Notes under the pieces: generated by a model
Seen by the model: the letters and a program-made list of their open reading frames with translations, nothing else
What the model was told of the DNA's origin: nothing
The model's database searches: none
Program-made: the position numbers and the translations under genes
Part shown: positions 1 through 64,000 of the stretch, piece after piece
Position numbering within the stretch: the first letter of the stretch is position 1
How the letters are laid out: each line of letters begins with the position of its first letter
Assembly: GCF_003355155.1 (NCBI RefSeq)
Contig: NZ_CP031320.1
Span: forward strand, 372,001 to 436,000
Direction of reading: 5' to 3'
Length of the DNA: 64,000 nt
From: Streptomyces armeniacus
Lineage (GTDB): Bacteria > Actinomycetota > Actinomycetes > Streptomycetales > Streptomycetaceae

Positions 1-114
1 CTGGGGGCCACGGTCCGGATGCGGGACGAACTCGAGGAGTGGGTCCCCGGTTTCGAGCCGTCACCACCAACTGGAGTCGATGCGGCCCTCGATGGCACGG
101 AGGTGGGCGCGTGA
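1..114 (+). CDS. possible 3' end of a gene entering from the left edge
   Basis: Frame 1 is open from the first base to a TGA at 112-114. The first 20 or so residues (RMRDELEEWVPGFE is the readable core) look protein-like. The last part overlaps the 3' end of the zinc-ribbon gene on the other strand by about 50 bases, so the true end is doubtful. No family is recognised. It may be only a chance open frame. Confidence 0.25.
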   Translation: MGATVRMRDELEEWVPGFEPSPPTGVDAALDGTEVGA

Positions 115-261
115 GCACTCCTCACAGAAGTACCGCCGGTCTCCGTTCTCCACGGAGCAGACCCATGTCACCGGTGTCTCCTCGGCGGTAGTGCCGCAGA
201 GGGCGCAGACCGTCCTGCCGGTCGTCTTCTCGTCCACCTTCACGAAGATAACCCCCGGCAC
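61..261 (-). CDS. small zinc-ribbon protein
   Basis: This is a 66-residue protein of unknown function. It carries two C-x2-C pairs (CALC near residue 19 and CEEC near residue 46) plus a lone Cys, the arrangement of a small zinc ribbon, and ends in a conserved-looking DSSWW tail. Similar small proteins are common in streptomycetes, but I know no assigned role. The GTG at 261 has no Shine-Dalgarno and lies six bases from a strong hairpin. The internal GTG at 243 (start VKVDEK) is an equally good start and would leave 60 residues. The gene is the last of a leftward run behind wblC and the small basic gene. Confidence 0.7.
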   Translation of the reverse strand: MPGVIFVKVDEKTTGRTVCALCGTTAEETPVTWVCSVENGDRRYFCEECSRAHLRAIEGRIDSSWW

Positions 262-266
262 ACGAA

Positions 267-293
267 GGAACCGGGGCGCAACGCCCCGGTTCC
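267..293. terminator. perfect 12-bp hairpin
   Basis: Bases 267-278 and 282-293 are perfect reverse complements around a CAA loop. There is no clean T-run on either side. It most likely ends the leftward transcript of the small basic gene (stop at 324), but it sits almost on top of the proposed start of the zinc-ribbon gene, so it could also act as an attenuator for that gene. Confidence 0.6.
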
Positions 294-323
294 TCCCTCG
301 GTCATCTGTCCTGCCCTTCAGGC

Positions 324-572
324 TTACTGCATGACCGCCATGGCGATCGCGCGGCGAGCCCGCAGCGAGGCGCGTTCAGCACGGCGCTGCAAGCGGCGTG
401 CCGACACCACGTGCAGCGCCCTGCGTTCGGACTCGGCCTCGCGGATGCGTGCGTCCATATGGGCGCGCGCCAGTGATTCTGGCAAGAGTTGCATGTCTCG
501 GGTCCTCTTCTGAGGTGACGCCTCCGCGGTCGTCTGGCGACGGGCGGCGGTGTCGGTGGTGGATGTCTTCAT
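324..572 (-). CDS. small basic arginine-rich protein downstream of wblC
   Basis: This is an 82-residue protein whose last 56 residues (from MQLLPESLARAHM) form a highly charged, Arg/Ala-rich, probably helical segment ending in AIAMAVMQ. The ATG at 572 has an AGGA seven bases upstream. The internal ATG at 494 has GAGGA eight bases upstream. An ATG at 650 overlaps the wblC stop and would make a 108-residue version. Any of the three may be used. The basic helix could bind nucleic acid, but no family is recognised. It is probably cotranscribed with wblC. Confidence 0.6.
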   Translation of the reverse strand: MKTSTTDTAARRQTTAEASPQKRTRDMQLLPESLARAHMDARIREAESERRALHVVSARRLQRRAERASLRARRAIAMAVMQ

Positions 573-646
573 CGTCGGATCCTGCTTCGGAAGGTGACGC
601 AGCTGAGGGTCGTGCGTCGACGGCTGACTGATCGTTCCCGGGGTGT

Positions 647-1009
647 TCATGCCACGACCGGGTTCTTCCGCGGACGTCCGCGCGGACGCTTCCGCGGCAC
701 GACAACGCCCTGGACGAACAGCTCGCCACCCCAGACGCCCCACGGCTCACGCCGGTCCTTGGCGCCGGCGAGGCAGGCCTCACGCAGCGGACAGGTCTGG
801 CAGAGCGACTTGGCGTACTCGACGTCGGCGGGCGATTCGGCGAAGAAGACCTCGGGGTCGTAGGAGCGGCAGGGAACGGCCACACCGAGGCGCTCGATGG
901 CGTCGTCGAGCTCGGTGAGAGTCGTGAGCGGGGCGGTCAAGGTGTCCTCCGTGGCATCAGGTGGCATCAGGTCGGTGGTCGGTGACGGGGCGTGCGTCTC
1001 GGTCTGCAC
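647..1009 (-). CDS. wblC: WhiB-like iron-sulfur transcription factor WblC/WhiB7
   Basis: This 120-residue protein has the four WhiB cysteines (residues 47, 70, 73 and 79, spaced C-x22-C-x2-C-x5-C) that hold a 4Fe-4S cluster. The turn motif GVWGGE lies near residues 91-96 and the C-terminal AT-hook RPRGRPRK near 108-115. This combination identifies WblC, the Streptomyces counterpart of mycobacterial WhiB7. That protein binds the housekeeping sigma factor and AT-rich promoters and activates intrinsic antibiotic-resistance genes when translation is inhibited. The GTG start at 1009 has a GAGGAAG ribosome site. The gene is preceded by a leader of more than 400 bases with an upstream ORF and an attenuator-like hairpin (separate entries). 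A small basic gene follows. Confidence 0.95.
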   Translation of the reverse strand: MQTETHAPSPTTDLMPPDATEDTLTAPLTTLTELDDAIERLGVAVPCRSYDPEVFFAESPADVEYAKSLCQTCPLREACLAGAKDRREPWGVWGGELFVQGVVVPRKRPRGRPRKNPVVA

Positions 1010-1048
1010 TGTCGTCTTCCTCGTCTTTCGGTGTCTGTTGTCTGGTCG

Positions 1049-1067
1049 GCCCGGCTGGTGGCCGGGC
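1049..1067 (-). promoter_or_regulatory. second hairpin in the wblC leader
   Basis: GCCCGGC (1049-1055) and GCCGGGC (1061-1067) pair around a five-base loop, between the attenuator-like hairpin and the wblC ribosome site. It may insulate the ribosome site or be part of an alternative fold of the leader. Confidence 0.5.
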
Positions 1068-1081
1068 TGGGGCAAACAGAA

Positions 1082-1114
1082 GGGCCGCGGATCCCGGTGT
1101 GGGTTCCGCGGCCC
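1082..1114 (-). terminator. wblC leader attenuator-like terminator
   Basis: GGGCCGCGGA (1082-1091) and TCCGCGGCCC (1105-1114) form a perfect 10-bp stem. Three more inner G-C pairs are possible. On the wblC strand the stem is followed by TTCTGTTTG, a short T-rich tract. It starts 27 bases after the stop of the upstream ORF and about 70 bases before the wblC start. A 7-base segment inside the last codons of the upstream ORF (1156-1162) is complementary to 1112-1118, so an alternative pairing that opens this stem is possible. Confidence 0.7.
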
Positions 1115-1141
1115 TGGAAGGTGCCGACCTGATCTTGCCGG

Positions 1142-1429
1142 TCAGGCTGGATCTCTCCAGGGATCGTGGCCACGGAAGGCCCACATCGTGTGCTGCTGCG
1201 TCTTCTGGCTTCCTTCGCCGGCACCATTGGCCGCCGCAAAGGCGGAGACATACGCCTGCGCCTGTGCCGCTACCGCCAGTGCCTTCGTCGGTCGCTCATT
1301 GCCGCCGAGCCGCATGTCGCCACCCGCGCGGACGCCGGACACACCGGTGCCGACGAGACGGAAGACGGGCAGGCAGGAGGCGACGACCGAGTGATCGGTC
1401 AGTTTGACGGTCTGGATGATCTCGCTCAC
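1142..1429 (-). CDS. upstream ORF (leader peptide) of wblC
   Basis: This 95-codon ORF starts with GTG at 1429 behind a very strong GAGAGGAGG ribosome site eight bases away. The first half has codon usage typical of real genes here; the second half is less biased. The product (beginning MSEIIQTVKLTDHS) matches no family I know. Its stop at 1142 is just upstream of the terminator-like hairpin, the expected geometry for ribosome-mediated attenuation. whiB7-type genes are known to be controlled by leader ORFs and attenuation. This one is longer than classical leader peptides, so it could also make a small stable protein. Confidence 0.65.
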   Translation of the reverse strand: MSEIIQTVKLTDHSVVASCLPVFRLVGTGVSGVRAGGDMRLGGNERPTKALAVAAQAQAYVSAFAAANGAGEGSQKTQQHTMWAFRGHDPWRDPA

Positions 1430-1576
1430 TTGGCTCGCCTCCTCTCGGCGTTTCGGGGACCGGCCGGGGCTGGTCCGAAGATGTTCAGCGTTCAGTACAG
1501 CATGGAAAGTGTGGAGCGAGAAGCCCCGCCCTCTCCATGTCCGGAAGGCTATGAGGCTCCGTGCTGCCCACGCAAA
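1430..1576 (-). promoter_or_regulatory. region that must hold the wblC promoter
   Basis: This stretch lies between the uvrD2 stop and the leader ORF ribosome site. A weak -10-like TGTACT sits at 1499-1494 on the minus strand, with TTCTCG 17 bases upstream as a poor -35. No clear AT-rich WhiB7 box is seen. The exact promoter is not assigned. Confidence 0.3.
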
Positions 1577-3784
1577 CTATTTTTCCGTCTCTTCTGTAAC
1601 AGCCTCCGTGACGGGCTCCTCGCCTGCGCACAGCGCCAGAACGGCCGCCCCGAAGCGATCCAGCTTGCGTGCCCCGACGCCGGAGATCCGGGACAGCTCC
1701 GCCTCGCTGTCCGGCACCGTCTCGGCGATGGCCATCAGCGTCTTGTCGGTGAAAACGCAGTACGCGGGCTGGCCCAGCTGCTGCGCCTGCCCCGAGCGCC
1801 ACTCCCGCAGCCGCTCGTACAGCTCCTCGTCGAGATCGGACGGGCAGCCCTCGCAGCGCATCAGCTTCATCTCGCCCGCGTCGGTCAGCGTGCGGCCGCA
1901 CACACGGCAGCGCACCGGTCCGCGGCGCTTGCGGGACCGGCCGCGCTCGACGCCACCGTCACCGCCCGCCGTACGGGCGCCCGAGGCGGACGAGCCGGGC
2001 CGCAGCCCGTTGAGGAAGCGGCTCGGGCGGCGGCTGGCGCGACCGCCCGGCGAACGGGACAGCGCCCAGGACAGCCCGAGATGAGTACGGGCCCGGGTGA
2101 CGCCGACGTACAGCAGCCGCCGCTCCTCCTCGACCTGCTCGTCCGTCTTGGCGTACGTGATCGGCATCATGCCCTCGGTGAGACCGACCAGGAAGACGGC
2201 GTCCCACTCCAGGCCCTTCGCCGAGTGCAGCGAGGCGAGGGTCACGCCCTCGACGGTCGGGGCGTGCTGCGCGTTCGCCCGCTCGTCCAGCTCCGCTACG
2301 AGATCGGCGAGCGTGGCCTGCGGGCGCGCCTTGCGGAAGTCCTCCGCCAGCCGCACCAGAGCGGCGAGCGACTCCCAGCGGTCGCGGGCCGCGCCGGAGC
2401 CGGCCGGCGGCTCGGTGGTCCAGCCGCGGGACGTGAGCACCGCGCGCACCTGGGACGGCAGGTCCACCGCGTCCTCGAGCAGCGGGTCGTTGCCGCCCGC
2501 GCGGGCCGCCCCGCGCAGCGCGACCCCGGCCTCGCGCACTTCGGCGCGCTCGAAGAAGCGCTCGGCGCCGCGGAGTTGGTACGGCACACCGGCGTCGGCG
2601 AGGGCCTGTTCGTAGATCTCGGACTGGGCGTTGATGCGGTAGAGCACCGCGATGCCGCTCGCGGGCACGCCGCTGTCGATCAGCTCGCGGATGCGCCGGG
2701 CGGTGCCCTCGGCCTCGGCGGGCTCGTCCGCGTACTCCGCGTAGACCGGGTCCGGGCCGGGCCCTGTCTGCGAGATGAGCTCGAGCCGGTGCTCGGCGGC
2801 CCGGCCGCGAGCCTGCCCGAGCAGACCGTTGGCCAAGTGCACGACCTGGGGCGTCGAACGGTAGTCCCGGACGAGCTTCACCACCGTCGCGTCCGGGTGC
2901 TTGGTGCGGAAGTCCAGCAGGTGGTCCGGGGAGGCGCCGGTGAACGAATAGATCGTCTGGCTCGCGTCCCCGACGACGCACAGGCTGTCCCGGTCCCCCA
3001 GCCACAGCTCCAGCAGCCGCTGCTGGAGCGGGCTGACGTCCTGGTACTCGTCGACCACGAAGTGCTGGTACTGCCCGCGCACGGTGTCGGCGATGTCCGG
3101 CCGGTCCTGGAGCACGCCCACCGTCAGCAGCAGCACGTCCTCGAAGTCGATCACCGAGCGGTCCCGCTTGAGCTGTTCGTACAGCGCGAAGATCCTGCTC
3201 GTCTCCGCCGGGTCACGCGGCGCCTCGCGGCTGGACTTCGCCACCGCCGCCGGATAGTCCTCCGGCGTGGTCTGCGTGACCTTGGACCACTCGATCTCGC
3301 CCGTGACATCGCGGAGTTCGTTCCGGTCGAGCCGGATACGGGAGCGCGCGGCCGCCTCGGCCACCAGCTGGATCTTCCGCTCCAGCAGCTGCGGCAGCTC
3401 GCCGCCCACAGCGCGCGGCCAGAAGAACTGGAGCTGGCGCAGCGCCGCCGAGTGGAAGGTGCGGGCCTGGACGCCCGTGGCACCGAGCTGGCGCAGCCGC
3501 CCGCGCATCTCGCCCGCGGCGCGGTTCGTGAAGGTGACGGCGAGGACGCTCGCCGGGGGCAGCATGCCGGCCCGCACGCCGTACGCGATGCGGTGCGTGA
3601 TGGCGCGGGTCTTGCCCGTGCCCGCGCCCGCCAGCACGCACACCGGCCCCTGCAGTGCCGTGGCGACCTCGCGCTGCTCCGGATCGAGCCCGTCCAGCAC
3701 GGCGTCGGCGTCCCGCGGCGGTTCCACGTGGTCGGGCCGGCCGGGAGTGGGCGGGAAGAGAGTGGCGTCCGTTGCTGCAGTCAC
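1577..3784 (-). CDS. uvrD2: superfamily I DNA helicase UvrD2
   Basis: This 735-residue ATP-dependent 3'-to-5' DNA helicase of the UvrD/Rep type has its Walker A AGAGTGKT at residues 52-59. The Walker B DEYQD lies at 245-249, motif III GDASQTIY near 272, the HSAKGLEW motif near 530 and VGVTRAR near 575. After the motor domains come a four-cysteine module (CRVC and MRCEGC, roughly residues 620-645) and a C-terminal HRDC domain. That domain set is the mark of the actinobacterial UvrD2 branch, in which the tetracysteine segment helps unwinding. The start is GTG at 3784. It lies between the wblC leader and the divergent mycoredoxin gene, as in mycobacteria. Confidence 0.93.
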   Translation of the reverse strand: MTAATDATLFPPTPGRPDHVEPPRDADAVLDGLDPEQREVATALQGPVCVLAGAGTGKTRAITHRIAYGVRAGMLPPASVLAVTFTNRAAGEMRGRLRQLGATGVQARTFHSAALRQLQFFWPRAVGGELPQLLERKIQLVAEAAARSRIRLDRNELRDVTGEIEWSKVTQTTPEDYPAAVAKSSREAPRDPAETSRIFALYEQLKRDRSVIDFEDVLLLTVGVLQDRPDIADTVRGQYQHFVVDEYQDVSPLQQRLLELWLGDRDSLCVVGDASQTIYSFTGASPDHLLDFRTKHPDATVVKLVRDYRSTPQVVHLANGLLGQARGRAAEHRLELISQTGPGPDPVYAEYADEPAEAEGTARRIRELIDSGVPASGIAVLYRINAQSEIYEQALADAGVPYQLRGAERFFERAEVREAGVALRGAARAGGNDPLLEDAVDLPSQVRAVLTSRGWTTEPPAGSGAARDRWESLAALVRLAEDFRKARPQATLADLVAELDERANAQHAPTVEGVTLASLHSAKGLEWDAVFLVGLTEGMMPITYAKTDEQVEEERRLLYVGVTRARTHLGLSWALSRSPGGRASRRPSRFLNGLRPGSSASGARTAGGDGGVERGRSRKRRGPVRCRVCGRTLTDAGEMKLMRCEGCPSDLDEELYERLREWRSGQAQQLGQPAYCVFTDKTLMAIAETVPDSEAELSRISGVGARKLDRFGAAVLALCAGEEPVTEAVTEETEK

Positions 3785-3885
3785 CCCACCATGCTGTCAG
3801 GTCTCCGGAGACCACCGGGCCGGTTGTCCACAGCTGGGCCGGATTGTTCGTACGAATACGGGTGGGGCGCCGCGAGCGGTCCGGC

Positions 3886-3952
3886 GTTCCGGGGCGCACG
3901 GGCCCGGGGTTCCGGAGCGCATGGGCCCGGGGTTCCGGAGCGCTCGGGAATG
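3886..3952. repeat. 23-bp tandem repeat upstream of the mycoredoxin gene
   Basis: There are three head-to-tail copies: 3886-3908, 3909-3931 and a 21-base third copy at 3932-3952. Each begins GTTCCGG(A/G)GCGC and contains a run of G/C. They lie in the spacer between divergent uvrD2 and mrx1, 64-130 bases ahead of the mrx1 start, where a promoter is expected. Confidence 0.85.
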
Positions 3953-4015
3953 GTTCCGCGGGTCCGCACGTTCCCCTTCTGCCATCGCCGATCACACGAA
4001 GGAGCGCGAGCACCC

Positions 4016-4273
4016 ATGCCCGGAACCGTGACCATGTACAGCACCACCTGGTGTGGCTACTGCCGTCGGCTCAAGGGCCAGATGGACCGCGAGGGCATCG
4101 CGTACACGGAGATCAACATCGAGCACGACGCGGAGTCCGCGGCCTTCGTGGAGAAGGCGAACGGCGGGAACCAGACCGTCCCCACCGTTCTCGTGGTCCC
4201 CGAGAGCGGCGGCGAGCCCGCCACGATGACGAACCCCTCGCTGGCCCAGGTGAAGGCCGCGCTCGCGGCCTGA
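4016..4273 (+). CDS. mrx1: mycoredoxin (glutaredoxin-fold, mycothiol-linked)
   Basis: This 85-residue thioredoxin/glutaredoxin-fold protein has the active site WCGYC at residues 12-16. The cis-proline motif TVPTVLV lies near 54-60. Actinobacterial mycoredoxins with CGYC reduce protein-mycothiol mixed disulfides using mycothiol instead of glutathione. The ATG at 4016 has AAGGAG 11 bases upstream. The length is normal for the family. It is divergent from uvrD2, the same arrangement as in mycobacteria, which supports the call. Confidence 0.92.
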   Translation: MPGTVTMYSTTWCGYCRRLKGQMDREGIAYTEINIEHDAESAAFVEKANGGNQTVPTVLVVPESGGEPATMTNPSLAQVKAALAA

Positions 4274-4319
4274 ACGGGCCCTGAACGGGTCCTGAACGAA
4301 CGCTGTCTGCACGCGCACA

Positions 4320-4379
4320 CCGCGGCGGCGGGGCGGGGCCGTCGGGGTCAGCCCCGTCAGCCCCGCCCCGCCGCCGCGG
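4320..4379. terminator. perfect 20-bp stem, bidirectional terminator
   Basis: Bases 4320-4339 and 4360-4379 are perfect reverse complements, and the 20-base loop has further GGGG/CCCC pairing. It lies between the convergent mrx1 and HxlR genes. The right arm is inside the HxlR coding sequence and encodes its last Ala-rich residues. Confidence 0.8.
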
Positions 4380-4782
4380 CAGTGGCACGGCCGTCCCGCG
4401 TACGGCCGTCCTGCCCGTGCCCGTCCCGCCCGTCACCGTCGTGCCGGTCACGCGCCTCCATCACGGCGCTCACATGCTCCTCGGCCCAGTCGCTGATCAT
4501 CATGATCGGCGCCACCAGCGAATGGCCGAGCGGCGTCAGCGAATACTCCACCCGCGGCGGCACCTCCGCGAAGACCTGCCGGGTCAGCAGCCCGTCCCGC
4601 GCCATCGCGCGCAGCGTCTGCGTGAGCACCTTGGCCGTCACGCCGCCGATCCGGTCGCGCAGTTCGGTGAACCTGTGGTCCCGCTCGCTCAGCGCGAGCA
4701 CGACCAGCACCGACCACTTGTCGCCTATCCGGTCCAGCACCAAGCGCGTCGGACAATCCGGGTCGAAGCTGTCACCTCTCAT
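4357..4782 (-). CDS. HxlR-family winged-helix regulator
   Basis: This is a 141-residue transcription regulator. The HxlR pattern is clear: an N-terminal CP...VLDRIGDKWSVLVVLAL helix, then FTELRDRIGG, LTQTLRAMARDGLL and the wing PPRVEYSLTPLG. The C-terminal 30 residues are a low-complexity Asp/Gly/Ala tail, partly encoded by the terminator stem. ATG at 4782 is preferred; a TTG at 4791 is possible. It is divergent from an NAD(P)-binding oxidoreductase gene with a 99-base spacer holding a perfect dyad, so it probably controls that gene and itself. HxlR proteins often sense electrophiles or redox state. Confidence 0.88.
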   Translation of the reverse strand: MRGDSFDPDCPTRLVLDRIGDKWSVLVVLALSERDHRFTELRDRIGGVTAKVLTQTLRAMARDGLLTRQVFAEVPPRVEYSLTPLGHSLVAPIMMISDWAEEHVSAVMEARDRHDGDGRDGHGQDGRTRDGRATAAAAGRG

Positions 4783-4818
4783 GGTTTCCAAAGTACACCA
4801 AGGGTCCTTTGAAGTAAC

Positions 4819-4837
4819 CGGTATCCGATGGATACCG
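4819..4837. promoter_or_regulatory. operator-like dyad between HxlR gene and oxidoreductase gene
   Basis: CGGTATCC (4819-4826), a 3-base GAT spacer and GGATACCG (4830-4837) form a perfect 8+3+8 inverted repeat. It lies centrally in the divergent spacer, 36 bases from the HxlR start and 44 from the oxidoreductase start. It is the natural candidate binding site for the HxlR protein. Confidence 0.6.
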
Positions 4838-4881
4838 TCTCCTCACACGCTGACGACCACAGCGCTCAAGGAGGTATTGCC

Positions 4882-5502
4882 ATGAGGATTCTGCTGATCG
4901 GCGCCACCGGGATGATCGGAAGCCGGATCGCGGCCGAGGCCCGCGCCCGCGGCCACGAGATCACCGGGGCCACCCGCAGCGGCACGGACGGCACGAAGGT
5001 GTTGCACGCCGACGACGCCGAGGCGGTCGCCGCCGCGGCCGCCGGGCACGACGCCGTCGTACTCGCGGTCTCACCGCCGCGCGACGGCAGCGACCCCATC
5101 GGCCCCACGCTCGCCACCGGGCGCGGAGTGCTGGAGGGCGTGCGCTCGGCGGGCGTACGCCTTGTGGTGGTCGGCGGCGCGGGTTCGCTCGAAGTCGCCC
5201 CGGGCGTACGCCTGGTGGACACGCCGGACTTCCCCGAGGCGTACAAGGCGGAGTCGCTGGCCCATGCGCAGCTGCTGGACGAGATCCGTGCGGGCGCCGA
5301 GGGGATCGACTGGACGTACATCTCCCCCGCCGCCCTCATCCAGCCCGGCGAGCGCACGGGCACGTACCGGACCGGCGGCGACGAGCTGCTGACGGACGAC
5401 AAGGGCAACAGCACCATCAGCGCCGAGGACTACGCCGTCGCGCTCGTCGACGAGCTGGAGAAGCGCGAGGCGGCGGGCCGCCGCATCGGCGTCGCGTACT
5501 GA
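4882..5502 (+). CDS. NAD(P)-binding oxidoreductase, atypical SDR/NmrA-like
   Basis: This 206-residue Rossmann-fold protein has the dinucleotide-binding motif GATGMIG at residues 7-13. It is short and lacks a clear YxxxK catalytic pair, so it belongs to the atypical SDR / NAD(P)H-binding group (NmrA-like, YhfK-like). Such proteins may sense or use NAD(P)H; the substrate is unknown. The ATG at 4882 follows a strong AAGGAGG. It is divergent from an HxlR regulator, a common pairing for small redox enzymes. Confidence 0.85.
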   Translation: MRILLIGATGMIGSRIAAEARARGHEITGATRSGTDGTKVLHADDAEAVAAAAAGHDAVVLAVSPPRDGSDPIGPTLATGRGVLEGVRSAGVRLVVVGGAGSLEVAPGVRLVDTPDFPEAYKAESLAHAQLLDEIRAGAEGIDWTYISPAALIQPGERTGTYRTGGDELLTDDKGNSTISAEDYAVALVDELEKREAAGRRIGVAY

Positions 5503-5520
5503 ACGGGCGGCGCAGCGTGG

Positions 5521-5584
5521 CCGGGACTCAGCGCGGCCGGGACTCAGCGCGGCCGGGACTCAGCGCGACCGGGACTCAGCGCGG
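5521..5584. repeat. 16-bp tandem repeat, four copies
   Basis: There are four consecutive units CCGGGACTCAGCGCG(G/A) at 5521, 5537, 5553 and 5569, with a partial copy before them. They lie between the convergent oxidoreductase gene and nudC. The last copy supplies the nudC stop codon (TCA at 5576-5578 on the plus strand). Confidence 0.9.
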
Positions 5585-6514
5585 GCGCGGCAGAGGCTTC
5601 CCGTACCAGAGCTCCACCAGGCGCGCCGCGATCGATATGCCGGACAGCGGCAGCACCTCGCCGGACTCGATCGCGGCGCCCAGCTCGTCCCGCGAGAACC
5701 AGCGCGCCTCCTCGATCTCCTCCCCGTCCACCCGCACTTCGGGCGACGTGGCGCGGGCCATGAAGCCCAGCATCAGGCTGGAGGGGAACGGCCACGGCTG
5801 GCTGCCGACGTACTCGACGTCGCCGACCGCCACACCCGCCTCCTCAGCGACCTCGCGGACCACGGCGCGTTCGATCGACTCGCCGGGCTCCACGAAGCCG
5901 GCGAGCGTCGAGAAGCGCCCCTCCGGCCAGTGCACCTGGCGGCCGAGCAGCGCCCGGTCCTCGTCGTCGGTCACCAGCATGATCACGGCGGGGTCGGTGC
6001 GCGGATAGTGTTCCGCGCCGCAGGCGGGGCAGCGGCGGATGTGGCCGGCGGCGGCGATGACCGTACGTTCACCGCAGCGGGAGCAGAAGCGGTGCAGGCG
6101 CTGCCAGTTCTCCAGGGCGACGGCGTGCACGAGGAGTTCGGAGTCGCGTTCGGACAGGAGCGCGCCCGCCTCGCGCAGGCCGGCGGGGCGGGCGGCCTCG
6201 TCCATGCGGCCGGGCAGCGAGTCCTTCTGCAGCGCGAAGTACCGCACGCCGTCGTCGCCGGTGCCCAGGAAGTAGCGGTGCGACTCGGTGATGGGCGCGT
6301 CGAACGTGCCCATCGTCACCAACTCCGTACGGCCGTCCGCCGTGTCCTCGACGAGGGCCTGGCCGCCGGAGACCACGAAGACGCGCGTCGTCGGGTGGCT
6401 CCACGCCGCGGCCAGCCACGCCTCGTCCAGCCTGTGGTGGGCGGAGCGGTCGATACCGCCGTCGCCGGTCAGCGTGATCGGCCGTTCGGCGGTGCGGTCG
6501 GTCCAGGTGGTCAC
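5576..6514 (-). CDS. nudC: NADH pyrophosphatase / NAD-cap decapping Nudix hydrolase
   Basis: This 312-residue enzyme hydrolyses NAD(H) to NMN(H) and AMP and, in other bacteria, removes NAD caps from RNA. It has a zinc ribbon with cysteines at 144, 147, 162 and 165, and the Nudix box (start G206, core REVAEEAG). The NudC-specific SQPWPFPSS motif lies near 238. All expected elements are present. The GTG start at 6514 lies 73 bases after the upstream M20 peptidase gene. It closes the leftward adnA-adnB-peptidase-nudC run. The stop is inside a tandem repeat. Confidence 0.93.
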   Translation of the reverse strand: MTTWTDRTAERPITLTGDGGIDRSAHHRLDEAWLAAAWSHPTTRVFVVSGGQALVEDTADGRTELVTMGTFDAPITESHRYFLGTGDDGVRYFALQKDSLPGRMDEAARPAGLREAGALLSERDSELLVHAVALENWQRLHRFCSRCGERTVIAAAGHIRRCPACGAEHYPRTDPAVIMLVTDDEDRALLGRQVHWPEGRFSTLAGFVEPGESIERAVVREVAEEAGVAVGDVEYVGSQPWPFPSSLMLGFMARATSPEVRVDGEEIEEARWFSRDELGAAIESGEVLPLSGISIAARLVELWYGKPLPRPR

Positions 6515-6587
6515 AGCGGCTTCCCGATTCCCTTCGTCGTCAGCGTCGTCGGTCGTGGCGCGTGGGGCGGTGTCGTCGTACGTCGGT

Positions 6588-7991
6588 TCAGGGGGCGGCG
6601 CTCCAGTGTGCCGCGAGGTCTCCCCAGAGGTACGCGGCGGCTTCCGCGCCCTTCATCAGCAGGTCCAGCTCGACCTTCTCGTCCGGTGCGTGCCAGCCGT
6701 CCGACGGTACGGAGATGCCCAGGAACAGCACCGGAACACCCAGCACGTCCCGCAGATCCGCGGCCGGGCCCGAACCACCCTCCCGAGTGAAGCGGACCGG
6801 CTTCCCGAACGCACGGGCCATCGACCGTACGACCGACTGCAGCGCCGGGTGGTCGAGCGGGGTGAGGCACGGCCGGGTGGCGCCCGTGAACGTGATCTCG
6901 TGCCGTACGCCGGGCGGCAGCGCGCCCGCCACCCACTTCCGTACGAGCTGCTCGATCCGCTCCGGCCGCTGGCCCGCGACCGTACGGAAGGACAGCTTCA
7001 GCTCGGCGTGCGCGGGGACCACCGTCTTGCCGCCGGGCCCCTGGTAGCCGCCGGCGATGCCGTTGACCTCGGCGGTGGGGCGGGCCCAGATCCGCTCCAG
7101 GGTGGTGTACCCGGCCTCGCCGAGTGGGGCGTACGAGTGGGCGCCGCGCAGCCAGGTGTCCTCGTCGAACGGGAGCTCGGCGAAGAGTGCGCGGTCGCGC
7201 GCGGTGAGCTCCTCCACGCCGTCGTAGAAGCCGGGGACGGCGACCCGGCGGTTGGCGTCGTGCAGCCCGGCGGCGAGCCGGGCGGCCTCGGTGGCGGGAT
7301 TGGGCACGGCGCCGCCGAAGGAACCGGAGTGGATGTCCTGGTCGGGCCCGCGCAGTTCGATCTGGCACTCGACGAGGCCGCGCATGCCGGTGCAGACGGT
7401 CGGGGTGTCCGCGGACCACATGCCGGTGTCGGAGACGATCGTCACATCGCAGCGGAGCCGCTCCGCGTGTGTCTCGACCAGCTCCCGGAAGTGTTCCGAA
7501 CCGGCCTCCTCCTCGCCTTCCACAAGCAGCTTCAGATGCACCGCGGGGGCGGTGCGCCCGGTGGCGGCGAGGTGCGCGCGGACGCCCAGGGTGTGGAAGA
7601 GGACCTGGCCCTTGTCGTCGGCGGCGCCGCGTCCGTACAGCCGGCCGTCGCGCCGCACGGGCTCGAACGGCTCGCTGTGCCAGCCGTCCTCGCGGGCGGC
7701 GGGCTGCACGTCGTGGTGCCCGTACACGAGGACGGTGGGGGCCTCCGGGTCGTCGGACGGCCACTCCGCGTAGACCGCCGGGTGGCCCGGGGTGTCCCAA
7801 ACCTCCACGTCCGTGAAGCCGGTCTCCGTCAGTTTCGCGGCCAGCCAGGCGGCGCTGCGGCGGACGTCGCCCGCCCGCGCCGGGTCGACGGAGACGGAGG
7901 GGATGCGCAGCCAGTCCGCGAGGTCGTCGAGGAAGGTGTCACGCGCGCCGTCGACGAAGCCGCGGACGGCGCTGTCCGGGGGGCTGCTCAT
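6588..7991 (-). CDS. M20-family zinc dipeptidase
   Basis: This 467-residue cytoplasmic metallopeptidase belongs to the M20 (DapE/ArgE/CPG2-like) family. Metal-ligand motifs are visible: YGHHDVQPA near 90-98, RGAADDKGQ near 121-129, VEGEEEAGSE near 155-164, SDTGMW near 190 and a C-terminal WHAPDE histidine near 440. The dimerisation lid is present. It is of the dipeptidase type (acts on dipeptides with broad specificity); the exact substrate cannot be told. ATG at 7991 lies 10 bases after the adnB stop, so it is likely cotranscribed with adnAB. Confidence 0.9.
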   Translation of the reverse strand: MSSPPDSAVRGFVDGARDTFLDDLADWLRIPSVSVDPARAGDVRRSAAWLAAKLTETGFTDVEVWDTPGHPAVYAEWPSDDPEAPTVLVYGHHDVQPAAREDGWHSEPFEPVRRDGRLYGRGAADDKGQVLFHTLGVRAHLAATGRTAPAVHLKLLVEGEEEAGSEHFRELVETHAERLRCDVTIVSDTGMWSADTPTVCTGMRGLVECQIELRGPDQDIHSGSFGGAVPNPATEAARLAAGLHDANRRVAVPGFYDGVEELTARDRALFAELPFDEDTWLRGAHSYAPLGEAGYTTLERIWARPTAEVNGIAGGYQGPGGKTVVPAHAELKLSFRTVAGQRPERIEQLVRKWVAGALPPGVRHEITFTGATRPCLTPLDHPALQSVVRSMARAFGKPVRFTREGGSGPAADLRDVLGVPVLFLGISVPSDGWHAPDEKVELDLLMKGAEAAAYLWGDLAAHWSAAP

Positions 7992-8001
7992 GGGCCAGAG
8001 C

Positions 8002-11000
8002 CTAACCGTCCGGTGGAGCGGGCCCGGCATCCGGCCGCTCCCCTGGGGCGGGGCCGGGCTCGGGGAACAGGTCCGGTTCGGGTTCCGCTTCCGGGTCCGG
8101 ATCAGGTTCCGGTTCGGGGTCCGGTCCGGGGTCCCAGCCCGGGTCCAGTTCCGGGTCCGCCTTCGGCGGGTCCCGCAGCAGCCGCTCCAGCTCGGTCCGC
8201 CCAGGCAGCGACGCCGGACGGACCAGCTCACCGCTGCGTACGTACAGGAACGCGGCGCCGACCGCCTCCAGCGGGACGCCCTGCTGCTCGGCCCAGGCGA
8301 GGCGGTAGACGGCGAGCTGGAGCGGATCGGCGCTCCGGCCGCGGCCCGTCTTCCAGTCGACGATCTCGTACGTCGCCTCCGCACCGTCCGCAGCGGCCGT
8401 ACCGTCGCGGTAGACCGCGTCGATGCGGCCGCGGACCGTACGGCCGCCCAGCGCGAGCTGGAACGGGACCTCCACGCGGTACGGCGTGCGGTGCGCGTAC
8501 TCGGTGCGCTCGAACGCCGCCTTCAGCTCCGCCAGATCGCGCTCGTCCTCGATCTCCGCCGCCGCGTCCCCGAGGGCGCCGTCCGCGCCCGGCAGTTCGT
8601 CCGGGCCGAGCATCGGCAGGGTCAGCTCCTCGAACCGCGACTCGACCCAGGCGTGGAAGCGCGTGCCGCGCCGCGCGGCGGCGGGCTGCGGCGGGCGCGG
8701 CATGGGGCGGGCCAGTTCGCGCGCGAAGCCGTCCGGGTCGGCGGCCACCCACAGCAGCTGCGAGGCGGACAGCGACGCGGGCAGCGGCACGTCGTGCACG
8801 GTGGCGCGGGACCGGCGCAGCTCGGCCGCGAGCGCGTCGAGGTCGCGGTCCCAGGACCCCGTGAGCCGCGCCTCCTCGGGTGTGAGCTCGGGCGAGCGTA
8901 CGGCGGCGGGCTCCGGCGCGCGTACGGGCGCGGGCTCCGGCGCGGGCACGGCACCCGCCTGCGCCTCCTCCCCCGAGCCCGAGTCCGCGTCCGCGTCCGG
9001 ATCCAGCCCCTCCAGCCGCGCCAGCACCCGCCCCGCCGCCTCACGCCGCCGCAAGAGCGCGGCGGGGTCCAGCGGCATCGGCCAGGCGCGCTCCTCTGCG
9101 GGCTCGTCCAGCGCCGGGTTCGTGGCGCTCTCCGCGGGCTGCTCCGCCCACACCTCCACCTCGCCGTGCGCCGGGTCCTCCTCGCAGTGCGCGCGCAGCG
9201 CCTCCAGGAAGCCGGACGGCCCGCGCGGCTTCTTCTGGCTGGGCCCCCACCAGTGCCCCGACCCGAGCAGCAGCGAACGGGCGCGCGTGAACGCGACGTA
9301 GCCGAGCCGCAGTTCCTCGGTGGCCTGGTGTGCGCGCAGCTCGGTGTCGTAGTCCTTGCGCGCCTTCGCCGTCCACTCCTCGATCCGGGGCAGCGTGCCG
9401 GCGTCGCCGCGCAGCGGGTGCGGGAGGACGCCGGGGCGGGTGAGCCAGGAGTCGCGGGACTGCTCGCTGGGGAAGTGCCCGGACACCAGTCCCGGGGTGG
9501 CCACGACGTCCCACTCCAGCCCTTTCGCCTTGTGGGCGGTGAGCACCTTCACCGTGTTCTCGCCGCCGGGCAGCGAACCGTCGAGGCCCTTCTCGTACTG
9601 CGCCGCCGTCCGCAGGAAGCCGAGGAACGCGAGCAGCGTCGCCTCCCCGTCCAGTCCCGCGAATCCGGCGGCGATGTCCAGGAACGCGCTCAGCGTCTCC
9701 CGGCGGCGCGCGGCCAGCGCGTGCGGTGACGCGGACAGCTCCACCTCCAGCCCGGTGACGGCGAGCACCCTGTGCAGCACGTCCATCAGCGGGTCGGCGA
9801 GGGAGCGCCGCAACTCCCGTATCTCCGCCGCGAAACGGGCGAACCGGACGCGTGCCTCCGCCGAGAACGGCAGCTCGTCGCCGTATCCGTCACGGCCCTC
9901 CCCGGCCAGGAACGTGTCCAGCGCGTCCGCCAGCGAGATCACCTCGGTGGGGTCGACGCCCTCGACCGCCGCCGCGAGCCGCCGTTCGCGGTCCTGCTCC
10001 CCCTCGTCGGGGCGGCGTACGAGCAGCCGCGCGCGCCGCCCGAGCAGCGCCAGGTCGCGGGGGCCGATGCGCCAGCGGGGGCCGGTCAGCAGGCGTACGA
10101 GGGGGGCGTTCGCGGTCGGGTCCTGCAGCACCTCGCACATCGCGACGAGGTCGGCGACCTCCGGGAGGTGCATGAGCCCGGACAGCCCGACCACCTCCAC
10201 GGGCACCTCGCGGGCCACCAGCGCGCCCTGGATCGCGGCGAAGTCGCCGCCCGTACGGCACAGGACGGCGATCTCGCCGGGCGGCGTGCCCGTACGGACG
10301 AGGTGGGCGACCGAGTCGGCGAGCCAGTCCAGCTCCTCGGCGTGCGTCGGCAGCAGCGCGCAGCGGACCCGCCCGGCGTGCTCGGCGCCGGGCGCCGGGC
10401 GCAGCGCCTGGACGCCCTCGTGGCGGGCGCGGAGCGGGGCGGCGAGGCCGTTGGCGAGGCGGAGCAGCCGGCCGCCGCTGCGCCGGTTCTCGCTCAGCGC
10501 GAGGCGGGGGGCGGGGCGGCCGTCGGCGTGCGGGAAGTGGCCGGGGAAGTGGTCGAGGTTGGCGACGGAGGCGCCGCGCCAGCCGTAGATCGCCTGGCAC
10601 GGGTCGCCGACGGCGGTCACGGCGTGCCCGGTGCGGTTGCCGAAGAGGCCCGCCAGGAGGACGCGCTGGGCGACGGACGTGTCCTGGTACTCGTCCAGCA
10701 GCACCACCCCGAACTCCGCCCGCAGCGCCTGTCCCACCTCCGGCACGTCGCGGGCGAGCGTGGCGGACAGCTCGATCTGGTCGCCGAAGTCCAGCCGGTC
10801 GCGCTCCCGTTTGCGGGCGCGGTACTCCTCGACCAGGCCGAGAAGTTCGGTGCGGCCGAGCGCCGCCTGGGGGATCTTGCGCAGGTCGCTGTTGGTCAGC
10901 TCGGCGTCGTCCAGCGCGGCGAGCAGCTCGCGGTCGTACGCGCGCAGGCGGCCCGTCGGCACGAGGTGTTCGGACAGCTCGGCGTCGAGCGCGAGGAGGT

Positions 11001-11505
11001 CGCGTACGTGCGTGCTGAGCGCGTTCCGCAGCCCCTCGAACGGGCCGCTCGCCGCGGCCAGCACGCTCGCCGCGAGCTGGAACCGGGTGGCGTCGGCGAG
11101 CAGCCGGGCGCCGGGTTCGAGGCCGAGCCGCAGCCCGTGCTCCTTGAGGAGGCGGCCGGCGAAGGCGTGGTACGTGAGGATCTGCGGCTCGCCGGGCGCG
11201 TGGTCGGGGTCGGCCGGGTCGGGGTCGGTGACCCCCGCCCGTACGAGTGCCGACCGCACGCGCTCGGCGAGCTCGGCGGCGGCCTTGTTGGTGAAGGTCA
11301 GGCCCAGCACGCGGTCCGCGGCGACCTGTCCGGTGCCGACCAGCCAGACGACGCGGGCGGCCATCACGGTCGTCTTGCCCGACCCGGCGCCCGCGACGAT
11401 GACCTGCGGTGCGAGGGGTGCGGTGATGCAGGCCGTCTGCTCAGGGGTGAACGGGATGCCAAGGAGTTCCTTGAGCTGTTCGGGGTCGCTGAGCTGTACG
11501 GGCAC
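8002..11505 (-). CDS. adnB: AdnB subunit of the AdnAB helicase-nuclease
   Basis: This protein of about 1167 residues is the second motor-nuclease subunit of AdnAB, the actinobacterial machine that resects double-strand breaks (functional analogue of RecBCD/AddAB). It has a UvrD-type motor with Walker A VAGAGSGKTT near residues 37-46 and DEYQD in the middle. The C-terminal RecB-like nuclease has the DWKTG signature followed by QLAVYRL. The tail after the nuclease is a Pro/Asp/Glu repeat of about 50 residues, probably disordered. I chose GTG at 11505 because a damage-type promoter (separate entry) places the RNA start on this codon. A TTG at 11535 and a GTG at 11529 are also in frame. The gap to adnA is 149 bases. 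Confidence 0.92.
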   Translation of the reverse strand: MPVQLSDPEQLKELLGIPFTPEQTACITAPLAPQVIVAGAGSGKTTVMAARVVWLVGTGQVAADRVLGLTFTNKAAAELAERVRSALVRAGVTDPDPADPDHAPGEPQILTYHAFAGRLLKEHGLRLGLEPGARLLADATRFQLAASVLAAASGPFEGLRNALSTHVRDLLALDAELSEHLVPTGRLRAYDRELLAALDDAELTNSDLRKIPQAALGRTELLGLVEEYRARKRERDRLDFGDQIELSATLARDVPEVGQALRAEFGVVLLDEYQDTSVAQRVLLAGLFGNRTGHAVTAVGDPCQAIYGWRGASVANLDHFPGHFPHADGRPAPRLALSENRRSGGRLLRLANGLAAPLRARHEGVQALRPAPGAEHAGRVRCALLPTHAEELDWLADSVAHLVRTGTPPGEIAVLCRTGGDFAAIQGALVAREVPVEVVGLSGLMHLPEVADLVAMCEVLQDPTANAPLVRLLTGPRWRIGPRDLALLGRRARLLVRRPDEGEQDRERRLAAAVEGVDPTEVISLADALDTFLAGEGRDGYGDELPFSAEARVRFARFAAEIRELRRSLADPLMDVLHRVLAVTGLEVELSASPHALAARRRETLSAFLDIAAGFAGLDGEATLLAFLGFLRTAAQYEKGLDGSLPGGENTVKVLTAHKAKGLEWDVVATPGLVSGHFPSEQSRDSWLTRPGVLPHPLRGDAGTLPRIEEWTAKARKDYDTELRAHQATEELRLGYVAFTRARSLLLGSGHWWGPSQKKPRGPSGFLEALRAHCEEDPAHGEVEVWAEQPAESATNPALDEPAEERAWPMPLDPAALLRRREAAGRVLARLEGLDPDADADSGSGEEAQAGAVPAPEPAPVRAPEPAAVRSPELTPEEARLTGSWDRDLDALAAELRRSRATVHDVPLPASLSASQLLWVAADPDGFARELARPMPRPPQPAAARRGTRFHAWVESRFEELTLPMLGPDELPGADGALGDAAAEIEDERDLAELKAAFERTEYAHRTPYRVEVPFQLALGGRTVRGRIDAVYRDGTAAADGAEATYEIVDWKTGRGRSADPLQLAVYRLAWAEQQGVPLEAVGAAFLYVRSGELVRPASLPGRTELERLLRDPPKADPELDPGWDPGPDPEPEPDPDPEAEPEPDLFPEPGPAPGERPDAGPAPPDG

Positions 11506-11512
11506 ACACGAG

Positions 11513-11535
11513 ACGCTAGCGGTCGGCACCGACAA
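11513..11535 (-). promoter_or_regulatory. PafBC/RecA-NDp-type DNA-damage promoter of adnB
   Basis: On the minus strand TTGTCGGTG (11535-11527), eight bases, then TAGCGT (11518-11513) match the LexA-independent damage promoter consensus tTGTCRgtg-N8-TAnnnT known in mycobacteria and streptomycetes. The expected RNA start seven bases past the -10 falls on the GTG at 11505, giving a leaderless message. Confidence 0.75.
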
Positions 11536-11654
11536 GGGGCGCGGGAGTGGCGTTTCCAGGTGATTCGCCCGGATTCCGTACGGGGTTCACGGGGCGGGGA
11601 GTTGAGCCCCGCGCGCCCCCGCTCGCGCCCCGCCCGCCCGGCGGCGTACGGCGC

Positions 11655-14600
11655 TCACTCGATGATCTGGCGGCCCTCCGGCTGCGCCGAGCAGGCGCCG
11701 CGGAAGGTGCAGAAGGTGCAGTGCGCGCCGGTGGTCGGGACGAACCGTTCGTCCAGGACGCGTCCCGCCGCCGTCGCGAGCAGCTCGCCGATCCGGTCGC
11801 CGTCCGGGGGTACCTCCCGGGCCGAAGGCCCAGGCGGGGGCACCTCCCGGGCCGAAGGCCCAGGGGGAGGTTCCTGCCGCTGGACGGCGGGCAGTTCGTC
11901 GCCGCCCTCCCGGCGGGGGGCGCCGAGCCGCAGGTGGACGAGTTCGGCGCCGCCCGGCTCCGGGCGGCGGTCGCCGAACAGCCCGTCCGCGGCGCCCTCG
12001 CGTACGGCCAGCTGGTAGACGGCCAGTTGCGGATGGTGCTCGATCTCGGCGGCGCTGGGCTTGGCCTTGCCGGTCTTGAAGTCCACGACGTACGCCCGCC
12101 CCTGGGCGTCGCTCTCCACCCGGTCCATGCTGCCGCGGATGCGGACGGCGAACTCGCCCGCCTCCAGCGTCACGTCGAAGCCGTGCTCGCTGCCGACCGT
12201 ACGGCGGCCCTCACCGCGCTCCATGACGTGCCAGCGCAGGAAGCGTTCCAGCGCGGCACGCGCGCTCTCCTTCTCCTGCCGGGACTTCCACGGCGCGTCG
12301 AACGCCAGCCCGTCCCAGACGGAGTCGAGCCGTTCCATCAGGACGGCCAGATCGGCGGGCGTGCCTCCGGAGGCGACCTCGTCGGCGAGCACGTGCACGA
12401 CGTTGCCGAAGCCCTGCGCCGCGCTGGCGGGCGCGTCCGCCTTCACCTCGCGGCCCAGGAACCACTGGAGGGAGCAGGTCTGGGCGAGCTGTTCCAGCGC
12501 GCTCCCGGAGAGCGCCACCGGCTGCTCGCGGTCGCGCAGCGGCACCTCCGAGCGCGTCGGCTCGTACAGGCCCCACCAGCGCTGCGGATGCGCCGCCGGT
12601 ACGAGCGCGTGCCCCTCGTCGTCGCGCAGCGCGGCCAGCCGCGCCAGCCGCTCCGCCGCCGCCTCGCGCAGCGCGGCGGACGCCGCGGGGTCGACGGTCG
12701 TGGCACGCAACTCGGCGACGAGCGCCGCCACGGACAGCGGGCGGCGCGGCCGGCTGGTGACGGCGCGCGGCTCCACGCCCAGCTCGGTCAGGAAACGCGA
12801 CGGCTGGTCGCCGTCGTCCGCCTGCGCCCGTACGGCGGTGACGACCAGCCGCTCCCTGGCACGGGTCGCCGCGACGTAGAACAGCCGCCGCTCCTCCGCG
12901 AGCAGCGCCGCCGGGGTGAGCGGCTCGGCCAGCCCGTCCCGGCCGATGCGGTCGGCCTCCAGCAGCGAGCCGCGGCGCCGCAGGTCCGGCCACAGGCCCT
13001 CCTGTACGCCGGCGACGACGACGAACCGCCACTCCAGGCCCTTGGCGCGGTGCGCGGTCATCAGCCGTACGGCGTCGGGGCGTACGGCGCGTGCGGCGAG
13101 CGTGTCGGCGGCGATGTCCTGGGCGTCGATCTCCTCCAGGAAGTTGAGCGCGCCCCGGCCGCCGGTGCGCGCCTCCGCACGGGACGCGGCGGCGAACAGG
13201 GCGCACACGGCGTCCAGGTCGCGGTCCGCGTTGCGCCCCGCCGCGCCGCCACGCAGCGCCGCCCGCTCCAGCCGCTGCGGCCAGGGCGTACCGTCCCAGA
13301 TCCGCCACAGCGCCTCCTCGGCGGTGCCGCCCGCGGCGAGCAGGTCGCGCGCCTCGCGCAGCAGCAGCCCGAGGCGCTGCGCGCCGCGCGCGTACGCCGG
13401 GTCGTGCGCGACGAGGCGCTCCGGTTCGGCGAGCGCCTCGGCCAGCAGCGTGTCGGACGGGCGCGGCACGGCGTGGCCCGCGGCCCGCTCCTCGTCGCGC
13501 AGCGCGCGGCCGAGGCGCCGCAGGTCGGCGGCGTCCATGCCACCGAGCGGTGAGGTGAGGAGGGTGAGGGCCGTCTCGGTGTCGAGGGGACCGGCGGCAG
13601 GCTGGTCACCGTCACCGTCACCGTCCGCGGCCTGAACCGTCTCCCCTTGCGCCGTCTCCCCCTGTGCCGCCGACGCCGCACGCGCCGCCGTACGGAGCGC
13701 CGTGAGCAGCGGGGCGACGGCCGGTTCGTGGCGCAGCGGGAGGTCGTCGCCGTCGATCGCGAGCGGCACGCCCGCCGTGGTCAGGGCGCGCCGTACGGAC
13801 GGTATGGAGCGGCCGCCCGCCCGCACGAGCACCGCCATCTCACGCCACGGCACCCGCTCCTCCAGGTGCGCGCGGCGCAGCAGGTCGGCGATCGTGTCCA
13901 GCTCCGCGCCCGCCGTCGGGCAGGTCACGGCGTCGACCCGGCCGCCCTCGTGCACCGGCCTGAGCGCGCGGTGGGCGCGTACGGCGTCGGCGGGGAGCCG
14001 GGTCAGCGGCATCCGGCGGGTGATCTCGCGGGTGGCCTTGAGCAGTTCCTCGCCTGAGCGCCGGTTGGTCTCCAGCACCTCGACGGGTGCCGGCCGCCCG
14101 TCGGGGCGGCGGAAGCTCGTACGGAAGTCGAGGATGCCGTTGATGTCGGCGCCGCGGAACGCGTAGATCGACTGGTCCGGGTCGCCGAACGCCGTCAGCG
14201 TCCGCCCGTCCCCCGCGAGCGCGCGGAGCAGCCGTACCTGGGACGGGTCGGTGTCCTGGTACTCGTCGACGTACACCGCGTCGTACGCGCCGCGCAGCTC
14301 CCGCGCGACGTCCTCGCGGGCGGCGAGGAGGACCGCGCGGTGGACGAGTTCGGCGTAGTCGAGGACGCCCTGCGCGTCCAGCACGTCCAGGTACTCGGCC
14401 AGGAAGTCCGCCGCCGCCACCCAGTCGGGCCGGCCCGTACGGCGGGCGAACGCGCCCAGCGCGTCCGGGCCCAGGCCCAGTTCGCGGCTGCGGGCGAGCA
14501 CCGCGCGCACCTCGTCGGCGAAGCCGCGGGTGGTCAGGCAGGCGCGCAGCTCGTCCGGCCAGGCGACGCGGGCGCGGTCGCCGGCCTCCAGCTCCAGCTG

Positions 14601-15053
14601 CCCGGCGAGCAGTTCGCGGATGTAGAGGTCCTGCTCGGGTCCCGACAGCAGCCGCAGCGGCTCCGCGAACAGGTCGGCGTCCTGGTGCGCCCGTACGAGC
14701 GCGTAGCAGTACGAGTGGAACGTCGTCGCCTGCGGCGCGCCCGGGGCGCCGACGCGGGCGGCCATGCGGTCCCGCAGCTCGACCGCCGCCTTGCGGCTGA
14801 AGGTGAGCACCAGGATGCGCTCCGGGTCGCCGCCGCGCCGCACGCGCTCGGCGACGGCCTCCACGAGCGTGGTGGTCTTGCCCGTCCCCGGCCCGGCGAG
14901 GACGAGCAGCGGGCCCTCCCGGTGGTCAACCACCGCACGCTGGCGTGCGTCCAAGGCAGGGAGATCCACGGGCTCCGGAGGCGTACGCACCAGGCGGTAC
15001 GCGCCGGCCCGTGGCGCGGGCCGGTGCGTCGTGGACGGGATGGAGGAGCTCAC
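11655..15053 (-). CDS. adnA: AdnA subunit of the AdnAB helicase-nuclease
   Basis: This 1132-residue helicase-nuclease has Walker A LAGPGTGKTT at 52-61, DEYQD near 270, GDPDQSIY near 293 and AHRAKGLEW in the second half. The C-terminal nuclease domain has DFKTG near 994. Cysteines near 858 and at 1112, 1115 and 1121 fit an iron-sulfur staple as in AddB-type nucleases. Residues of about 1061-1080 are a duplicated 10-residue unit (PPGPSAREVP twice) encoded by an inserted repeat (separate entry). GTG at 15053 is the start. It heads the adnA-adnB-peptidase-nudC run. Confidence 0.92.
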   Translation of the reverse strand: MSSSIPSTTHRPAPRAGAYRLVRTPPEPVDLPALDARQRAVVDHREGPLLVLAGPGTGKTTTLVEAVAERVRRGGDPERILVLTFSRKAAVELRDRMAARVGAPGAPQATTFHSYCYALVRAHQDADLFAEPLRLLSGPEQDLYIRELLAGQLELEAGDRARVAWPDELRACLTTRGFADEVRAVLARSRELGLGPDALGAFARRTGRPDWVAAADFLAEYLDVLDAQGVLDYAELVHRAVLLAAREDVARELRGAYDAVYVDEYQDTDPSQVRLLRALAGDGRTLTAFGDPDQSIYAFRGADINGILDFRTSFRRPDGRPAPVEVLETNRRSGEELLKATREITRRMPLTRLPADAVRAHRALRPVHEGGRVDAVTCPTAGAELDTIADLLRRAHLEERVPWREMAVLVRAGGRSIPSVRRALTTAGVPLAIDGDDLPLRHEPAVAPLLTALRTAARAASAAQGETAQGETVQAADGDGDGDQPAAGPLDTETALTLLTSPLGGMDAADLRRLGRALRDEERAAGHAVPRPSDTLLAEALAEPERLVAHDPAYARGAQRLGLLLREARDLLAAGGTAEEALWRIWDGTPWPQRLERAALRGGAAGRNADRDLDAVCALFAAASRAEARTGGRGALNFLEEIDAQDIAADTLAARAVRPDAVRLMTAHRAKGLEWRFVVVAGVQEGLWPDLRRRGSLLEADRIGRDGLAEPLTPAALLAEERRLFYVAATRARERLVVTAVRAQADDGDQPSRFLTELGVEPRAVTSRPRRPLSVAALVAELRATTVDPAASAALREAAAERLARLAALRDDEGHALVPAAHPQRWWGLYEPTRSEVPLRDREQPVALSGSALEQLAQTCSLQWFLGREVKADAPASAAQGFGNVVHVLADEVASGGTPADLAVLMERLDSVWDGLAFDAPWKSRQEKESARAALERFLRWHVMERGEGRRTVGSEHGFDVTLEAGEFAVRIRGSMDRVESDAQGRAYVVDFKTGKAKPSAAEIEHHPQLAVYQLAVREGAADGLFGDRRPEPGGAELVHLRLGAPRREGGDELPAVQRQEPPPGPSAREVPPPGPSAREVPPDGDRIGELLATAAGRVLDERFVPTTGAHCTFCTFRGACSAQPEGRQIIE
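11811..11870. repeat. two 30-bp direct repeats inside adnA
   Basis: The units 11811-11840 and 11841-11870 are nearly identical. Each contains the palindromic core GGGCCGAAGGCCC. Cores of this kind are frequent in Streptomyces intergenic DNA. Here they are in frame and add a Pro-rich 20-residue insert to AdnA between its nuclease Asp-Lys motif and its iron-sulfur cysteines. Confidence 0.85.
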
Positions 15054-15232
15054 GTGGGTCGCCTAGGGGAGGGTCTGTGCTGCGTGGTGCAGACGCTACG
15101 CCAGCGTGCGCACGAGTCGCAGCGCGTTCCCCGGGTCCCCCGCGTGACGCGTGTCCCCCGTACGGGCGGCGCGCTGGCTGCGTCCGTGCGTCATGACGGA
15201 AGCTGGTATCTGTGAGCAGGCCAAACCGGCGG
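15054..15232 (-). promoter_or_regulatory. adnA upstream region
   Basis: A TAGCGT hexamer on the minus strand, about 40 bases ahead of the adnA start (plus-strand ACGCTA at 15093-15098), is a candidate -10. The upstream 9-mer matches the damage-promoter consensus only weakly, so class and strength are unknown. Confidence 0.3.
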
Positions 15233-15643
15233 TCAGTGGTGCGCGCCGTCCCACCGGGCCCGGCGTATGTCGAGCCGCGGGAGGTGGCCCTCCGTCGTGC
15301 GCCCGGCACCGCGGAGCGGTGTGCCCTCCGCGCGGTACCGCTCCATGGCCTCCAGTTCGTGGCCGGGCAGCAGCACGCCGTCGGCGCGCACGATCCGCCA
15401 CCAGGGCACCGCGCCGCCGTACAGCGCCAGCACCCGGCCCACCTGGCGCGGGCCGCCGGTGCCGCGCCGGTCGCGCTCCTCGTCCTCGTCTCTGAGCCAC
15501 TCGGCGACGTCGCCGTACGTCAGCACGCGGCCCGGCGGGACCTGTTCGGCGACGTCCAGGACCCGTTCCGCGTACTCGGGCAGTTCCGGCGGTTCCGGCA
15601 GTTCCGGCAGCCCGGCCGGCTCCGGCGGCTCGCTTGCTCGCAT
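15233..15643 (-). CDS. alkyltransferase-like (ATL) / MGMT-family DNA repair protein
   Basis: This 136-residue protein shows the DNA-binding half of O6-alkylguanine methyltransferase: VPPGRVLTYGDVAEW near 36-50 and RQVGRVLAL near 66-74. The active-site PCHR is replaced by PWWR at 80-83, so the acceptor cysteine is missing. ATL proteins bind O6-alkylguanine without repairing it and hand the lesion to nucleotide excision repair. The ATG at 15643 is used; an ATG at 15652 adds three residues. The N-terminal 25 residues are a Pro/Glu repeat. It lies next to adnA, as in mycobacteria. Confidence 0.87.
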   Translation of the reverse strand: MRASEPPEPAGLPELPEPPELPEYAERVLDVAEQVPPGRVLTYGDVAEWLRDEDEERDRRGTGGPRQVGRVLALYGGAVPWWRIVRADGVLLPGHELEAMERYRAEGTPLRGAGRTTEGHLPRLDIRRARWDGAHH

Positions 15644-15768
15644 GGCGGACATGGTGCCGTACGGCACCGACAGCGCCGGCGCGGTGTTAGGAATCTCGCG
15701 CCGCCGGAATGCGCCCTCTTGCCCCCTCTGGCCGCACGGGCGTGCCACCATCTTCCCGGCGGTGACGA

Positions 15769-18594
15769 GTGATACGAGACCAGGACGAGACGGCGACCGG
15801 GCCGCGGCGGGGGACAGAGCCTCAGCACGAGGGGGCGTTGCCGGCCGTCGGCACGTCCGAGCACGGGGAGAAGCGGCTGAACGAGCCGGAGGAGCGCGCA
15901 CCCCACGAGCGCGCGCGGGACGCAGACGACGCTCAGGACGGGCACGGGAACGCCGCGCGCGACGACGCCGCAGACGGTGACGGCGCCCGCGACGGCGCCC
16001 GCGGCCCGGACGGCGCCGGCGGCGGCGGCGACCACATCGACAGCGACGAGCCGCTGCTCCCCGCCCGCGTGCACCGCCCGTCGGACCTCATGCGGATGGT
16101 GCTCGGGCTGCTCGGCATCGCCATCGTGCTCACCATCGCTGCGTTCGCGCACGGCACCACCGCGGGTCTCGAGGACGACGTCAAGAAGGGCACCGAGCAG
16201 GCGCCCGCCCTGCTGATCAGCCTCACCGGGCTGGCGGCCAGCGTCGCCGTCCTGCTCGTCCCGGTCGCGTTCGCCGTCGAACGGCTGGTCAAACGGGACG
16301 GGTTGCGGATCGCCGACGGCGTGCTCGCCGCCGTCCTGGCACACGGCATCTCGCTGGCCACGGACCTGTGGGTGACGGAGGTGGCACCGCGTTCGATCCA
16401 GGACGCGCTGACCAAGCCGCTCTCCGACGGCGCCGTCACCACACCCGTACACAGCTATCTGGCGCCGGTCATCGCGTACATGACGGCCGTCGGCATGGCC
16501 CGCCGCCCGCGCTGGCGGGTGCTGCTGTGGGGCGTGCTGCTGCTGGACTCGTTCGCGGTGCTCATCGCGGGCTACTCCACGCCCTTCTCGATCACCGTCA
16601 CCGTGCTGATCGGCTGGACGGTGGCGTACGCGACGCTGTACGCCGTCGGCTCCCCCAACGTGCGGCCCACCGGCCAGAACCTGCTCGCCGGGCTGCGCCG
16701 CGTCGGGTTCCACCCGGTCAGCGCGCTGCGCGTGGAGGAGGCCGACACCGAGCAGCCCGACACGAACGACCGGGGCCGCGGCTACCGCGTCACCCTGGAG
16801 GACGGGCCGCCGCTCGACGTCACCGTCGTCGACCGGGAGCGGCAGGCGCACGGCTACTTCTACCGCGTGTGGCGCCGGCTCGCCCTGCGGGGCCTCACCC
16901 AGCGCCGCAGCCTCCAGTCGCTGCGGCAGGCGCTGGAGCAGGAGGCGCTGCTCGCGTACGCCGCCATCGCCGCCGGGGCCAACGCGCCGCGCCTCATCGC
17001 GACCTCCGAACTCGGCCCGGACGCCGTGATGCTGGTGTACGAGCACACCGGCGGCCGCAGCCTCGACTCGCTCCCGGACGACGAGATCACCGACGAGCTG
17101 ATGTGCCGCGCCTGGCGGCAGGTCGAGGCGCTCCAGTCGCGGCGCATCGCACACCGGCGGCTGACGGGGGAAGCACTGCTGGTGGATCGTTCCGGCACGG
17201 TCATCCTCACGGACCTGCGCGGCGGCGAGATCGCCGCGGGCGATCTGCTGCTGCGGATGGACGTGGCGCAGTTGCTGACGGTGTTCGGCCTGAGGGCAGG
17301 CGCCGAACGGGCGGTCGCGGCGGCCGTCAGCGTGCTCGGCCCGGACGCGATCGCGGACAGCCTTCCGCTGCTCCAGCCGATCGCGCTCAGCCGCAGCACC
17401 CGGCAGACGCTGCGGAAGCTGTCCCGGGACCGCGCGCAGCGCGAGCGGGAGGCCGTCCTGGAGGCGTCCCGCAGCCAGAAGGAGGCGAAGGGCAGCGTCG
17501 GGCCGCGCTCGGCGAGCGACCGCAAGTCGCTGCGCGCGGAGCAGCGGGCGCAGAAGAAGGCCATCGACGAGGCGCTGGAGGAGGCCCGCGAGGAGGATCT
17601 GCTCGTACAGATCCGGCAGCAGGTGCTGCTGATCCGCCCGCAGGCCCCGATAGAGCCCGCGCGGCTCGAACGCATCAAACCGCGCACCCTGGTCAGCTTC
17701 ATCGCCGGCGCGCTCGCCGCGTACTTCCTGTTCTCGCAGCTCAGCCACGTGCAGATCGACCAGGTGGTGGCGCAGGCGCAGTGGGGCTGGGTGGCCATGG
17801 CGCTGCTGTTCTCCTCGCTCACCTATGTGGCGGCGGCGACGGCGCTGCTCGGCTTCGTGCCCGAGAAGGTGTCGTTCCTGCGCACCGTGCTGGCGCAGGT
17901 GGCCGGTTCGTTCGTGAAGCTGGTCGCCCCCGCGGCGATCGGCGGTGTGGCGCTCAACACGCGCTTCCTGCAGCGGGCGGGCGTACGGCCCGGGCACGCG
18001 GTGGCGAGCGTCGGGGCGTCGCAGCTGTTCGGGCTGGGCAGCAACGTCGTCCTGCTGATGATCTTCGGCTATCTGACGGGCACGGAGCACACGCCGACGT
18101 TCTCGCCGTCCCGCACGGTCATCGCGGGGCTGCTGACGGCGGCGGTGCTGGTGCTGATCGTCACGGCCGTGCCGTCGCTGCGGAAGTTCGTCTCCGAGCG
18201 GGTGCGGTCGCTGTTCGCCGGGGTCGTGCCGCGCATGCTGGACGTCGTGCAGCGGCCGAAGCAGCTGCTGTCGGGACTGGGCGGCACGCTGCTGCTGTCG
18301 CTGGCGTTCGTGATGTGCCTGGACGCGTCCGTACGGGCCTTCGGCTGGAACGAGATGAGCTACGCGACCGTCGCCGTCGTCTTCCTCGCGGGCAACGCGC
18401 TGGGCTCGGCGGCGCCCACCCCCGGCGGTCTGGGCGCGGTGGAGGCGGCACTGATCGCGGGGCTCATCACGTTCGGGGTGCCGAAGGAGATCGCGACGCC
18501 GGCGGTGCTGCTGTTCCGGCTGATGACGTTCTGGCTGCCGGTGCTGCCGGGCTGGATCTCGTTCACGCAGCTGACGCGGAAGGGCGCGCTGTAG
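15769..18594 (+). CDS. membrane protein with pseudokinase-like and MprF/UPF0104 flippase-like domains
   Basis: This is a 941-residue protein. Residues 1-95 are acidic and disordered. Residues of about 105-300 hold six or so membrane segments. Residues of about 310-560 are a cytosolic domain resembling ABC1/aminoglycoside-kinase folds. In it the catalytic HxD is HRR, the usual Asn is Ala and the metal motif reads DLRGG, so catalysis is doubtful. A charged coiled region follows, then a C-terminal block of about 290 residues with repeated membrane segments of the lysylphosphatidylglycerol-synthase TM type (LylPG_synth_TM), ending PTPGGLGAVEAAL...PGWISF. That block in MprF flips lipids. GTG at 15769 is the likely start. 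It is divergent from the ATL gene. Substrate unknown. Confidence 0.8.
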   Translation: MIRDQDETATGPRRGTEPQHEGALPAVGTSEHGEKRLNEPEERAPHERARDADDAQDGHGNAARDDAADGDGARDGARGPDGAGGGGDHIDSDEPLLPARVHRPSDLMRMVLGLLGIAIVLTIAAFAHGTTAGLEDDVKKGTEQAPALLISLTGLAASVAVLLVPVAFAVERLVKRDGLRIADGVLAAVLAHGISLATDLWVTEVAPRSIQDALTKPLSDGAVTTPVHSYLAPVIAYMTAVGMARRPRWRVLLWGVLLLDSFAVLIAGYSTPFSITVTVLIGWTVAYATLYAVGSPNVRPTGQNLLAGLRRVGFHPVSALRVEEADTEQPDTNDRGRGYRVTLEDGPPLDVTVVDRERQAHGYFYRVWRRLALRGLTQRRSLQSLRQALEQEALLAYAAIAAGANAPRLIATSELGPDAVMLVYEHTGGRSLDSLPDDEITDELMCRAWRQVEALQSRRIAHRRLTGEALLVDRSGTVILTDLRGGEIAAGDLLLRMDVAQLLTVFGLRAGAERAVAAAVSVLGPDAIADSLPLLQPIALSRSTRQTLRKLSRDRAQREREAVLEASRSQKEAKGSVGPRSASDRKSLRAEQRAQKKAIDEALEEAREEDLLVQIRQQVLLIRPQAPIEPARLERIKPRTLVSFIAGALAAYFLFSQLSHVQIDQVVAQAQWGWVAMALLFSSLTYVAAATALLGFVPEKVSFLRTVLAQVAGSFVKLVAPAAIGGVALNTRFLQRAGVRPGHAVASVGASQLFGLGSNVVLLMIFGYLTGTEHTPTFSPSRTVIAGLLTAAVLVLIVTAVPSLRKFVSERVRSLFAGVVPRMLDVVQRPKQLLSGLGGTLLLSLAFVMCLDASVRAFGWNEMSYATVAVVFLAGNALGSAAPTPGGLGAVEAALIAGLITFGVPKEIATPAVLLFRLMTFWLPVLPGWISFTQLTRKGAL

Positions 18595-18797
18595 CGGTCC
18601 GGGGCGCTGTAGCGGTCGGGGAGCGCGTACGGGCGGCGGCGCGCACGGGGCGCGTACGGGCGGGGGCCGCGCGGGCCGCCACCCGTACGCACCACACCGC
18701 GCGCCGCGGGGCGCACCGGCGCGCAGGATGACACTCCTGGCCACCCGGCACGTACGCGGGCGGCGCCCACCCTCTACCCGCGCCCGGGAGTCGCCGC

Positions 18798-20420
18798 ATG
18801 CTCCGTCCCGCCGCCGTCCGCACCTCCGCCCTGACCTGTGCGGCCCTGCTCGCCGCGACCGCCGCCCTCACCGGGTGCGGCGGCTCCGGGGGCGACGGCG
18901 GCGGGGAGCCGCTGGACCCGGCCGGTGACGAAGCACCGGCCGTACGGTCCACCGCGCGGCTCCCGGCGGAGTTCACCGGGCAGCGGCTGGACTGGGCGCC
19001 CTGCAAGGGCCGCGCCGGTACGGAGGGCGCCGCGCCGCCGCCCCTCCCCGACGGCACGCCGTGGGAGTGCGCGACGCTGAAGGCGCCGCTGGACTACGCC
19101 GAGCCGCGCGGCGGCACGATCGACCTCGCGATGGTGCGGGCGGCGGCCGTACGGCGCGGCAGCGGCGGCGGCCCGCGCGCCGGCTCCCTCCTCTTCAACT
19201 TCGGCGGCCCAGGCGGCTCCGGCGTGACCGCCCTGCCCGCCTTCGGCACCGGCTACGACAAGCTGCGCGCCCGCTACGACCTCGTGAGCTTCGACCCGCG
19301 CGGCGTCGGCCGCAGCGCGGGCGTGACCTGCCTGGACGACCGGAGCCTCGACGCGTACTTCGCCGCCGACTGGACGCCCGACACCAAGGCCGAGGAGCGG
19401 CGGCTGCTCAGCCGCCAGCAGCGGTTCGCCGACGGCTGCGAGCGGCACTCCGGCCGCGTACTGCCGCACATCGGCACCCTCGACGCCGCCCGCGACATGG
19501 ACCTGATGCGGCACGTGCTCGGCGACCGGAAGCTGCACTACTTCGGCTTCTCGTACGGCACCGAACTCGGCGCCGTCTACGCCCACCTCTTCCCGCGCAG
19601 GGTGGGCCGCGCCGTGTTCGACGCCGTCGTGGACCCGGCGAAGTCGCCGGAGGAGAGCGCGCTCGGCCAGGTGAAGGGCTTCCAGCTGGCGCTCGGGAAC
19701 TACCTCGCCGACTGCGCGGAGAAGGGCGCCGACTGCCCGCTCGGCACCGACCCGGACCGCGCCGAGCGGGGGATCGCCGCGCTGCTCCGGCGGCTCGACG
19801 CCAAGCCGCTGCCCGCCGGCGGCGGCCGCAAGCTCACGGAGTCGCTCGCCGCCTCCGGCATCGCGCAGGCCCTCTACTCGCCCGACCTGTGGGACCACCT
19901 CTCCGGCGGCCTGAAGGAGGCCGAGCGGGACGGCACCGGGCGCACCCTGCTGATGCTCGCGGACGCGATGAACGGGCGGGACGCGGGCGGCCGTTACGAC
20001 ACCCTCCAGGCGTCGCTGCTCGCCATCGGCTGCGCGGACGAGCGGCAGCGGTACGGGCCTGACGACGTACGCACCGCGCTCCCCCGCTTCCGAGACGCCT
20101 CGCCCGTCTTCGGGCCCACGTCGGCGTGGGCGCTGAGCGCCTGCGACGGCTGGCCCGTCGACGGCCGCTGGAACAGCCCGGACGTCTCGGCCGAGGGCGC
20201 CGCGCCCGTGCTGCTCGTCGGCACGACGGGCGACCCGGCGACACCGTACGGCGGCACGCGGCGGATGAAGGACCGGCTGGGCGCGGGCGTGGGCGTGGAG
20301 CTCACCTACCGGGGCGAGGGGCACGGCGCGTACGAGAGCGGCGACCGGTGCGTACGCGGCACCGTCGACGCGTACCTGCTGCGGGGGAAGGTGCCGGAGG
20401 ACGGCAAGAGCTGCGGCTGA
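18798..20420 (+). CDS. secreted lipoprotein, tripeptidyl aminopeptidase-like alpha/beta hydrolase
   Basis: This 540-residue exported serine peptidase of the Streptomyces TAP/Slp group (S33-like) has a signal peptide with lipobox LTGC at about residues 23-26. The oxyanion region is FNFGGPGGSG near 133-142, the nucleophile GFSYGTELG near residue 250, the acid TTGDPATP near 475 and the histidine GEGHGAY near 510. Cysteines in the cap and C-terminus suggest disulfides. These enzymes release tripeptides from the N-terminus of exported peptides. ATG at 18798 follows CGGGAG. Confidence 0.88.
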   Translation: MLRPAAVRTSALTCAALLAATAALTGCGGSGGDGGGEPLDPAGDEAPAVRSTARLPAEFTGQRLDWAPCKGRAGTEGAAPPPLPDGTPWECATLKAPLDYAEPRGGTIDLAMVRAAAVRRGSGGGPRAGSLLFNFGGPGGSGVTALPAFGTGYDKLRARYDLVSFDPRGVGRSAGVTCLDDRSLDAYFAADWTPDTKAEERRLLSRQQRFADGCERHSGRVLPHIGTLDAARDMDLMRHVLGDRKLHYFGFSYGTELGAVYAHLFPRRVGRAVFDAVVDPAKSPEESALGQVKGFQLALGNYLADCAEKGADCPLGTDPDRAERGIAALLRRLDAKPLPAGGGRKLTESLAASGIAQALYSPDLWDHLSGGLKEAERDGTGRTLLMLADAMNGRDAGGRYDTLQASLLAIGCADERQRYGPDDVRTALPRFRDASPVFGPTSAWALSACDGWPVDGRWNSPDVSAEGAAPVLLVGTTGDPATPYGGTRRMKDRLGAGVGVELTYRGEGHGAYESGDRCVRGTVDAYLLRGKVPEDGKSCG

Positions 20421-20547
20421 CCGCGGGGACGCGAAGGGGCGGGCGCGGAGGCTCGTACGCCCCGCGCCCGCCCGAACGCTCTGCCAACTGCCAACTGTCA
20501 ATCGCCCGCCGTCAGCTGCCAGCCGTCAGTGAGCGGTCAGCGGCCTG

Positions 20548-21726
20548 TCAGTAGACCGGCTTGTCCGGCTCGATCTGGTTCACCCAGCCGATGACGCCGC
20601 CGCCCACGTGGACGGCGTCCGCGAAGCCCGCGTTCTTCAACACCGCGAGCACTTCCGCGGACCGGACACCCGTCTTGCAATGCAAGACGATCCGCTTGTC
20701 CTGCGGCATGCCGCCGAGCGCGTTCCCCATCAGGAACTCGTCCTTCGGGATCAGCCGCGCGCCCGGGATGGAGACGATCTCGTACTCGTTCGGCTCGCGG
20801 ACGTCGATCACGTCGATGCTCTCGCCGTCGTCCATCCACTCCTTGAGCTGCTTCGGAGTGATGGTGGAGCCGGCCGCCGCCTCCTGCGCCTCGTCGCTGA
20901 CGACGCCGCAGAACGCCTCGTAGTCGATCAGCTCGGTGACCGTCGGGTTCTCGCCGCAGACCGCGCAGTCCGGGTCCTTGCGCACCTTGACCTGCCGGTA
21001 CGTCATCTCCAGCGCGTCGTAGATCATCAGGCGCCCGACCAGCGGGTCGCCGATGCCGGCCAGCACCTTGATGGCCTCGTTGACCTGGATCGAGCCGACG
21101 GACGCGCAGAGCACGCCCAGCACGCCGCCCTCGGCGCAGCTCGGCACCATGCCGGGCGGCGGCGGCTCGGGGTAGAGGCAGCGGTAGCACGGCCCGTGCT
21201 CGCTCCAGAAGACGGACGCCTGGCCGTCGAAGCGGTAGATGGAGCCCCAGACGTACGGCTTGCCGAGCAGCACGCAGGCGTCGTTGACCAGGTAGCGGGT
21301 GGCGAAGTTGTCGGTGCCGTCGACGATCAGGTCGTACTGCGCGAAGAGGTCCATGACGTTCGAGGAGTCGAGCCGCTCCTCGTGCAGCCGCACCTCGACG
21401 TACGGGTTGATGCCGAGGACCGTGTCCTTCGCGGAGGCCCCCTTGGACCGGCCGATGTCCGCCTGGCTGTGGATGATCTGGCGCTGCAGGTTCGACTCGT
21501 CGACCTCGTCGAACTCCACGATGCCGAGCGTGCCGACACCGGCCGCGGCCATGTACATCAGCGCGGGCGAGCCCAGTCCGCCGGCGCCCACACAGAGCAC
21601 CTTGGCGTTCTTGAGCCGCTTCTGACCGTCCATCCCGACATCGGGGATGATCAGGTGACGGGAGTACCTGCGGACCTCGTCGACGGTGAGCTCGGGGGCC
21701 GGCTCGACCAGGGGTGGCAGCGACAC
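20548..21726 (-). CDS. moeZ: MoeZ: adenylyltransferase-sulfurtransferase (ThiF/MoeB plus rhodanese)
   Basis: This 392-residue two-domain protein has an N-terminal ThiF/MoeB/E1-like adenylation domain (GAGGLGSP near 49-56, CxxC zinc pairs YRCLYP and DCAVCG). The C-terminal rhodanese domain has the persulfide loop CKTGVRS. It activates and sulfurates ubiquitin-like sulfur carriers used for cysteine, thiocarboxylate and molybdopterin synthesis, and for some thio-containing natural products. The GTG at 21726 with GAGG upstream gives the family length. An ATG at 21795 overlaps the stop of the upstream gene and would add 23 residues with translational coupling. Confidence 0.93.
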   Translation of the reverse strand: MSLPPLVEPAPELTVDEVRRYSRHLIIPDVGMDGQKRLKNAKVLCVGAGGLGSPALMYMAAAGVGTLGIVEFDEVDESNLQRQIIHSQADIGRSKGASAKDTVLGINPYVEVRLHEERLDSSNVMDLFAQYDLIVDGTDNFATRYLVNDACVLLGKPYVWGSIYRFDGQASVFWSEHGPCYRCLYPEPPPPGMVPSCAEGGVLGVLCASVGSIQVNEAIKVLAGIGDPLVGRLMIYDALEMTYRQVKVRKDPDCAVCGENPTVTELIDYEAFCGVVSDEAQEAAAGSTITPKQLKEWMDDGESIDVIDVREPNEYEIVSIPGARLIPKDEFLMGNALGGMPQDKRIVLHCKTGVRSAEVLAVLKNAGFADAVHVGGGVIGWVNQIEPDKPVY

Positions 21727-21791
21727 GAAGACCTCAACAAGGGTTGGTCGGTAGGCGTACGGATGTTCTCGTAACACTGCCACGCGCTCTT

Positions 21792-22544
21792 TCATTCCGA
21801 GACACCTGGTCCGAGGCGCGAGACGATCTCGTCCCAGTACCCGGGCAGCCCCTCCCACGGGTTCGCTCCGCCCACCGCCGTACGGTCCGTGAACCACACC
21901 GTGCCCGCGCCCTGCCAGCGCGCGATGCGCAGCGCCTCGTCCAGATGCGTACGGGACACCCCGTGCACCAGGTGGCAGAACCGCTCAGGCGGCAGCTCCG
22001 CGGTCCACTCCGCCGCCTGCGACCACCGGTAGTCGGGCCAGCCGCCCGCGAAGGTGACCAGCTGGTCGGCGCACTCGGCGTACCCCGGATACGGGTGCCG
22101 CCCGTGCCCGAAGACGAGCAGCCCGCCGCCGCACAGGGCGCGCAGCGTGGTCGCCGTACGCCGTGTCTCGCGCAGGTACGCCGGCTCGCACGGGCAGCGG
22201 GCCAGATAGAAGCCGTCCACCCCGTACCAGTCCAGGAAGCGGTGCGCGTCCGACACCAGCTCGCCGAACGGGCGGCACCCGCGGCGCAGTTCCAGGCTGC
22301 CCAGCACCCGGCGGCCCGCCGCGCGCAGCCGGTCGACGGCCTCCCTGCAGTACGGGTCGGGGCGCGCGCCGGGACCCTGGGCCACGTTGAGCACGGCCCA
22401 GTGCAGGGACATGCCCGGCCGGGCCAGCTCGGCCCACTCCAGGGGTGCCAGCAGCGGATGCGCGTAGCCGGGCACGCCGAAGCCGAGCCGCCCGTCCGTG
22501 CCGCTCGCGGGGCGCGCGACGCCCGGTGTCATCACATGCGGCAT
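21792..22544 (-). CDS. spherulin-4 / GH135-like protein
   Basis: This 250-residue protein has the core landmarks of the spherulation-specific family 4 TIM barrel: VPGYAHPL near 24-31, VLNVAQGPG near 51-59, RVLGSLEL near 79-86 and GVDGFYL near 108-114. Fungal members (Sph3, GH135) cleave galactosaminogalactan. Here the acidic pair after VDG(F/I)(F/Y) is replaced (YLARCP), and there is no signal peptide, so it is probably cytoplasmic and may lack hydrolase activity. Its ATG overlaps the end of the epimerase gene by 13 bases, and its stop overlaps a possible moeZ start. It is part of a putative polysaccharide cluster. Confidence 0.75.
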   Translation of the reverse strand: MPHVMTPGVARPASGTDGRLGFGVPGYAHPLLAPLEWAELARPGMSLHWAVLNVAQGPGARPDPYCREAVDRLRAAGRRVLGSLELRRGCRPFGELVSDAHRFLDWYGVDGFYLARCPCEPAYLRETRRTATTLRALCGGGLLVFGHGRHPYPGYAECADQLVTFAGGWPDYRWSQAAEWTAELPPERFCHLVHGVSRTHLDEALRIARWQGAGTVWFTDRTAVGGANPWEGLPGYWDEIVSRLGPGVSE

Positions 22545-23455
22545 GCGGCCTCCATCCAGATGTCGGCGAGTGACTCCTCCAGTCCGATGCGGGGCCGCCA
22601 GCCGAGCCGGTCGCGTGCGGTGCGCACGTCTGCCTGCTGCCAGCTGCCGCAGCCGTCCGGATACGGGTACGCGCCGGAGGCGCCGGTGAGGCCGGCGGCC
22701 TGCGTGTCCAGTTCGTGCACGGCGCCGGTGTAGCCGGAGACGCGGGCCAGCACGGAGGCGGCGTCGCGGAGGCGTACGGACCGGCCGGTGGCGATGTTGA
22801 CGACGCCCTGCGCGGCCGAGAGCGAGGCCGCGTGCACGGCGCGCGCGACATCCCGTACGTCCACGAAGTCGCGCTGCACGCCCAGCCCGGGCAGTTTCAA
22901 CTCGCTGTCACCCTGCTGGAGCGCGCGGCGCATCGCCTCCGCGAGCCGCCCCAGCGGCGAACCGGCGGGCGTACCGGGACCGACCGGCGAGAACACGCGC
23001 AGCACCACCGCGTCCAGGCCCGAGCCCAGCACCAGTTCGGTGGCGGCGAGCTTGCTCACGCCGTACGGGCCGCCGGGGCGCGGCAGCGCGTCCTCCGCCG
23101 TGGACGAACCGGAGGGGGACGGCCCGTACTCGGCGGCGCAGCCCAGGTGCACGAGCCGCGCGCCGCAGCCGCTGCGGCGCAGCGCCTCGCAGACGGTGGC
23201 CGCGCTGACCGTGTTGTGCCGGGTGAGATCGCGGGCGCTGCCGCGGGTCGCGCCCGCGCAGTTGATGACGACGCCGGGGTGCACGGCGTCCAGGAAGCGC
23301 GTGAGCGCGCCGGGACTGCCTGCGGACAGGTCGAACCGTACGTCGGAGTCGTCGCTCCGGCCGAGCGCGGTGAGGGTCACGGCGGGGTCGGCGAGCAGCC
23401 GGTCGGCCACGAAGCGGCCGAGGTAGCCGTGGGCACCGAGCAGCAGCACTCTCAT
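22532..23455 (-). CDS. extended SDR, sugar-nucleotide epimerase/dehydratase-like
   Basis: This 307-residue protein has the NAD-binding motif GAHGYLG at 7-13, a partner region NCAGATRGS near 65-73 and the catalytic YGVSK near 131-135. The upstream Ser/Thr is likely in HLGCAAEYG. It ends in the usual C-terminal substrate domain (LGWRPRIGLEESL). Enzymes of this group interconvert or oxidise UDP/dTDP-sugars; the substrate cannot be read from the sequence. The next gene (spherulin-like) starts inside its last codons, so the two are translationally coupled. A 416-base spacer separates it from the membrane protein gene upstream. Confidence 0.85.
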   Translation of the reverse strand: MRVLLLGAHGYLGRFVADRLLADPAVTLTALGRSDDSDVRFDLSAGSPGALTRFLDAVHPGVVINCAGATRGSARDLTRHNTVSAATVCEALRRSGCGARLVHLGCAAEYGPSPSGSSTAEDALPRPGGPYGVSKLAATELVLGSGLDAVVLRVFSPVGPGTPAGSPLGRLAEAMRRALQQGDSELKLPGLGVQRDFVDVRDVARAVHAASLSAAQGVVNIATGRSVRLRDAASVLARVSGYTGAVHELDTQAAGLTGASGAYPYPDGCGSWQQADVRTARDRLGWRPRIGLEESLADIWMEAACRM

Positions 23456-23871
23456 CGTGCGGCCTCCTGCTGGTGGGGGTGGGCGGGTGCGGTGGATGCG
23501 GTGGAGCGGCGCGGGCTCGGTGAGCCCTGCGCGCTCTCTGACGGCTCAGCGATCATGGGACGTGTGCTCCTCAACGGTGTCGAACGGTGATACGGAACGG
23601 GGCCGCGCGGCAGGCACGGACGGTGCGGCGTCGCGGAGGCGCGCCGGCGGAGTCCGCGTGCGGGCGGCGCGTACGGCAGGCGGCCGGACGGACCGTGCGC
23701 GGCGTCGCCAGTGCACGCCGGGCGGCGTACGCGTGCCGGGCGGCGCGTACGCGTACGGGCGCGCGTCGCCGCACAGGCGCGGGTGCCCGTACGGCGGCCC
23801 GTGCGCGTACGGCGCGGGCCCCGCGCGGGGTATGCGGCCGCGCGCCGGCCGCCGGGTGCGGCTGCCGCGCG
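23456..23871. other. intergenic stretch, GTACG-rich low complexity
   Basis: No gene is supported here. From about 23640 to 23870 the DNA is a degenerate array of CGTACG-type words mixed with GGCGG. No clean tandem unit or hairpin was found. A promoter for the epimerase-spherulin pair may lie near 23500-23600, but no good hexamers were seen. Confidence 0.6.
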
Positions 23872-25887
23872 TCACGGGGCGGCCGTCCCGTGGTGGGCTG
23901 ACGCGCCGGTCAGCGCGCGGGCGGCATACACCAGGAGCGTCAGCGTGACGGCCGCGCAGACCGCCGCCGGAACGGCGGACGGACCGAACTCCGCCACCGT
24001 CCGCCCCACCGGCTCCCCCACCACGTCCAGGCCTGGCAGCCGCGCGGCGGGCACGGAGCCCAGCGCGAACACCTCCAGCAGGCACGCGGTGGCCAGCCCG
24101 CCTGCGGCCGCCTCCGGGAACCCGTGCGCGGCCAGCAGCAACGCCACGAACAGCAGCACGCCCAGCGCCCCGGTCGCCGCCTGTGTCGCGGCGGCCGGGA
24201 GCCGCCCGTCGACCACGAGACCCGCGGCGGACTGCACGGCCAGCAGCAGCACCGTGAACACGGCGACCACACCGGCCAGCAGCGGCCGCACCCCCGCCGC
24301 GAACTCGGCGAGGCTGCGGCTCCGCGCCAGCCTCCGCCGGGCGCGTACGGCGAAGAACCGCGCGCACCAGACGGCGGGCGCCACGGCGCACGCGAGGGCG
24401 ATCGGCACGCACCGGCACGCGGCGGTGGGCTCCGCGTCGGTGAGGTCCGGGCCGCCCGCGAGCAGCGCGGTGAGCACCCAGTCGCCGTAGAGGGCGTAGC
24501 CGACCAGCGCGCAGAGGGAGAGCGCGGGCCAGACCGGGAGCGGCGGCTGCGGGGCGTCCGGGGGCGGCCCCGCGGCCCCGGTCTCGACGGAGCCGGCGGG
24601 CAGGGCGGCACCGCGCAGGCACGGGCGTACGGCGCACCACATCGCGGCGAGCGTCGCCACCGTGCCCAGCACCGCCACGCCCTGGCGGGCGGGTGCCGGG
24701 AGGTCCGGCAGCAGCGCCAGCGCGGCGAACGCGCCCGAGCACAGCACCCCGGGCAGCAGCGGCACGGCCACCCGGGCCGCGGTCAGCCGGAGCGCGGCGG
24801 CGAGGCGGTGGCGGAGGCGCTCCGCGCCGGGCTCAGGGCGCCCGGAACCCGGCGCGGACGGGCGTCTCTGCCCGCCGCGAGCGCCGGGTGCGCCCGGAAC
24901 TCCGCCCGGCCCGGCGCCCGTACGCCCCGTGCCGCCGCCGTCCGTGCTCTCCGCGCGGGGCACGCGCGCGTACAGCTCCTCGGCGAGCGAGAAAACGTCG
25001 CGGTGCCGGAAGCGCGTCGCCGTACGGTCGGTCACGCCGCGCGCCTCCAGGCCGGCGGCGATCTCCAGCGGGTCGACGGCCTGTTCGCACAGCTCGCGGT
25101 ACTGGTGCATGAGCGCGCGCACCGGGTCCGCGGAAGCGCGTACGCGCGGGGCGTGCCCCTGCCCGGCCGCGTGCCCGGCGGCGCCCGCGCGCGCCTCGTC
25201 CGCAGCGCCGGTGCCGGGCTCGGACGGGGCGCGGACGTCGGACTCAGACGGGGCGCCGGTGCCGGACTCGGGGGGCCGTACGGGTGTGTGTCCCGTCACG
25301 CCGGTCTGCTCCACGGCGGGCACCCCCGCGGCGTCGAACGCCGCCATGTCGTCGGCCCGGCCCGCCTCGGGCCAGACCACGCGCGGCGCGACGCCGTGCC
25401 GTTCGGGCCCCGGACCGCGCTCCGGCGCCTCCTCGGGCACACGGCCTGCCGCGCCTTCTCCGGGGGCGGCGCAGGGCCTGCCGTGCGTACGGTCCGCGGC
25501 GCCCGCGCGCGGAGCGGCGCCCTCCGGCACCGCGGCGGAGGAGGCGGCGGAAGGGGCGACCGCGGCGGGCTGTGCGCCCGTACGCCCCCGGTCCGCGCCC
25601 GTGACCGGTCCGGACGGCACCTCGGAGCCGTCGAGGAGGACCCACGAACGGGCGTCCCAGGCGCCCGGGTTCACGGGCGCCGCCGCGGCTCCCGGCCCCG
25701 GCGCCCCGGAACGGTCCTCGGCCGTGCCGGCGCCCGCGGGCCCGCCGCTCACCGTGTGCGTCCCGCCTGCTGCGCCCGTCGGGCCCGCCGCGCCGGCGTC
25801 TTCCGGGCCGCCCCCCACGGGCGGGCCAGAGGCCGGCGCGGCGGACTCGGCGGGCTGCGGTGGGGTGCCGGGTGAGTGGGGGGTCAC
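23872..25887 (-). CDS. multi-pass membrane protein with long disordered N-terminus
   Basis: This is a 671-residue protein. Residues 1-250 are a Pro/Gly/Ala/Glu-rich cytosolic region. A short conserved-looking segment follows (LMHQYRELCEQAVDPLEI ... RHRDVFSLAEELYARVP, about 270-330). About eight predicted membrane helices fill residues 370-665. No named family is recognised. Its GTG start overlaps the stop of the PelF-like glycosyltransferase by four bases (GTGA), so the two are translationally coupled and probably work together. It could be the exporter or a partner of the glycosyltransferase, as PelG is for PelF, but homology to PelG is not shown. Confidence 0.75.
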   Translation of the reverse strand: MTPHSPGTPPQPAESAAPASGPPVGGGPEDAGAAGPTGAAGGTHTVSGGPAGAGTAEDRSGAPGPGAAAAPVNPGAWDARSWVLLDGSEVPSGPVTGADRGRTGAQPAAVAPSAASSAAVPEGAAPRAGAADRTHGRPCAAPGEGAAGRVPEEAPERGPGPERHGVAPRVVWPEAGRADDMAAFDAAGVPAVEQTGVTGHTPVRPPESGTGAPSESDVRAPSEPGTGAADEARAGAAGHAAGQGHAPRVRASADPVRALMHQYRELCEQAVDPLEIAAGLEARGVTDRTATRFRHRDVFSLAEELYARVPRAESTDGGGTGRTGAGPGGVPGAPGARGGQRRPSAPGSGRPEPGAERLRHRLAAALRLTAARVAVPLLPGVLCSGAFAALALLPDLPAPARQGVAVLGTVATLAAMWCAVRPCLRGAALPAGSVETGAAGPPPDAPQPPLPVWPALSLCALVGYALYGDWVLTALLAGGPDLTDAEPTAACRCVPIALACAVAPAVWCARFFAVRARRRLARSRSLAEFAAGVRPLLAGVVAVFTVLLLAVQSAAGLVVDGRLPAAATQAATGALGVLLFVALLLAAHGFPEAAAGGLATACLLEVFALGSVPAARLPGLDVVGEPVGRTVAEFGPSAVPAAVCAAVTLTLLVYAARALTGASAHHGTAAP

Positions 25888-27854
25888 TTCGGGTCCTCCT
25901 TTCCGTGCCGGACGCCGACCCGCGGCGGCGCGGCGCCCCGTACGGCGTCGCCGCGCCCCGAACGGCGCGCCCAGCTGGGTGCGGTGCCGGGGCGGGGAGC
26001 GCCCGGCTGGGGTTCGGTGCGCGCGTTCGGCCGGTGGCCCCCGGCGGAGGGCCCCACCGCGCCGCCGGACTGGCCCGCCTGCGCGCGCGTGGTGCCCGCC
26101 CAGCGGCCGGGCACGTGGGCCTCCGCGGGGCGCGCGAACGGCAGGCGGCGGCGCGCGTCGCCGTCCTCGCCCGCCGTGCCGGCGCTCTCGCGCCGCACGG
26201 GGCAGTGCGACATCAGCTCGAGGTAGATGCCGCGGAAGGCCTCGATGTTCTGCTCGGCGGTGAAGAGTTCGAGCGCACGCGCGCGGGCCGCCGCCCCCAG
26301 GCGCGCGCGGCGCGCGGGGTCGCGCAGGAGCGCGACGCAGGCTTCCGCCAGCGCGCGCGGGTCCCGCTGCGGCACCACGAGGCCTGTGCCGCCGATGACC
26401 TCGCACACGGCGCCGGCGTCCGTCGAGACCGTGGCGCGGGCGCAGAACATCGCCTCCACCAGCGATACGGGGAAGCCCTCCACCACGCTCGACAGGACGA
26501 CGACTCCGGCCGAGGCGTACGCGTCCGCGAGCGTCGGCACCGCCGGGCTGCCGACCTCCTCGAAGGTGACCGGCGCCTCCTCGGACCGCGCGCCCCCGCC
26601 CGTACGCCCGGCCGCCGTACGCCCGCCCGCGCGCCCCGCCGCCCGGCCGGGACGCCCGTCGGCGACGCCGTCCGGGAAGAGCTGCGCGGCCAGTTCGCGA
26701 CAGTGCGCCGCGTAGTCGTCGGCGGCGGGATCGCGGGCGCCCGGTGTCTCCACGATCCGCAGCCGCGCGCGCGGCACCGCCTTGCGGACCTCGGCGAACG
26801 CGTGCAGCAGCGCGACGAGGTCCTTCGCCGGCGCGATCCGCCCCACCCACACCAGGACGGTCCCGCCGCCGCTGCCGCCGCGCGGCGCCGCCTCCGCCGT
26901 CTCCTCGACGACCGCCGCGAACGGCGCCGCGTCCATGCCGGGGTAGACCGTGCGCAGCCGCTCGCGGCGCGCTCCGCACCGCTCCTGCCAGCGCCGGGCG
27001 TGCGCGTTGCCGGGGGTGATCAGCTGCGCCTGCGCGTACGTCTCGCGGGCCAGCCGCCCCTGGAACGACGCCAGCAGCGCGCGTACGGGCGCCCCCGCCG
27101 CGGCCGGTGCGACGGCGTCCGCGGCGCTGGCGAGGTAGTGCTCGCGCAGCCGCACGCCGTACTCGGTGACGAGCAGCGGAGTGCCGTACGAGCGGGCCGC
27201 GAGCAGTCCGGCGAGCGCGGCCGTGCCGCCGCCCACCGCGTGGCACAGGTCGGCGGCGGCGAGGCCGCTGTCGCCGTCGGCCTCGCCGTACCAGTCCAGC
27301 GACAGGGGGCGCAGCGCGCGCTCCAGCCGGTCCACGACGGCGAGCAGGTCGGGGACCTTCGCGGACTGGGCGGCGCGCAGCGCGCCGGGGGCGCGGCAGG
27401 CGGACTCCAGGATGCGGACGGCGAGTTCGGAGCGGAGCGCGGCGGGGAGGCCGCGGTGCTGCCGGGCGAGGTCGGCGAGACCGTACAGCCCGGAGGCGAA
27501 ACGGTCCGCCAGGGCCGTCGAACCGTCGTCCGGATCGGCCGAGCAGACGGCGTCGGCCAGCTCCTTGAAGTGGCCCTCGAACCGGCGCCGTTCGCGCCGC
27601 CCGTGCACGCCGCGCCCGCCGCCCTTGGCCGGCGTCTCCGCCGCGGGGGCGCCGCCCCACAGGGGCGCGATGGACACGCGCGCGACGTTGCGCGGCAGAT
27701 CGCACCACCCGGCCTCTTCCTGGCGGGCGCTGCGGGTCAGCGCGTAGATCTCGAACTCGTGGCTGTCCAGCCCCCGCAGCAGCCGGTCGCACCACAGCAC
27801 CGACTCACCGCGCGCAGACGGGTAACCACCCTCCGTAAGCAGTGCAACGCGCAC
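25884..27854 (-). CDS. PelF-like GT4 glycosyltransferase with DUF3492 domain
   Basis: This is a 656-residue protein. The N-terminal DUF3492 signature is clear (ALLTEGGYPSARGE at 4-17, then FEIYAL), as is the GT-B donor half (VWVGRIAPAKD near 330). The E-x7-E type motif VEGFPVSLVEAMFC lies near 465-478. The final 130 residues are a low-complexity tail. DUF3492 plus GT4 is the architecture of PelF, which polymerises GalNAc/GlcNAc-type polysaccharide from UDP sugars. GTG at 27854 has GGGGGT upstream. An insert of Gly/Arg/Ala repeats near residue 410 is unusual. It is coupled to the membrane protein gene. Confidence 0.88.
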   Translation of the reverse strand: MRVALLTEGGYPSARGESVLWCDRLLRGLDSHEFEIYALTRSARQEEAGWCDLPRNVARVSIAPLWGGAPAAETPAKGGGRGVHGRRERRRFEGHFKELADAVCSADPDDGSTALADRFASGLYGLADLARQHRGLPAALRSELAVRILESACRAPGALRAAQSAKVPDLLAVVDRLERALRPLSLDWYGEADGDSGLAAADLCHAVGGGTAALAGLLAARSYGTPLLVTEYGVRLREHYLASAADAVAPAAAGAPVRALLASFQGRLARETYAQAQLITPGNAHARRWQERCGARRERLRTVYPGMDAAPFAAVVEETAEAAPRGGSGGGTVLVWVGRIAPAKDLVALLHAFAEVRKAVPRARLRIVETPGARDPAADDYAAHCRELAAQLFPDGVADGRPGRAAGRAGGRTAAGRTGGGARSEEAPVTFEEVGSPAVPTLADAYASAGVVVLSSVVEGFPVSLVEAMFCARATVSTDAGAVCEVIGGTGLVVPQRDPRALAEACVALLRDPARRARLGAAARARALELFTAEQNIEAFRGIYLELMSHCPVRRESAGTAGEDGDARRRLPFARPAEAHVPGRWAGTTRAQAGQSGGAVGPSAGGHRPNARTEPQPGAPRPGTAPSWARRSGRGDAVRGAAPPRVGVRHGKEDPK

Positions 27855-27885
27855 GGGCGCACCCCCGGTCCGTCGTCTCCATGGG

Positions 27886-27908
27886 CCACTGTCGGTTGTC
27901 CGCAGTGG
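27886..27908. promoter_or_regulatory. dyad upstream of the glycosyltransferase gene
   Basis: CCACTG (27886-27891) and CAGTGG (27903-27908) are inverted with an 11-base spacer, 32 bases ahead of the GTG start. The word CGGTTGTCCG occurs here and again near 27952. The rest of 27855-28130 shows no gene; a short CCGCAC/GTGCGG hairpin at 28066-28079 may end the DUF3152 transcript. Confidence 0.35.
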
Positions 27909-28130
27909 TGTGATGCGACTGACCGTATGCGCGTGGCCCCCGACCGTGATGGACGGTTGTCCGTCGCACCACCGGAAGGGGTGAACAGCCGTGACTTTCC
28001 CTGCGGTTACGCGTTCCGGGCGGCTAGGCGTACGGACACGCGGCGCGCGTGCGTCCGGCGCCCGCCCGCACGGGTGCGGCCGTACGGGTGACCGCGCCGC
28101 ACGGCACGGTGCCCGGCACGCCCGCCGCGA

Positions 28131-29741
28131 CTATCCCCGCGGGTGCGGCCACGGGTTGGGGCGGCAGGTCTCGCCGTCCGTCGTCAGGGACTTCGTCTGC
28201 TGCATCATCACGGGCGCCAGCTTGCCCTGCTTGTCGCAGCCCAGGTGGTCGCGGCCGAGCCGGTGGCCGACCTCGTGGTTGATGAGCATCTGCCGGTACT
28301 CCGCGATCAGCTCGTCCCCGAAGGTCTTCGAGCCGCGCGCCCAGCGCCACGCGTTGATCATGATCCGCTCGGTGGCGGCGGAGTCGCAGGAGACGTTCTG
28401 GTCCCGGGTGTCCAGGCCGGACTTGGCGCACCACTCGGCGGTCGTGCCGGGGCTGGCCAAGGTGATGACGAAGTCGGCGTCGCCGGACGACACCCGCTCG
28501 AAGCTGCGGGCGTCGTCGTGCGCCCAGCTGCGCTCGTCGTTCAGGGTGGTGTGCACTGCCTGTGCGAACAGCTCGGCGTCGAGCGGGAGTTCCTTCTCCA
28601 CGTCGACGCGGTAGCGCATGACCTCGCCGCCCTCGGCGCCCTTCTGCCGGCCCGGGACCGCCGCGAAGCTTCCGGGGCCCTTGAGCTTGGGGTCCAGCGG
28701 CACGACCGCGGCCATCTTGTCCTCGTACGTACGCGGTGCGGCGGGTTTCGACGGGCGCTCCGCCGGGTCGTCCGGGCGGTCGTCCGAGCGCGAGGCGTCC
28801 TCGTCCGAGCCGCGGTCCACCCCGGTGCTCGCGGCGCGCGTGTCCCGGCCGGGGTCGCCTCCGATGACCTGCCCGGCGATCACGACGGCCAGCACGGTGG
28901 TGACGGCGGCGGCCGCCGCCCCGGTGAGGGTGCGCGTACGGCCGCCCTTCTCCTCCCCCGGGCCGATGGGCGCGAGCGGCGCGTACGGCTCGTCGCGGTC
29001 GGGCGGCGCCTGGCCGCCGCGCACGGGTCCGGACGGCGGACGCTCGTCCAGCGGGTGTACGGCGCGCTCGTCGCCGTGTTCGGACGGCGCGTGCCGCTGC
29101 TCGCGCCGTTGTCCCGGTATGCGCGGCTCGGGGGCGCCCGCGGCGAAGACGTCGTCCGAGGTGTCGTCGAAGGCGTCCAGATATTCCTGCCGGGGACCGG
29201 ACGGCGGCCCCTGCCCCGGCGCCGGCCCCACCCGCGGGAGGCCGCCGGTCGGCGGGCCCTGGCCCGCGCCGTTCGCGCCCCAGCCGCCGCCCGGTTCGCG
29301 GTGCTGGGGGTGTCCGCCGCGGGCGGGCGATACACCCGGTACGCCGCCGGGCGGTGTGCCGGGTCCCGGGCCGCCGAAGAGGTTCGAGCCGTGCGCGGGC
29401 GTCCCCGGGCCTTCGGCCGGCGGCCCGCCCCGGCTGCCGCCCGGACCCGCGCCGGGCCCCGTCCGCCTGCCGCCCGGGCCGGGCCCGTACGCCTGCCCCG
29501 GCCCGTACGGACCGCCGTGCGCGCCCCCGTACGGCGCACCGCCGTACGTCGCGCCCCGCGGCGACCCTCCGCGTCCCGGCGGCTGCGGCGCGCCCGGGGG
29601 GCGCTGGGCCCCGGACGGGCGCTGCGCGCCCGCCGGTCCCGCGCCGGGCGCGCGCGGCGCCCCGTCGGCGCCGGCGGCGCCCTCCGTAGTGTCGGAGCTC
29701 GCGGAGCTCCCACCGCGCCGCTTGCGGCTGTGGCGTCCCAC
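28131..29741 (-). CDS. DUF3152 membrane-anchored protein with metzincin motif
   Basis: This is a 536-residue protein. Residues 1-270 are Gly/Pro-rich and disordered, one membrane helix follows (TLTGAAAAAVTTVLAVVIAGQVI), then an extracellular DUF3152 domain. That domain holds HEVGHRLGRDH near residue 486, an exact HExxHxxGxxH zinc motif, followed by PVMMQQ, which looks like the metzincin Met-turn. So it is probably an exported zinc protease. Substrate unknown. The GTG start shares one base with the stop of the upstream hydrolase (TAGTG), so they are coupled. The mycobacterial block has a DUF3152 gene at the same place. Confidence 0.88.
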   Translation of the reverse strand: MGRHSRKRRGGSSASSDTTEGAAGADGAPRAPGAGPAGAQRPSGAQRPPGAPQPPGRGGSPRGATYGGAPYGGAHGGPYGPGQAYGPGPGGRRTGPGAGPGGSRGGPPAEGPGTPAHGSNLFGGPGPGTPPGGVPGVSPARGGHPQHREPGGGWGANGAGQGPPTGGLPRVGPAPGQGPPSGPRQEYLDAFDDTSDDVFAAGAPEPRIPGQRREQRHAPSEHGDERAVHPLDERPPSGPVRGGQAPPDRDEPYAPLAPIGPGEEKGGRTRTLTGAAAAAVTTVLAVVIAGQVIGGDPGRDTRAASTGVDRGSDEDASRSDDRPDDPAERPSKPAAPRTYEDKMAAVVPLDPKLKGPGSFAAVPGRQKGAEGGEVMRYRVDVEKELPLDAELFAQAVHTTLNDERSWAHDDARSFERVSSGDADFVITLASPGTTAEWCAKSGLDTRDQNVSCDSAATERIMINAWRWARGSKTFGDELIAEYRQMLINHEVGHRLGRDHLGCDKQGKLAPVMMQQTKSLTTDGETCRPNPWPHPRG

Positions 29742-30748
29742 TAGGCACCCCTCATCAGGGTCTCGGATGTCATGGCGGTCCGGTCCGGTCTGCGGCCGGC
29801 CTCAGCGAGCAGCTCGCGGAAGGCGCCCGCGACCACCTCCGGATACTCCATCATCGCCACGTGCCCCGCCTCCGGCAGGGTCAGCAGCCGCGAGTCGCGG
29901 AACGCCGCCTTCGCCCGCCGGGCCATACGGAAGGACACCAGCAGGTCCCGTCCCCCGTACACGAGCTGCGTCGGCGCGAGCACCCGTTCCGCCTGCCGCC
30001 ACAGCGAGTGCTGGCCGCCCAGGGTGTACGCGTTGACGATGCCGCGTGCGGAGCCGGCCAGCGAGTCCCAGAAGTACGGGAGCGTGAGCCGCCGTTCGTA
30101 CTCCTCGACCGCCGCGCGGAAGCCCTGGGGCGAGACGCGTCCGGGGTCGCCGTAGCAGAGCGCCAGCACCTCGCGGGTGCGGCGCTCCGCCGTCCAGTCC
30201 CGGGTGAGGCGGCCGAACAGCGGGGCGATTCCGGGGAACGCGAGCAGCGCGGTGGGCAGCGCGGTGCGCTGCGGACGCAGCTCGGGCAGGGCGGGCGAGA
30301 CGAGGGTGAGCGTGCGCACGAGGTCGGGCCGTACGGCGGCGACCCGGGTGGAGACGGCGCCGCCCATCGAGTTCCCCAGGAGGTGCACGGGGCCGCGGCC
30401 GGCGGCGTCCAGATACCGGATGACGGCCCGGGCGTGCCCGGTCACGGAGTAGTCCCCGTCGTCCGGCGGCGGTGAGTGGCCGAAGCCGGGCAGGTCGACG
30501 GCCTCGCCGTCGACGGTCTCGTCGAGCAGCTCCATCAGGGCGGACCAGTTCTGGGAGGAGCCGCCGAGTCCGTGTACGTACAGCGCGGGCGGCAGTCCGT
30601 CCCGCCTGGCGGCGCGTGCGCGGACGTTGAGGGTGAGGCCGGTCAGCCGCACGCTGCGCGGCGTTTCACCGTCGCCGACACGGGGACTGGTGGGAGGCAC
30701 CGCGTGGGGCGTCCCGGCCCGGATACCGGGCTGCTCGGTCGACGACAT
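29741..30748 (-). CDS. alpha/beta hydrolase
   Basis: This 335-residue enzyme has the fold markers VHGLGGSSQNW near 57-67, nucleophile GNSMGGA near 128-134, acid GGRDLLVS near 267-274 and histidine AGHVAMM near 297. The catalytic triad is complete. Substrate unknown; ester or lipid hydrolysis is the default. No ribosome site precedes ATG 30748, but a TAACAT -10 ends six bases upstream, pointing to a leaderless message. It is coupled to the DUF3152 gene. Confidence 0.85.
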   Translation of the reverse strand: MSSTEQPGIRAGTPHAVPPTSPRVGDGETPRSVRLTGLTLNVRARAARRDGLPPALYVHGLGGSSQNWSALMELLDETVDGEAVDLPGFGHSPPPDDGDYSVTGHARAVIRYLDAAGRGPVHLLGNSMGGAVSTRVAAVRPDLVRTLTLVSPALPELRPQRTALPTALLAFPGIAPLFGRLTRDWTAERRTREVLALCYGDPGRVSPQGFRAAVEEYERRLTLPYFWDSLAGSARGIVNAYTLGGQHSLWRQAERVLAPTQLVYGGRDLLVSFRMARRAKAAFRDSRLLTLPEAGHVAMMEYPEVVAGAFRELLAEAGRRPDRTAMTSETLMRGA

Positions 30749-30754
30749 GGGGCA

Positions 30755-30760
30755 ATGTTA
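30755..30760 (-). promoter_or_regulatory. -10 element of a leaderless promoter
   Basis: TAACAT on the minus strand lies six bases from the ATG at 30748. TGAGCC with a 17-base spacer is a weak -35. The geometry places the RNA start at the ATG. Confidence 0.5.
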
Positions 30761-30884
30761 CGAGACGATCACGTACGGGCTCACGTGTTCGCCGTCACAG
30801 AGCGGGAAATCGTCGCGCTAGCGGTCCACGGGAGTCGCTCGTACGCTCGAATGAAGGGCTTCGGCCCAGGAAAGGGGAGTCAAC

Positions 30885-31109
30885 ATGACTGTTGACCCGA
30901 CCGACCCCGACACGTTTGAGGACACCTATGAGGACGAACCGGACGAGACCCGGTTCGAAGCACCCGAAGAGGACGCTGCCGAGCAGCACGCGGAGCTGCT
31001 CCAGCAGCGGGATGTGCCCATCACCGACCGCGGACCGGACGAGGCGGACCCCGCGGACGCGGCCGAGCAGTCGCGGGTGGTGGAGGTAAACGAGGACGAA
31101 TACCGCTAA
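30885..31109 (+). CDS. small acidic protein
   Basis: This is a 74-residue, strongly acidic protein (many Asp and Glu, ending VVEVNEDEYR) with no membrane segment and no known domain. ATG at 30885 follows a good GGGGAG. It is divergent from the alpha/beta hydrolase gene. Function unknown; it looks like a conserved streptomycete hypothetical. Confidence 0.75.
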   Translation: MTVDPTDPDTFEDTYEDEPDETRFEAPEEDAAEQHAELLQQRDVPITDRGPDEADPADAAEQSRVVEVNEDEYR

Positions 31110-31267
31110 AGCACACCGGGTCGGTCCATGAGTCTGTCCAGCCGGTGAAATTCTCGGCCCGCGGCACCCGCTCCGCTGTTACCCAAAAGTACGATGGCGG
31201 CTCGGCGCGGACCGCGCGCAGGACAAACGTCCCCTGGCTCGGCCGGGGAGGTACCAGGGAGGCGAGC

Positions 31268-31894
31268 GTGACAGCGATCGAGCAGACAGCAGAGGCGCGC
31301 CCACGCGGCACGCGCCTGCCGCGCAGGGCCCGACGCAACCAGCTTCTGGGCGCTGCCCAGGAAGTCTTCGTCGCGCAGGGCTACCACGCAGCGGCCATGG
31401 ACGACATCGCCGACCGCGCCGGCGTCAGCAAGCCGGTGCTGTACCAGCACTTCCCGGGCAAGCTCGAGCTCTATCTCGCGCTGCTCGACCAGCACTGCGA
31501 GGCGCTGCTGCAGGCGGTGCGCGCGGCGCTCGCGTCGACCACGGACAACAAGCAGCGCGTCGGCGCCACCATGGACGCGTACTTCGCGTACGTCGAGGAC
31601 GAGGGCGGCGCGTTCCGGCTCGTCTTCGAGTCCGACCTGACGAACGAGCCCGCCGTCCGCGACCGCGTCGACAAGGTGAGCCTGGACTGCGCGAAGGCCG
31701 TCAGCGAGGTCATCAGCGAGGACACCAAGCTGCCGCCCGAGCAGTCGATGCTGCTGGCCGTCGGCCTGTGCGGAATGGCGCAGATCACCGCCCGGTACTG
31801 GCTGGGCGCCGGCCAGCGCATCCCGCGCGACGCCGCGGCGAAGCTGATCTCGTCCCTGTCCTGGCGGGGCATCGCGGGGTTCCCGCTGCAGTGA
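31268..31894 (+). CDS. TetR-family regulator
   Basis: This is a 208-residue repressor-type protein. The N-terminal helix-turn-helix is typical: RRNQLLGAAQEVFVAQGYHAAAMDDIA, then GVSKPVLYQHFPGKLELY. The ligand domain is all-helical. GTG at 31268 with GGGAGG upstream is the start; an upstream ATG at 31145 is less likely. In mycobacteria a TetR gene also precedes the DUF3107 gene, so this is the block's own regulator. Ligand unknown. No clear operator dyad was found upstream. Confidence 0.9.
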   Translation: MTAIEQTAEARPRGTRLPRRARRNQLLGAAQEVFVAQGYHAAAMDDIADRAGVSKPVLYQHFPGKLELYLALLDQHCEALLQAVRAALASTTDNKQRVGATMDAYFAYVEDEGGAFRLVFESDLTNEPAVRDRVDKVSLDCAKAVSEVISEDTKLPPEQSMLLAVGLCGMAQITARYWLGAGQRIPRDAAAKLISSLSWRGIAGFPLQ

Positions 31895-31923
31895 TCCGCT
31901 GCGCTGCCCGCGGCTGACCGGAC

Positions 31924-31967
31924 GAGGATCGGACGCGGACCGAACGCGGACCGAACGCGGGCCGGAC
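31924..31967. repeat. 11-bp tandem repeat, four copies
   Basis: The units start at 31924, 31935, 31946 and 31957, with the middle two identical (GCGGACCGAAC). The period is close to one helical turn. They lie just after the TetR gene, about 165 bases before the DUF3107 gene. Confidence 0.8.
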
Positions 31968-32130
31968 GCCCCCGTCGTACCGGAGCGTGCTCCCGTACGC
32001 CCCGCACCCGGCGCCGTGTTCGCTGATGGCATGCGGCCTCGTGCGTCCCGGCACTCCGCCGGCGGGCTAACCTGTGCTGCGTACCGCGCGGCTGACCGCG
32101 CACCCAACTGACCGTCGGAGGGACATAGCC

Positions 32131-32358
32131 GTGGAGGTCAAGATCGGCGTGCAGCACGCGCCCCGCGAAATCGTCATCGAGAGCGGGCAGACCGCCGATG
32201 AGGTCCGGAGCGCGGTGGAGGCGGCGCTCGCCAAGAACGGCACTCTGCTCTGCCTGGAGGACGAGCACGGGCGTAAGGTCCTGGTTCCGTCCGACCGCGT
32301 GGCGTACGTCGAGATCGGCGAGCAGTCCGGCCGCAAGGTGGGCTTCGGCGCCATCTGA
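32131..32358 (+). CDS. DUF3107 protein
   Basis: This 75-residue small cytosolic protein matches the actinobacterial DUF3107 family (MEVKIGVQHAPREI start, SDRVAYVEIGE near 54-64, VGFGAI end). GTG at 32131 follows a strong GGAGG. Function unknown. A TAACCT at 32068-32073 may be its -10. The TetR and DEAD-box neighbours match the mycobacterial order. Confidence 0.88.
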   Translation: MEVKIGVQHAPREIVIESGQTADEVRSAVEAALAKNGTLLCLEDEHGRKVLVPSDRVAYVEIGEQSGRKVGFGAI

Positions 32359-32362
32359 CCGG

Positions 32363-32385
32363 GCGCCTGCGCCTGCCGCAGGTGC
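32363..32385. terminator. hairpin after the DUF3107 gene
   Basis: CCTGCG (32366-32371) and CGCAGG (32377-32382), extended by three more pairs including a G-T, make a 9-bp stem with a 5-base loop starting four bases after the stop codon. Confidence 0.55.
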
Positions 32386-32408
32386 CCCGCCGCAGACGAC
32401 GGCGGCTG

Positions 32409-32444
32409 CGGTGAACTCCCGGGAACGACCCCGAGAATTCACCG
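32409..32444. promoter_or_regulatory. dyad ahead of the small membrane protein gene
   Basis: CGGTGAA (32409-32415) and TTCACCG (32438-32444) are perfect inverted arms, with further CTC/GAG pairing inside. It is 75 bases upstream of the next start and could be an operator or the base of a hairpin. Confidence 0.4.
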
Positions 32445-32519
32445 TGGCCGCCGTTTCGCGTTCCCCCCTCCCGGGGAAGTACGGGATCGACCGAACGTCA
32501 TCACCCCTCGGGAGGTCCC

Positions 32520-32813
32520 ATGATCTGGGAAGCGCTCGGTTCCGCGGTCCTCGGACTCGCCATCGCCCTCGCGGCCACCCGCTGGCTGCCCTCCCGCTTC
32601 CCCGACCGCGCCCTGGTGCTGGGCACCGGGCCCGCCGCCGCGCTGCTCGGCGGGGTGATCGCACGGATCGTGATGGGCCCGGGCCACCCGGCGGCCACGC
32701 TGGCCATCGCCGCGGGCGTCAGCATGGCCATCCTGTCGCTGCTGCTCGGCGGGAACGTACGCTCACCCGCCGCCTTCCGGCCCGAGGTGGCACCGCACCC
32801 GCGCGTGCCCTGA
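32520..32813 (+). CDS. small membrane protein
   Basis: This is a 97-residue protein with three hydrophobic helices (about 5-20, 34-50 and 58-76) and a short C-terminal tail. ATG at 32520 follows GGGAGG. No family is recognised. It lies convergent with the ferritin-like gene. Confidence 0.7.
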   Translation: MIWEALGSAVLGLAIALAATRWLPSRFPDRALVLGTGPAAALLGGVIARIVMGPGHPAATLAIAAGVSMAILSLLLGGNVRSPAAFRPEVAPHPRVP

Positions 32814-32836
32814 CACCGCCTCACACCCGGCCGGGG

Positions 32837-32903
32837 CCGGTCCCGTACGCCGCGCCGGGGCCGGTCCCGTACGCCGGTCCCGTACGCCGCGCCGGTCCCG
32901 TAC
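32837..32903. repeat. CCGGTCCCGTAC repeat cluster
   Basis: Four copies of CCGGTCCCGTAC(GCCG) start at 32837, 32861, 32874 and 32892, between convergent genes. The spacing is irregular (24, 13 and 18 bases). Confidence 0.75.
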
Positions 32904-32941
32904 CGGCGAGGCTCCCGTACGGGCGGCGCCCCCGTACGGCG

Positions 32942-33691
32942 TTACGCCGCCAGCCCCAGCGCCGCCATCCGCTTCGTGTGCGCCTCGGTGATGCGCGAGA
33001 ACATCCGCCCGACCTCGGCGAGGTCGAACCCGTTCGCAACGCCGCCGACCAGCATCGTCGACAGCGCGTCGCGGTCCGCGACCACCCGCTGGGCCTGGGA
33101 CAGCGCCTCCCCCATCAGCCGCCGCGCCCACAGCGCCAGCCTGCCGCCGACCCGCGGGTCGGCCTCGATGGCGGCGCGCACCTTCTCGACGGCGAAGCTG
33201 GAGTGGCCGGTGTCGTCCAGGACGCGGAGCACGAGCGCCCTGGTGTCGGTGTCGAGCCGGACCGCCACCTCGCGGTAGAAGTCGGACGCGATCGAGTCAC
33301 CGACGTACGCCTTGATCAGGCCCTCCAGCCAGTCCGAGGGCGCCGTCTGGCGGTGGAACTCGTCGAGCGGCGCCGCGAACGGCTGCATCGCCTCCGTCGG
33401 GTCCGCATCGATCTCCGCCAGCCGCTTCCGCAGCTGGTCGAAGTGCTGGAACTCGGCCGACGCCATGGCCGCCAGCTGCGCCTTGTCGGCGAGCGACGGC
33501 GCGAGCTTGGCGTCCTCCGCGAGCCGCTCGAAGGCGGCGAGCTCTCCGTACGCCAGCGCGCCCAGCAGGTCGACGACGGCGGCGCGGTACTGCGGGTCGG
33601 CGGACGCCTCCGCCCAGTCCTGGGCGGCGATCCCGGTCGTGTCGTCGGCTGCCGCCGGTGCGGTGTCGGGGGTTGTGTCTGACGTCTCCAT
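32942..33691 (-). CDS. ferritin-like fold protein (MiaE-like)
   Basis: This 249-residue helical protein belongs to the ferritin-like group related to tRNA-(ms2io6A)-hydroxylase. Possible di-iron ligands are seen in LAYGELAAFERL, MASAEFQHFDQL, DDTGHSSFA and ITEAHTKRM (Glu and ExxH-like positions). The activity in actinobacteria is not established. ATG at 33691 is preferred over GTG at 33715. The gene sits beside the DEAD-box helicase in the conserved block. Confidence 0.82.
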   Translation of the reverse strand: METSDTTPDTAPAAADDTTGIAAQDWAEASADPQYRAAVVDLLGALAYGELAAFERLAEDAKLAPSLADKAQLAAMASAEFQHFDQLRKRLAEIDADPTEAMQPFAAPLDEFHRQTAPSDWLEGLIKAYVGDSIASDFYREVAVRLDTDTRALVLRVLDDTGHSSFAVEKVRAAIEADPRVGGRLALWARRLMGEALSQAQRVVADRDALSTMLVGGVANGFDLAEVGRMFSRITEAHTKRMAALGLAA

Positions 33692-34110
33692 GCTGTGCAC
33701 GATAGCCCCCGTCACCAGGTCGGGAAGCCCTGTCCCGGCGCGCGGACCGCCTCAGGGAACTCGTACACAACAATCGCCCCGGTACACATGCGCGGATCCG
33801 AGGTACAGTGATATTGGCCCGCCGGACGTCGGTGGGCTACACGCATATGCGGATGCCCGGTCGGTGGCCCGATCGGCTCCGACCTGAAAGCCCTCCGCCG
33901 GGGCCGTGCTCCCCGTACGGACCACGGCAAAGAGGGACCGCTCGCGCGATATGAGCGCTTGAGCGAGAGCTTGTGGTCCCGCACCGACAGGCGGACCGAG
34001 GCCGAAGAGGCCGACCCGTCGCCCGGTGCGGTACGACCCGCCCTCGCTCCGCTGGGGACAGGCTCCCCTTCGCCGCCTCATCCCGCGTCACACAGAAGAG
34101 GACAAGCATC
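33692..34110 (+). promoter_or_regulatory. long leader region of the DEAD-box gene
   Basis: There is no gene in this stretch of about 420 bases. A TACAGTGATATT segment at 33804-33815 is the only promoter-like patch. At 33935-33981, GGGACC and GGTCCC close a hairpin whose inner arms CTCGC (33942-33946) and GCGAG (33964-33968) also pair. Long structured leaders are common for cold-shock DEAD-box helicase genes, so RNA-level control is plausible. Confidence 0.45.
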
Positions 34111-35853
34111 CTGTCCACCACGTTCCGAGAGCTCGGAATCCTCTCCGAGACAGCCGAGGCCCTCGAGGCAGTCGGCATCACATCCCCCTTCCCCATCCAG
34201 GAGATGACCCTCCCCGTCGCACTCGCGGGCAGCGACGTCATCGGGCAGGCCAAGACCGGCACCGGCAAGACGCTGGGCTTCGGGCTGCCGCTGCTGGAAG
34301 CCGTCACCGTGCCCGCGGACGTCGAGTCCGGCCGGGCCGAGCCCGAGCAGCTGACCGACGCACCGCAGGCGCTCGTCGTCGTACCCACGCGTGAGCTGTG
34401 CCAGCAGGTGACCAACGACCTGCAGACCGCCGGCAAGGTGCGCAACGTCCGAGTGCTGTCCATCTACGGCGGCCGCGCCTACGAGCCGCAGGTCGAGGCC
34501 CTCAAGAAGGGCATCGACGTGGTCGTGGGCACTCCGGGCCGGCTGCTCGACCTGGCGGGCCAGCGCAAGCTGGACCTGTCCCGGGTCAAGGCGCTGGTGC
34601 TGGACGAGGCCGACGAGATGCTCGACCTCGGGTTCCTGCCCGACGTCGAGAAGATCATCCAGCTGCTGCCGGTGAAGCGCCAGACCATGCTCTTCTCCGC
34701 CACCATGCCCGGCCAGGTCATCTCGCTCGCGCGGCGTTACATGAGCCAGCCCACCCACATCCGCGCCGCCGAGCCGGACGACGTGGGCCAGACCGTCGCG
34801 AACACCACGCAGCACGTGTTCCGCGCGCACTCCATGGACAAGCCGGAGATGCTCGCGCGCATCCTGCAGGCCGAAGGCCGCGGGCTCGTGATGGTCTTCT
34901 GCCGCACCAAGCGGACCGCGGCCGACACCGCCGAGCAGCTCGCACGGCGCGGCTTCGCGGCCGGCGCCGTGCACGGCGACCTCGGCCAGGGAGCGCGCGA
35001 GCAGGCGCTGCGCGCCTTCCGCAACGGCAAGGTCGACGTGCTGGTGTGCACCGATGTCGCGGCCCGCGGCATCGACGTCACGGGCGTCACGCACGTGATC
35101 AACTACCAGACGCCCGAGGACGAGAAGGCGTATCTGCACCGCATCGGCCGTACGGGCCGCGCGGGCGGGTACGGCACCGCCGTCACCCTCATCGACTGGG
35201 ACGACATCCCGCGCTGGCAGCTGATCAACAAGGCGCTGGAGCTCGACTTCCACGACCCCGAGGAGACGTACTCCACGTCGCCGCACCTGTACGAGGCGCT
35301 GGGCATCCCCGAGGGCACCAAGGGCATCCTGCCGCGCGCCGAGCGCACCAGGGCCGGCCTGTCCGCGGAGGAGGTCGAGGACCTGGGCGAGCCCGGTTCG
35401 CGCGCCGCCCGCGGCCGCAAGCCGGCCGCGGCGGCGGCCGAGGAGCGGCCGAAGCGGACCCGTACGCCGCGGGAGCGCCGCCGTACGCGCGGTGGCAAGG
35501 CGCTCGACGGTACGGCGGGTTCGTCCGCCGGTTCCGCCGGGTCCTCCGCGCCGTCTGGTCCCTCCGGTTCGTCCGGGTCTGCCGCCTCCGCGGTGGACAC
35601 CGCCGAGGGCGGTGCGGGAAGCAAGCCGGCGGACGGCGAGTCCCCGGCGCGCGCGCCGCGCCGCAGGCGCCGTACGCGTACGGGCGGGGCCGCCGCGGCG
35701 GGCCAGCCGGACTTCCAGCAGGCGCCGCCGCCTCCGCCGCCCGGCGACGCGGCGTCCGAGAGCGCCGCGGGCGGGTCCGACGAGTCGGCCGCGCGCAAGC
35801 CGCGCAGGCGGCGCCGGTCCCGTTCGAAGTCGGAGACTTCTTCGGACAGCTGA
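34111..35853 (+). CDS. DEAD-box RNA helicase
   Basis: This is an ATP-dependent RNA helicase of the RhlE/CshA type, about 580 residues. All core motifs are visible: Q motif ITSPFPIQ, AKTGTGKT, PTRELCQQ, GTPGR, DEAD, SAT, VFCRTKR, ARGIDV and HRIGRTGRAG. The C-terminal 150 residues are a disordered tail rich in Arg, Ser, Gly and Pro, with RRRRR clusters that probably bind RNA. No ATG or GTG fits well. A CTG at 34111 has AGAGGA eight bases upstream and gives the natural N-terminus (STTFRELGIL). A GTG at 33973 would add an unlikely Arg-rich 46 residues. A stop-proximal terminator follows. Confidence 0.9.
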   Translation: MSTTFRELGILSETAEALEAVGITSPFPIQEMTLPVALAGSDVIGQAKTGTGKTLGFGLPLLEAVTVPADVESGRAEPEQLTDAPQALVVVPTRELCQQVTNDLQTAGKVRNVRVLSIYGGRAYEPQVEALKKGIDVVVGTPGRLLDLAGQRKLDLSRVKALVLDEADEMLDLGFLPDVEKIIQLLPVKRQTMLFSATMPGQVISLARRYMSQPTHIRAAEPDDVGQTVANTTQHVFRAHSMDKPEMLARILQAEGRGLVMVFCRTKRTAADTAEQLARRGFAAGAVHGDLGQGAREQALRAFRNGKVDVLVCTDVAARGIDVTGVTHVINYQTPEDEKAYLHRIGRTGRAGGYGTAVTLIDWDDIPRWQLINKALELDFHDPEETYSTSPHLYEALGIPEGTKGILPRAERTRAGLSAEEVEDLGEPGSRAARGRKPAAAAAEERPKRTRTPRERRRTRGGKALDGTAGSSAGSAGSSAPSGPSGSSGSAASAVDTAEGGAGSKPADGESPARAPRRRRRTRTGGAAAAGQPDFQQAPPPPPPGDAASESAAGGSDESAARKPRRRRRSRSKSETSSDS

Positions 35854-35875
35854 CGGCGCCCCTCTGAGGCACACG

Positions 35876-35916
35876 CAGCCGTGCCGGCCGGCCTTCGGGC
35901 CGAGCCGGCACGGCTG
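35876..35916 (+). terminator. terminator after the DEAD-box gene
   Basis: A 13-bp perfect stem (35876-35888 with 35904-35916) has a further GGCC/GGCC stem in its loop and is followed by TGTCCGTTTCC. It is a strong intrinsic-type terminator. Confidence 0.8.
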
Positions 35917-36005
35917 TGTCCGTTTCCGCGCGTTCCTCCGCGTGGCTGCCGGAGCCGGGCCGGAGCCTGTGGCTCGTCCGCCCGTCCAGGCAGTAGCGTC
36001 CTCGC

Positions 36006-36878
36006 ATGAGCAAGCCGCCGACCCTCGATCTCCCGGCCGGCGCCCGCGCGTTCCGGCTGGCGACCGCGCGCGGTGAGTTCGCCGCGCACGAGTTCGGCCG
36101 CGCGGAGCGCGGCACGGCCCTGCTGCTGCCCGGATTCACCGGCAGCAAGGAGGACTTCATCGCGCTGCTGGAGCCGCTCGCGGAGGCCGGGTTCCGGGTC
36201 GTCGCCGTCGACGGGCGCGGCCAGCACGAGTCCGCAGGCCCCCGGGACGAGGCGGCGTACGGGCAGGACGAGCTGGCCTCCGACGTACTCGCCCTGCTGG
36301 CGGCAGTCGGTGGCCCGTGCCATCTCGTGGGGCACTCCCTCGGCGGCCAGATCGCGCGGGCCGCGGTGCTGCGCGACGCGTCGCGGGTCGCGTCGCTGAC
36401 GCTGATGAGCAGCGGCCCGGCGGCCGTGTGCGCCGCACAGCAGGCGCGTCTCAAGATGCTGCTCGGCGCGCTGACGGTGATGGACATGGAGGCGGTCTGG
36501 CAGGCCATGCGCGAGCTGGACCCGCCGGAGGCCGCAGACGAGCAGACGCCGCCCGCCGTACGGGAGTTCCTGCACCGCCGCTGGATCAACACCGCACCGG
36601 AGCAGCTGTCGGCCACCGCGCAGCAGCTGCTCGGCGAGCCCGACCGCGTACCGGAACTGGCGGCGCTGCCGCTCCCCCTGCACGTGCTGTCGGGCGAACG
36701 GGACTACGTCTGGCCGGTGCCCCTGCTGGACGGGATGGCCGCGCGGCTGGGCGCGCGCCGTACGGTCATCGCGGGCGCGGAGCACTCGCCGAACGTGGAC
36801 CGGCCGCGGGAGACCGCGCGGGAGCTCGTACGGGGCTGGCACGAGGCGGCGTCACGGGCGGACCGCCCGGCGGACTGA
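36006..36878 (+). CDS. alpha/beta hydrolase
   Basis: This 290-residue enzyme has LLLPGFTGSKEDF near 39-51, nucleophile GHSLGGQ near 109-115, acid SGERDYVWP near 230-238 and histidine AEHSPN near 258-263. The triad is complete. Substrate unknown. It has no signal peptide, so it is cytoplasmic. It is convergent with the PHP gene. Confidence 0.87.
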   Translation: MSKPPTLDLPAGARAFRLATARGEFAAHEFGRAERGTALLLPGFTGSKEDFIALLEPLAEAGFRVVAVDGRGQHESAGPRDEAAYGQDELASDVLALLAAVGGPCHLVGHSLGGQIARAAVLRDASRVASLTLMSSGPAAVCAAQQARLKMLLGALTVMDMEAVWQAMRELDPPEAADEQTPPAVREFLHRRWINTAPEQLSATAQQLLGEPDRVPELAALPLPLHVLSGERDYVWPVPLLDGMAARLGARRTVIAGAEHSPNVDRPRETARELVRGWHEAASRADRPAD

Positions 36879-36928
36879 ACGCGGGCCGCGGCCCGCCGTA
36901 CGGTGCGGCCTCCGTCGTGCGCGGCCCG

Positions 36929-37774
36929 TCAGCCCTTGACGGGCTTCGCGCCCGTCGCGCGTGCCGCGATCTCCGCGTAGACCTCCGGCGCCGTGGTGTG
37001 CTCGCCGAGCGCGACGGTCTTGCGGGTGCCGTGGTAGTCGCTGGAGCCGGTGGCGAGCAGTCCGAGGTCGGCGGCGATGCCGTGCAGCCGTGCGCGGGTG
37101 GCCGGTTCGTGGTCCATGTGGTCCGCCTCCAGGCCGTCGAGGCCCGCGGCGGCCAGCTCGGCGAGGACCGGCTCGGGGACGCACTGGCCGCGCTTGACGG
37201 CGAGCGGGTGCGCGAAGACGGCGACGCCGCCCGCGCCCTTGATCAGCCGGACGGCGGTGAACGGGTCGAGCTCGTGCTTCTCGACGTACGCGCGCCCGTC
37301 GTTGGCGATCCACTCGCTGGTGAAGGCGTCCGAAACGGTGTCCACGACGCCCAGTTCGACCATCGCCGTCGCGATGTGCGGCCTGCCCACGGCGCCGTTG
37401 GAGGCGATCCGCTCGACGCGCTCCCAGGTGATCGGCACGCCCAGCTCCCGCAGCTTCCCGACCATTCCGCGCGCACGCGGCAGCCGGTCGTCCCGTACGA
37501 GCTCGCGCTCGCGGGCCAGCTCGGGCTCGTCGGGGTCGAAGAGGTACGCGAGCATGTGCAGGCTGATGCCGTCGTAACGGCAGGACAGTTCGGCGCCGGT
37601 GACCAGGGTGAGCCCGGAGGGCAGTGCGCGTACGGCCTCGTCGTGGCCCGCGACCGTGTCGTGGTCGGTGAGCGCGACGACGTCCAGCCCGGCGGCGGCC
37701 GCGTTGCGTACGAGTTCGCCGGGGGTGTCCGTGCCGTCCGACGCGGAGGAGTGGGTGTGCAGGTCGATGCGCAC
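36929..37774 (-). CDS. PHP-domain phosphoesterase (RNase AM / TrpH-like)
   Basis: This is a 281-residue protein. Metal motifs are RIDLHTHSSASDG at the start, TDHD near 36-39, an acidic/His set in GAELSC and the late FAHP, EADH and GSSDYHG motifs. The closest known function for this architecture is the trinuclear-metal RNase AM / 3',5'-bisphosphate nucleotidase. GTG at 37774 with GGGAG gives the canonical RIDLHTH start. Confidence 0.88.
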   Translation of the reverse strand: MRIDLHTHSSASDGTDTPGELVRNAAAAGLDVVALTDHDTVAGHDEAVRALPSGLTLVTGAELSCRYDGISLHMLAYLFDPDEPELARERELVRDDRLPRARGMVGKLRELGVPITWERVERIASNGAVGRPHIATAMVELGVVDTVSDAFTSEWIANDGRAYVEKHELDPFTAVRLIKGAGGVAVFAHPLAVKRGQCVPEPVLAELAAAGLDGLEADHMDHEPATRARLHGIAADLGLLATGSSDYHGTRKTVALGEHTTAPEVYAEIAARATGAKPVKG

Positions 37775-37897
37775 GGGGCGTAACTCCCAGCTGGGACAGG
37801 AGGCGGCGGTCGCCTCCACTCTACCGGGGGGCTCCGCGCGCCTGCGCCGCGTGGCCCCGCCCGTGACCTGCGCACTGACGTGCCGGCGGGACCGCCG

Positions 37898-40126
37898 TCA
37901 TCCCTGCTTCCGGTTGCCGGGCGGCTCCGCCTCGTCGAGGTTCCCCAGGAAGACGGCCGCGCCCCGGTCCACCCGGTAGAGGAAGATGCCGGGTTCCGGG
38001 TCGAAGCGCCCCGTCCCCGGGTCGAACCCGAGCGGCCTGGCGAGCCCTTTGCGCCGCGCCGAACGCAGCCGCCTCACCGTCGAGCCGCGTTCCGGGCCGC
38101 CGTCGGCCGGGCGGCGCAGGGCGGACGCGACGAGGAGGAGGGCGTCGTACGTCTCGAGGGCGAACGGTGCGGTGGGTCCGAGGGCGGGCGGCGAGGGGAA
38201 CGCCTCGGCGTAGTCGCGGGCGAAGTCCCGCGCGGCGGGCAGACGCGTCGCGTCGGCGTACGTCGTCACGCACACCCACCCCTGCGCCGCGTCCCCCGCT
38301 TCCGCCAGGAACGGGAGGCGGGCCCGCCCGCCGTCGGCGGGGAGTTCGGGCCGCAGGACCGGTTCGGGCGCCATCCGTACGCCGTCGAAGCCCGCCCTGT
38401 CCAGGGCGCGCGCGCACAGCGCCGCCCGGCGCGGTGAGGCGCCGACGAAGACCACCGCCTGCGCGCCGGAGGCCCGTACGGCCTCGGCCACGGGGCCGAA
38501 GTCCTCGCTGTCCGCCGGGACGGGGCGGCTGCTGACGCGGCCTCCGGCGGGCGGGAACTGCTCGATCCGCTCGGCCAGGCCCCAGTCCCCGTCGCCGGTG
38601 GCGGCGCGGTCGTCGACGAGGACGGTGTGCTCGCTGCGTTCGACGGAGCCGAGGTACTGCAGGAAGCCGGACGCGGAGTCCTCATCGGCGCGGAGCTGGA
38701 CGGCGCCGCCCTGCCGCAGCCGTTCGTCGTTGAGCTCCGCGGCGGGCGAGGAGACGGACACCATCGGCAGCAGCGACTTCTCATACCGCGCGGCGACGGC
38801 CTCGATGCCCCCCGCACCCGTGGGGCCCAGGACGGCGACAACCTCTCGGTCCGCGCCCAGCCGGTCCGCCACCCGGGCGGCGCGCGAGGCCTCGCCCCGG
38901 TCGTCGCGGACGGCGAGCTCCAGCGTGAACGGGCGGTCGCCGGCGGCGTTGAAGCGCGCCACCGCGAGCCGGGCGCCCCGCTCCTGGGCCCGCCCCAGCG
39001 CGCTCGACTCGCCGGACAGGTCGGCGTGCAGGCCGATGGTGTAGCGCGGCACCGCGCCCCCGGCTCCGCCGCGGGAGCCGGCGACACGTACGGCGGCCAG
39101 CCCGCCCCCGGCCGCGACCGCCACCGTCGCGCCGAGGCCCAGCACGGCACGCCGGGACGGGCGGCGGGCTGACGGGGCCGCCGGGGCCGCCGGGGCCGGC
39201 GCGGCGGGCGGCGCCGGAACGGGGTCGGGCAGCGCAAGCACTTCCGCGGCGCGCTCCGCGATGATCCCGGGCAGGGGCACCGGCAGCCAGCCGTCCGCAG
39301 GCCCGTCCGGCTGCCCGTACGCCAGGGCCTCCCGTACGGCCGCGGTGCCGGGCCTGTGCTCCGGCACCTTGGTGAGGCAGTCGCGCAGCAGCGGAAGGAG
39401 CGCCGGGGGTGCACCGTCCAGCTCGGGCTCCTCGTGGACCGTACGGAACAGGGCGCCGGCCACCGTGCCCGCACCGAACGGGAGCCGGCCGGTCGCCGCG
39501 TACGCCAGCACGCAGCCCAGCGAGAACACGTCGCTGGGCGGGCCGACTTTGCCGGCACGCGCCTGCGCCTGCTCGGGTGCGAGGAACCCCGGTGAGCCGA
39601 TCACCAGGTCGCTCGCGGTGAGCGCGGTGACACCGTCGGCGCGGGCGATGCCGAAGTCGATCAGCCGCGGTCCGTCCAGGGCGAGCAGCACGTTGCCGGG
39701 TTTGACGTCGCGGTGGACGAGGCCCTCCGCGTGCACGCCTGCGAGCGCCTCGGCCAGCCGTACGCCCAGCACGCGCACCGTGTCCTCGGGGAGCGCGCCG
39801 TGCCCGTCCACGGCCTCCGCGAGCGAGAGTCCGGGTACGTAGGCGGTGGCCAGCCAGGGCGCGGAGACGTGCGGATCGGCGGCCGTGACGGGCACCAGCC
39901 AGCGGCCGGAGAGCCGCGCGGCGGCCTCGGTCTCGCGCCGGAAGCGCGCGCGGAAGGCAGGGTCGGCGGCGTACTCCGCGCGGATCACCTTCAGGGCCAC
40001 CAGCGCGCCGCCCGCCGAACGTGCCAGGTAGACCACGCCCATGCCGCCCGCGCCGAGCCGACCGAGCAGTACGCGGCCGCCGATCGCGGCGGGGTCGCCG
40101 GGCCGCAGCGGCTTCACTCCGCCCAC
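37898..40126 (-). CDS. Ser/Thr kinase fused to an extracellular substrate-binding domain (kinase 2)
   Basis: This is a 742-residue membrane kinase. The cytosolic kinase has LGAGGMGVVYLAR near 24-36, lysine VALKVI, catalytic HRDVKPGN and DFGIA, so it should be active. After a Pro/Ala linker and one helix (RRAVLGLGATVAVAAGGG, about 330) comes a type I periplasmic binding domain (GLHADLSGESSALG, VLGPTGAGG, VFVGASPRR), as used by branched-chain amino-acid importers. It probably senses a small ligand outside and signals inside. It starts three bases after the stop of its paralogue. Confidence 0.88.
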   Translation of the reverse strand: MGGVKPLRPGDPAAIGGRVLLGRLGAGGMGVVYLARSAGGALVALKVIRAEYAADPAFRARFRRETEAAARLSGRWLVPVTAADPHVSAPWLATAYVPGLSLAEAVDGHGALPEDTVRVLGVRLAEALAGVHAEGLVHRDVKPGNVLLALDGPRLIDFGIARADGVTALTASDLVIGSPGFLAPEQAQARAGKVGPPSDVFSLGCVLAYAATGRLPFGAGTVAGALFRTVHEEPELDGAPPALLPLLRDCLTKVPEHRPGTAAVREALAYGQPDGPADGWLPVPLPGIIAERAAEVLALPDPVPAPPAAPAPAAPAAPSARRPSRRAVLGLGATVAVAAGGGLAAVRVAGSRGGAGGAVPRYTIGLHADLSGESSALGRAQERGARLAVARFNAAGDRPFTLELAVRDDRGEASRAARVADRLGADREVVAVLGPTGAGGIEAVAARYEKSLLPMVSVSSPAAELNDERLRQGGAVQLRADEDSASGFLQYLGSVERSEHTVLVDDRAATGDGDWGLAERIEQFPPAGGRVSSRPVPADSEDFGPVAEAVRASGAQAVVFVGASPRRAALCARALDRAGFDGVRMAPEPVLRPELPADGGRARLPFLAEAGDAAQGWVCVTTYADATRLPAARDFARDYAEAFPSPPALGPTAPFALETYDALLLVASALRRPADGGPERGSTVRRLRSARRKGLARPLGFDPGTGRFDPEPGIFLYRVDRGAAVFLGNLDEAEPPGNRKQG

Positions 40127-40129
40127 GGG

Positions 40130-42283
40130 CTACGACCCTTCCGGCGCGGGGCCGCGGTAACGGAACTCGCCGTTCTCGACCCGGTACAGGAACGACGTCT
40201 CGCCGTTGAACCTGCCGTTGTCGGCGTCGAACGCGTACGTCTTGGTGATGCCGCGGTAGCGGCTCTTGCGCAGCAGGGGGACGAGTTCGGCGCGGGACGG
40301 CGGACGGCCGCCCTCCGCCGCTTTCACCAGCTGCTCGATGGCGAGGTTCGCCGCGTCGTACGCCTCCGCGGCGTATCTGCCGGGTGCCGCGCCGAAGCGG
40401 CGGCGGAAGGCTGCGGTGAACGCCTTGGCCGCCGGCACCCCGGCCGGGTCGACGAAGGACGAGCCGATCAGCCAGCCCTCCGCGGCCTCGCCCGCCTGTT
40501 CCAGGAAGGCGGGTTCGAGCAGCGCCTCGTCGCCCAGCCGCGGGCCGTCGAAGCCCGCCGCCGCCAGTTCGCGGGCGACCTTCGCCGCGCCCTCGGCGTG
40601 CCCCGCGTACACGAACGCGTCGGCCTTCCCGTCCAGGATGTCCGCGACCTGCGGCCCGAAGTCGCCGTGGCCCGCCGGCACCACGCGCGGCCGGAACGGG
40701 ATACGGGCCTGCCGCAGCGTGTCGGCCAGCGCCTGCGTCGTCTCCCAGGCGACGGGGTCCGCCGTACGGTCCTGGAGCACGCCGGGGCGCGCGGACTCCG
40801 CCTCCTTGGCGAGGTACACGGCGAGCCCGAACCCCACCGCGTAGACCCGCGGCCGGCAGTGCACCGCCGGCCGGCAGCGGCGCGTCATGAGCACGAACGC
40901 GCCGGGTGCCACGAGTAGCAGCGGGAGCAGCGCCTCGTCGTAGGTGTCGGACGCGCCGTACACGCTCTCCTCGGTGGTCGGTCCGAGCACGGCGAGCACC
41001 CCGCGGTCCCGTACGAGGCTCTGCGCGGCGCCCTTCGCACGCGCCTCCGCGCCTCGGTCGTCGGCCGTTTTCAGGCCGAGCTCGAAGGGCTTGTCCCGGC
41101 GGGCGTTGTACTGCTCGACGGCCAGCCGCGCGCCCCGCTCGTGCGCCTCGCCGACGGCCTTGCCGGGACCGCTGAGGTCCGCGTGCACGCCCAGGGACCA
41201 GCGGGTGCCCGCCGGTCCGCTCTCGTTTCCGCGGGTCGCGGCCCACAGCGCGGTCCCGCCGCCGGCCGCCGCGAGGACGGCCGCACCGGACGCCAGCGCG
41301 AGCAGCCGGCGGCGGCCGGTACCCGTGGCGGGCCCGTCGTCCGGCGCACCGGCGGCGGTGGTCGCGACGTCGGGCAGCGCCAGCATCCGTGCCGAGCGGT
41401 CGGCGATGTCCCGTACGACCTGCTCGGGCAGCCAGGCCCCGCCGGGTACGGCGTGCTCGGCGAGCCGGAACTCGATCTCCCGCGCGGTCGGGCGGGCGGC
41501 GGGTTCCTTGGCGAGGCAGTCGCGCAGCAGCGCGCGGAGGCCGGCGCCGGCGTCGTCGTCCGGGCCGCTGCCGATGCCCTCCAGGTCGGGCTGGTCGTGC
41601 ACGGTCCGGTAGAGGAGGGCTTCCACGGTCCCCTCGCCGAACGGGGGCCGTCCGGTGGCCGCGTACGCGAGGAGGCAGCCGAGGGAGAACACGTCGCTGG
41701 CCGGTCCGAGTTCGCCTGTACGGGCCTCCGCCTGCTCGGGCGAGAGGTAGCCGGGAGTGCCGGCGACCATGCCCACCGAGGTGAGCGCGGTCTGGCCGGC
41801 GGACCGCGCGATGCCGAAGTCGATGAGCCGGGGGCCGTCGACGGCGAGCAGGACGTTGCCCGGCTTGATGTCGCGGTGGACGAGCCCGGCCGCGTGCACC
41901 TCGCGCAGGGCCGCGGCGAGCAGCCGGCCGAGGGACCGCACGCTCGGGACGGGCAGCGGGCCGGTGCGGCGTACGGCCTCACCGAGCGGCGGACCGGGCA
42001 CGTACGCCGTCGCCAGCCAGGGCGTGGGCGCGTCCGGGTCGGCAGCGGTAACGGGCACCGCCCAGGGGCTGTTCACGCGCCGGACCGCCGCGACCTCGCG
42101 ACGGAAGCGGATGCGGAAGTCGGGTTCGCCGGCCAGCTCCGGGTGTACGGCCTTCACCGCGGCGAGGGCCCCGCTGCCGGAGCGCCCGAGGTAGACGACT
42201 CCCATGCCGCCCGCGCCGAGCCGGGCGAGCAGCCGGTGGCCGCCGAGCCACGCGGGGTCGTGCGGGAGAAGCGGCTCGCTCAC
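40130..42283 (-). CDS. Ser/Thr kinase fused to an extracellular substrate-binding domain (kinase 1)
   Basis: This is a 717-residue paralogue of the next gene with the same order of domains. The kinase motifs LGAGGMGVVYLGR, AAVKAV, HRDIKPGN and DFGIAR are intact. One helix follows near residue 330 (RRLLALASGAAVLAAAGG), then a binding domain (GVHADLSGPGKAVGE, VLGPTTEESVYG). The binding domain has an extra hydrophobic patch (LLLVAPGAFVLM), which differs from kinase 2 and may change ligand preference. The GTG start overlaps the lipoprotein stop (GTGA), so translation is coupled. Confidence 0.88.
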   Translation of the reverse strand: MSEPLLPHDPAWLGGHRLLARLGAGGMGVVYLGRSGSGALAAVKAVHPELAGEPDFRIRFRREVAAVRRVNSPWAVPVTAADPDAPTPWLATAYVPGPPLGEAVRRTGPLPVPSVRSLGRLLAAALREVHAAGLVHRDIKPGNVLLAVDGPRLIDFGIARSAGQTALTSVGMVAGTPGYLSPEQAEARTGELGPASDVFSLGCLLAYAATGRPPFGEGTVEALLYRTVHDQPDLEGIGSGPDDDAGAGLRALLRDCLAKEPAARPTAREIEFRLAEHAVPGGAWLPEQVVRDIADRSARMLALPDVATTAAGAPDDGPATGTGRRRLLALASGAAVLAAAGGGTALWAATRGNESGPAGTRWSLGVHADLSGPGKAVGEAHERGARLAVEQYNARRDKPFELGLKTADDRGAEARAKGAAQSLVRDRGVLAVLGPTTEESVYGASDTYDEALLPLLLVAPGAFVLMTRRCRPAVHCRPRVYAVGFGLAVYLAKEAESARPGVLQDRTADPVAWETTQALADTLRQARIPFRPRVVPAGHGDFGPQVADILDGKADAFVYAGHAEGAAKVARELAAAGFDGPRLGDEALLEPAFLEQAGEAAEGWLIGSSFVDPAGVPAAKAFTAAFRRRFGAAPGRYAAEAYDAANLAIEQLVKAAEGGRPPSRAELVPLLRKSRYRGITKTYAFDADNGRFNGETSFLYRVENGEFRYRGPAPEGS

Positions 42284-43119
42284 TTCCTCTCCTCCAGCAG
42301 GAGTTCGGCCGTGGCCGACATGTTGGCGGTGCCCCGCGCGCCCACGGTCTGGACGGCTGCCACGTCGTGTCCCTCCGAGCCCTTGACCGCCGCTCCGACC
42401 GTGACGCTGCCGATCCTGGTCACGGCCCAGACGTACGGGTGCGGGCCGCCGGGCGGGCCGCCGTGGACGCGGCCGGTCTCCTGCAGGAAGTCGTCACCGA
42501 CGTCGCGGCGCCCCTGGAACGGGTCTCCCCCGGACCTCAGCCCGGTGATGCGTTCCGTCGCGTCCAGCTGCTGGTCGGGGCAGCGCAACGGCTCCTCCAG
42601 GATCCGGGCCATCTTCCATTCGGCGCTTGCCGTGTCGCGGTGGACAGTGACGACGGCGGTGACGCGCAGCGTGCCCTTGCCGTCCTCGGCGGGCAGTTCG
42701 CTGCGCCGGACGACGCTGACGAACTCGGAGGACGGCAGCGCACGCTGCTTCCAGACGCAGTCCTCGCCGAGTACGGACGTCCGGCGGGGCCCGCTCTTGT
42801 ACGGGCTGCTCCTGACGTATCCGGCCCCCCAGCTCTCCGGCTCGGCAACCACCTCGCGCGCGAACCGCAGCGCCTCCTCACGGGTCTTCGGTACGCGGTC
42901 CGGGTCGGGCACGAAGTCCCGGCCGGACGGGCCGGGGCTGGGGCCGCCGCCGCCCGCCGCATCGGGGGGCGACGGGGAGGCGCTGCCGGTGCCGTTCCCG
43001 CCTGCGGCACCATCGTCCCCGGCGCCGTCCCCCGTACACCCCGGTACGAGGAGGGCTGCAGCGAGGACGCTCCCGCACAGCCGAAGACGCGTACGCGCAC
43101 GCCCGCCGATCGCCACCAT
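42280..43119 (-). CDS. lipoprotein, first gene of the kinase operon
   Basis: This 279-residue exported lipoprotein has signal RLRLCGSVLAAALLVPGC with the lipobox Cys near residue 28, then a Gly/Ser/Pro linker and a globular domain of unknown family. It is the first gene of an operon with two sensor kinases and may present or modify a signal for them. The start is ATG or a nearby codon at 43119. Confidence 0.78.
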   Translation of the reverse strand: MVAIGGRARTRLRLCGSVLAAALLVPGCTGDGAGDDGAAGGNGTGSASPSPPDAAGGGGPSPGPSGRDFVPDPDRVPKTREEALRFAREVVAEPESWGAGYVRSSPYKSGPRRTSVLGEDCVWKQRALPSSEFVSVVRRSELPAEDGKGTLRVTAVVTVHRDTASAEWKMARILEEPLRCPDQQLDATERITGLRSGGDPFQGRRDVGDDFLQETGRVHGGPPGGPHPYVWAVTRIGSVTVGAAVKGSEGHDVAAVQTVGARGTANMSATAELLLEERK

Positions 43120-43277
43120 TCCCCCCGAGCCCTGCGGTCACTGCCCTGCCATCGTGCACGGGGGCGGGAGGGGTTCCCGGCCTGCGATCGGCACTGTTAC
43201 GCAACTGATGCGAGGTCACGACCGGTCCCGGGCCCGCCGGGGACCTGCGGGCACGGCCGACTCCCGCCCGGTGGCCG

Positions 43278-43916
43278 CTAGTCGATGATGCGGGGCGACA
43301 GCGCGCCCAGCGGCAGCAGGTCGACCTCGGCGCCGGCGTCCCGCAGGTCGGTCAGCACCAGCTCGTCGTAGAGCAGCAGCCCGGACTGCTCCGGCCACAC
43401 GATCGCCCACAGCCACAGCCCGCGTGCCTCGCCGGCGAAGACGGCGCGGTCGGGAGGCGCGTCCTCGACGTGCCAGAGCGGGGTGGGGCGGCCGGCGGCC
43501 AGGACCTTGACGTGCGGGGGCTTGTCCACGCACATGTACGGTCCCGGGTCGGGGCCGTCGATCCCGGCGTAGCGCGCGCCGAGCCCGACGCCCAGCTCCT
43601 CGGCGACGAGCAGGAGCTCACCGGGCCCGCCCAGCGGGCCGGGGCCGGAGCAGGCGACCGCGGTGGCGCGGCCTCCGCTTCTGTCGTCGCCCGCACAGGC
43701 GACCCCCGAGAACAGCCAGCCGACCGGCAGCGGCCAGGGCATCCACACCGGGACCCTGGTGCGCCCGACGACGACGGCGAGCGCTTCGACACTGGGCGGG
43801 ATGACCGGTTGCAACGGGTGCACGCTGCCGTGCACATCGCACTGCCAGGTGTCGGCGAAGAGACCGGGCGCCCGGACCCGGCCACCACATTTCGGGCAAC
43901 TGGGTTCGCCCCTCAT
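43278..43916 (-). CDS. DUF6758-like protein
   Basis: This 212-residue protein has an N-terminal zinc-ribbon-like CPKCGG at 7-12 with a second pair only partly present (DTWQCDVHG). A conserved streptomycete domain follows (PLPVGWLFSGVACAGD, ARGLWLWAIVWPEQSG, PRIID end). Function unknown. ATG at 43916. Confidence 0.8.
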   Translation of the reverse strand: MRGEPSCPKCGGRVRAPGLFADTWQCDVHGSVHPLQPVIPPSVEALAVVVGRTRVPVWMPWPLPVGWLFSGVACAGDDRSGGRATAVACSGPGPLGGPGELLLVAEELGVGLGARYAGIDGPDPGPYMCVDKPPHVKVLAAGRPTPLWHVEDAPPDRAVFAGEARGLWLWAIVWPEQSGLLLYDELVLTDLRDAGAEVDLLPLGALSPRIID

Positions 43917-43990
43917 GAAGCACCACGGTCCTACCAGGCCGCCGCCGCGTCAAGGACGATCACCCACCCGGGGATCAAGGTGCAGCTCGC

Positions 43991-44017
43991 ACTAGTTAGG
44001 GTGGCTAATTTAATACG
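43991..44017. promoter_or_regulatory. AT-rich patch with TTAG-N5-CTAA dyad
   Basis: 17 of 27 bases are A or T, which is exceptional here. It holds TTAGGGTGGCTAA followed by TTTAA. It resembles an iron-box or MarR-type operator only loosely. It looks like the promoter of the rightward gene whose remnant follows. Confidence 0.4.
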
Positions 44018-44049
44018 TGTAGCCGTCATTCATATTCAACGAGGCCGCC

Positions 44050-44300
44050 GCGCTGTCCGGCACCACCGCTGCTCTACGAGTCCGCGCTGGGCCTCGTGGG
44101 CGGCGATCGTGTGGGCGCGCCGGGACTCGCTCCGGCACGAGGCGGAGGAGCTGCTGCCGGAACCCGAGGGGGACGGCGTGCGGCGGGAGAGCGTGCGGCG
44201 AGAGGAGGACAGCGTACGGGAGGAGGACAGCGTACGGGAGGAAGGCGTACGGGAGGACGGGCCCGCGCCCGCCAACTCACCGCTCGGCGGCCCCGCTTGA
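44050..44300 (+). pseudogene. remnant of a membrane transporter gene (C-terminal end)
   Basis: One frame reads LLYESALGLV up to about 44097. A second frame then reads AIVWARRDSLRHEAEELLPEPEG, continuing to the TGA at 44298. Joined by a one-base frameshift, these read like the last membrane helix and cytosolic tail of a transporter. No start or upstream body is present, and the AT-rich promoter lies directly before it, so most of the gene seems deleted. Family not certain. Confidence 0.4.
44202..44252 (+). repeat. 18-bp repeat in the remnant tail
   Basis: GAGGAGGACAGCGTACGG occurs at 44202-44219 and 44220-44237, then a 15-base variant ends at 44252. In the remnant frame it encodes EEDSVR units. 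Confidence 0.85.
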
Positions 44301-44325
44301 GCCCGGCCCCGGCCCCGCACAGCGG

Positions 44326-44931
44326 TCAGCCGTCCAGCGGCACCGGGGCGCGCAGCGGGTCCCGCAGGTCCGTACCGTGCCGCAGCCAGCGCTCCTCCAG
44401 GGCGGCCGCGCCGTGTACGCGCTTCCAGGCGGCCTCGTTCGGCGTCATGGGCAGCAGCGGCAGGAAGCGCACCGGCTCCAGCGGCTCGTCCAGCTCCAGA
44501 TCCGGCACGAGACCGCCGCCCTCGGCGACCAGTACGGAGGTGAACTGCGCCCCCGGCCACAGCGGTTCACCCACGTCCAGCGAGGCGCCGGGCACCACGA
44601 CCACGCCCTCCACCTGCGGCGAGGCGGCGAGGACGGCCAGCGGGCGCAGCACCTTGTCCAGCGTGCCCGCGTCCGCGCGCCCGGGGCGCAGCGACAGCAG
44701 CAGTTCCGCGCGCGGCCCCCGGTCCGGGTCGGCGAGGAGGGCCGCCGGGTCGGCCATCGGGGCGGCGGACATGCCCAGCGTCGCGTACCGCACGACGGGC
44801 TCGGGATCGCGGGTGACGAAACGCACCACCTCGATGCGCTCGGTCCCCAGGAAGGTCACCGCGGCACGGGCGTCGGGCTCGCCGAGCGCTGTACGCAGCC
44901 GGGCTTCGGCGAGTTGAAGGACGTCCACCAT
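44326..44931 (-). CDS. suppressor-of-fused (SUFU) domain protein
   Basis: This 201-residue protein matches the bacterial SUFU/SuFu-like domain: VVRYATLGMSA near 47-57, RAELLLSLRPG near 74-84, PGAQFTSVLVAE near 126-137 and the end motif LPLLPMTPNEAAWKRVHG. In bacteria this domain is often an immunity-type or scaffold module; here it is stand-alone. ATG at 44931 is used; ATG at 44943 adds four residues. There is no ribosome site, so it may be leaderless. Confidence 0.82.
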   Translation of the reverse strand: MVDVLQLAEARLRTALGEPDARAAVTFLGTERIEVVRFVTRDPEPVVRYATLGMSAAPMADPAALLADPDRGPRAELLLSLRPGRADAGTLDKVLRPLAVLAASPQVEGVVVVPGASLDVGEPLWPGAQFTSVLVAEGGGLVPDLELDEPLEPVRFLPLLPMTPNEAAWKRVHGAAALEERWLRHGTDLRDPLRAPVPLDG

Positions 44932-45020
44932 ACGAGCGAGCATAGATCCCGTAAGCGCTCGGCAAACTGCGGGCCGCCCTGGCCGGATCTGGCACGGGAG
45001 TGGTCCCGTGAGTGCTACCG

Positions 45021-45035
45021 TTGACCGCTGGTCAA
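45021..45035. promoter_or_regulatory. TTGACC-GCT-GGTCAA dyad
   Basis: A perfect 6+3+6 inverted repeat lies 90 bases from the SUFU gene start and about 50 bases before the small ORF of the corA leader. It is an operator candidate, or the TTGACC could serve as a -35. Confidence 0.45.
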
Positions 45036-45081
45036 GCCTGTGCGATTCGTCCCCTATGGGGGACCGGCTGGAGGAGGTGGG

Positions 45082-45333
45082 GTGCATGGATCCGAGTCGA
45101 CCGTGCAGTACCAACCGCTCTTCCGCCAGGCACCCGCGTCCCCGCGCCTGAGGCCCGTCCCGCTCCGTACCGTTCCGCGGTGGCACGCGGCAGGACACTC
45201 CGGGGTGCGCACGACGGAAGAGCGCCCGAGTTCCGCTCGATTTCCCACCGTCAGCGAACGCCGTCAGCGGGGTTACGCGCGGTGCCCGCTTTGTAGACCT
45301 CCGGCCGTGTCCGCGTGGGCCGCCGGACCGTAG
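45082..45333 (+). CDS. small ORF in the corA leader
   Basis: A double ribosome site (GGAGGAGG at 45070-45077) precedes two overlapping starts. GTG at 45082 opens an 83-codon frame with good codon bias in its first 30 codons. ATG at 45086 in another frame opens a 21-codon peptide (MDPSRPCSTNRSSARHPRPR then A) that is rich in Pro and Arg. Either could be a leader peptide for corA, which starts at 45396. No family is known. Besides this and the dyad, 44932-45395 contains a GACCT/AGGTC-closed hairpin near 45296-45336. Confidence 0.35.
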   Translation: MHGSESTVQYQPLFRQAPASPRLRPVPLRTVPRWHAAGHSGVRTTEERPSSARFPTVSERRQRGYARCPLCRPPAVSAWAAGP

Positions 45334-45395
45334 GTCCCCATTCCGGGCAGCGTTGCGCCTGCCACTGGCGGCTCGGCACCGCACAAGGAGCCAGC

Positions 45396-46508
45396 ATGTC
45401 GATGATCCGAGACCTGCGCGCCGCCGTCCGCCCCGCACTCCGCCGGGGCGGCCACAAGTCGTACGCGTACGACCACACGCGTACGCACACCGCCAGCGCC
45501 GTCGTGGACTGCGCCGTCTACCACGGCGGGCACCGCGAGGAGCACCAGCTGAACCCCGCCGAGGCGCTGCGCATCGTGCGCTCCGGTGAGGGCGGCGAGT
45601 TCGTGTGGATCGGCCTGCACGAGCCCACCGAGCAGGAGTTCTCCGGCATCGCCCAGGAGTACGGGCTGCACCCGCTCGCCGTCGAGGACGCGGTGCACGC
45701 GCACCAGCGGCCGAAGCTGGAGCGCTACGACGACAGCATCTTCACCGTCTTCAAGACCATCCACTACGTCGAGCACGCCGAACTCACCGCCACCAGCGAG
45801 GTCGTGGAGACCGGCGAGGTGATGTGCTTCACCGGCCGGGACTACGTCATCACGGTCCGGCACGGCGGCCAGGGCTCTCTGCGCGCCCTGCGGCACCGCC
45901 TCGAGAGCGACCCCGAGCTGCTGGCCAAGGGCCCCTCGGCGGTGCTGCACGCCATCGCCGACCAGACCGTGGACGGCTATCTGGCGGTGGCGGACGCCGT
46001 CCAGGACGACATCGACGAAGTCGAGATCGACGTCTTCTCGGACAGCAGCGGCCAGCGCAGCCGCGGCGGCGACGCCGGCCGCATCTACCAGCTGAAGCGC
46101 GAGGTGCTGGAGTTCAAGCGCGCCGTCTCGCCGCTGCTGCGGCCGATGCAGCTGCTCGCGGAGCGGCCGATGCGGCTGGTCGACCCGGACATCCAGAACT
46201 ACTTCCGCGACGTCGCCGACCATCTGACCCGCGTGAACGAGCAGGTGCTCGCCTTCGACGACCTGCTCAACTCCATCCTGCAGGCCAACCTCGCGCAGGC
46301 GACCGTCGCCCAGAACGAGGACATGCGGAAGATCACCTCATGGGCCGCGATCTTCGCCGTGCCCACGATGATCGCGGGCATCTACGGCATGAACTTCGAC
46401 CACATGCCGGAGCTCGAGTGGAAGTACGGCTATTACGGGGTGCTCGCGCTCACGGCCGCCATCTGCGTCGCCATCCACCGGGGTTTCAAGCGCAACGGCT
46501 GGCTGTAG
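45396..46508 (+). CDS. corA: CorA-type magnesium/cobalt channel
   Basis: This is a 370-residue protein with a large cytosolic funnel domain, a long helix region (LLRPMQLLAERP ... NEQVLAFDDLLNSIL) and two C-terminal membrane helices. The selectivity motif YGMNF is near 331-335. This is the standard CorA layout for passive Mg2+ uptake. ATG at 45396 follows AAGGAG. The next gene starts nine bases after its stop, so they form an operon. Confidence 0.93.
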   Translation: MSMIRDLRAAVRPALRRGGHKSYAYDHTRTHTASAVVDCAVYHGGHREEHQLNPAEALRIVRSGEGGEFVWIGLHEPTEQEFSGIAQEYGLHPLAVEDAVHAHQRPKLERYDDSIFTVFKTIHYVEHAELTATSEVVETGEVMCFTGRDYVITVRHGGQGSLRALRHRLESDPELLAKGPSAVLHAIADQTVDGYLAVADAVQDDIDEVEIDVFSDSSGQRSRGGDAGRIYQLKREVLEFKRAVSPLLRPMQLLAERPMRLVDPDIQNYFRDVADHLTRVNEQVLAFDDLLNSILQANLAQATVAQNEDMRKITSWAAIFAVPTMIAGIYGMNFDHMPELEWKYGYYGVLALTAAICVAIHRGFKRNGWL

Positions 46509-46517
46509 CCTGCCCCC

Positions 46518-47078
46518 ATGACCGCGCAGCAGCCGCCGCACGAGCCGACCGACCTCGCCGACCGGGCCCTCGTCGAGGAGGCCGCGAAGAAGTCCGGCCT
46601 CCTGTGGGTACGCGGGCCCGAGGGGCCGTCCCGCGCGCTGTGGCACGTATGGCACGAGGGCGCCGTATGCCTCGTCGGCGACGGGCCGCAGGAGCAGCCC
46701 CTCGACGGCCTCGGCCTCACCGACGGCGGCGCGGCCACCGTGACCGCGCGCAGCAAGGACAAGGGCGGGCGGCTGGTCGCCTGGCCGGTACGGGTCGTGG
46801 AGCTGACGCCCGGCGGCGAGCGGTGGACGGCGGCCGTCGACGAGCTCAAGGGCAAGCGGCTGAACGCGCCGGACGCCGACACGATCGCCGACCGCTGGGC
46901 CCGCGAGTGCCGCGTGCTGCGGCTCGAGACGGCGGGCGCGCCCGGCGAGCGGCCCGGCGCGATGCCGGACGCGTCGCACGCCGCCGCGCCGCGCCCCACC
47001 GCCGCCACCACGCGCCGTCCGGCCCCGGCGGGCCTGCCCCGGCTCCTCTTCCGCCGGAAGGGGCGCACGCCCCGCTAG
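46518..47078 (+). CDS. conserved protein cotranscribed with corA
   Basis: This is a 186-residue cytosolic protein. The first 140 residues look folded (LLWVRGPEGPSRALWHVWHEG near 28-48, ADRWARECRVLRLE near 125-138) and may adopt a split-barrel. The last 45 are a basic, Pro/Ala-rich tail. No named family. ATG at 46518. Confidence 0.75.
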   Translation: MTAQQPPHEPTDLADRALVEEAAKKSGLLWVRGPEGPSRALWHVWHEGAVCLVGDGPQEQPLDGLGLTDGGAATVTARSKDKGGRLVAWPVRVVELTPGGERWTAAVDELKGKRLNAPDADTIADRWARECRVLRLETAGAPGERPGAMPDASHAAAPRPTAATTRRPAPAGLPRLLFRRKGRTPR

Positions 47079-47094
47079 CCGCCCGTACGGCCGT

Positions 47095-47640
47095 ACGGAC
47101 GGCCTCCGGCGACGAGCGCCGTACGGCCGCGCGGTACGCCGCCGGGGTGACGGCCTGCCAGCTCGGCTGGCTCGGGCTGCTGTTCCTCCCGTACGGCCTG
47201 GCACCCGCGCCATATCGCCGAGCGCTACGGGCTGTTCACCATCATCGTGCTCGGCGAGAGCATCGCGGCGGCGACCGTCGCGGTGAAGACCGCGGTGGAC
47301 GAGCACGGGGAGCTGGACGAGCTGCTGCCGATCGCCGCGGGCGGGCTGCTGCTCGTCTTCTCCGCCTGGCGGGTGTATTTCACCGTGCCCGTCCACCGCC
47401 GTCTGACGTCCAGCCGCATGGCGTTCCTGTGGGGGTACGGGCAGTTCGCCCTGGCGGAGTGGCTGCTGCACTCCCGGTACGGCGGGCGGGGCGCGGGCCG
47501 GACGGTGCTGCCGGTGACGGCCGCGGTGGTGCTGGCGTGCACGTTCGCCGGGGAGTACGCCGTACTGCTGGCCGGGTGCGCGACGGCGCTGGCGGTGGCG
47601 GCGGGCGTCGCGCTCACGGCGCGGCAGGCGCGTACGGGGG
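47095..47640 (+). pseudogene. broken low-temperature-requirement A (LtrA) gene
   Basis: One frame (about 47100-47195) reads ARYAAGVTACQLGWLGLLFLP, a middle LtrA helix. A second frame from 47197 reads WHPRHIAERYGLFTIIVLGE, the LtrA signature, and three more helices. The first 200 residues of a normal LtrA are absent, about 25 residues are missing between the pieces, and the frames differ. The second frame has no stop where LtrA should end and runs on antisense into the kinase gene. It is a degraded membrane protein gene. Confidence 0.75.
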
Positions 47641-47723
47641 CGGGCTCAGCGCCGAAGGGCGGAACACCCGCCCCTGAGCCAAGCCGCGTCCCGCCCCCGC
47701 GGGCCCACTTGGCGCGCCACCCC

Positions 47724-47747
47724 AAGCCCGTCCGGCGCTTGAGGACG
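47724..47747. repeat. dispersed Streptomyces intergenic element
   Basis: This segment holds GTCCGGCGCTTGAGGAC. Close variants are scattered through Streptomyces intergenic DNA. Function unknown. It lies between the LtrA remnant and the kinase gene. Confidence 0.5.
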
Positions 47748-47803
47748 GCCCTCAGCCACGATGAGGGGGCCGCCGGAGCCCCACGTGCAGCCCATGGCAA
47801 GGA

Positions 47804-49564
47804 CTACGTGGACGGCCTGCGGCGGGCGTGGCCGGGCGGAAGGGCGGCGCGGACCGTGGTGACGCCGGCCACGACCGCCAGCAGGAACAGCAGGACGCCG
47901 AACACGAAGCCGATGACGTTGGCGTGCAGCAGGCCGTTCAGGGCCACGAGGGCGAAGCCGAGACCGCCCGCGGCGACAGGCATGCGGCCTGCCGGATTCC
48001 CGACGAGTACCAGGATCGCGCCGACGGCGAGCACCGCCGCGAGGAGCGTGAAGAGCACCGTCTGGAGCGCCCCCGCCGCGTACGTGGTCGCGCCCGCGTC
48101 GACGGCCTGCGAGGCGGCGACAGGCACGGCGGGCGCCACGAGCAGGGTCAGTAGGGCGGGTGCGATGGTCCCCGCCCGTACGACCGGCTCCGGGACCGCC
48201 TGTGCGGCGCGGCACCACAGGACCGTGGAGGGGTGGAGGGCAGCGGCCACCGCCGTCGCCGCGACGACGCCGAGCACCGGGCCGACCACGTAGGCGACCA
48301 CGGCGACGGTCTGCGGCCCGTGCGCCACCTGGTACTGGACGCTGGCGCTCAGCCCGTGCAGCGCGGCCGTGACGCCCGCCACCGCGATCATCCGCCGGCC
48401 GGACGGCCTGCGGCGCAGCAGCAGTCCCACGCCGATACCCAGCGCGGCCGACTCGGCCACGCCCAGAAGCAGGTTGACGACGAGCAGCCCGACGGGCGCG
48501 CCGCTGTCCGTGAGGTAGGTGGCGGTCTGGGCGAGCAGGTACACCAGAGGAGGCAGGCAGGTCAGCGCCGCCGCCATGGCGACGGTCGCGGTCCGGCGCG
48601 CGGCGGGATCGGCCCCGCCCCGCCCGTGGGCCGTCGCTGCGCGGGTGGTCGGCGGGTCGGCCCGGCCGGGGCCGGGCGACGCCGTCGTGGAGGTGGTCCG
48701 CGCGGGGCGGTCCAACCGCCGCAGGGCTGCCGCGAGTTCCGCCGCGCTGTCGTACCGCCGCCCGGGATCCTTCTCGAGCAGCCGCAGTATCAGCGCGTCC
48801 CAGTCGGCGGCCACGTCCCGCACGACCGAGCCGGGCGCCGGCGGGTCGTCGGTGAGGTGGGCGCTCAGATAGCCCATGGTGTCGGGCGCCTCGAAGGGCA
48901 GCCGGCCCGTGAGGAGTTCGAAGAGCACACAGCCCAAGGCGTAGAGGTCACTGCGCGGTTCGGGGTGGCCACGTGCCTGCTCGGGGGCCATGTACGGCGG
49001 GGTGCCGACGATGAAGCCGCTCTGCGTCAACCGGTCCGCGGTGGCGTACGGGTCGGCCGCCCGCGCGATGCCGAAATCCAGAACCTTCGCGTTGCCGGAG
49101 CTTGTGACCATGATGTTCGAGGGCTTGACGTCCCGGTGCATGACGCCGGCCCCGTGCGCCTCGGCCAGCGCGTCTGCCACCTGGGAGCCCCACCGCGCCG
49201 CGTCCCTCGGAGTGACGTCACCGCGGCGCAGAAGGGCGTCCAGGCCCTGGCCGCGCAGGCGTTCCATGACAAGGAAGGGCGTCATCTGTCCCTCGACGTC
49301 CGTCTCGCCGACGTCGTGCAGGGTCACGATGTGGGGGTGCTGGAGCCGGGCGGTGAGCCGCGCCTCGCGCAGGAAGCGGGCACGGGCGTCGGCGGCGCGG
49401 CTGCCGCCGCCGGAGAGCAGGGAGATGAGCTTGACGGCGACGGGCCGGTCCAATTTCTCGTCCCGGGCCTCCCACACCTGCCCCATACCGCCCTCCCCGA
49501 GCGGCTCCACCAGCCGGTAACGGCCCCCCAGCAACTGGTCCCGCACCGTATGCCCCCTCGACAT
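47804..49564 (-). CDS. Ser/Thr kinase with multi-pass membrane C-terminus
   Basis: This is a protein of about 586 residues. The N-terminal Hanks kinase is complete: LGEGGMGQVWEAR, VAVKLI, HRDVKPSN, DFGIARA and GTPPYMAPEQ. After a Pro/Ala linker the C-terminal 280 residues contain about seven or eight hydrophobic helices instead of the usual PASTA or other sensor. ATG at 49564 is listed; a GTG at 49546 has a better ribosome site (GAGGGGG). Ligand and targets unknown. It is monocistronic. Confidence 0.9.
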   Translation of the reverse strand: MSRGHTVRDQLLGGRYRLVEPLGEGGMGQVWEARDEKLDRPVAVKLISLLSGGGSRAADARARFLREARLTARLQHPHIVTLHDVGETDVEGQMTPFLVMERLRGQGLDALLRRGDVTPRDAARWGSQVADALAEAHGAGVMHRDVKPSNIMVTSSGNAKVLDFGIARAADPYATADRLTQSGFIVGTPPYMAPEQARGHPEPRSDLYALGCVLFELLTGRLPFEAPDTMGYLSAHLTDDPPAPGSVVRDVAADWDALILRLLEKDPGRRYDSAAELAAALRRLDRPARTTSTTASPGPGRADPPTTRAATAHGRGGADPAARRTATVAMAAALTCLPPLVYLLAQTATYLTDSGAPVGLLVVNLLLGVAESAALGIGVGLLLRRRPSGRRMIAVAGVTAALHGLSASVQYQVAHGPQTVAVVAYVVGPVLGVVAATAVAAALHPSTVLWCRAAQAVPEPVVRAGTIAPALLTLLVAPAVPVAASQAVDAGATTYAAGALQTVLFTLLAAVLAVGAILVLVGNPAGRMPVAAGGLGFALVALNGLLHANVIGFVFGVLLFLLAVVAGVTTVRAALPPGHARRRPST

Positions 49565-49722
49565 CCGCCTCCGCCGGGACCTCTCCGGCTCACATCGTTC
49601 GGAGATCATCCCGCACCGGCAGCGTCTCGCAAAGGCGATCTGCGGAACTCCGCGAAGCTCGGCGACGGCGACCGCGCCATGATCAGCCGCGCCCGCGTCC
49701 CGCGGACCCTAGGCTCGTGGGC

Positions 49723-49969
49723 ATGACCAACGGGGACATGCGATACGGGCGTTGCGGCGCGTGTGGTGGCGACGAGGTGTACCGGGCGAGTACGTGGCGC
49801 AGGGCGGGCTCCGCCCGCCGGAGTCGGGCCCGCTCGGGGCCGAGCGGGCCGTCTTCTACGCGTTCGTCTGCGTGGCCTGTGGCACACGCAGCTGCACGTA
49901 CGGCTGAACGAGGACCTGTCGTCGCACATCCGGCTGTTCGACCGGGTGCCGCCGCAGCCAGGCCATTAG
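49723..49969 (+). pseudogene. small zinc-ribbon gene broken by two frameshifts
   Basis: Three frames in succession read like one protein: MRYGRCGACGGDEVYRA (from ATG 49723 to about 49790), then GGLRPPESGP...FVCVACG (about 49797-49880), then QLHVRLNEDL...RVPPQPG to a TAG at 49969. Joined by two single-base deletions they give a zinc-ribbon protein with CGAC and CVAC pairs. It is either a true pseudogene or the result of two sequencing errors. Confidence 0.7.
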
Positions 49970-49994
49970 GCGCCCGGCAGGCGCGGCCCAGCAG

Positions 49995-50066
49995 TCCGGC
50001 GGCGCGCTCGCCGGCAGGCGTGCCGCGCGGCCCGGCGGCGCGCTCGCCGGCACCCGTGCCGCGCGG
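49995..50066. repeat. two 36-bp tandem repeats
   Basis: Copies 49995-50030 and 50031-50066 differ at two bases; partial copies flank them. They lie 12 bases past the stop of the binding-protein gene and may serve as its terminator region. Confidence 0.9.
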
Positions 50067-50078
50067 CCCGGCGGCGGG

Positions 50079-51014
50079 TCAGATGCCCATGAACCACGTC
50101 CGCCAGGTCTGCGGCGGCTGCTCGACCCAGCGCTTGGCGGCGGCCCGTTCGCTGAGACGTTCCTTCACGATCATCTTCGCCACCGCGTTCTGGTCGTCCT
50201 CCTGCCACGTGAAGTTCTTCAGGAACTTGTGGGCCTTGCCGCCGTCCTTCGCGAACTCGGCGTTGAAGAACTTCTGCAGCTTGGTGGTGGGATAGCCGCA
50301 CTTGATCATCTTCTCGTTGTCCGCGCAGCCGGTGGTGTACGTGGGCAGCAGCACCTCGGCGAGGGGGACCTCGGTCTCGATCCAGTGCGGGCGCCACCAG
50401 TAGGTCAGGAACGGCTCCTTCTTGTCGGCCCGCTTCCGCATCTCCTTGATCTGGGCGCCCTCGCTGCCCAGGAAGACCGCCTTGTAGTCCAGGTTGAGGT
50501 TCCGGATCAGCGCCTCGTCGTGGGTCACGAAGGACCGCGAGCCCTCCAGGAGCCGGCCCTTGCCGCCGGTGCCGGGGGTGGCGAGGAGGTCGGCGTAGTC
50601 GTTGAGGTTGTGCCAGCTGGTGATGTCCTTGTGCTTGTCGGCGAGGTACTGCGGCACGTACCAGCCGATGCGGCCCGTCACGCCGAGGTCGCCGCCCGGG
50701 ACGACGGTCTTCTTCCCCTGGACGTACTTCTTCTCCTCCGCCGGGTGTCCCCAGTCCTCGAGGATCGCGTCGGCCCTGCCGTCGCCGAGCGCTTTCCACG
50801 CCTCGGCCTCGTCCAGTTCGAGGACTTCGACGTCGTAGCCGAGCTCCTGCTCCAGGAGGTAGGCGGCAACGGCCGTATTCGCCTTTCCGTTTGCCCAGGC
50901 GGGGCTGACGAGCGTTACGGTGTCCTTTCCGCCCGGATCACTGTCGGAACACGCGCTGAGCGAGAGAAGTGCCAGAACCATCAGGACGGTTCTGGACTTT
51001 TTCACGATGGACAT
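50079..51014 (-). CDS. glycine-betaine/choline-type ABC substrate-binding lipoprotein
   Basis: This 311-residue lipoprotein has signal SRTVLMVLALLSLSAC (lipobox near residue 22) and an OpuAC-type binding domain. TLVSPAWANGKANTAV, DAILEDWGHP, GRIGWYVP and WWRPHW contain the aromatic residues that usually cage quaternary amines. No permease or ATPase gene is adjacent, so it is an orphan and must pair with a transporter elsewhere. ATG at 51014 with AGGTG upstream is preferred over 51032. Confidence 0.88.
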   Translation of the reverse strand: MSIVKKSRTVLMVLALLSLSACSDSDPGGKDTVTLVSPAWANGKANTAVAAYLLEQELGYDVEVLELDEAEAWKALGDGRADAILEDWGHPAEEKKYVQGKKTVVPGGDLGVTGRIGWYVPQYLADKHKDITSWHNLNDYADLLATPGTGGKGRLLEGSRSFVTHDEALIRNLNLDYKAVFLGSEGAQIKEMRKRADKKEPFLTYWWRPHWIETEVPLAEVLLPTYTTGCADNEKMIKCGYPTTKLQKFFNAEFAKDGGKAHKFLKNFTWQEDDQNAVAKMIVKERLSERAAAKRWVEQPPQTWRTWFMGI

Positions 51015-51071
51015 TGGGGAAGGGCACCTCATGAATGACTGCGGGTTTCGAGGTCGTTGAATGAGATCCAA

Positions 51072-51546
51072 CGGACATTTCCTGCCCGCAACGACGGCTC
51101 ACTTCTCCGCTTACGGCGGCTGGGGGGCGTGTCAGGGTGACACGCGCTCCGGAAGTGGTCAACGCGCTTCACAGAAACCCCGGGGAATTCCCCCGTCTTC
51201 ACTTCCGGCCGCCCCGGCATCCGCCGGTCAATGGATAGTTGACGCCCCGCGACAGGCGCGGCGGCAGTCATTGGTTCAGTCCTTTTCGGGGCGCGGCGTG
51301 GCACGCGTGCCACGCGCACGGGACCGGCACCCGGGAAGGTGCGTCACGCTCCCGGAATCCGGGCCGACCGTACCGTACGCCGTCCCCGCGGCGTACGGAT
51401 ATGTACCGGTCCACCCCGGTCAGCCGAACGAGGTGGCGGCGATGTCGATTTCAGAATCCCGTTGTCGATCTGCGTGCTCCCCATGGCGTTTCCCGGCGCG
51501 CCGGCCGGCGAGGCCCCCGCCGGCCGCGCGCACGGCCGCCGCCGCG
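51072..51546. other. intergenic stretch with a 20-bp palindrome
   Basis: There is no gene in this stretch of about 475 bases. At 51296-51315 there is a perfect palindrome (half-site GCGTGGCACG). It lies about 280 bases upstream of the binding-protein start and 230 bases past the peptidase stop. It could be an operator for a LacI- or TetR-type regulator. Confidence 0.55.
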
Positions 51547-52869
51547 TCACCCCGGCAGGTCCCCGGTGTCCCTGAGCATCCGCGTCAGCCGCGCGAAAAC
51601 GCGTCCGTCCTCCGCCAGGCCGTCGTGCTCGTGCTCGTTGGTGACCCACGTCTGCACTCGGCCCACCGCGTCGGCCGTGTCCAGCTGGAGCCCGGCGTCG
51701 ACGTACATGTCGTCGAAGTAGACGGCCGCGGCCACCGGCACCTCGTTGCGGGCGAGCCGCTCCGGATCGTACAGCGGGGGCCACTCCTCGTCGGCGGCGA
51801 GCACGTCGGCGGCGGCACGGAACGGCCGCAGGGCGCGGATCTCCTCGAACATCCACGGGTAGATCATCTCGCCGGTGAACAGCAGCGGCCTGGCGTCCTC
51901 GCGGAAGCCGGGATGGTGCGCCCGCTCCCGCTGGGCCGCCCAGGCGGTGGGGCCATTGGGGCCGCTGCCGTAGGCGCTCTCCTGGAGCACGGCGAACAGC
52001 GGGCCGCCCGTGAACGCGGTCCGCTCGCGTACGCCGTCGAGGAACGTGTGCGACAGCCGCTCGCCCGCGCCGTCGGCGAACGCGTCGTCGGCGAACGCCT
52101 CGTCGAGGAGCCAGTGCACGCGCTCGAACCCGGACTTCCGCCCGAAGTCCAGCCCCAGCGACTGGAGGCGCCGGATGGTGAGGACGTCGCCGTCGGGCAG
52201 CCGTACGTCCCCCGCGGCCAGCCGGTCGGCGATACGGGCGACCGTCGCTACGTCGTCCGGGTAGCGCTGCCGGAAGCGGCGGTTCTTGGCCTCCGTACGG
52301 GGATAGGTGCGGCGGTAGACCTCCGCCGCGTCCGGGGCGAGGGCGGGGAGGCCGCCGGTGACGAGGCAGGCCCGCAGCCCCTCGGGGGCGCGGGAGAGGT
52401 ACGTCAGGGTGAGGAAGCCGCCGTAACTCTGGCCGACGGTCGTCCACGGCTTCCCGCCGAAGACCGTCGTCCGCAGGTGCTCGGCGTCGGCCACGATGGA
52501 GTCGGCGCGGAAGCAGCGCAGAAAGTCCGCGGCCTCGCGCGCGGTGCCGAACCGGCCGATGGTGTCGCCGTCGACAGGGCTGCTGCGGCCGGTGCCGCGC
52601 TGGTCGAGGAGGATCACGCGGTGGTCCCGGAGCGCCTGCCCGAGCCAGCTTTCGTCGTCGCGCAGTACCGGCCGTGGCGCCTTGCCACCCGGCCCGCCCT
52701 GCAGGTACAGCAGGCACGGCAGATCCTCGTTCCGGCGCGCGGGGTCGACGAGTTCGCGGGCGAAGAGGGAGAGGCCGGCGCCGGCGCCCTCCTGGGACCA
52801 GTCGAGGGGGACCCGTACACGGTGGTCGCGTACGTGGAGGCCCGGAGCCGCGTACTCGGAGATGATCAC
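51547..52869 (-). CDS. S33 proline iminopeptidase-like hydrolase
   Basis: This 440-residue alpha/beta hydrolase of the prolyl aminopeptidase type has YLQGGPGGKAPRP near 56-68, DQRGTGRSSP near 89-98 and nucleophile GQSYGGFLT near 142-150. The late acid (FDDMYVDAG) and histidine (NEHEHDGL) complete the site. It removes N-terminal Pro or similar residues from peptides. No signal peptide. GTG at 52869. A dyad overlaps its likely -10. Confidence 0.9.
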   Translation of the reverse strand: MIISEYAAPGLHVRDHRVRVPLDWSQEGAGAGLSLFARELVDPARRNEDLPCLLYLQGGPGGKAPRPVLRDDESWLGQALRDHRVILLDQRGTGRSSPVDGDTIGRFGTAREAADFLRCFRADSIVADAEHLRTTVFGGKPWTTVGQSYGGFLTLTYLSRAPEGLRACLVTGGLPALAPDAAEVYRRTYPRTEAKNRRFRQRYPDDVATVARIADRLAAGDVRLPDGDVLTIRRLQSLGLDFGRKSGFERVHWLLDEAFADDAFADGAGERLSHTFLDGVRERTAFTGGPLFAVLQESAYGSGPNGPTAWAAQRERAHHPGFREDARPLLFTGEMIYPWMFEEIRALRPFRAAADVLAADEEWPPLYDPERLARNEVPVAAAVYFDDMYVDAGLQLDTADAVGRVQTWVTNEHEHDGLAEDGRVFARLTRMLRDTGDLPG

Positions 52870-52896
52870 CTGTCACTCACCCGTCCACAGAGTTCA

Positions 52897-52912
52897 GTTC
52901 GTTATGCCGAAC
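52897..52912. promoter_or_regulatory. GTTCG-N6-CGAAC operator-like dyad
   Basis: The dyad lies 28 bases ahead of the peptidase GTG and contains CATAAC on the minus strand, a fair -10. A repressor bound here would block the promoter. Confidence 0.5.
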
Positions 52913-53074
52913 ACGTCCGGTGTGCCTGCCTGTTGCTGAACATTGCCCGGCGGCATCGCCGTTCACGTGTCACCTGCCGAGCATAGCCTGCGTACGGCCC
53001 TCCTTGGGGTTTCTGCGCGCGCCGCGGCCCGCGTGGGTCACTGACACCCAGTGGCGCCACTCGTACACTCCCGG

Positions 53075-53092
53075 CGTTCATTTTACTGAACG
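53075..53092. promoter_or_regulatory. CGTTCA-N6-TGAACG dyad
   Basis: It has the same geometry as the dyad at 52897 (GTTCR-N6-YGAAC), in an AT-richer patch 205 bases ahead of the peptidase gene. The rest of 52870-53217 shows no gene. Confidence 0.45.
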
Positions 53093-53217
53093 CACAGTCG
53101 AGGTCAGCAGCAGCCGGAACAACGCCGACGCGCACCCGGGCACGTACGTCACCCTGGACCGGGACTGTTCGGGCGGCGCAGCCGGGTCCGGGCCGGGTGG
53201 GCCCCCGGCGCGGGGGC

Positions 53218-53787
53218 TCAGCCCGAGACGAGGGTGACGACGGCGGTGCCGTCCGCACCCGAGGCGACCTGGAGCAGCACCGCGCCGTCCTGCTTGGCCG
53301 GAGGTGAACTGCCCACCCTGCCGCACGAGGTGCCGCCTCCACTGCTGCGCAGGGCGGAGATGCAGCCGGAGTCCGTGCCGCTGGCGCCGCCCTTGACCGT
53401 GCCGCCGCCCGCGCGCTTCACCGTGTAGTCGACCGCGTTCGGGCCGACCTTGGTCACGGACAGCTCCGCCCGGCCGCCCGGTGCCTTGAAGGGGAACGTC
53501 ACCGGCTTCGACACGGTGACCTCGCAGTTGCCGTCCGCACAGGCGCCGGTGTCACTGCCGTCCGCCGCCGTGACCGACGGCGACGGGCTGGAGCCGCCGG
53601 ACTTCTCCGCGGCGCCTGCGGTACGGGACGGTCCCTTGCCGGACGAGCCTCCGTCGCCGCCGTCGTCCCCGTCGGAACCGCCGCAGCCCGCGGCGGCCAG
53701 CACCGCGACGGCCGTCAGCGCCACACACCGCACCGCCGCCGTCCGCCCCGAACTCCGCCCGCGCCCCGCCGCGTTGGATGCCGTCAT
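53218..53787 (-). CDS. lipoprotein of unknown function
   Basis: This 189-residue exported lipoprotein has signal VALTAVAVLAAAGC (lipobox near residue 35), then a 50-residue Gly/Ser/Asp linker and a small domain with four cysteines (CADGNCEVTV, GCISAL, TSCGR) that may form two disulfides. No family known. ATG at 53787. Confidence 0.78.
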   Translation of the reverse strand: MTASNAAGRGRSSGRTAAVRCVALTAVAVLAAAGCGGSDGDDGGDGGSSGKGPSRTAGAAEKSGGSSPSPSVTAADGSDTGACADGNCEVTVSKPVTFPFKAPGGRAELSVTKVGPNAVDYTVKRAGGGTVKGGASGTDSGCISALRSSGGGTSCGRVGSSPPAKQDGAVLLQVASGADGTAVVTLVSG

Positions 53788-53925
53788 GGCGTTCCGCCCC
53801 CCTCACCCCCGCCCCGTGTGTGATACGGGGCATCCCACCGCAGCTTACGGGTCAAACCACCGCCGCACGGTGGCGAACAGGCGTCGGCGCTGTGAAGGAC
53901 CGCGATTCACGGGCCGGTTCGCACA

Positions 53926-53945
53926 GGCGCGTACGGTTACGCGCC
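53926..53945. promoter_or_regulatory. GGCGCGTA-CGGT-TACGCGCC dyad
   Basis: A perfect 8+4+8 inverted repeat is flanked by GTTCG and CGAAC outer arms, about 100 bases before the PASTA gene. It could be a hairpin or operator. Confidence 0.45.
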
Positions 53946-54046
53946 GAACGCACGTGCTCACGCTCGCGATACAACTCTGCGCGCGCCCCGGTGGTCACCT
54001 CTCCGTCACCCCCTGCTCCCCTCTCCTTCACATGGAGCGACACAGC

Positions 54047-54616
54047 ATGAACGAGCACGAGCAGCACCCGCCGGAGCGGCCGTACGGCCACGGCCCCCAA
54101 CCCGCGGCCCCCGAGCCGAAGAAGCGCGGCAAGGTCATCGGCATCATCCTCGGCGTGGCCGGCGGGCTGATCGCCGTCGGCGCGGTCGCCGGCGGAAGCA
54201 GCGACCAGGGCACGGACGGCGACGGGTCCGGCGACCGGCCGGCCGCGCAGGAGCAGCCCGCGGACCGGACGGAGGCGGACCCGGAGGGCCAGGCGGGCTC
54301 CAAGGCCGACCGCGGAGCCGGAGCCGAACCCGCCGAGGAGAAGCCCGAGAAGCCCGAGAACCCCGGAAAGCCGGAGTCCGGCGACGCGTCCGCGACCTTG
54401 CCGGACCTCACGGGGAAGGGCCTGCAGGCGGCCCAGGACCGCGCCCAGGAGGCCGGGTTCTACGGGCTGACGTCGCACGACGCGACCGGCCAGGAGCGCC
54501 TCCAGATGTACGACCGCAACTGGACCGTGTGCAGCCAGGAGCCCGGGGCCGGCCGGCACTCGACCGGGACCGTGGTCGACTTCGGAGCCGTGAAGGAGGG
54601 CGAGAGCTGCCCGTAG
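54047..54616 (+). CDS. single-pass membrane protein with one PASTA domain
   Basis: This is a 189-residue protein. A Pro-rich cytosolic tail is followed by one membrane helix (VIGIILGVAGGLIAVGAVAGG, about 29-49), a charged Glu/Pro/Lys linker and a single C-terminal PASTA domain (TLPDLTGKGLQAAQDRAQ, then WTVCSQEPGAG). PASTA domains bind peptidoglycan or related glycans. Here it is not attached to a kinase. ATG at 54047; ATG at 54032 is possible. Confidence 0.82.
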   Translation: MNEHEQHPPERPYGHGPQPAAPEPKKRGKVIGIILGVAGGLIAVGAVAGGSSDQGTDGDGSGDRPAAQEQPADRTEADPEGQAGSKADRGAGAEPAEEKPEKPENPGKPESGDASATLPDLTGKGLQAAQDRAQEAGFYGLTSHDATGQERLQMYDRNWTVCSQEPGAGRHSTGTVVDFGAVKEGESCP

Positions 54617-54724
54617 GGGACGCGAACGGCCGCCGGCCTGCCGGGCAGTCCGGGCAGGCGGCGGCCCCGCGTACGGCGCGGCGTTACGCCGTGGGGCACG
54701 GGCCGGGAGAGCCGGAACGCGCGC

Positions 54725-54736
54725 CGAAAACTTTCG
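54725..54736. promoter_or_regulatory. CGAAA-AC-TTTCG LacI-type operator
   Basis: A perfect-arm dyad lies 84 bases ahead of the GH43 start. It matches the LacI-family boxes seen at xylan/arabinan genes in streptomycetes (CGAAN-TTCG type) and pairs with the box at 56489. Confidence 0.55.
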
Positions 54737-54819
54737 CGTCCGTCCCGCGCCGCTGCCGCCCGCCACGCACGTCCGTACGCTCGCCGCGACCGCGCCGTCC
54801 GCACCACGAGGAGTGACTC

Positions 54820-55866
54820 ATGACGAGCCGCAGAACCGTACTGCAGGGAGCCGCCGGCGCCGCGGCGGGCCTCGGTCTCGCCGCCGTCGGCACGGCGGGG
54901 GCCCGCGCCGCGGACGCGCCCCCGTACGTCAACCCGCTCGTACGGCAGCGCGCCGACCCGCACATCGTCCGGCACACCGACGGCCACTACTACCTCACGG
55001 CGACCGTCCCCGAGTACGACCGGATCGTGCTGCGCCGCGCCCGTACCATCGGCGGCCTCGCGGACGCGCCCGAGACGGTCCTCTGGCGGAAGCACGACAG
55101 CGGCGAGATGGCCGCGCACATCTGGGCGCCGGAGATCCACTTCGTCGACGGCGCCTGGTACGTGCACTTCGCCGCGGGACGTTCGGACGACGTGTGGGCG
55201 ATCCGGATGTACGTGCTGGAGAACACCTCCGCCGATCCCTTCGCGGGCAGCTGGACGGAGAAGGGCCGGATCGCGACGGCGTGGGACAGCTTCTCGCTGG
55301 ACGCCACCACGTTCCTACACGGCGGCACCCGCTATCTCGCGTGGGCGCAGCACGACCCGTCCCAGGACAACAACACCGACCTGTACCTCTCCGCGATGGA
55401 CAGCCCGTGGAGCGTCACGGGCCCGCAGGTGCGGCTCTCACGCCCGGAACTGCCCTGGGAGACGGCCGGGTTCGCCGTCAACGAGGGGCCCGCGTATCTG
55501 CGGCGCAACGGCCGCGTCTTCCTCACGTACTCCGCGAGCGCCACCGACGCGCGCTACTGCGTGGGGCTGCTCACCGCGCCCGACACCGCCGACCTGCTCG
55601 ACCCCGCCGCCTGGACCAAGAGCCGGGAGCCGGTGTTCGCGAGCAACGAGGGCACGAGCCAGTACGGCCCGGGCCACAACTCGTTCACGGTCGCGGAGGA
55701 CGGCGCCACGGACGTGCTCGTCTACCACGCGCGGCAGTACAGGGAGATCGAGGGCGATCCGCTGGACGACCCCAACCGGCACACCCGCGTCCAGCCGTTC
55801 GGCTGGCACGCCGACGGCACGCCCGACTTCGGCGCGCCCGTCGCGGATTCGCCGGCCGCCCGCTGA
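54820..55866 (+). CDS. secreted GH43 glycoside hydrolase
   Basis: This 348-residue protein has a Tat signal (SRRTVLQ, hydrophobic run, cleavage after GARA near 30). The five-bladed propeller GH43 domain shows catalytic base in RADPHIV near 44-50, the pKa-tuning Asp in SLDATTFLHG near 160 and acid Glu in NEGPAYL near 221-227. The family removes arabinose or xylose from plant polysaccharides. Specificity not told. ATG at 54820 follows GAGGAG. Confidence 0.9.
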   Translation: MTSRRTVLQGAAGAAAGLGLAAVGTAGARAADAPPYVNPLVRQRADPHIVRHTDGHYYLTATVPEYDRIVLRRARTIGGLADAPETVLWRKHDSGEMAAHIWAPEIHFVDGAWYVHFAAGRSDDVWAIRMYVLENTSADPFAGSWTEKGRIATAWDSFSLDATTFLHGGTRYLAWAQHDPSQDNNTDLYLSAMDSPWSVTGPQVRLSRPELPWETAGFAVNEGPAYLRRNGRVFLTYSASATDARYCVGLLTAPDTADLLDPAAWTKSREPVFASNEGTSQYGPGHNSFTVAEDGATDVLVYHARQYREIEGDPLDDPNRHTRVQPFGWHADGTPDFGAPVADSPAAR

Positions 55867-55900
55867 CCGGGCACGTTCCGGGTCCCTGCAAGATGTCGGC

Positions 55901-56404
55901 ATGGACAAGAAGAAGACCCTGACCGTCGTCGGCTGCGTGGCCGCCCTCTGCGCCGTCGGCGTACTCGTGACCCCGGTGCTGAAGAAGCACAACGAGAACT
56001 TCCCGGACGCGTTCAACGACGTCGTCCTCGGGGAGCGGGTCAAGAACTTCGCGACCACGGACAGCGCCCCCGAACCGGGCGACGGCGAGGGCCTCTTCGT
56101 CCTGCCCGGCTGGGTGCCGGAGGACGCCACGGACATCAAGATCAAGGTGCAGACGACCGGGAACGCCAAGCTGATCCGTTTCACGCTCGCCGGCACCGGC
56201 ACCCCGCTCGAGCTGACCGGCGAGGGGGCCTGCCACGAAGGGGCGTTCATCGACGGCCCCGAGCTGGAGGCGAGTTGGTGGCCGGAGGACGTCGGCGAGG
56301 GCTCGGGGCGGCCGGACTGCTCGGAGCAGTACCAGCTCCGGGTCGCGGTCGAGGGCGACGATGTCTACGCCTGGTCCAACGGCGACCTCGCGAAGGCCGG
56401 CTGA
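55901..56404 (+). CDS. membrane-anchored protein of unknown function
   Basis: This 167-residue protein has a single N-terminal hydrophobic helix (LTVVGCVAALCAVGVLVTPVL) and an exported domain with two cysteines. No family known. It lies 34 bases after the GH43 gene, so it is probably cotranscribed. Confidence 0.7.
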   Translation: MDKKKTLTVVGCVAALCAVGVLVTPVLKKHNENFPDAFNDVVLGERVKNFATTDSAPEPGDGEGLFVLPGWVPEDATDIKIKVQTTGNAKLIRFTLAGTGTPLELTGEGACHEGAFIDGPELEASWWPEDVGEGSGRPDCSEQYQLRVAVEGDDVYAWSNGDLAKAG

Positions 56405-56488
56405 GGCGGGCGGGGGCCGCCGACACGAACGGCCCCTGAGCGGAGCGGACTTAGGGGAAAGGGCCTGAGGGGAAGCGGCCTGAGGGGG

Positions 56489-56499
56489 CGAAAGTTTCG
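56489..56499. promoter_or_regulatory. CGAAAGTTTCG operator
   Basis: A perfect 11-bp palindrome lies 94 bases ahead of the alginate-lyase-like gene, the same arms as at 54725. It is a candidate site for the LacI regulator at 58073. Confidence 0.6.
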
Positions 56500-56592
56500 G
56501 GTATCGGCCGCCGGGATCGTACGGGCTGACCACGTCCGTTACGGTCGGCCCGCACCATCCCCCCACACCCTTCACGGAAAGCGGACACCCCC

Positions 56593-57864
56593 ATGAGCCG
56601 CAGAGAACAGCCCCACCGCGACCACACGCACCGGAACGGCCCCAGCCGCCGCCGGCTCCTCAAGGGCGCCGCCCTCGGCGCGGGCGCCCTGGCCGTCCCC
56701 GGCGTCGCCTACGCCACCGCCGCGGACGGCGGAGCGCAGCCGAAGGGCGCGCCCGCGGCGAAGGCCTTCACCCATCCCGGCATGCTGCACGGCGCGGACG
56801 ACTTCGCGCGCATGGCCGAACGCGTCGGTGCCGGCACGGCCCCCTGGACCGCCGGCTGGGAACGCCTGACCGCCAACCGGCACTCCGCGGCCGGCTGGAC
56901 GCCCAGGCCGGCGGAGACCGTCGTACGCGGCGGCGAGGGCCAGAACTACCCGAACCTGTACCACGACGTGCACGCCGCCTACCAGAACGCCCTGCGCTGG
57001 AAGGTCACCGGCGACACCGCGCACGCCGACACCGCGCGCGACATCCTCAACGCCTGGTCGGGCACGCTGGAGGCCGTCACGGGGAACGCCGACCGCTTCC
57101 TCGCCTCCGGCATCTACGGCTACCAGTTCGCCAACGCCGCCGAGATCATGCGCGACTACGACGGCTTCGACCTGCCCCGCTGCCAGGACATGCTGGCGCG
57201 GGTCTTCTACCCGCTGTGCGACGACTTCCTCAAGGACCACAACGACGCCTGCGTCACCAACTACTGGGCGAACTGGGACCTGTGCAACATGGCCGCCGTC
57301 ATGGCCATCGGCATCCTCAACGACGACCAGGCCAAGTTCGACCAGGTGGTGGACTACTTCCACCAGGGCGAGGGCAACGGCTCCCTCCCGAACGCGGTGC
57401 CGTTCCTGCACGACGGCGGCCTCGGCCAGTGGCAGGAGAGCGGCCGGGACCAGGGCCACACCCTCATGGGCATCGGCCTGATGGGCACCGTCTGCGAAAT
57501 GGCGCACAAGCAGGGCACCGATCTGTACGGCGCGGACGACAACCGCTTCCTGAAAGCGTGCGAGTACGTCGCGAAGTACAACCGCGGCGAGAGCGTGCCG
57601 TTCAGCACGTACGAATGGGGGCACGGCCGGAACTGCGAACCCCGGTCGCACACCGTCATCTCGGAGGCGAGCCGCGGCCAGCAGCGCCCCGTATGGGAGC
57701 GGGTGTACCACCACTACCGCCACCGGGCTGGCCTCGAGACGCCGTACGTCGCGCTGCTGGCGGGCGCTCAGAGCCCGGAGGGCGGCGGGGGCGACTACGG
57801 CAACGAGAGCGGCGGTTTCGACGAACTCGGCTTCGGCACCCTCACGTACGTACTCGAGGCCTAG
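56593..57864 (+). CDS. secreted alginate-lyase-like polysaccharide lyase
   Basis: This is a 423-residue protein with a Tat signal (SRRRLLKG near 18-25, then AAALGAGALAVPGVAYA). The (alpha/alpha) toroid of the alginate_lyase/heparinase-like family shows NYWANWDLCNM near 218-228 (catalytic Asn/Trp) and SGRDQGHTLMG near 284-294 (catalytic His). It cleaves uronate-containing polymers by beta-elimination; the true substrate is not known. ATG at 56593. Confidence 0.88.
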   Translation: MSRREQPHRDHTHRNGPSRRRLLKGAALGAGALAVPGVAYATAADGGAQPKGAPAAKAFTHPGMLHGADDFARMAERVGAGTAPWTAGWERLTANRHSAAGWTPRPAETVVRGGEGQNYPNLYHDVHAAYQNALRWKVTGDTAHADTARDILNAWSGTLEAVTGNADRFLASGIYGYQFANAAEIMRDYDGFDLPRCQDMLARVFYPLCDDFLKDHNDACVTNYWANWDLCNMAAVMAIGILNDDQAKFDQVVDYFHQGEGNGSLPNAVPFLHDGGLGQWQESGRDQGHTLMGIGLMGTVCEMAHKQGTDLYGADDNRFLKACEYVAKYNRGESVPFSTYEWGHGRNCEPRSHTVISEASRGQQRPVWERVYHHYRHRAGLETPYVALLAGAQSPEGGGGDYGNESGGFDELGFGTLTYVLEA

Positions 57865-57963
57865 CCGCCGGACACGCGGCGGGAGGGGCGACCGGACACG
57901 CGACCCGGACGCGGAATTCGCCGCGTTGTCCGTCAATGTCGACCGAGATTTCGGGCGGTTCGA

Positions 57964-57997
57964 GATACCGGCCGGAGCGGGAATTCCGGCCGGTATC
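57964..57997. promoter_or_regulatory. 12+10+12 perfect inverted repeat upstream of the LacI gene
   Basis: GATACCGGCCGG (57964-57975) and CCGGCCGGTATC (57986-57997) flank a 10-base spacer, 76 bases before the LacI start. It may be an autoregulatory site or the terminator of the lyase gene. A one-mismatch CGAGATTTCG lies at 57944-57953. Confidence 0.55.
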
Positions 57998-58072
57998 CGG
58001 GACTTCAAGGCCCGCCCCCGCGGCCGTAATGTGAAGGCGTTCGTACGGCCCTCCGAAAGAGAGGAGAGCGGA

Positions 58073-59185
58073 ATGACGCGCCCCGTACAGAGACCGGCGG
58101 GCCCGACTCTCGCCGTGGTCGCGCGCGCCGCGTCCGTCTCGATCGCGACGGCCTCGAAGGTGGTCAACGGCCGCGCCGACGTGGCGCCCGACACCCGGCG
58201 GCGCGTCACCGAGACGCTGGACGCGCTGGGTTACGTACGCCGCCCGCGGCTCGCACCGCAGCGCCCGCCGTCCGTCGTGGACGTGGTGCTGCGCTCGCTG
58301 GACGACACCTGGTCGGGGGCCGTGCTGCGGGGCGTGGAGGAGGCGGCGCACGAGGCGGGCCTGGAGGTGATGATCTCCGCGGGACTGGCCCGGAACCGGG
58401 GCGGCGGGCCCGCGCGCGGCTGGCTCGACAGGCTTGCCTCGCGCGGCACTTCGGGCGTGCTGTTCAACCGCGCCGGGCTGACGCCCGCCCACCACGCCTG
58501 GCTGGCGCAGCACCGCATCCCGTACGTCATGATCGACCCGGTGGCCGACCCGCCGCCCGGTGTTCCCGCCGTACGCGCCGCCGACGAGCGCGGTGCGCGT
58601 GGCGCGGTCGAACACCTGCTGGCGCTGGGGCACGTGAGGATCGCGGTGCTCGGCGGCGACCGCCGCAGGCGGTACGGCGGCGGCGCCGCGCGCGTGGCGG
58701 GCTACCGTGCCGCGCTGGCGGCGGCCGGGGTGCGGGAGCGGCCCGAGTACGTGCGGTACGCGGAGTTCAGCACCGACCTGGCGCGGGAGCGTACGCGGGA
58801 GCTGTTCGCGCTGGCGGAGCCGCCGACGGCGGTCTTCGCCTGCTCGGACCCGACGGCGCTGGGCGTCTATCAGGCGCTGGACGGGCTGGGGCTGCGCGTT
58901 CCGCGGGACGTGAGCGTCGTCGGCTTCGACGACCTGCCGGAGGCGCGTTGGGTGACGCCCGCGCTGACGACCGTACGGCAGCCGCTGCGCGAGATGGCGG
59001 GCACGGCGCTGCGCCGGCTGCTGCGCACGGACGGGGAACGGGTGCCTCCCGGCGCCGAGGCCGAACTGCCCACGCGGCTCGTGGAAAGAGGCAGCACCGC
59101 GCCGCCACGGGACGCTTTCGCATGTCCGGGGTCTCGAACGGCGGCCGTGTCACCGAACGAGCCGGGGAGCGGCACGGGACCATGA
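58073..59185 (+). CDS. LacI-family regulator
   Basis: This 370-residue repressor has a LacI helix-turn-helix at the N-terminus (LAVVARAASVSIATASKVVNG near 13-33) with the ARRR-type hinge reduced to TRRRVTETLDALGY. A periplasmic-binding-like sugar domain follows, ending in DVSVVGFDDLPEA and LTTVRQPLREM. ATG at 58073 with GAGGAG. The gene neighbours suggest control of the GH43 and lyase genes through CGAAA-N-TTTCG boxes. Confidence 0.92.
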   Translation: MTRPVQRPAGPTLAVVARAASVSIATASKVVNGRADVAPDTRRRVTETLDALGYVRRPRLAPQRPPSVVDVVLRSLDDTWSGAVLRGVEEAAHEAGLEVMISAGLARNRGGGPARGWLDRLASRGTSGVLFNRAGLTPAHHAWLAQHRIPYVMIDPVADPPPGVPAVRAADERGARGAVEHLLALGHVRIAVLGGDRRRRYGGGAARVAGYRAALAAAGVRERPEYVRYAEFSTDLARERTRELFALAEPPTAVFACSDPTALGVYQALDGLGLRVPRDVSVVGFDDLPEARWVTPALTTVRQPLREMAGTALRRLLRTDGERVPPGAEAELPTRLVERGSTAPPRDAFACPGSRTAAVSPNEPGSGTGP

Positions 59186-59261
59186 ACCGGCGGGCCGGCG
59201 GGGGCACTTGGCGCGCGCCCCGCCGGCCCAGAGGCCACCCGATGGCGGCCGTGGGCGCGGG

Positions 59262-60698
59262 TCAGGCGCGCGCCGGCACCCGTTCCGCGTCCTGCCCGGC
59301 CGGCTCGCCTGCGGGGGCCGGCGGGATGGCGGCGGCCACGGCCGCGGACACCAGGGCGACGCCGCAGCCGATCAGCAGGGCGAGGCGGAAGCCGTCCTCG
59401 GAGGCCAGCGTGTGCCCGCCCATGGTGGTGGTCATCTGGGCGAGTACGACGCCGACGACGGCGGCGGAGAAGGACGTGCCGAGCGAACGCATCAGCGTGT
59501 TGAAGCTGTTGGCGGCGGCGGTCTCCGACCTCGGCACCGAGCTCATCACCAGCGCGGGCATGGCGCCGTACGCGAAGCCGACACCGCTGCTGCACACCAG
59601 TGAGACGATCAGCAGCCCCCAGGTGCTGCCCATCAGCGGCACCGCCAGGCCGTAGCCGACGGCGATGACGAGTGCGCCGGTGATGAGCGTGACCTTGGGC
59701 CCGCACACGGTGGTGAGCTTTCCGCCGACGGGCGAGACGAGCATCATCATCAGCCCGGCCGGCGCCATCCAGAGGCCCATGGCGAGCATGGACTGGCCGA
59801 GCCCGTAACCGGTGGCCTCAGGCAACTGGTAGATCTGCGGAAGGACGAGCATCTGCGCGTACATGCCGAAGCCGACGAGGACCGAGGCCACGTTGGTGAG
59901 CAGGACGCGCGGACGCGCGGTGGTGCGCAGGTCCACGAGCGGTTCCGTGCCGCGCAGTTCCCACAGGCCCCAGACGAAGAGCACGACGACGGCGACCGCG
60001 AACAGGCCGAGTGTGGTGCCCGAACTCCAGCCCCAGTCGGCGCCCTTGGTCACCGCGAGCAGCAGGCACACCAGCCCCACGCCGAGCCCGGCGGCGCCGG
60101 TGAAGTCGAAGCGCTGCCCGGCGGCGCCGCCGGGCGCGTCCGGTACGAGCGTCCAGATCATGACGCCGATCAGCAGCGCGAGCGCGGCCGCACCCCAGAA
60201 CAGCGCGCGCCAGCTCGCGTACTCGGCGACCCCGGCGGCTATCGGCAGTCCGAGCCCGCCGCCGATCCCCATGGAGGCGCTGACCAGCGCGATGGCGGAG
60301 CTGAGCTTCTCGGCGGGCACGGTGTCGCGCAGCAGGCTGATGCCGATCGGGACGAGCCCCATGCCCATGCCCTGCATGCCGCGACCGGCGACCATCGGGA
60401 CGACGGAGGAGCTCACGGCGCACACCACGGACCCGGCGAACAGCGGTACGCAGCACACCAGGAGCATGCGCCGCTTGCCGTAGAGATCGCCGAGACGCCC
60501 GGAGACCGGCGTGAACACGGCGGCCGACAGCAGGGTCGCGGTGATCACCCAGGAGGCGTTGGACGGGGACGTGCTCAGGAGGGTGGGAAGTTCGGCGATC
60601 AGTGGGGTCACCAGCGTCTGCATGATCGCGGCGACGGTGCCGGCGAGCGCCAGCGTCGCGACGATGCCGGCGGACGCTGCCGGCCGGGGATGTGCCAT
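59262..60698 (-). CDS. MFS drug-efflux transporter, DHA2 (14-TM) type
   Basis: This 478-residue proton-coupled efflux pump has repeated hydrophobic helices of the 14-TM DHA2 pattern, with motif A GRLGDLYGKRRML near 66-78 and the motif C-like region GLGLPIAAG. ATG at 60698 follows AGGAGA. It is divergent from a MarR gene with a shared operator region, so drug-inducible efflux is likely. Confidence 0.9.
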   Translation of the reverse strand: MAHPRPAASAGIVATLALAGTVAAIMQTLVTPLIAELPTLLSTSPSNASWVITATLLSAAVFTPVSGRLGDLYGKRRMLLVCCVPLFAGSVVCAVSSSVVPMVAGRGMQGMGMGLVPIGISLLRDTVPAEKLSSAIALVSASMGIGGGLGLPIAAGVAEYASWRALFWGAAALALLIGVMIWTLVPDAPGGAAGQRFDFTGAAGLGVGLVCLLLAVTKGADWGWSSGTTLGLFAVAVVVLFVWGLWELRGTEPLVDLRTTARPRVLLTNVASVLVGFGMYAQMLVLPQIYQLPEATGYGLGQSMLAMGLWMAPAGLMMMLVSPVGGKLTTVCGPKVTLITGALVIAVGYGLAVPLMGSTWGLLIVSLVCSSGVGFAYGAMPALVMSSVPRSETAAANSFNTLMRSLGTSFSAAVVGVVLAQMTTTMGGHTLASEDGFRLALLIGCGVALVSAAVAAAIPPAPAGEPAGQDAERVPARA

Positions 60699-60735
60699 GG
60701 AGAATCTCCTGTTCGAACTGAGAGAGCGCAACAGA

Positions 60736-60786
60736 TGTGCACCATACACATGAATGGCATCGTGCATATGACGTGTATACTGCACA
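60736..60786. promoter_or_regulatory. MarR operator region with 14-bp inverted arms
   Basis: Bases 60736-60749 and 60773-60786 are inverted repeats with two central mismatches. TATACT at 60776-60781 is a good -10 for the MarR gene, so a bound regulator would cover it. ATGTG/CACAT at the left arm is a nested shorter dyad. Confidence 0.65.
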
Positions 60787-60817
60787 CCGAGGAACGGAAG
60801 CAGGTGAAGGAACCGGC

Positions 60818-61273
60818 ATGGTCAGGCCCTCGGAGCTGGTGGAGTACGAGCACATGCTGCTCAGCAGGCACGGCCACCTGAGCAAGAACAAGGGGCGGCG
60901 CACGGACAGCCGCCTGGAGCGCAGCGCGTACGTCCTGCTCAGCCGCATCCGGATGCAGGGCCCGATGTCGATCGGCGAACTCAGCGACGCCTTCGGCCTG
61001 GACGCCTCCACCCTCAACCGGCAGACGGCCGCCGCCCTGCGCGCCGGACTCGTCGAGCGCATCCCGGACCCGGAGGGGCGGATGGCCCGCAAGTTCCGGG
61101 TCACCGAGGAGGGCGAGCGGCAGCTGGACGAGGAGCGCGAGGGCAACGTGCACGGCCTGGAGCGCGTCATGGCGGACTGGTCGGACGAGGACATCGCGGC
61201 CTTCGCGGGATATCTGAGGCGGTTCAACGCCGACATCGAGCGGCTCGACGGGCGGCCCTGGCCGAGGCCCTGA
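60818..61273 (+). CDS. MarR-family regulator
   Basis: This is a 151-residue winged-helix regulator: RSAYVLLSRIRMQGPMSIGELS near 36-57, LDASTLNRQTAALRAGLVERIPDP and the wing GRMARKFRVTEEG. ATG at 60818 with GAAGGA. It is paired divergently with the MFS pump and probably represses it until a drug binds. Confidence 0.9.
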   Translation: MVRPSELVEYEHMLLSRHGHLSKNKGRRTDSRLERSAYVLLSRIRMQGPMSIGELSDAFGLDASTLNRQTAAALRAGLVERIPDPEGRMARKFRVTEEGERQLDEEREGNVHGLERVMADWSDEDIAAFAGYLRRFNADIERLDGRPWPRP

Positions 61274-61345
61274 GTCCCGGGCGTCACGCCCGGTCCGGCC
61301 CAGGGGCCGGACGCGGAAGCGGACGCGCGGTTCGCGACAGGCGGC

Positions 61346-61390
61346 GCCGTACGGTTCGCGACACGGCGGCCGTGCCACGAACCGTACGGC
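61346..61390. terminator. 45-bp near-perfect cruciform
   Basis: Arms 61346-61358 and 61378-61390 are perfect 13-bp reverse complements, with CACGG/CCGTG pairing inside. It lies 72 bases past the MarR stop and 22 bases before a small ORF. It is the likely MarR terminator. Confidence 0.65.
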
Positions 61391-61412
61391 GTGCTGACGC
61401 ATCATGTGGGGC

Positions 61413-61523
61413 ATGGAGCACATGCCCGAGTTCACCGAGGACGAGGTGAACGACCTGCGCAGCGACGAGGACCGCGAGGCGGGGTGGGAGGAGGACGACG
61501 ACGCGTACGACTGGGACCGGTGA
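61413..61523 (+). CDS. small acidic ORF, 36 residues
   Basis: ATG at 61413 to TGA at 61521-61523 encodes MEHMPEFTEDEVNDLRSDED and a further acidic tail ending AYDWDR. The ribosome site is weak (GTGGGG). It is convergent with the SDR gene. It could be a real small protein, but the evidence is only its open frame and composition. Confidence 0.4.
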   Translation: MEHMPEFTEDEVNDLRSDEDREAGWEEDDDAYDWDR

Positions 61524-61538
61524 GGCCCGCCCGTACGG

Positions 61539-62246
61539 CTACCAGGGAAGGCTGCCGTCGGCGTCGAAGTAGCCTCCCGTCGGCCCATCCGGGCCCGCCT
61601 GCACCATGCGGACGATGATCTCCGCACCCTCCTCGACGGTCTGCGTGCCCGTGTTCCCGTTCAGATCGGTCGCGGTGTAACCGGGCTCGACGGCGTTGAT
61701 CCGCATGCCCGGGAACGCCTTCGCGTACTGCACGGTGACCATGTTCAGCGCGGCCTTCGACGCCGGATAGGCGACACCCGGGTATCCGTACGCGGGCGTG
61801 CCCGGCGTACTGACCAGCGTCTTGGAGGCGAGGCCGCTGCTGACGTTGACCACGGCCGGTGCGGCGGACCGCAGCAGCAGCGGCAGGAAGGCGTGGGTGA
61901 CGCGGACCACGCCGAAGACGTTCGTCTCGAACAGCGTCCGCATCCCGCCGCCGGTCGTCCCGGCGGCGCCGGGCACCCCGCCGTCCGGCGTACGGGCCTC
62001 GACGCCGGCGTTGTTGACCAGTACGTCCAGTCCGCCGTCCGCCTCGACGGCCTCCGCCGCCGCCGCGACGGACGCGTCGTCGGTGACATCGAGGACGACC
62101 AGGCGCGCGCCCAGCCGCTCGGCGGCGCGGCGCCCGCGTTGGGGGTCGCGGCTGCCTGCGTAGACGGTGTGGCCGGCGGCGACGAGCCGGCGTGCGGTCT
62201 CGTGGCCGAGGCCCTTGTTCGCTCCGGTGATCAGTGTGGTGGTCAT
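61539..62246 (-). CDS. short-chain dehydrogenase/reductase
   Basis: This is a 235-residue classical SDR: TGANKGLG near 6-13, NNAG near 81-84, catalytic Ser in NVSSG and YPASK near 163-167. NAD(P)-dependent; substrate unknown. ATG at 62246. It is divergent from an XRE regulator with a 103-base spacer. Confidence 0.9.
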   Translation of the reverse strand: MTTTLITGANKGLGHETARRLVAAGHTVYAGSRDPQRGRRAAERLGARLVVLDVTDDASVAAAAEAVEADGGLDVLVNNAGVEARTPDGGVPGAAGTTGGGMRTLFETNVFGVVRVTHAFLPLLLRSAAPAVVNVSSGLASKTLVSTPGTPAYGYPGVAYPASKAALNMVTVQYAKAFPGMRINAVEPGYTATDLNGNTGTQTVEEGAEIIVRMVQAGPDGPTGGYFDADGSLPW

Positions 62247-62349
62247 GCACCGAGGCTCCGCCCGGCGGCAGGGGGCCTGCCAGTCGTCCCGTCGTCCTGG
62301 GACCGGTGGTACCAGGCTCGTAGGCGGCCGCCGGTGCACACTGGTCGGC

Positions 62350-63192
62350 ATGGCGACGGCGGAGTTCGGACGGGCGGTGCGCCGCTGGCGGGACCGGGTG
62401 CGACCGGAGGCCGCGGGGCTGCCCGCGGGCGGCGGGCACCGGCGCGCGGCCGGGCTGCGCCGCGAGGAACTGGCCCTGCTGGCCGGGGTGTCCGCGGACT
62501 ACGTGACCCGGCTCGAGCAGGGCCGCGCGTCCCACCCCTCGGTGCAGGTCGTCGAGGCGCTGGCGCGGGCGCTGCGGCTTTCGCGCACCGAGCGCACGCA
62601 TCTGTTCCAGCTGGCCGGGCAGGCGCCGCCGGGGCCGGAGACGGTTCCCGCGTACATCACGCCGAGCCTCCAGCGGATGCTGGACCGGATGACGGGCACG
62701 CCCGTCGCGGTCTACGACGCGTCGTGGACCCTGCTCGTGGCCAACCCGCCGTACGCCGCGCTGATGGGCGATCCGTCCGGCCGGCGCGGCAACGAGCGCA
62801 ACGCCGTGTGGCGCAACCTGGTCGGGCCGGGCACCCGCGTCCGGCACACGCCCGAGTCCCGGCGCGCCTTCGAGGCCGCACTGGTGGGCGACCTGCGTAC
62901 GGCCGCCGCCCGCTACCCGGCCGACCGGCGGCTGCGGCGGCTGGTCGCGGAACTGCGGGTGCACGGCGACCGGTTCAGGGAGCTGTGGGACTCCGGCGCG
63001 GTCGGCCGGCAGGAGGCCGCGCGCAAGACCGTCGACCATCCGGAGGCGGGCGCGGTGACGCTGGACTGCGACGTGCTGACCGTGGCGGGCAGCGACCTGC
63101 GCGTCATGGTGTACACGGCCGAGCCGGGCACGGAGGACGCCGAACGCCTCGCGCTGATCACGGTGCTGGGCACGCAGACGCTCACGGGGTAG
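62350..63192 (+). CDS. XRE-family regulator with MmyB-like ligand domain
   Basis: This 280-residue regulator has helix-turn-helix LRREELALLAGVSADYVTRLEQGR near 37-60 and a PAS-like MmyB domain (VAVYDASWTLLVANPPYAALMGD near 116-138). Members often regulate a divergent SDR gene, as here. ATG at 62350 has no ribosome site and may be leaderless (CACACT seven bases before). Confidence 0.88.
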   Translation: MATAEFGRAVRRWRDRVRPEAAGLPAGGGHRRAAGLRREELALLAGVSADYVTRLEQGRASHPSVQVVEALARALRLSRTERTHLFQLAGQAPPGPETVPAYITPSLQRMLDRMTGTPVAVYDASWTLLVANPPYAALMGDPSGRRGNERNAVWRNLVGPGTRVRHTPESRRAFEAALVGDLRTAAARYPADRRLRRLVAELRVHGDRFRELWDSGAVGRQEAARKTVDHPEAGAVTLDCDVLTVAGSDLRVMVYTAEPGTEDAERLALITVLGTQTLTG

Positions 63193-63232
63193 CCCTTCAC
63201 CGATCGTCTCACAACTGTGTCAGAACTGGCGG

Positions 63233-64000
63233 CTAGGTTTTGAGAACGCGGTACACCGTCGCCCGTGAGACGCCCAGCCGCGCGGCGATCTCCCCGGCCG
63301 TGTGCGCGCCGGAGGCGTACAGCGCGCGGGCGAGGTCGGCGTCGCTCCGGGAGAGCGAACGGGGCCGGCCGCCGCGCGCGGTGCGGCCCTCCGGCGCCGT
63401 ACGCGGGGCGGGCTCCGGTCCCGGTCCCGGCTCCGGTCCTGGTTCCCGCTCCGCGCTCGGGGCCGCGTCCGGCAGCAGCCGCCAGGCGCCGGTGAGCAGG
63501 TGCTCCCGCAGGACGTCGTCGGACAGGTCGGGCATCAGCGCGATCGGGTCGGTGATGGCGGAGACGGCCTGCGCGAGTGCGATCCGCTCGGCGACACCCG
63601 CGCCGGGCCCGGCCCCGGCCCCGATGCCCTCCTCCATCGTCCGCAGCAGGCGGTCGTACGAGCCGGACGGGGCCGTCGCCAGATCCCTGAACAGGGTGGC
63701 CAGCGTGCCCCGGTAGCGCAGGAAGACGTCCAGCCAGCCGGTGATCAGCGTGGCCCGCACCGCCGCGATGCCGCGGGAGTCCCGCTGGGCGACGGCCTCG
63801 GCGAGCACCGCTTCCAGCTCGTCGGTCACGGGGTCCAGCAGGCTGCCGAGGATCGCCGCCTTGGAGTCGAAGTGGTAGTAGAGCGCGGGCTTGGTGATGC
63901 CCACCCGGTCGGCGACCTCCTGCAGCGCCGTCGCGTGGTACCCGCGCTCGACGAACAGCCGCTCCGCCGCCCGGAGAATCCGCTCCCGCGTCCCCGTCCC
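63233..64000 (-). CDS. TetR regulator with extra C-terminal resolvase-type HTH (5' end outside window)
   Basis: The frame is open to the right edge, where it reads TREROILR-like TetR start sequence (RERILRAAERLFVERGYHAT, then VGITKPALYYHF), so the first residues lie outside. A normal TetR ligand domain follows, then a Gly/Pro/Glu linker. The last 45 residues (GRPRSLSRSDADLARAL, GHTAGEIAARLGVSRATVYR is approximated here by HTAGEIAARLGVSRATVYR) match the helix-turn-helix of Hin-type recombinases. There are thus two DNA-binding domains on one chain. Target genes are not visible. Confidence 0.85.
   Translation of the reverse strand, partial: GTGTRERILRAAERLFVERGYHATALQEVADRVGITKPALYYHFDSKAAILGSLLDPVTDELEAVLAEAVAQRDSRGIAAVRATLITGWLDVFLRYRGTLATLFRDLATAPSGSYDRLLRTMEEGIGAGAGPGAGVAERIALAQAVSAITDPIALMPDLSDDVLREHLLTGAWRLLPDAAPSAEREPGPEPGPGPEPAPRTAPEGRTARGGRPRSLSRSDADLARALYASGAHTAGEIAARLGVSRATVYRVLKT

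Follow-up and report, generated by a model that had tools for sequence, protein, structure and literature searches.

The four genes described here lie on the minus strand of a 64,000-nucleotide stretch of Streptomyces armeniacus DNA (the window) and code for a PelF-like glycosyltransferase (GT), a membrane protein (MP), an SDR and a protein with a GH135 fold (Sph). According to Pfam and NCBIfam, moeZ is located downstream and a DUF3152 gene upstream, which agrees with the original prediction, made from the sequence of this stretch, that the set is placed between these two genes. The translational coupling that it proposed is also borne out by the coordinates, with the GTG start of MP sharing four bases with the GT stop (GTGA) and the ATG region of Sph overlapping the end of SDR by 13 bases. 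In positions of the window, the features are:

20548..21897, minus strand: moeZ, conserved downstream neighbour (Pfam, NCBIfam, loci of relatives); ORF as listed, with an uncertain true start, the match to the MoeZ model beginning at residue 58
21792..22544, minus strand: Sph, Spherulin4/GH135 fold, 250 aa (Pfam, structure comparison)
22047..22049, minus strand: Sph Ala166, aligned with Sph3 Glu222 (acid/base)
22200..22202, minus strand: Sph Ala115, aligned with the Asp of the Sph3 FDE motif
22532..23455, minus strand: SDR ("epimerase"), extended SDR, 307 aa (Pfam, NCBIfam, structure comparison)
23138..23140, minus strand: SDR Cys106, at the catalytic Ser/Thr position
23456..23871, minus strand: MP–SDR gap of 416 bases, where fuller clusters hold LegB and nucleotidyltransferase genes
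23872..25887, minus strand: MP, eight-helix membrane protein with a long low-complexity N-terminus and a GTG start
24949..25149, minus strand: soluble helical mini-domain of MP (residues ~247-313), its best conserved part
25884..27854, minus strand: GT, PelF-like, DUF3492 and GT4, 656 aa (Pfam, NCBIfam)
26454..26480, minus strand: GT EX7E motif, Glu459 to Glu467, retained
26823..26825, minus strand: GT Lys344, donor-binding Lys, retained
27159..27161, minus strand: GT Tyr232, replacing the conserved His of the TEHG motif
27804..27806, minus strand: GT Glu17, an acidic residue; the corresponding residue of PelF and the paralogues is the second Gly of a GG loop
28131..29741, minus strand: DUF3152 gene, upstream neighbour, less constant among relatives

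Sph matches were obtained in 47 genomes of the family, and 20 places, hand-picked for spread, were fetched; in one searched genome set, 6 of the 21 genomes had no Sph match. The order GT-MP-SDR-Sph beside moeZ is conserved in 32 fetched Streptomycetaceae loci besides the window, as far as the contigs reach. No DUF3152 match was found upstream of GT in the fetched stretches of L012, L042 and L063, and in L036 the DUF3152 gene is located about 6 kb from GT. Sph-like matches in another family (L054 and L055, 26% and 24%) have no GT, MP or SDR alongside and were left out of all counts. The dN/dS values for GT, MP, SDR and Sph ranged from 0.08 to 0.62 in comparisons of the window with two relatives and, together with the conserved order, show that the arrangement is more than chance. 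A promoter and terminator scan of the locus, of a kind that is uninformative for Streptomyces, found none, and no title concerning this four-gene locus was found in literature searches, most of whose result lists covered part of the matching papers.

The identification of GT as a DUF3492-GT4 protein of PelF type was upheld by Pfam (DUF3492, E 1.2e-28, plus GT4 domains), with the NCBIfam PelF model NF038011 borderline at 100.1 bits, barely over its cut-off of 100, as compared to 165.3 and 172.8 bits for two paralogous GTs. The protein also contains an insert rich in Gly, Ala and Arg, and its C-terminal tail is of low complexity. The alignment comprised 28 of the 33 possible window-type rows (window and 32 loci), partial GTs with less than 55% coverage being excluded. 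Each Glu of the EX7E motif is present in 27 of the 28 rows (one gap) and the donor-binding Lys in all 28; passages of PMC4506291 describe the role of this Lys, and we infer its equivalence with Lys344. Judged by the TEHG motif, the conserved His of the GT4 N-terminal domain is absent from the window GT, position 232 being Tyr in 27 of the 28 window-type rows and His in one; the TEHG His is kept in 16 of 16 paralogue GTs, in L072 and in both PelF sequences. This His would correspond to MshA His133 and PimA His118, whose role is treated in parts of PMC9883506 and PMC4506291; the PDB alignments of GT begin past the TEHG motif, and the equivalence with MshA His133 is drawn from the motif. Position 17 is likewise altered, with Glu in 17 and Asp in 9 of the 28 window-type rows, and Gly in 15 of 16 paralogues (one gap), L072 and both PelF sequences.

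The AlphaFold2 model of MP (433 aa, pLDDT 82.7) contains the expected eight helices, counted on the model as helices of at least 20 residues. MP matched nothing in Pfam at E <= 0.001 or in NCBIfam at E <= 1, and two paralogous MPs had no Pfam match at E <= 0.1. PelG (PF16933) was considered as an identity for MP and rejected on sequence evidence: Pfam, a PDB profile search and hhalign against two PelG sequences (a two-sequence profile) gave no support, and the window genome contains no PelG match. The listed structural matches of the model include no PelG structure, which excludes nothing, and the model resembles MOP flippases only suggestively. The mini-domain, which is 73-82% identical in L012, L035, L036, L039, L042 and L043, is a candidate docking site for GT.

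SDR is an extended SDR of the Epimerase family (PF01370, E 1.8e-35), as predicted. The proposed role of UDP-sugar epimerase found no clear support when taken as that of a 4-epimerase of the GalE type: the GalE model of NCBIfam gave 33.6 bits against a cut-off of 262.3, the nearest solved structure is a GDP-6-deoxy-lyxo-4-hexulose reductase, and Cys106 takes the place of Ser. Among 32 of the 33 possible window-type rows, this residue is Cys in 31 and Ser in one; L071, L072 and all 9 paralogues have Ser there. Tyr131 and Lys135 of the triad are kept in all 32 rows, and the glycine motif is also kept.

For Sph, the Spherulin4 match (PF12138, E 1.6e-15) and the structure comparison recover the Sph3 fold that characterizes both GAG-type clusters and GH135; a hydrophobic N-terminus is absent. 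The Pel/Sph3-type hydrolase of the original prediction is thus confirmed as a fold and not as an enzyme, the GH135 catalytic Asp and Glu being Ala115 and Ala166. Neither the window Sph nor any other of the 120 proteins nearest to it (best 120 of 1324, window included) has both catalytic residues, as compared to all 120 proteins nearest to the paralogue Sph (best 120 of 737); both lists were compiled without genomic context. Both residues are present in L065, a fetched locus of the window type. We take the Asp of the FDE motif to be Asp166, as numbered in the original Sph3 work. This is preferred to Asp196, as the alignment puts the FDE Asp 56 residues ahead of the Glu, and the other enzymes given in PMC12054363 have spacings of 58-69. 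Passages of PMC12054363, which describe the catalytic role of Glu222, print the pair as Asp196/Glu222. The loss of the Glu in the window Sph is independent of this choice.

Many relatives also hold a paralogous cluster with an Agd3-like deacetylase, a PelF-like GT, a membrane protein and a Sph3-like GH135 protein, often with GH114 and sometimes with a LegB dehydratase, a nucleotidyltransferase and an SDR, a cassette that is all-or-none. Judged from its sequence, the window locus lacks the deacetylase, LegB dehydratase, nucleotidyltransferase and GH114 of these clusters; neither Agd3/CE18 nor GH114 (Ega3) occurs in any of the 32 window-type loci. PelA, PelD and PelE were not recognised by Pfam or NCBIfam among the scanned locus genes and the window genome has no match to the Agd3-like protein of L046, in line with the reported absence of PelD, PelE and a deacetylase. 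That protein has no significant PDB match, and the evidence for its Agd3-like identity is therefore its match to PF25115 (E 3.1e-6 at 26.9 bits, the cut-off being 27.6; E 0.0012 in L050), together with an alignment of 486 columns in which it is 28% identical to the neighbour of PelG in L056. We rejected an orthologue of LegB in the window genome, the best match having 38% identity as compared to 70-86% between family genomes, and also a LegB or nucleotidyltransferase remnant in the MP–SDR gap, where neither gave a match at E <= 10. Besides the ends of the flanking genes, the best match in this gap was to GH114 (E 0.005); the GH114 query, used for the window-type loci as well, was a 472-residue stop-to-stop frame including sequence upstream of the gene. 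In L072 the full gene set adjoins moeZ, and the trees of SDR and Sph place this genome with the window type; the window locus thus seems to derive by reduction from a cluster of the Pel/GAG type.

The four roles had been equated with those of Pel biosynthesis and the Aspergillus galactosaminogalactan cluster, a comparison that stands for the PelF-like GT, the membrane protein, the SDR and the Sph3 fold, and fails for PelG, GalE and the catalytic pair. Passages of Bamford et al. (2020; PMC7229062) state that all Agd3-bearing bacterial operons identified have a cytoplasmic GT and a multi-spanning membrane protein; the window shares these two, but lacks agd3, GH114 and the Sph catalytic pair, and has a fixed place beside moeZ. 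The Aspergillus cluster (uge3, gtb3, sph3, ega3 and agd3 in the same source) has the Sph3 fold and the GT, membrane and SDR roles in common with the window locus, which lacks a deacetylase and Ega3/GH114, and whose Sph is by its residues not a GH135 enzyme and SDR not clearly a 4-epimerase. Unlike Sph3 itself (PDB 5c5g), the window Sph has no N-terminal signal or anchor. In the Gram-positive pelDEADAFG operons, as described in parts of Whitfield et al. (2020; PMC7112168), a PelF-like GT adjoins a membrane protein as it does here, whereas the window has no recognisable PelG, PelD, PelE or PelA among the locus genes.

Taken as a whole, the explanation that we consider on balance probable is that the locus descends, with losses and re-tuning, from an actinobacterial cluster of the Pel/GAG type and acts by a synthase-exporter mechanism. 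By alignment, Sph has lost the GH135 pair, and the active sites of SDR and GT show nearly fixed changes. Cytoplasmic GT would dock on the soluble MP mini-domain and use an NDP-sugar to extend a growing glycan or to glycosylate a lipid-linked acceptor, and MP would carry the product across the membrane in a flippase- or PelG-like manner. SDR would supply or edit the donor, a 4-keto/6-deoxy sugar being more likely than UDP-GalNAc, and Sph, without a signal peptide, would hold the nascent chain at the synthase and not cut it. The missing deacetylase and the lost cutting residues of Sph suggest that the module probably acts on another glycan, one that is not modified. Since deacetylase and local hydrolase are both lacking, we would expect a neutral product that stays uncut and probably attached to the cell, not a cationic secreted adhesive. 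Most likely, the cytoplasmic GT and the exporter make a glycan that is neither cut nor deacetylated, and Sph binds it without hydrolysis.

It is rather unlikely that GT, instead of polymerising, attaches a single sugar or a few of them to a lipid carrier or to a glycopolymer of the wall, with MP flipping the product, since its nearest relatives are PelF-type GTs in clusters with polymer-cutting enzymes, and Pfam recognised no lipid-carrier transferase in the operon. We give little credence to a working reduced Pel/GAG system, as originally proposed, in which Sph trims a GalNAc polymer and the deacetylase is encoded at another place. The PelF model just above its cut-off, the Sph3 fold and the single GH114 match in the window genome (G000:C1:4621898, ~4.2 Mb from the locus) are consistent with it, but Sph lacks both catalytic residues, the genome has no match to the L046 Agd3-like protein or PelG, and SDR, with Cys for Ser, is closer to a 4-hexulose reductase than to GalE. 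The original interpretation is borne out in part. A catalytically silent module, in which GT, SDR and Sph now serve as sugar-sensing or scaffold proteins, could account for nearly fixed substitutions in all three active sites at dN/dS below 1, but is very improbable, as the retention of EX7E and Lys in GT and of Tyr, Lys and the glycine motif in SDR would be unexpected had catalysis gone from all three. Four genes and the Sph pair are missing, and L044 (partly masked), L010 and L071 hold copies that are partial, broken or shortened. This might indicate the decaying remnant of a lost polysaccharide cluster, which we all but dismiss given the dN/dS of 0.08-0.46 against the nearest relative, Sph matches of at least 57% identity in all 10 genomes of the window's genus (family sample, window included) and many invariant residues across the 18 Sph proteins compared.

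Within the favoured explanation of a reduced descendant, we tentatively raise a more specific possibility: the synthase module as a whole may have taken on a new purpose in the Streptomycetaceae once the deacetylase, dehydratase, nucleotidyltransferase and GH114 were lost, with new residues in GT (Tyr for His, Gly-acidic for Gly-Gly), SDR (Cys for Ser) and Sph (Asp and Glu lost), to make a conserved surface glycan, the former hydrolase now being a cytoplasmic subunit of the synthase that binds the chain.

The all-or-none LegB-nucleotidyltransferase-SDR cassette suggests that a 6-deoxy amino sugar may take the place of GalNAc in some of the GAG-like polymers of bacteria. The paralogue Sph, the L072 intermediate and the window-type Sph provide a natural series on the role of a non-cutting protein with a hydrolase fold in a synthase complex. 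PMC5972031 links the aggregation of Streptomyces hyphae to surface glycans, and the module would represent a glycan operon without an assigned product that is widely conserved in Streptomyces and can be tested directly by deletion.

The original prediction treated the PelF-like glycosyltransferase (GT), the eight-helix membrane protein (MP), the extended SDR and the Spherulin4/GH135-fold protein (Sph) as one polysaccharide locus, and these four genes stay together in relatives. When the window proteins were placed on the loci fetched from other genomes, the order GT-MP-SDR-Sph-moeZ was retained as far as each contig extends, including ten loci (L061 to L070) from five other genera of the same family. 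In total, 32 loci of this type were collected in addition to the window, of which all contained moeZ and Sph (the count for Sph includes the partial L010 and the partly masked L044), 31 contained the SDR, 31 the MP and 30 the GT; the two contigs that lack the GT both end before its position. The flank on the side of the DUF3152 gene, upstream of the GT, was less constant than the moeZ flank. In Streptomyces albus NRRL B-1811 (L010:10350-11800), the reading frame of Sph is apparently broken, with the GT, MP and SDR present; an assembly error is possible.

The distribution of the proteins was also examined across genomes. Sph was matched in 15 of 21 genomes searched, including the window genome, and the MP, used as a query against named genome contigs, recovered 11 loci. 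In a sample of 61 genomes of the family, an Sph-like match was obtained in 47 and, within the genus of the window, in 10 out of 10 (window included). The matches in two loci from another family, L054 and L055, were weak, and the GT, MP and SDR were all absent alongside them.

We identified a second, divergent set of these genes in relatives, represented by 16 fetched loci (L046 to L053 and L073 to L080), of which the first eight encode proteins with 36-41% (GT) and 38-43% (Sph) identity to those in the window. A secreted-looking protein that adjoins this set matched Agd3_CE below the curated cut-off, and such an Agd3-like deacetylase was present in all of the 16 loci except L078, while GH114 was present in 10. 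According to Bamford et al. (PMC7229062), agd3 operons contain a glycosyltransferase, a membrane protein and frequently GH114, with spherulin-4 genes in some Actinobacteria; the paralogous clusters are thus of an already reported kind. In a scan of 21 genomes, an Agd3-like gene was found in seven (G001, G004, G006, G007, G009, G011, G012), the same seven that provided the paralogous loci, and none was found in the window genome. Among the seven, the Streptomyces genome G006 has, apart from its moeZ-linked locus, two separate clusters with an Agd3-like gene (L048 and L050). The window genome encodes a lone GH114 protein that scores above the Pfam cut-off (G000:C1:4621898-4622509), about 4.2 Mb from the window locus.

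The paralogous clusters also provide a context for the SDR, for which the best match to a solved structure was the GDP-6-deoxy-lyxo-4-hexulose reductase 2pk3 (E 4.2e-20). A LegB-type dehydratase, a nucleotidyltransferase and an SDR were all present in 9 of the 16 paralogous loci and all absent from the remaining 7. This all-or-none cassette, recovered from the Agd3-bearing clusters L047, L050, L072 to L077, L079 and L080, suggests a 6-deoxy amino sugar donor, and the strict association of the SDR with its two partners points to a putative 4-keto-6-deoxy sugar route in the paralogues. Both partners are absent from the window locus, and no LegB orthologue was found in the window genome, where the best match showed 38% identity.

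An intermediate arrangement was observed at L072 in genome G035, where the genes for Agd3, GT, MP, LegB, nucleotidyltransferase, SDR, Sph and GH114 are followed by moeZ. The Asp/Glu pair, which corresponds to the GH135 catalytic residues and is replaced by two Ala in the window Sph, is intact in L072. Phylogenies of the SDR and Sph, rooted by hand on the paralogues and with a long-branch warning for the SDR tree, placed L072 with the window type, separated from the paralogues at 100% SH-aLRT, and outside the window-type clade at 99% (SDR) and 94% (Sph). In the GT tree, rooted with two PelF sequences, the window type formed a single clade (100%), the placement of which relative to L072 and the paralogues was left unsettled. 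When the window GT was aligned pairwise with PelF from L056, a Gly/Ala/Arg-rich insert in its GT4 part (window 26570-26680) faced a gap.

PelG scored above the cut-off in only 2 of 149 genomes, both of the same phylum, and their loci (L056 and L057) show the order PelF-PelG-Agd3-like. This gene order supports the view that the deacetylase probably belonged to the older state, and we infer that the change at the moeZ site was in the direction of reduction, by gene loss. At L071, from a genome of the same family, only the SDR and Sph are located beside moeZ, with the GT and MP absent from the site; its Sph has an Asp where the Glu of the catalytic pair stands.

The dN/dS values for the window versus L004 were 0.08 for moeZ, 0.26 for Sph, 0.08 for the SDR, 0.46 for the membrane part of the MP and 0.24 for the GT. 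The corresponding values versus L011 were 0.12, 0.19, 0.10, 0.62 and 0.41, of which those for the MP and GT are based on just 275 and 135 codons, respectively.

Among the literature matches listed, no title on the window locus was found. Clusters of the Pel/galactosaminogalactan type are known as a kind, and the deacetylase-free, altered form beside moeZ is new as far as our searches show. In our best reading, the GT and MP would constitute a synthase-exporter pair with an uncut, undeacetylated glycan as the product, and Sph, for which a domain that by the title of the study also cleaves offers a loose precedent, may serve as a binder of this glycan.
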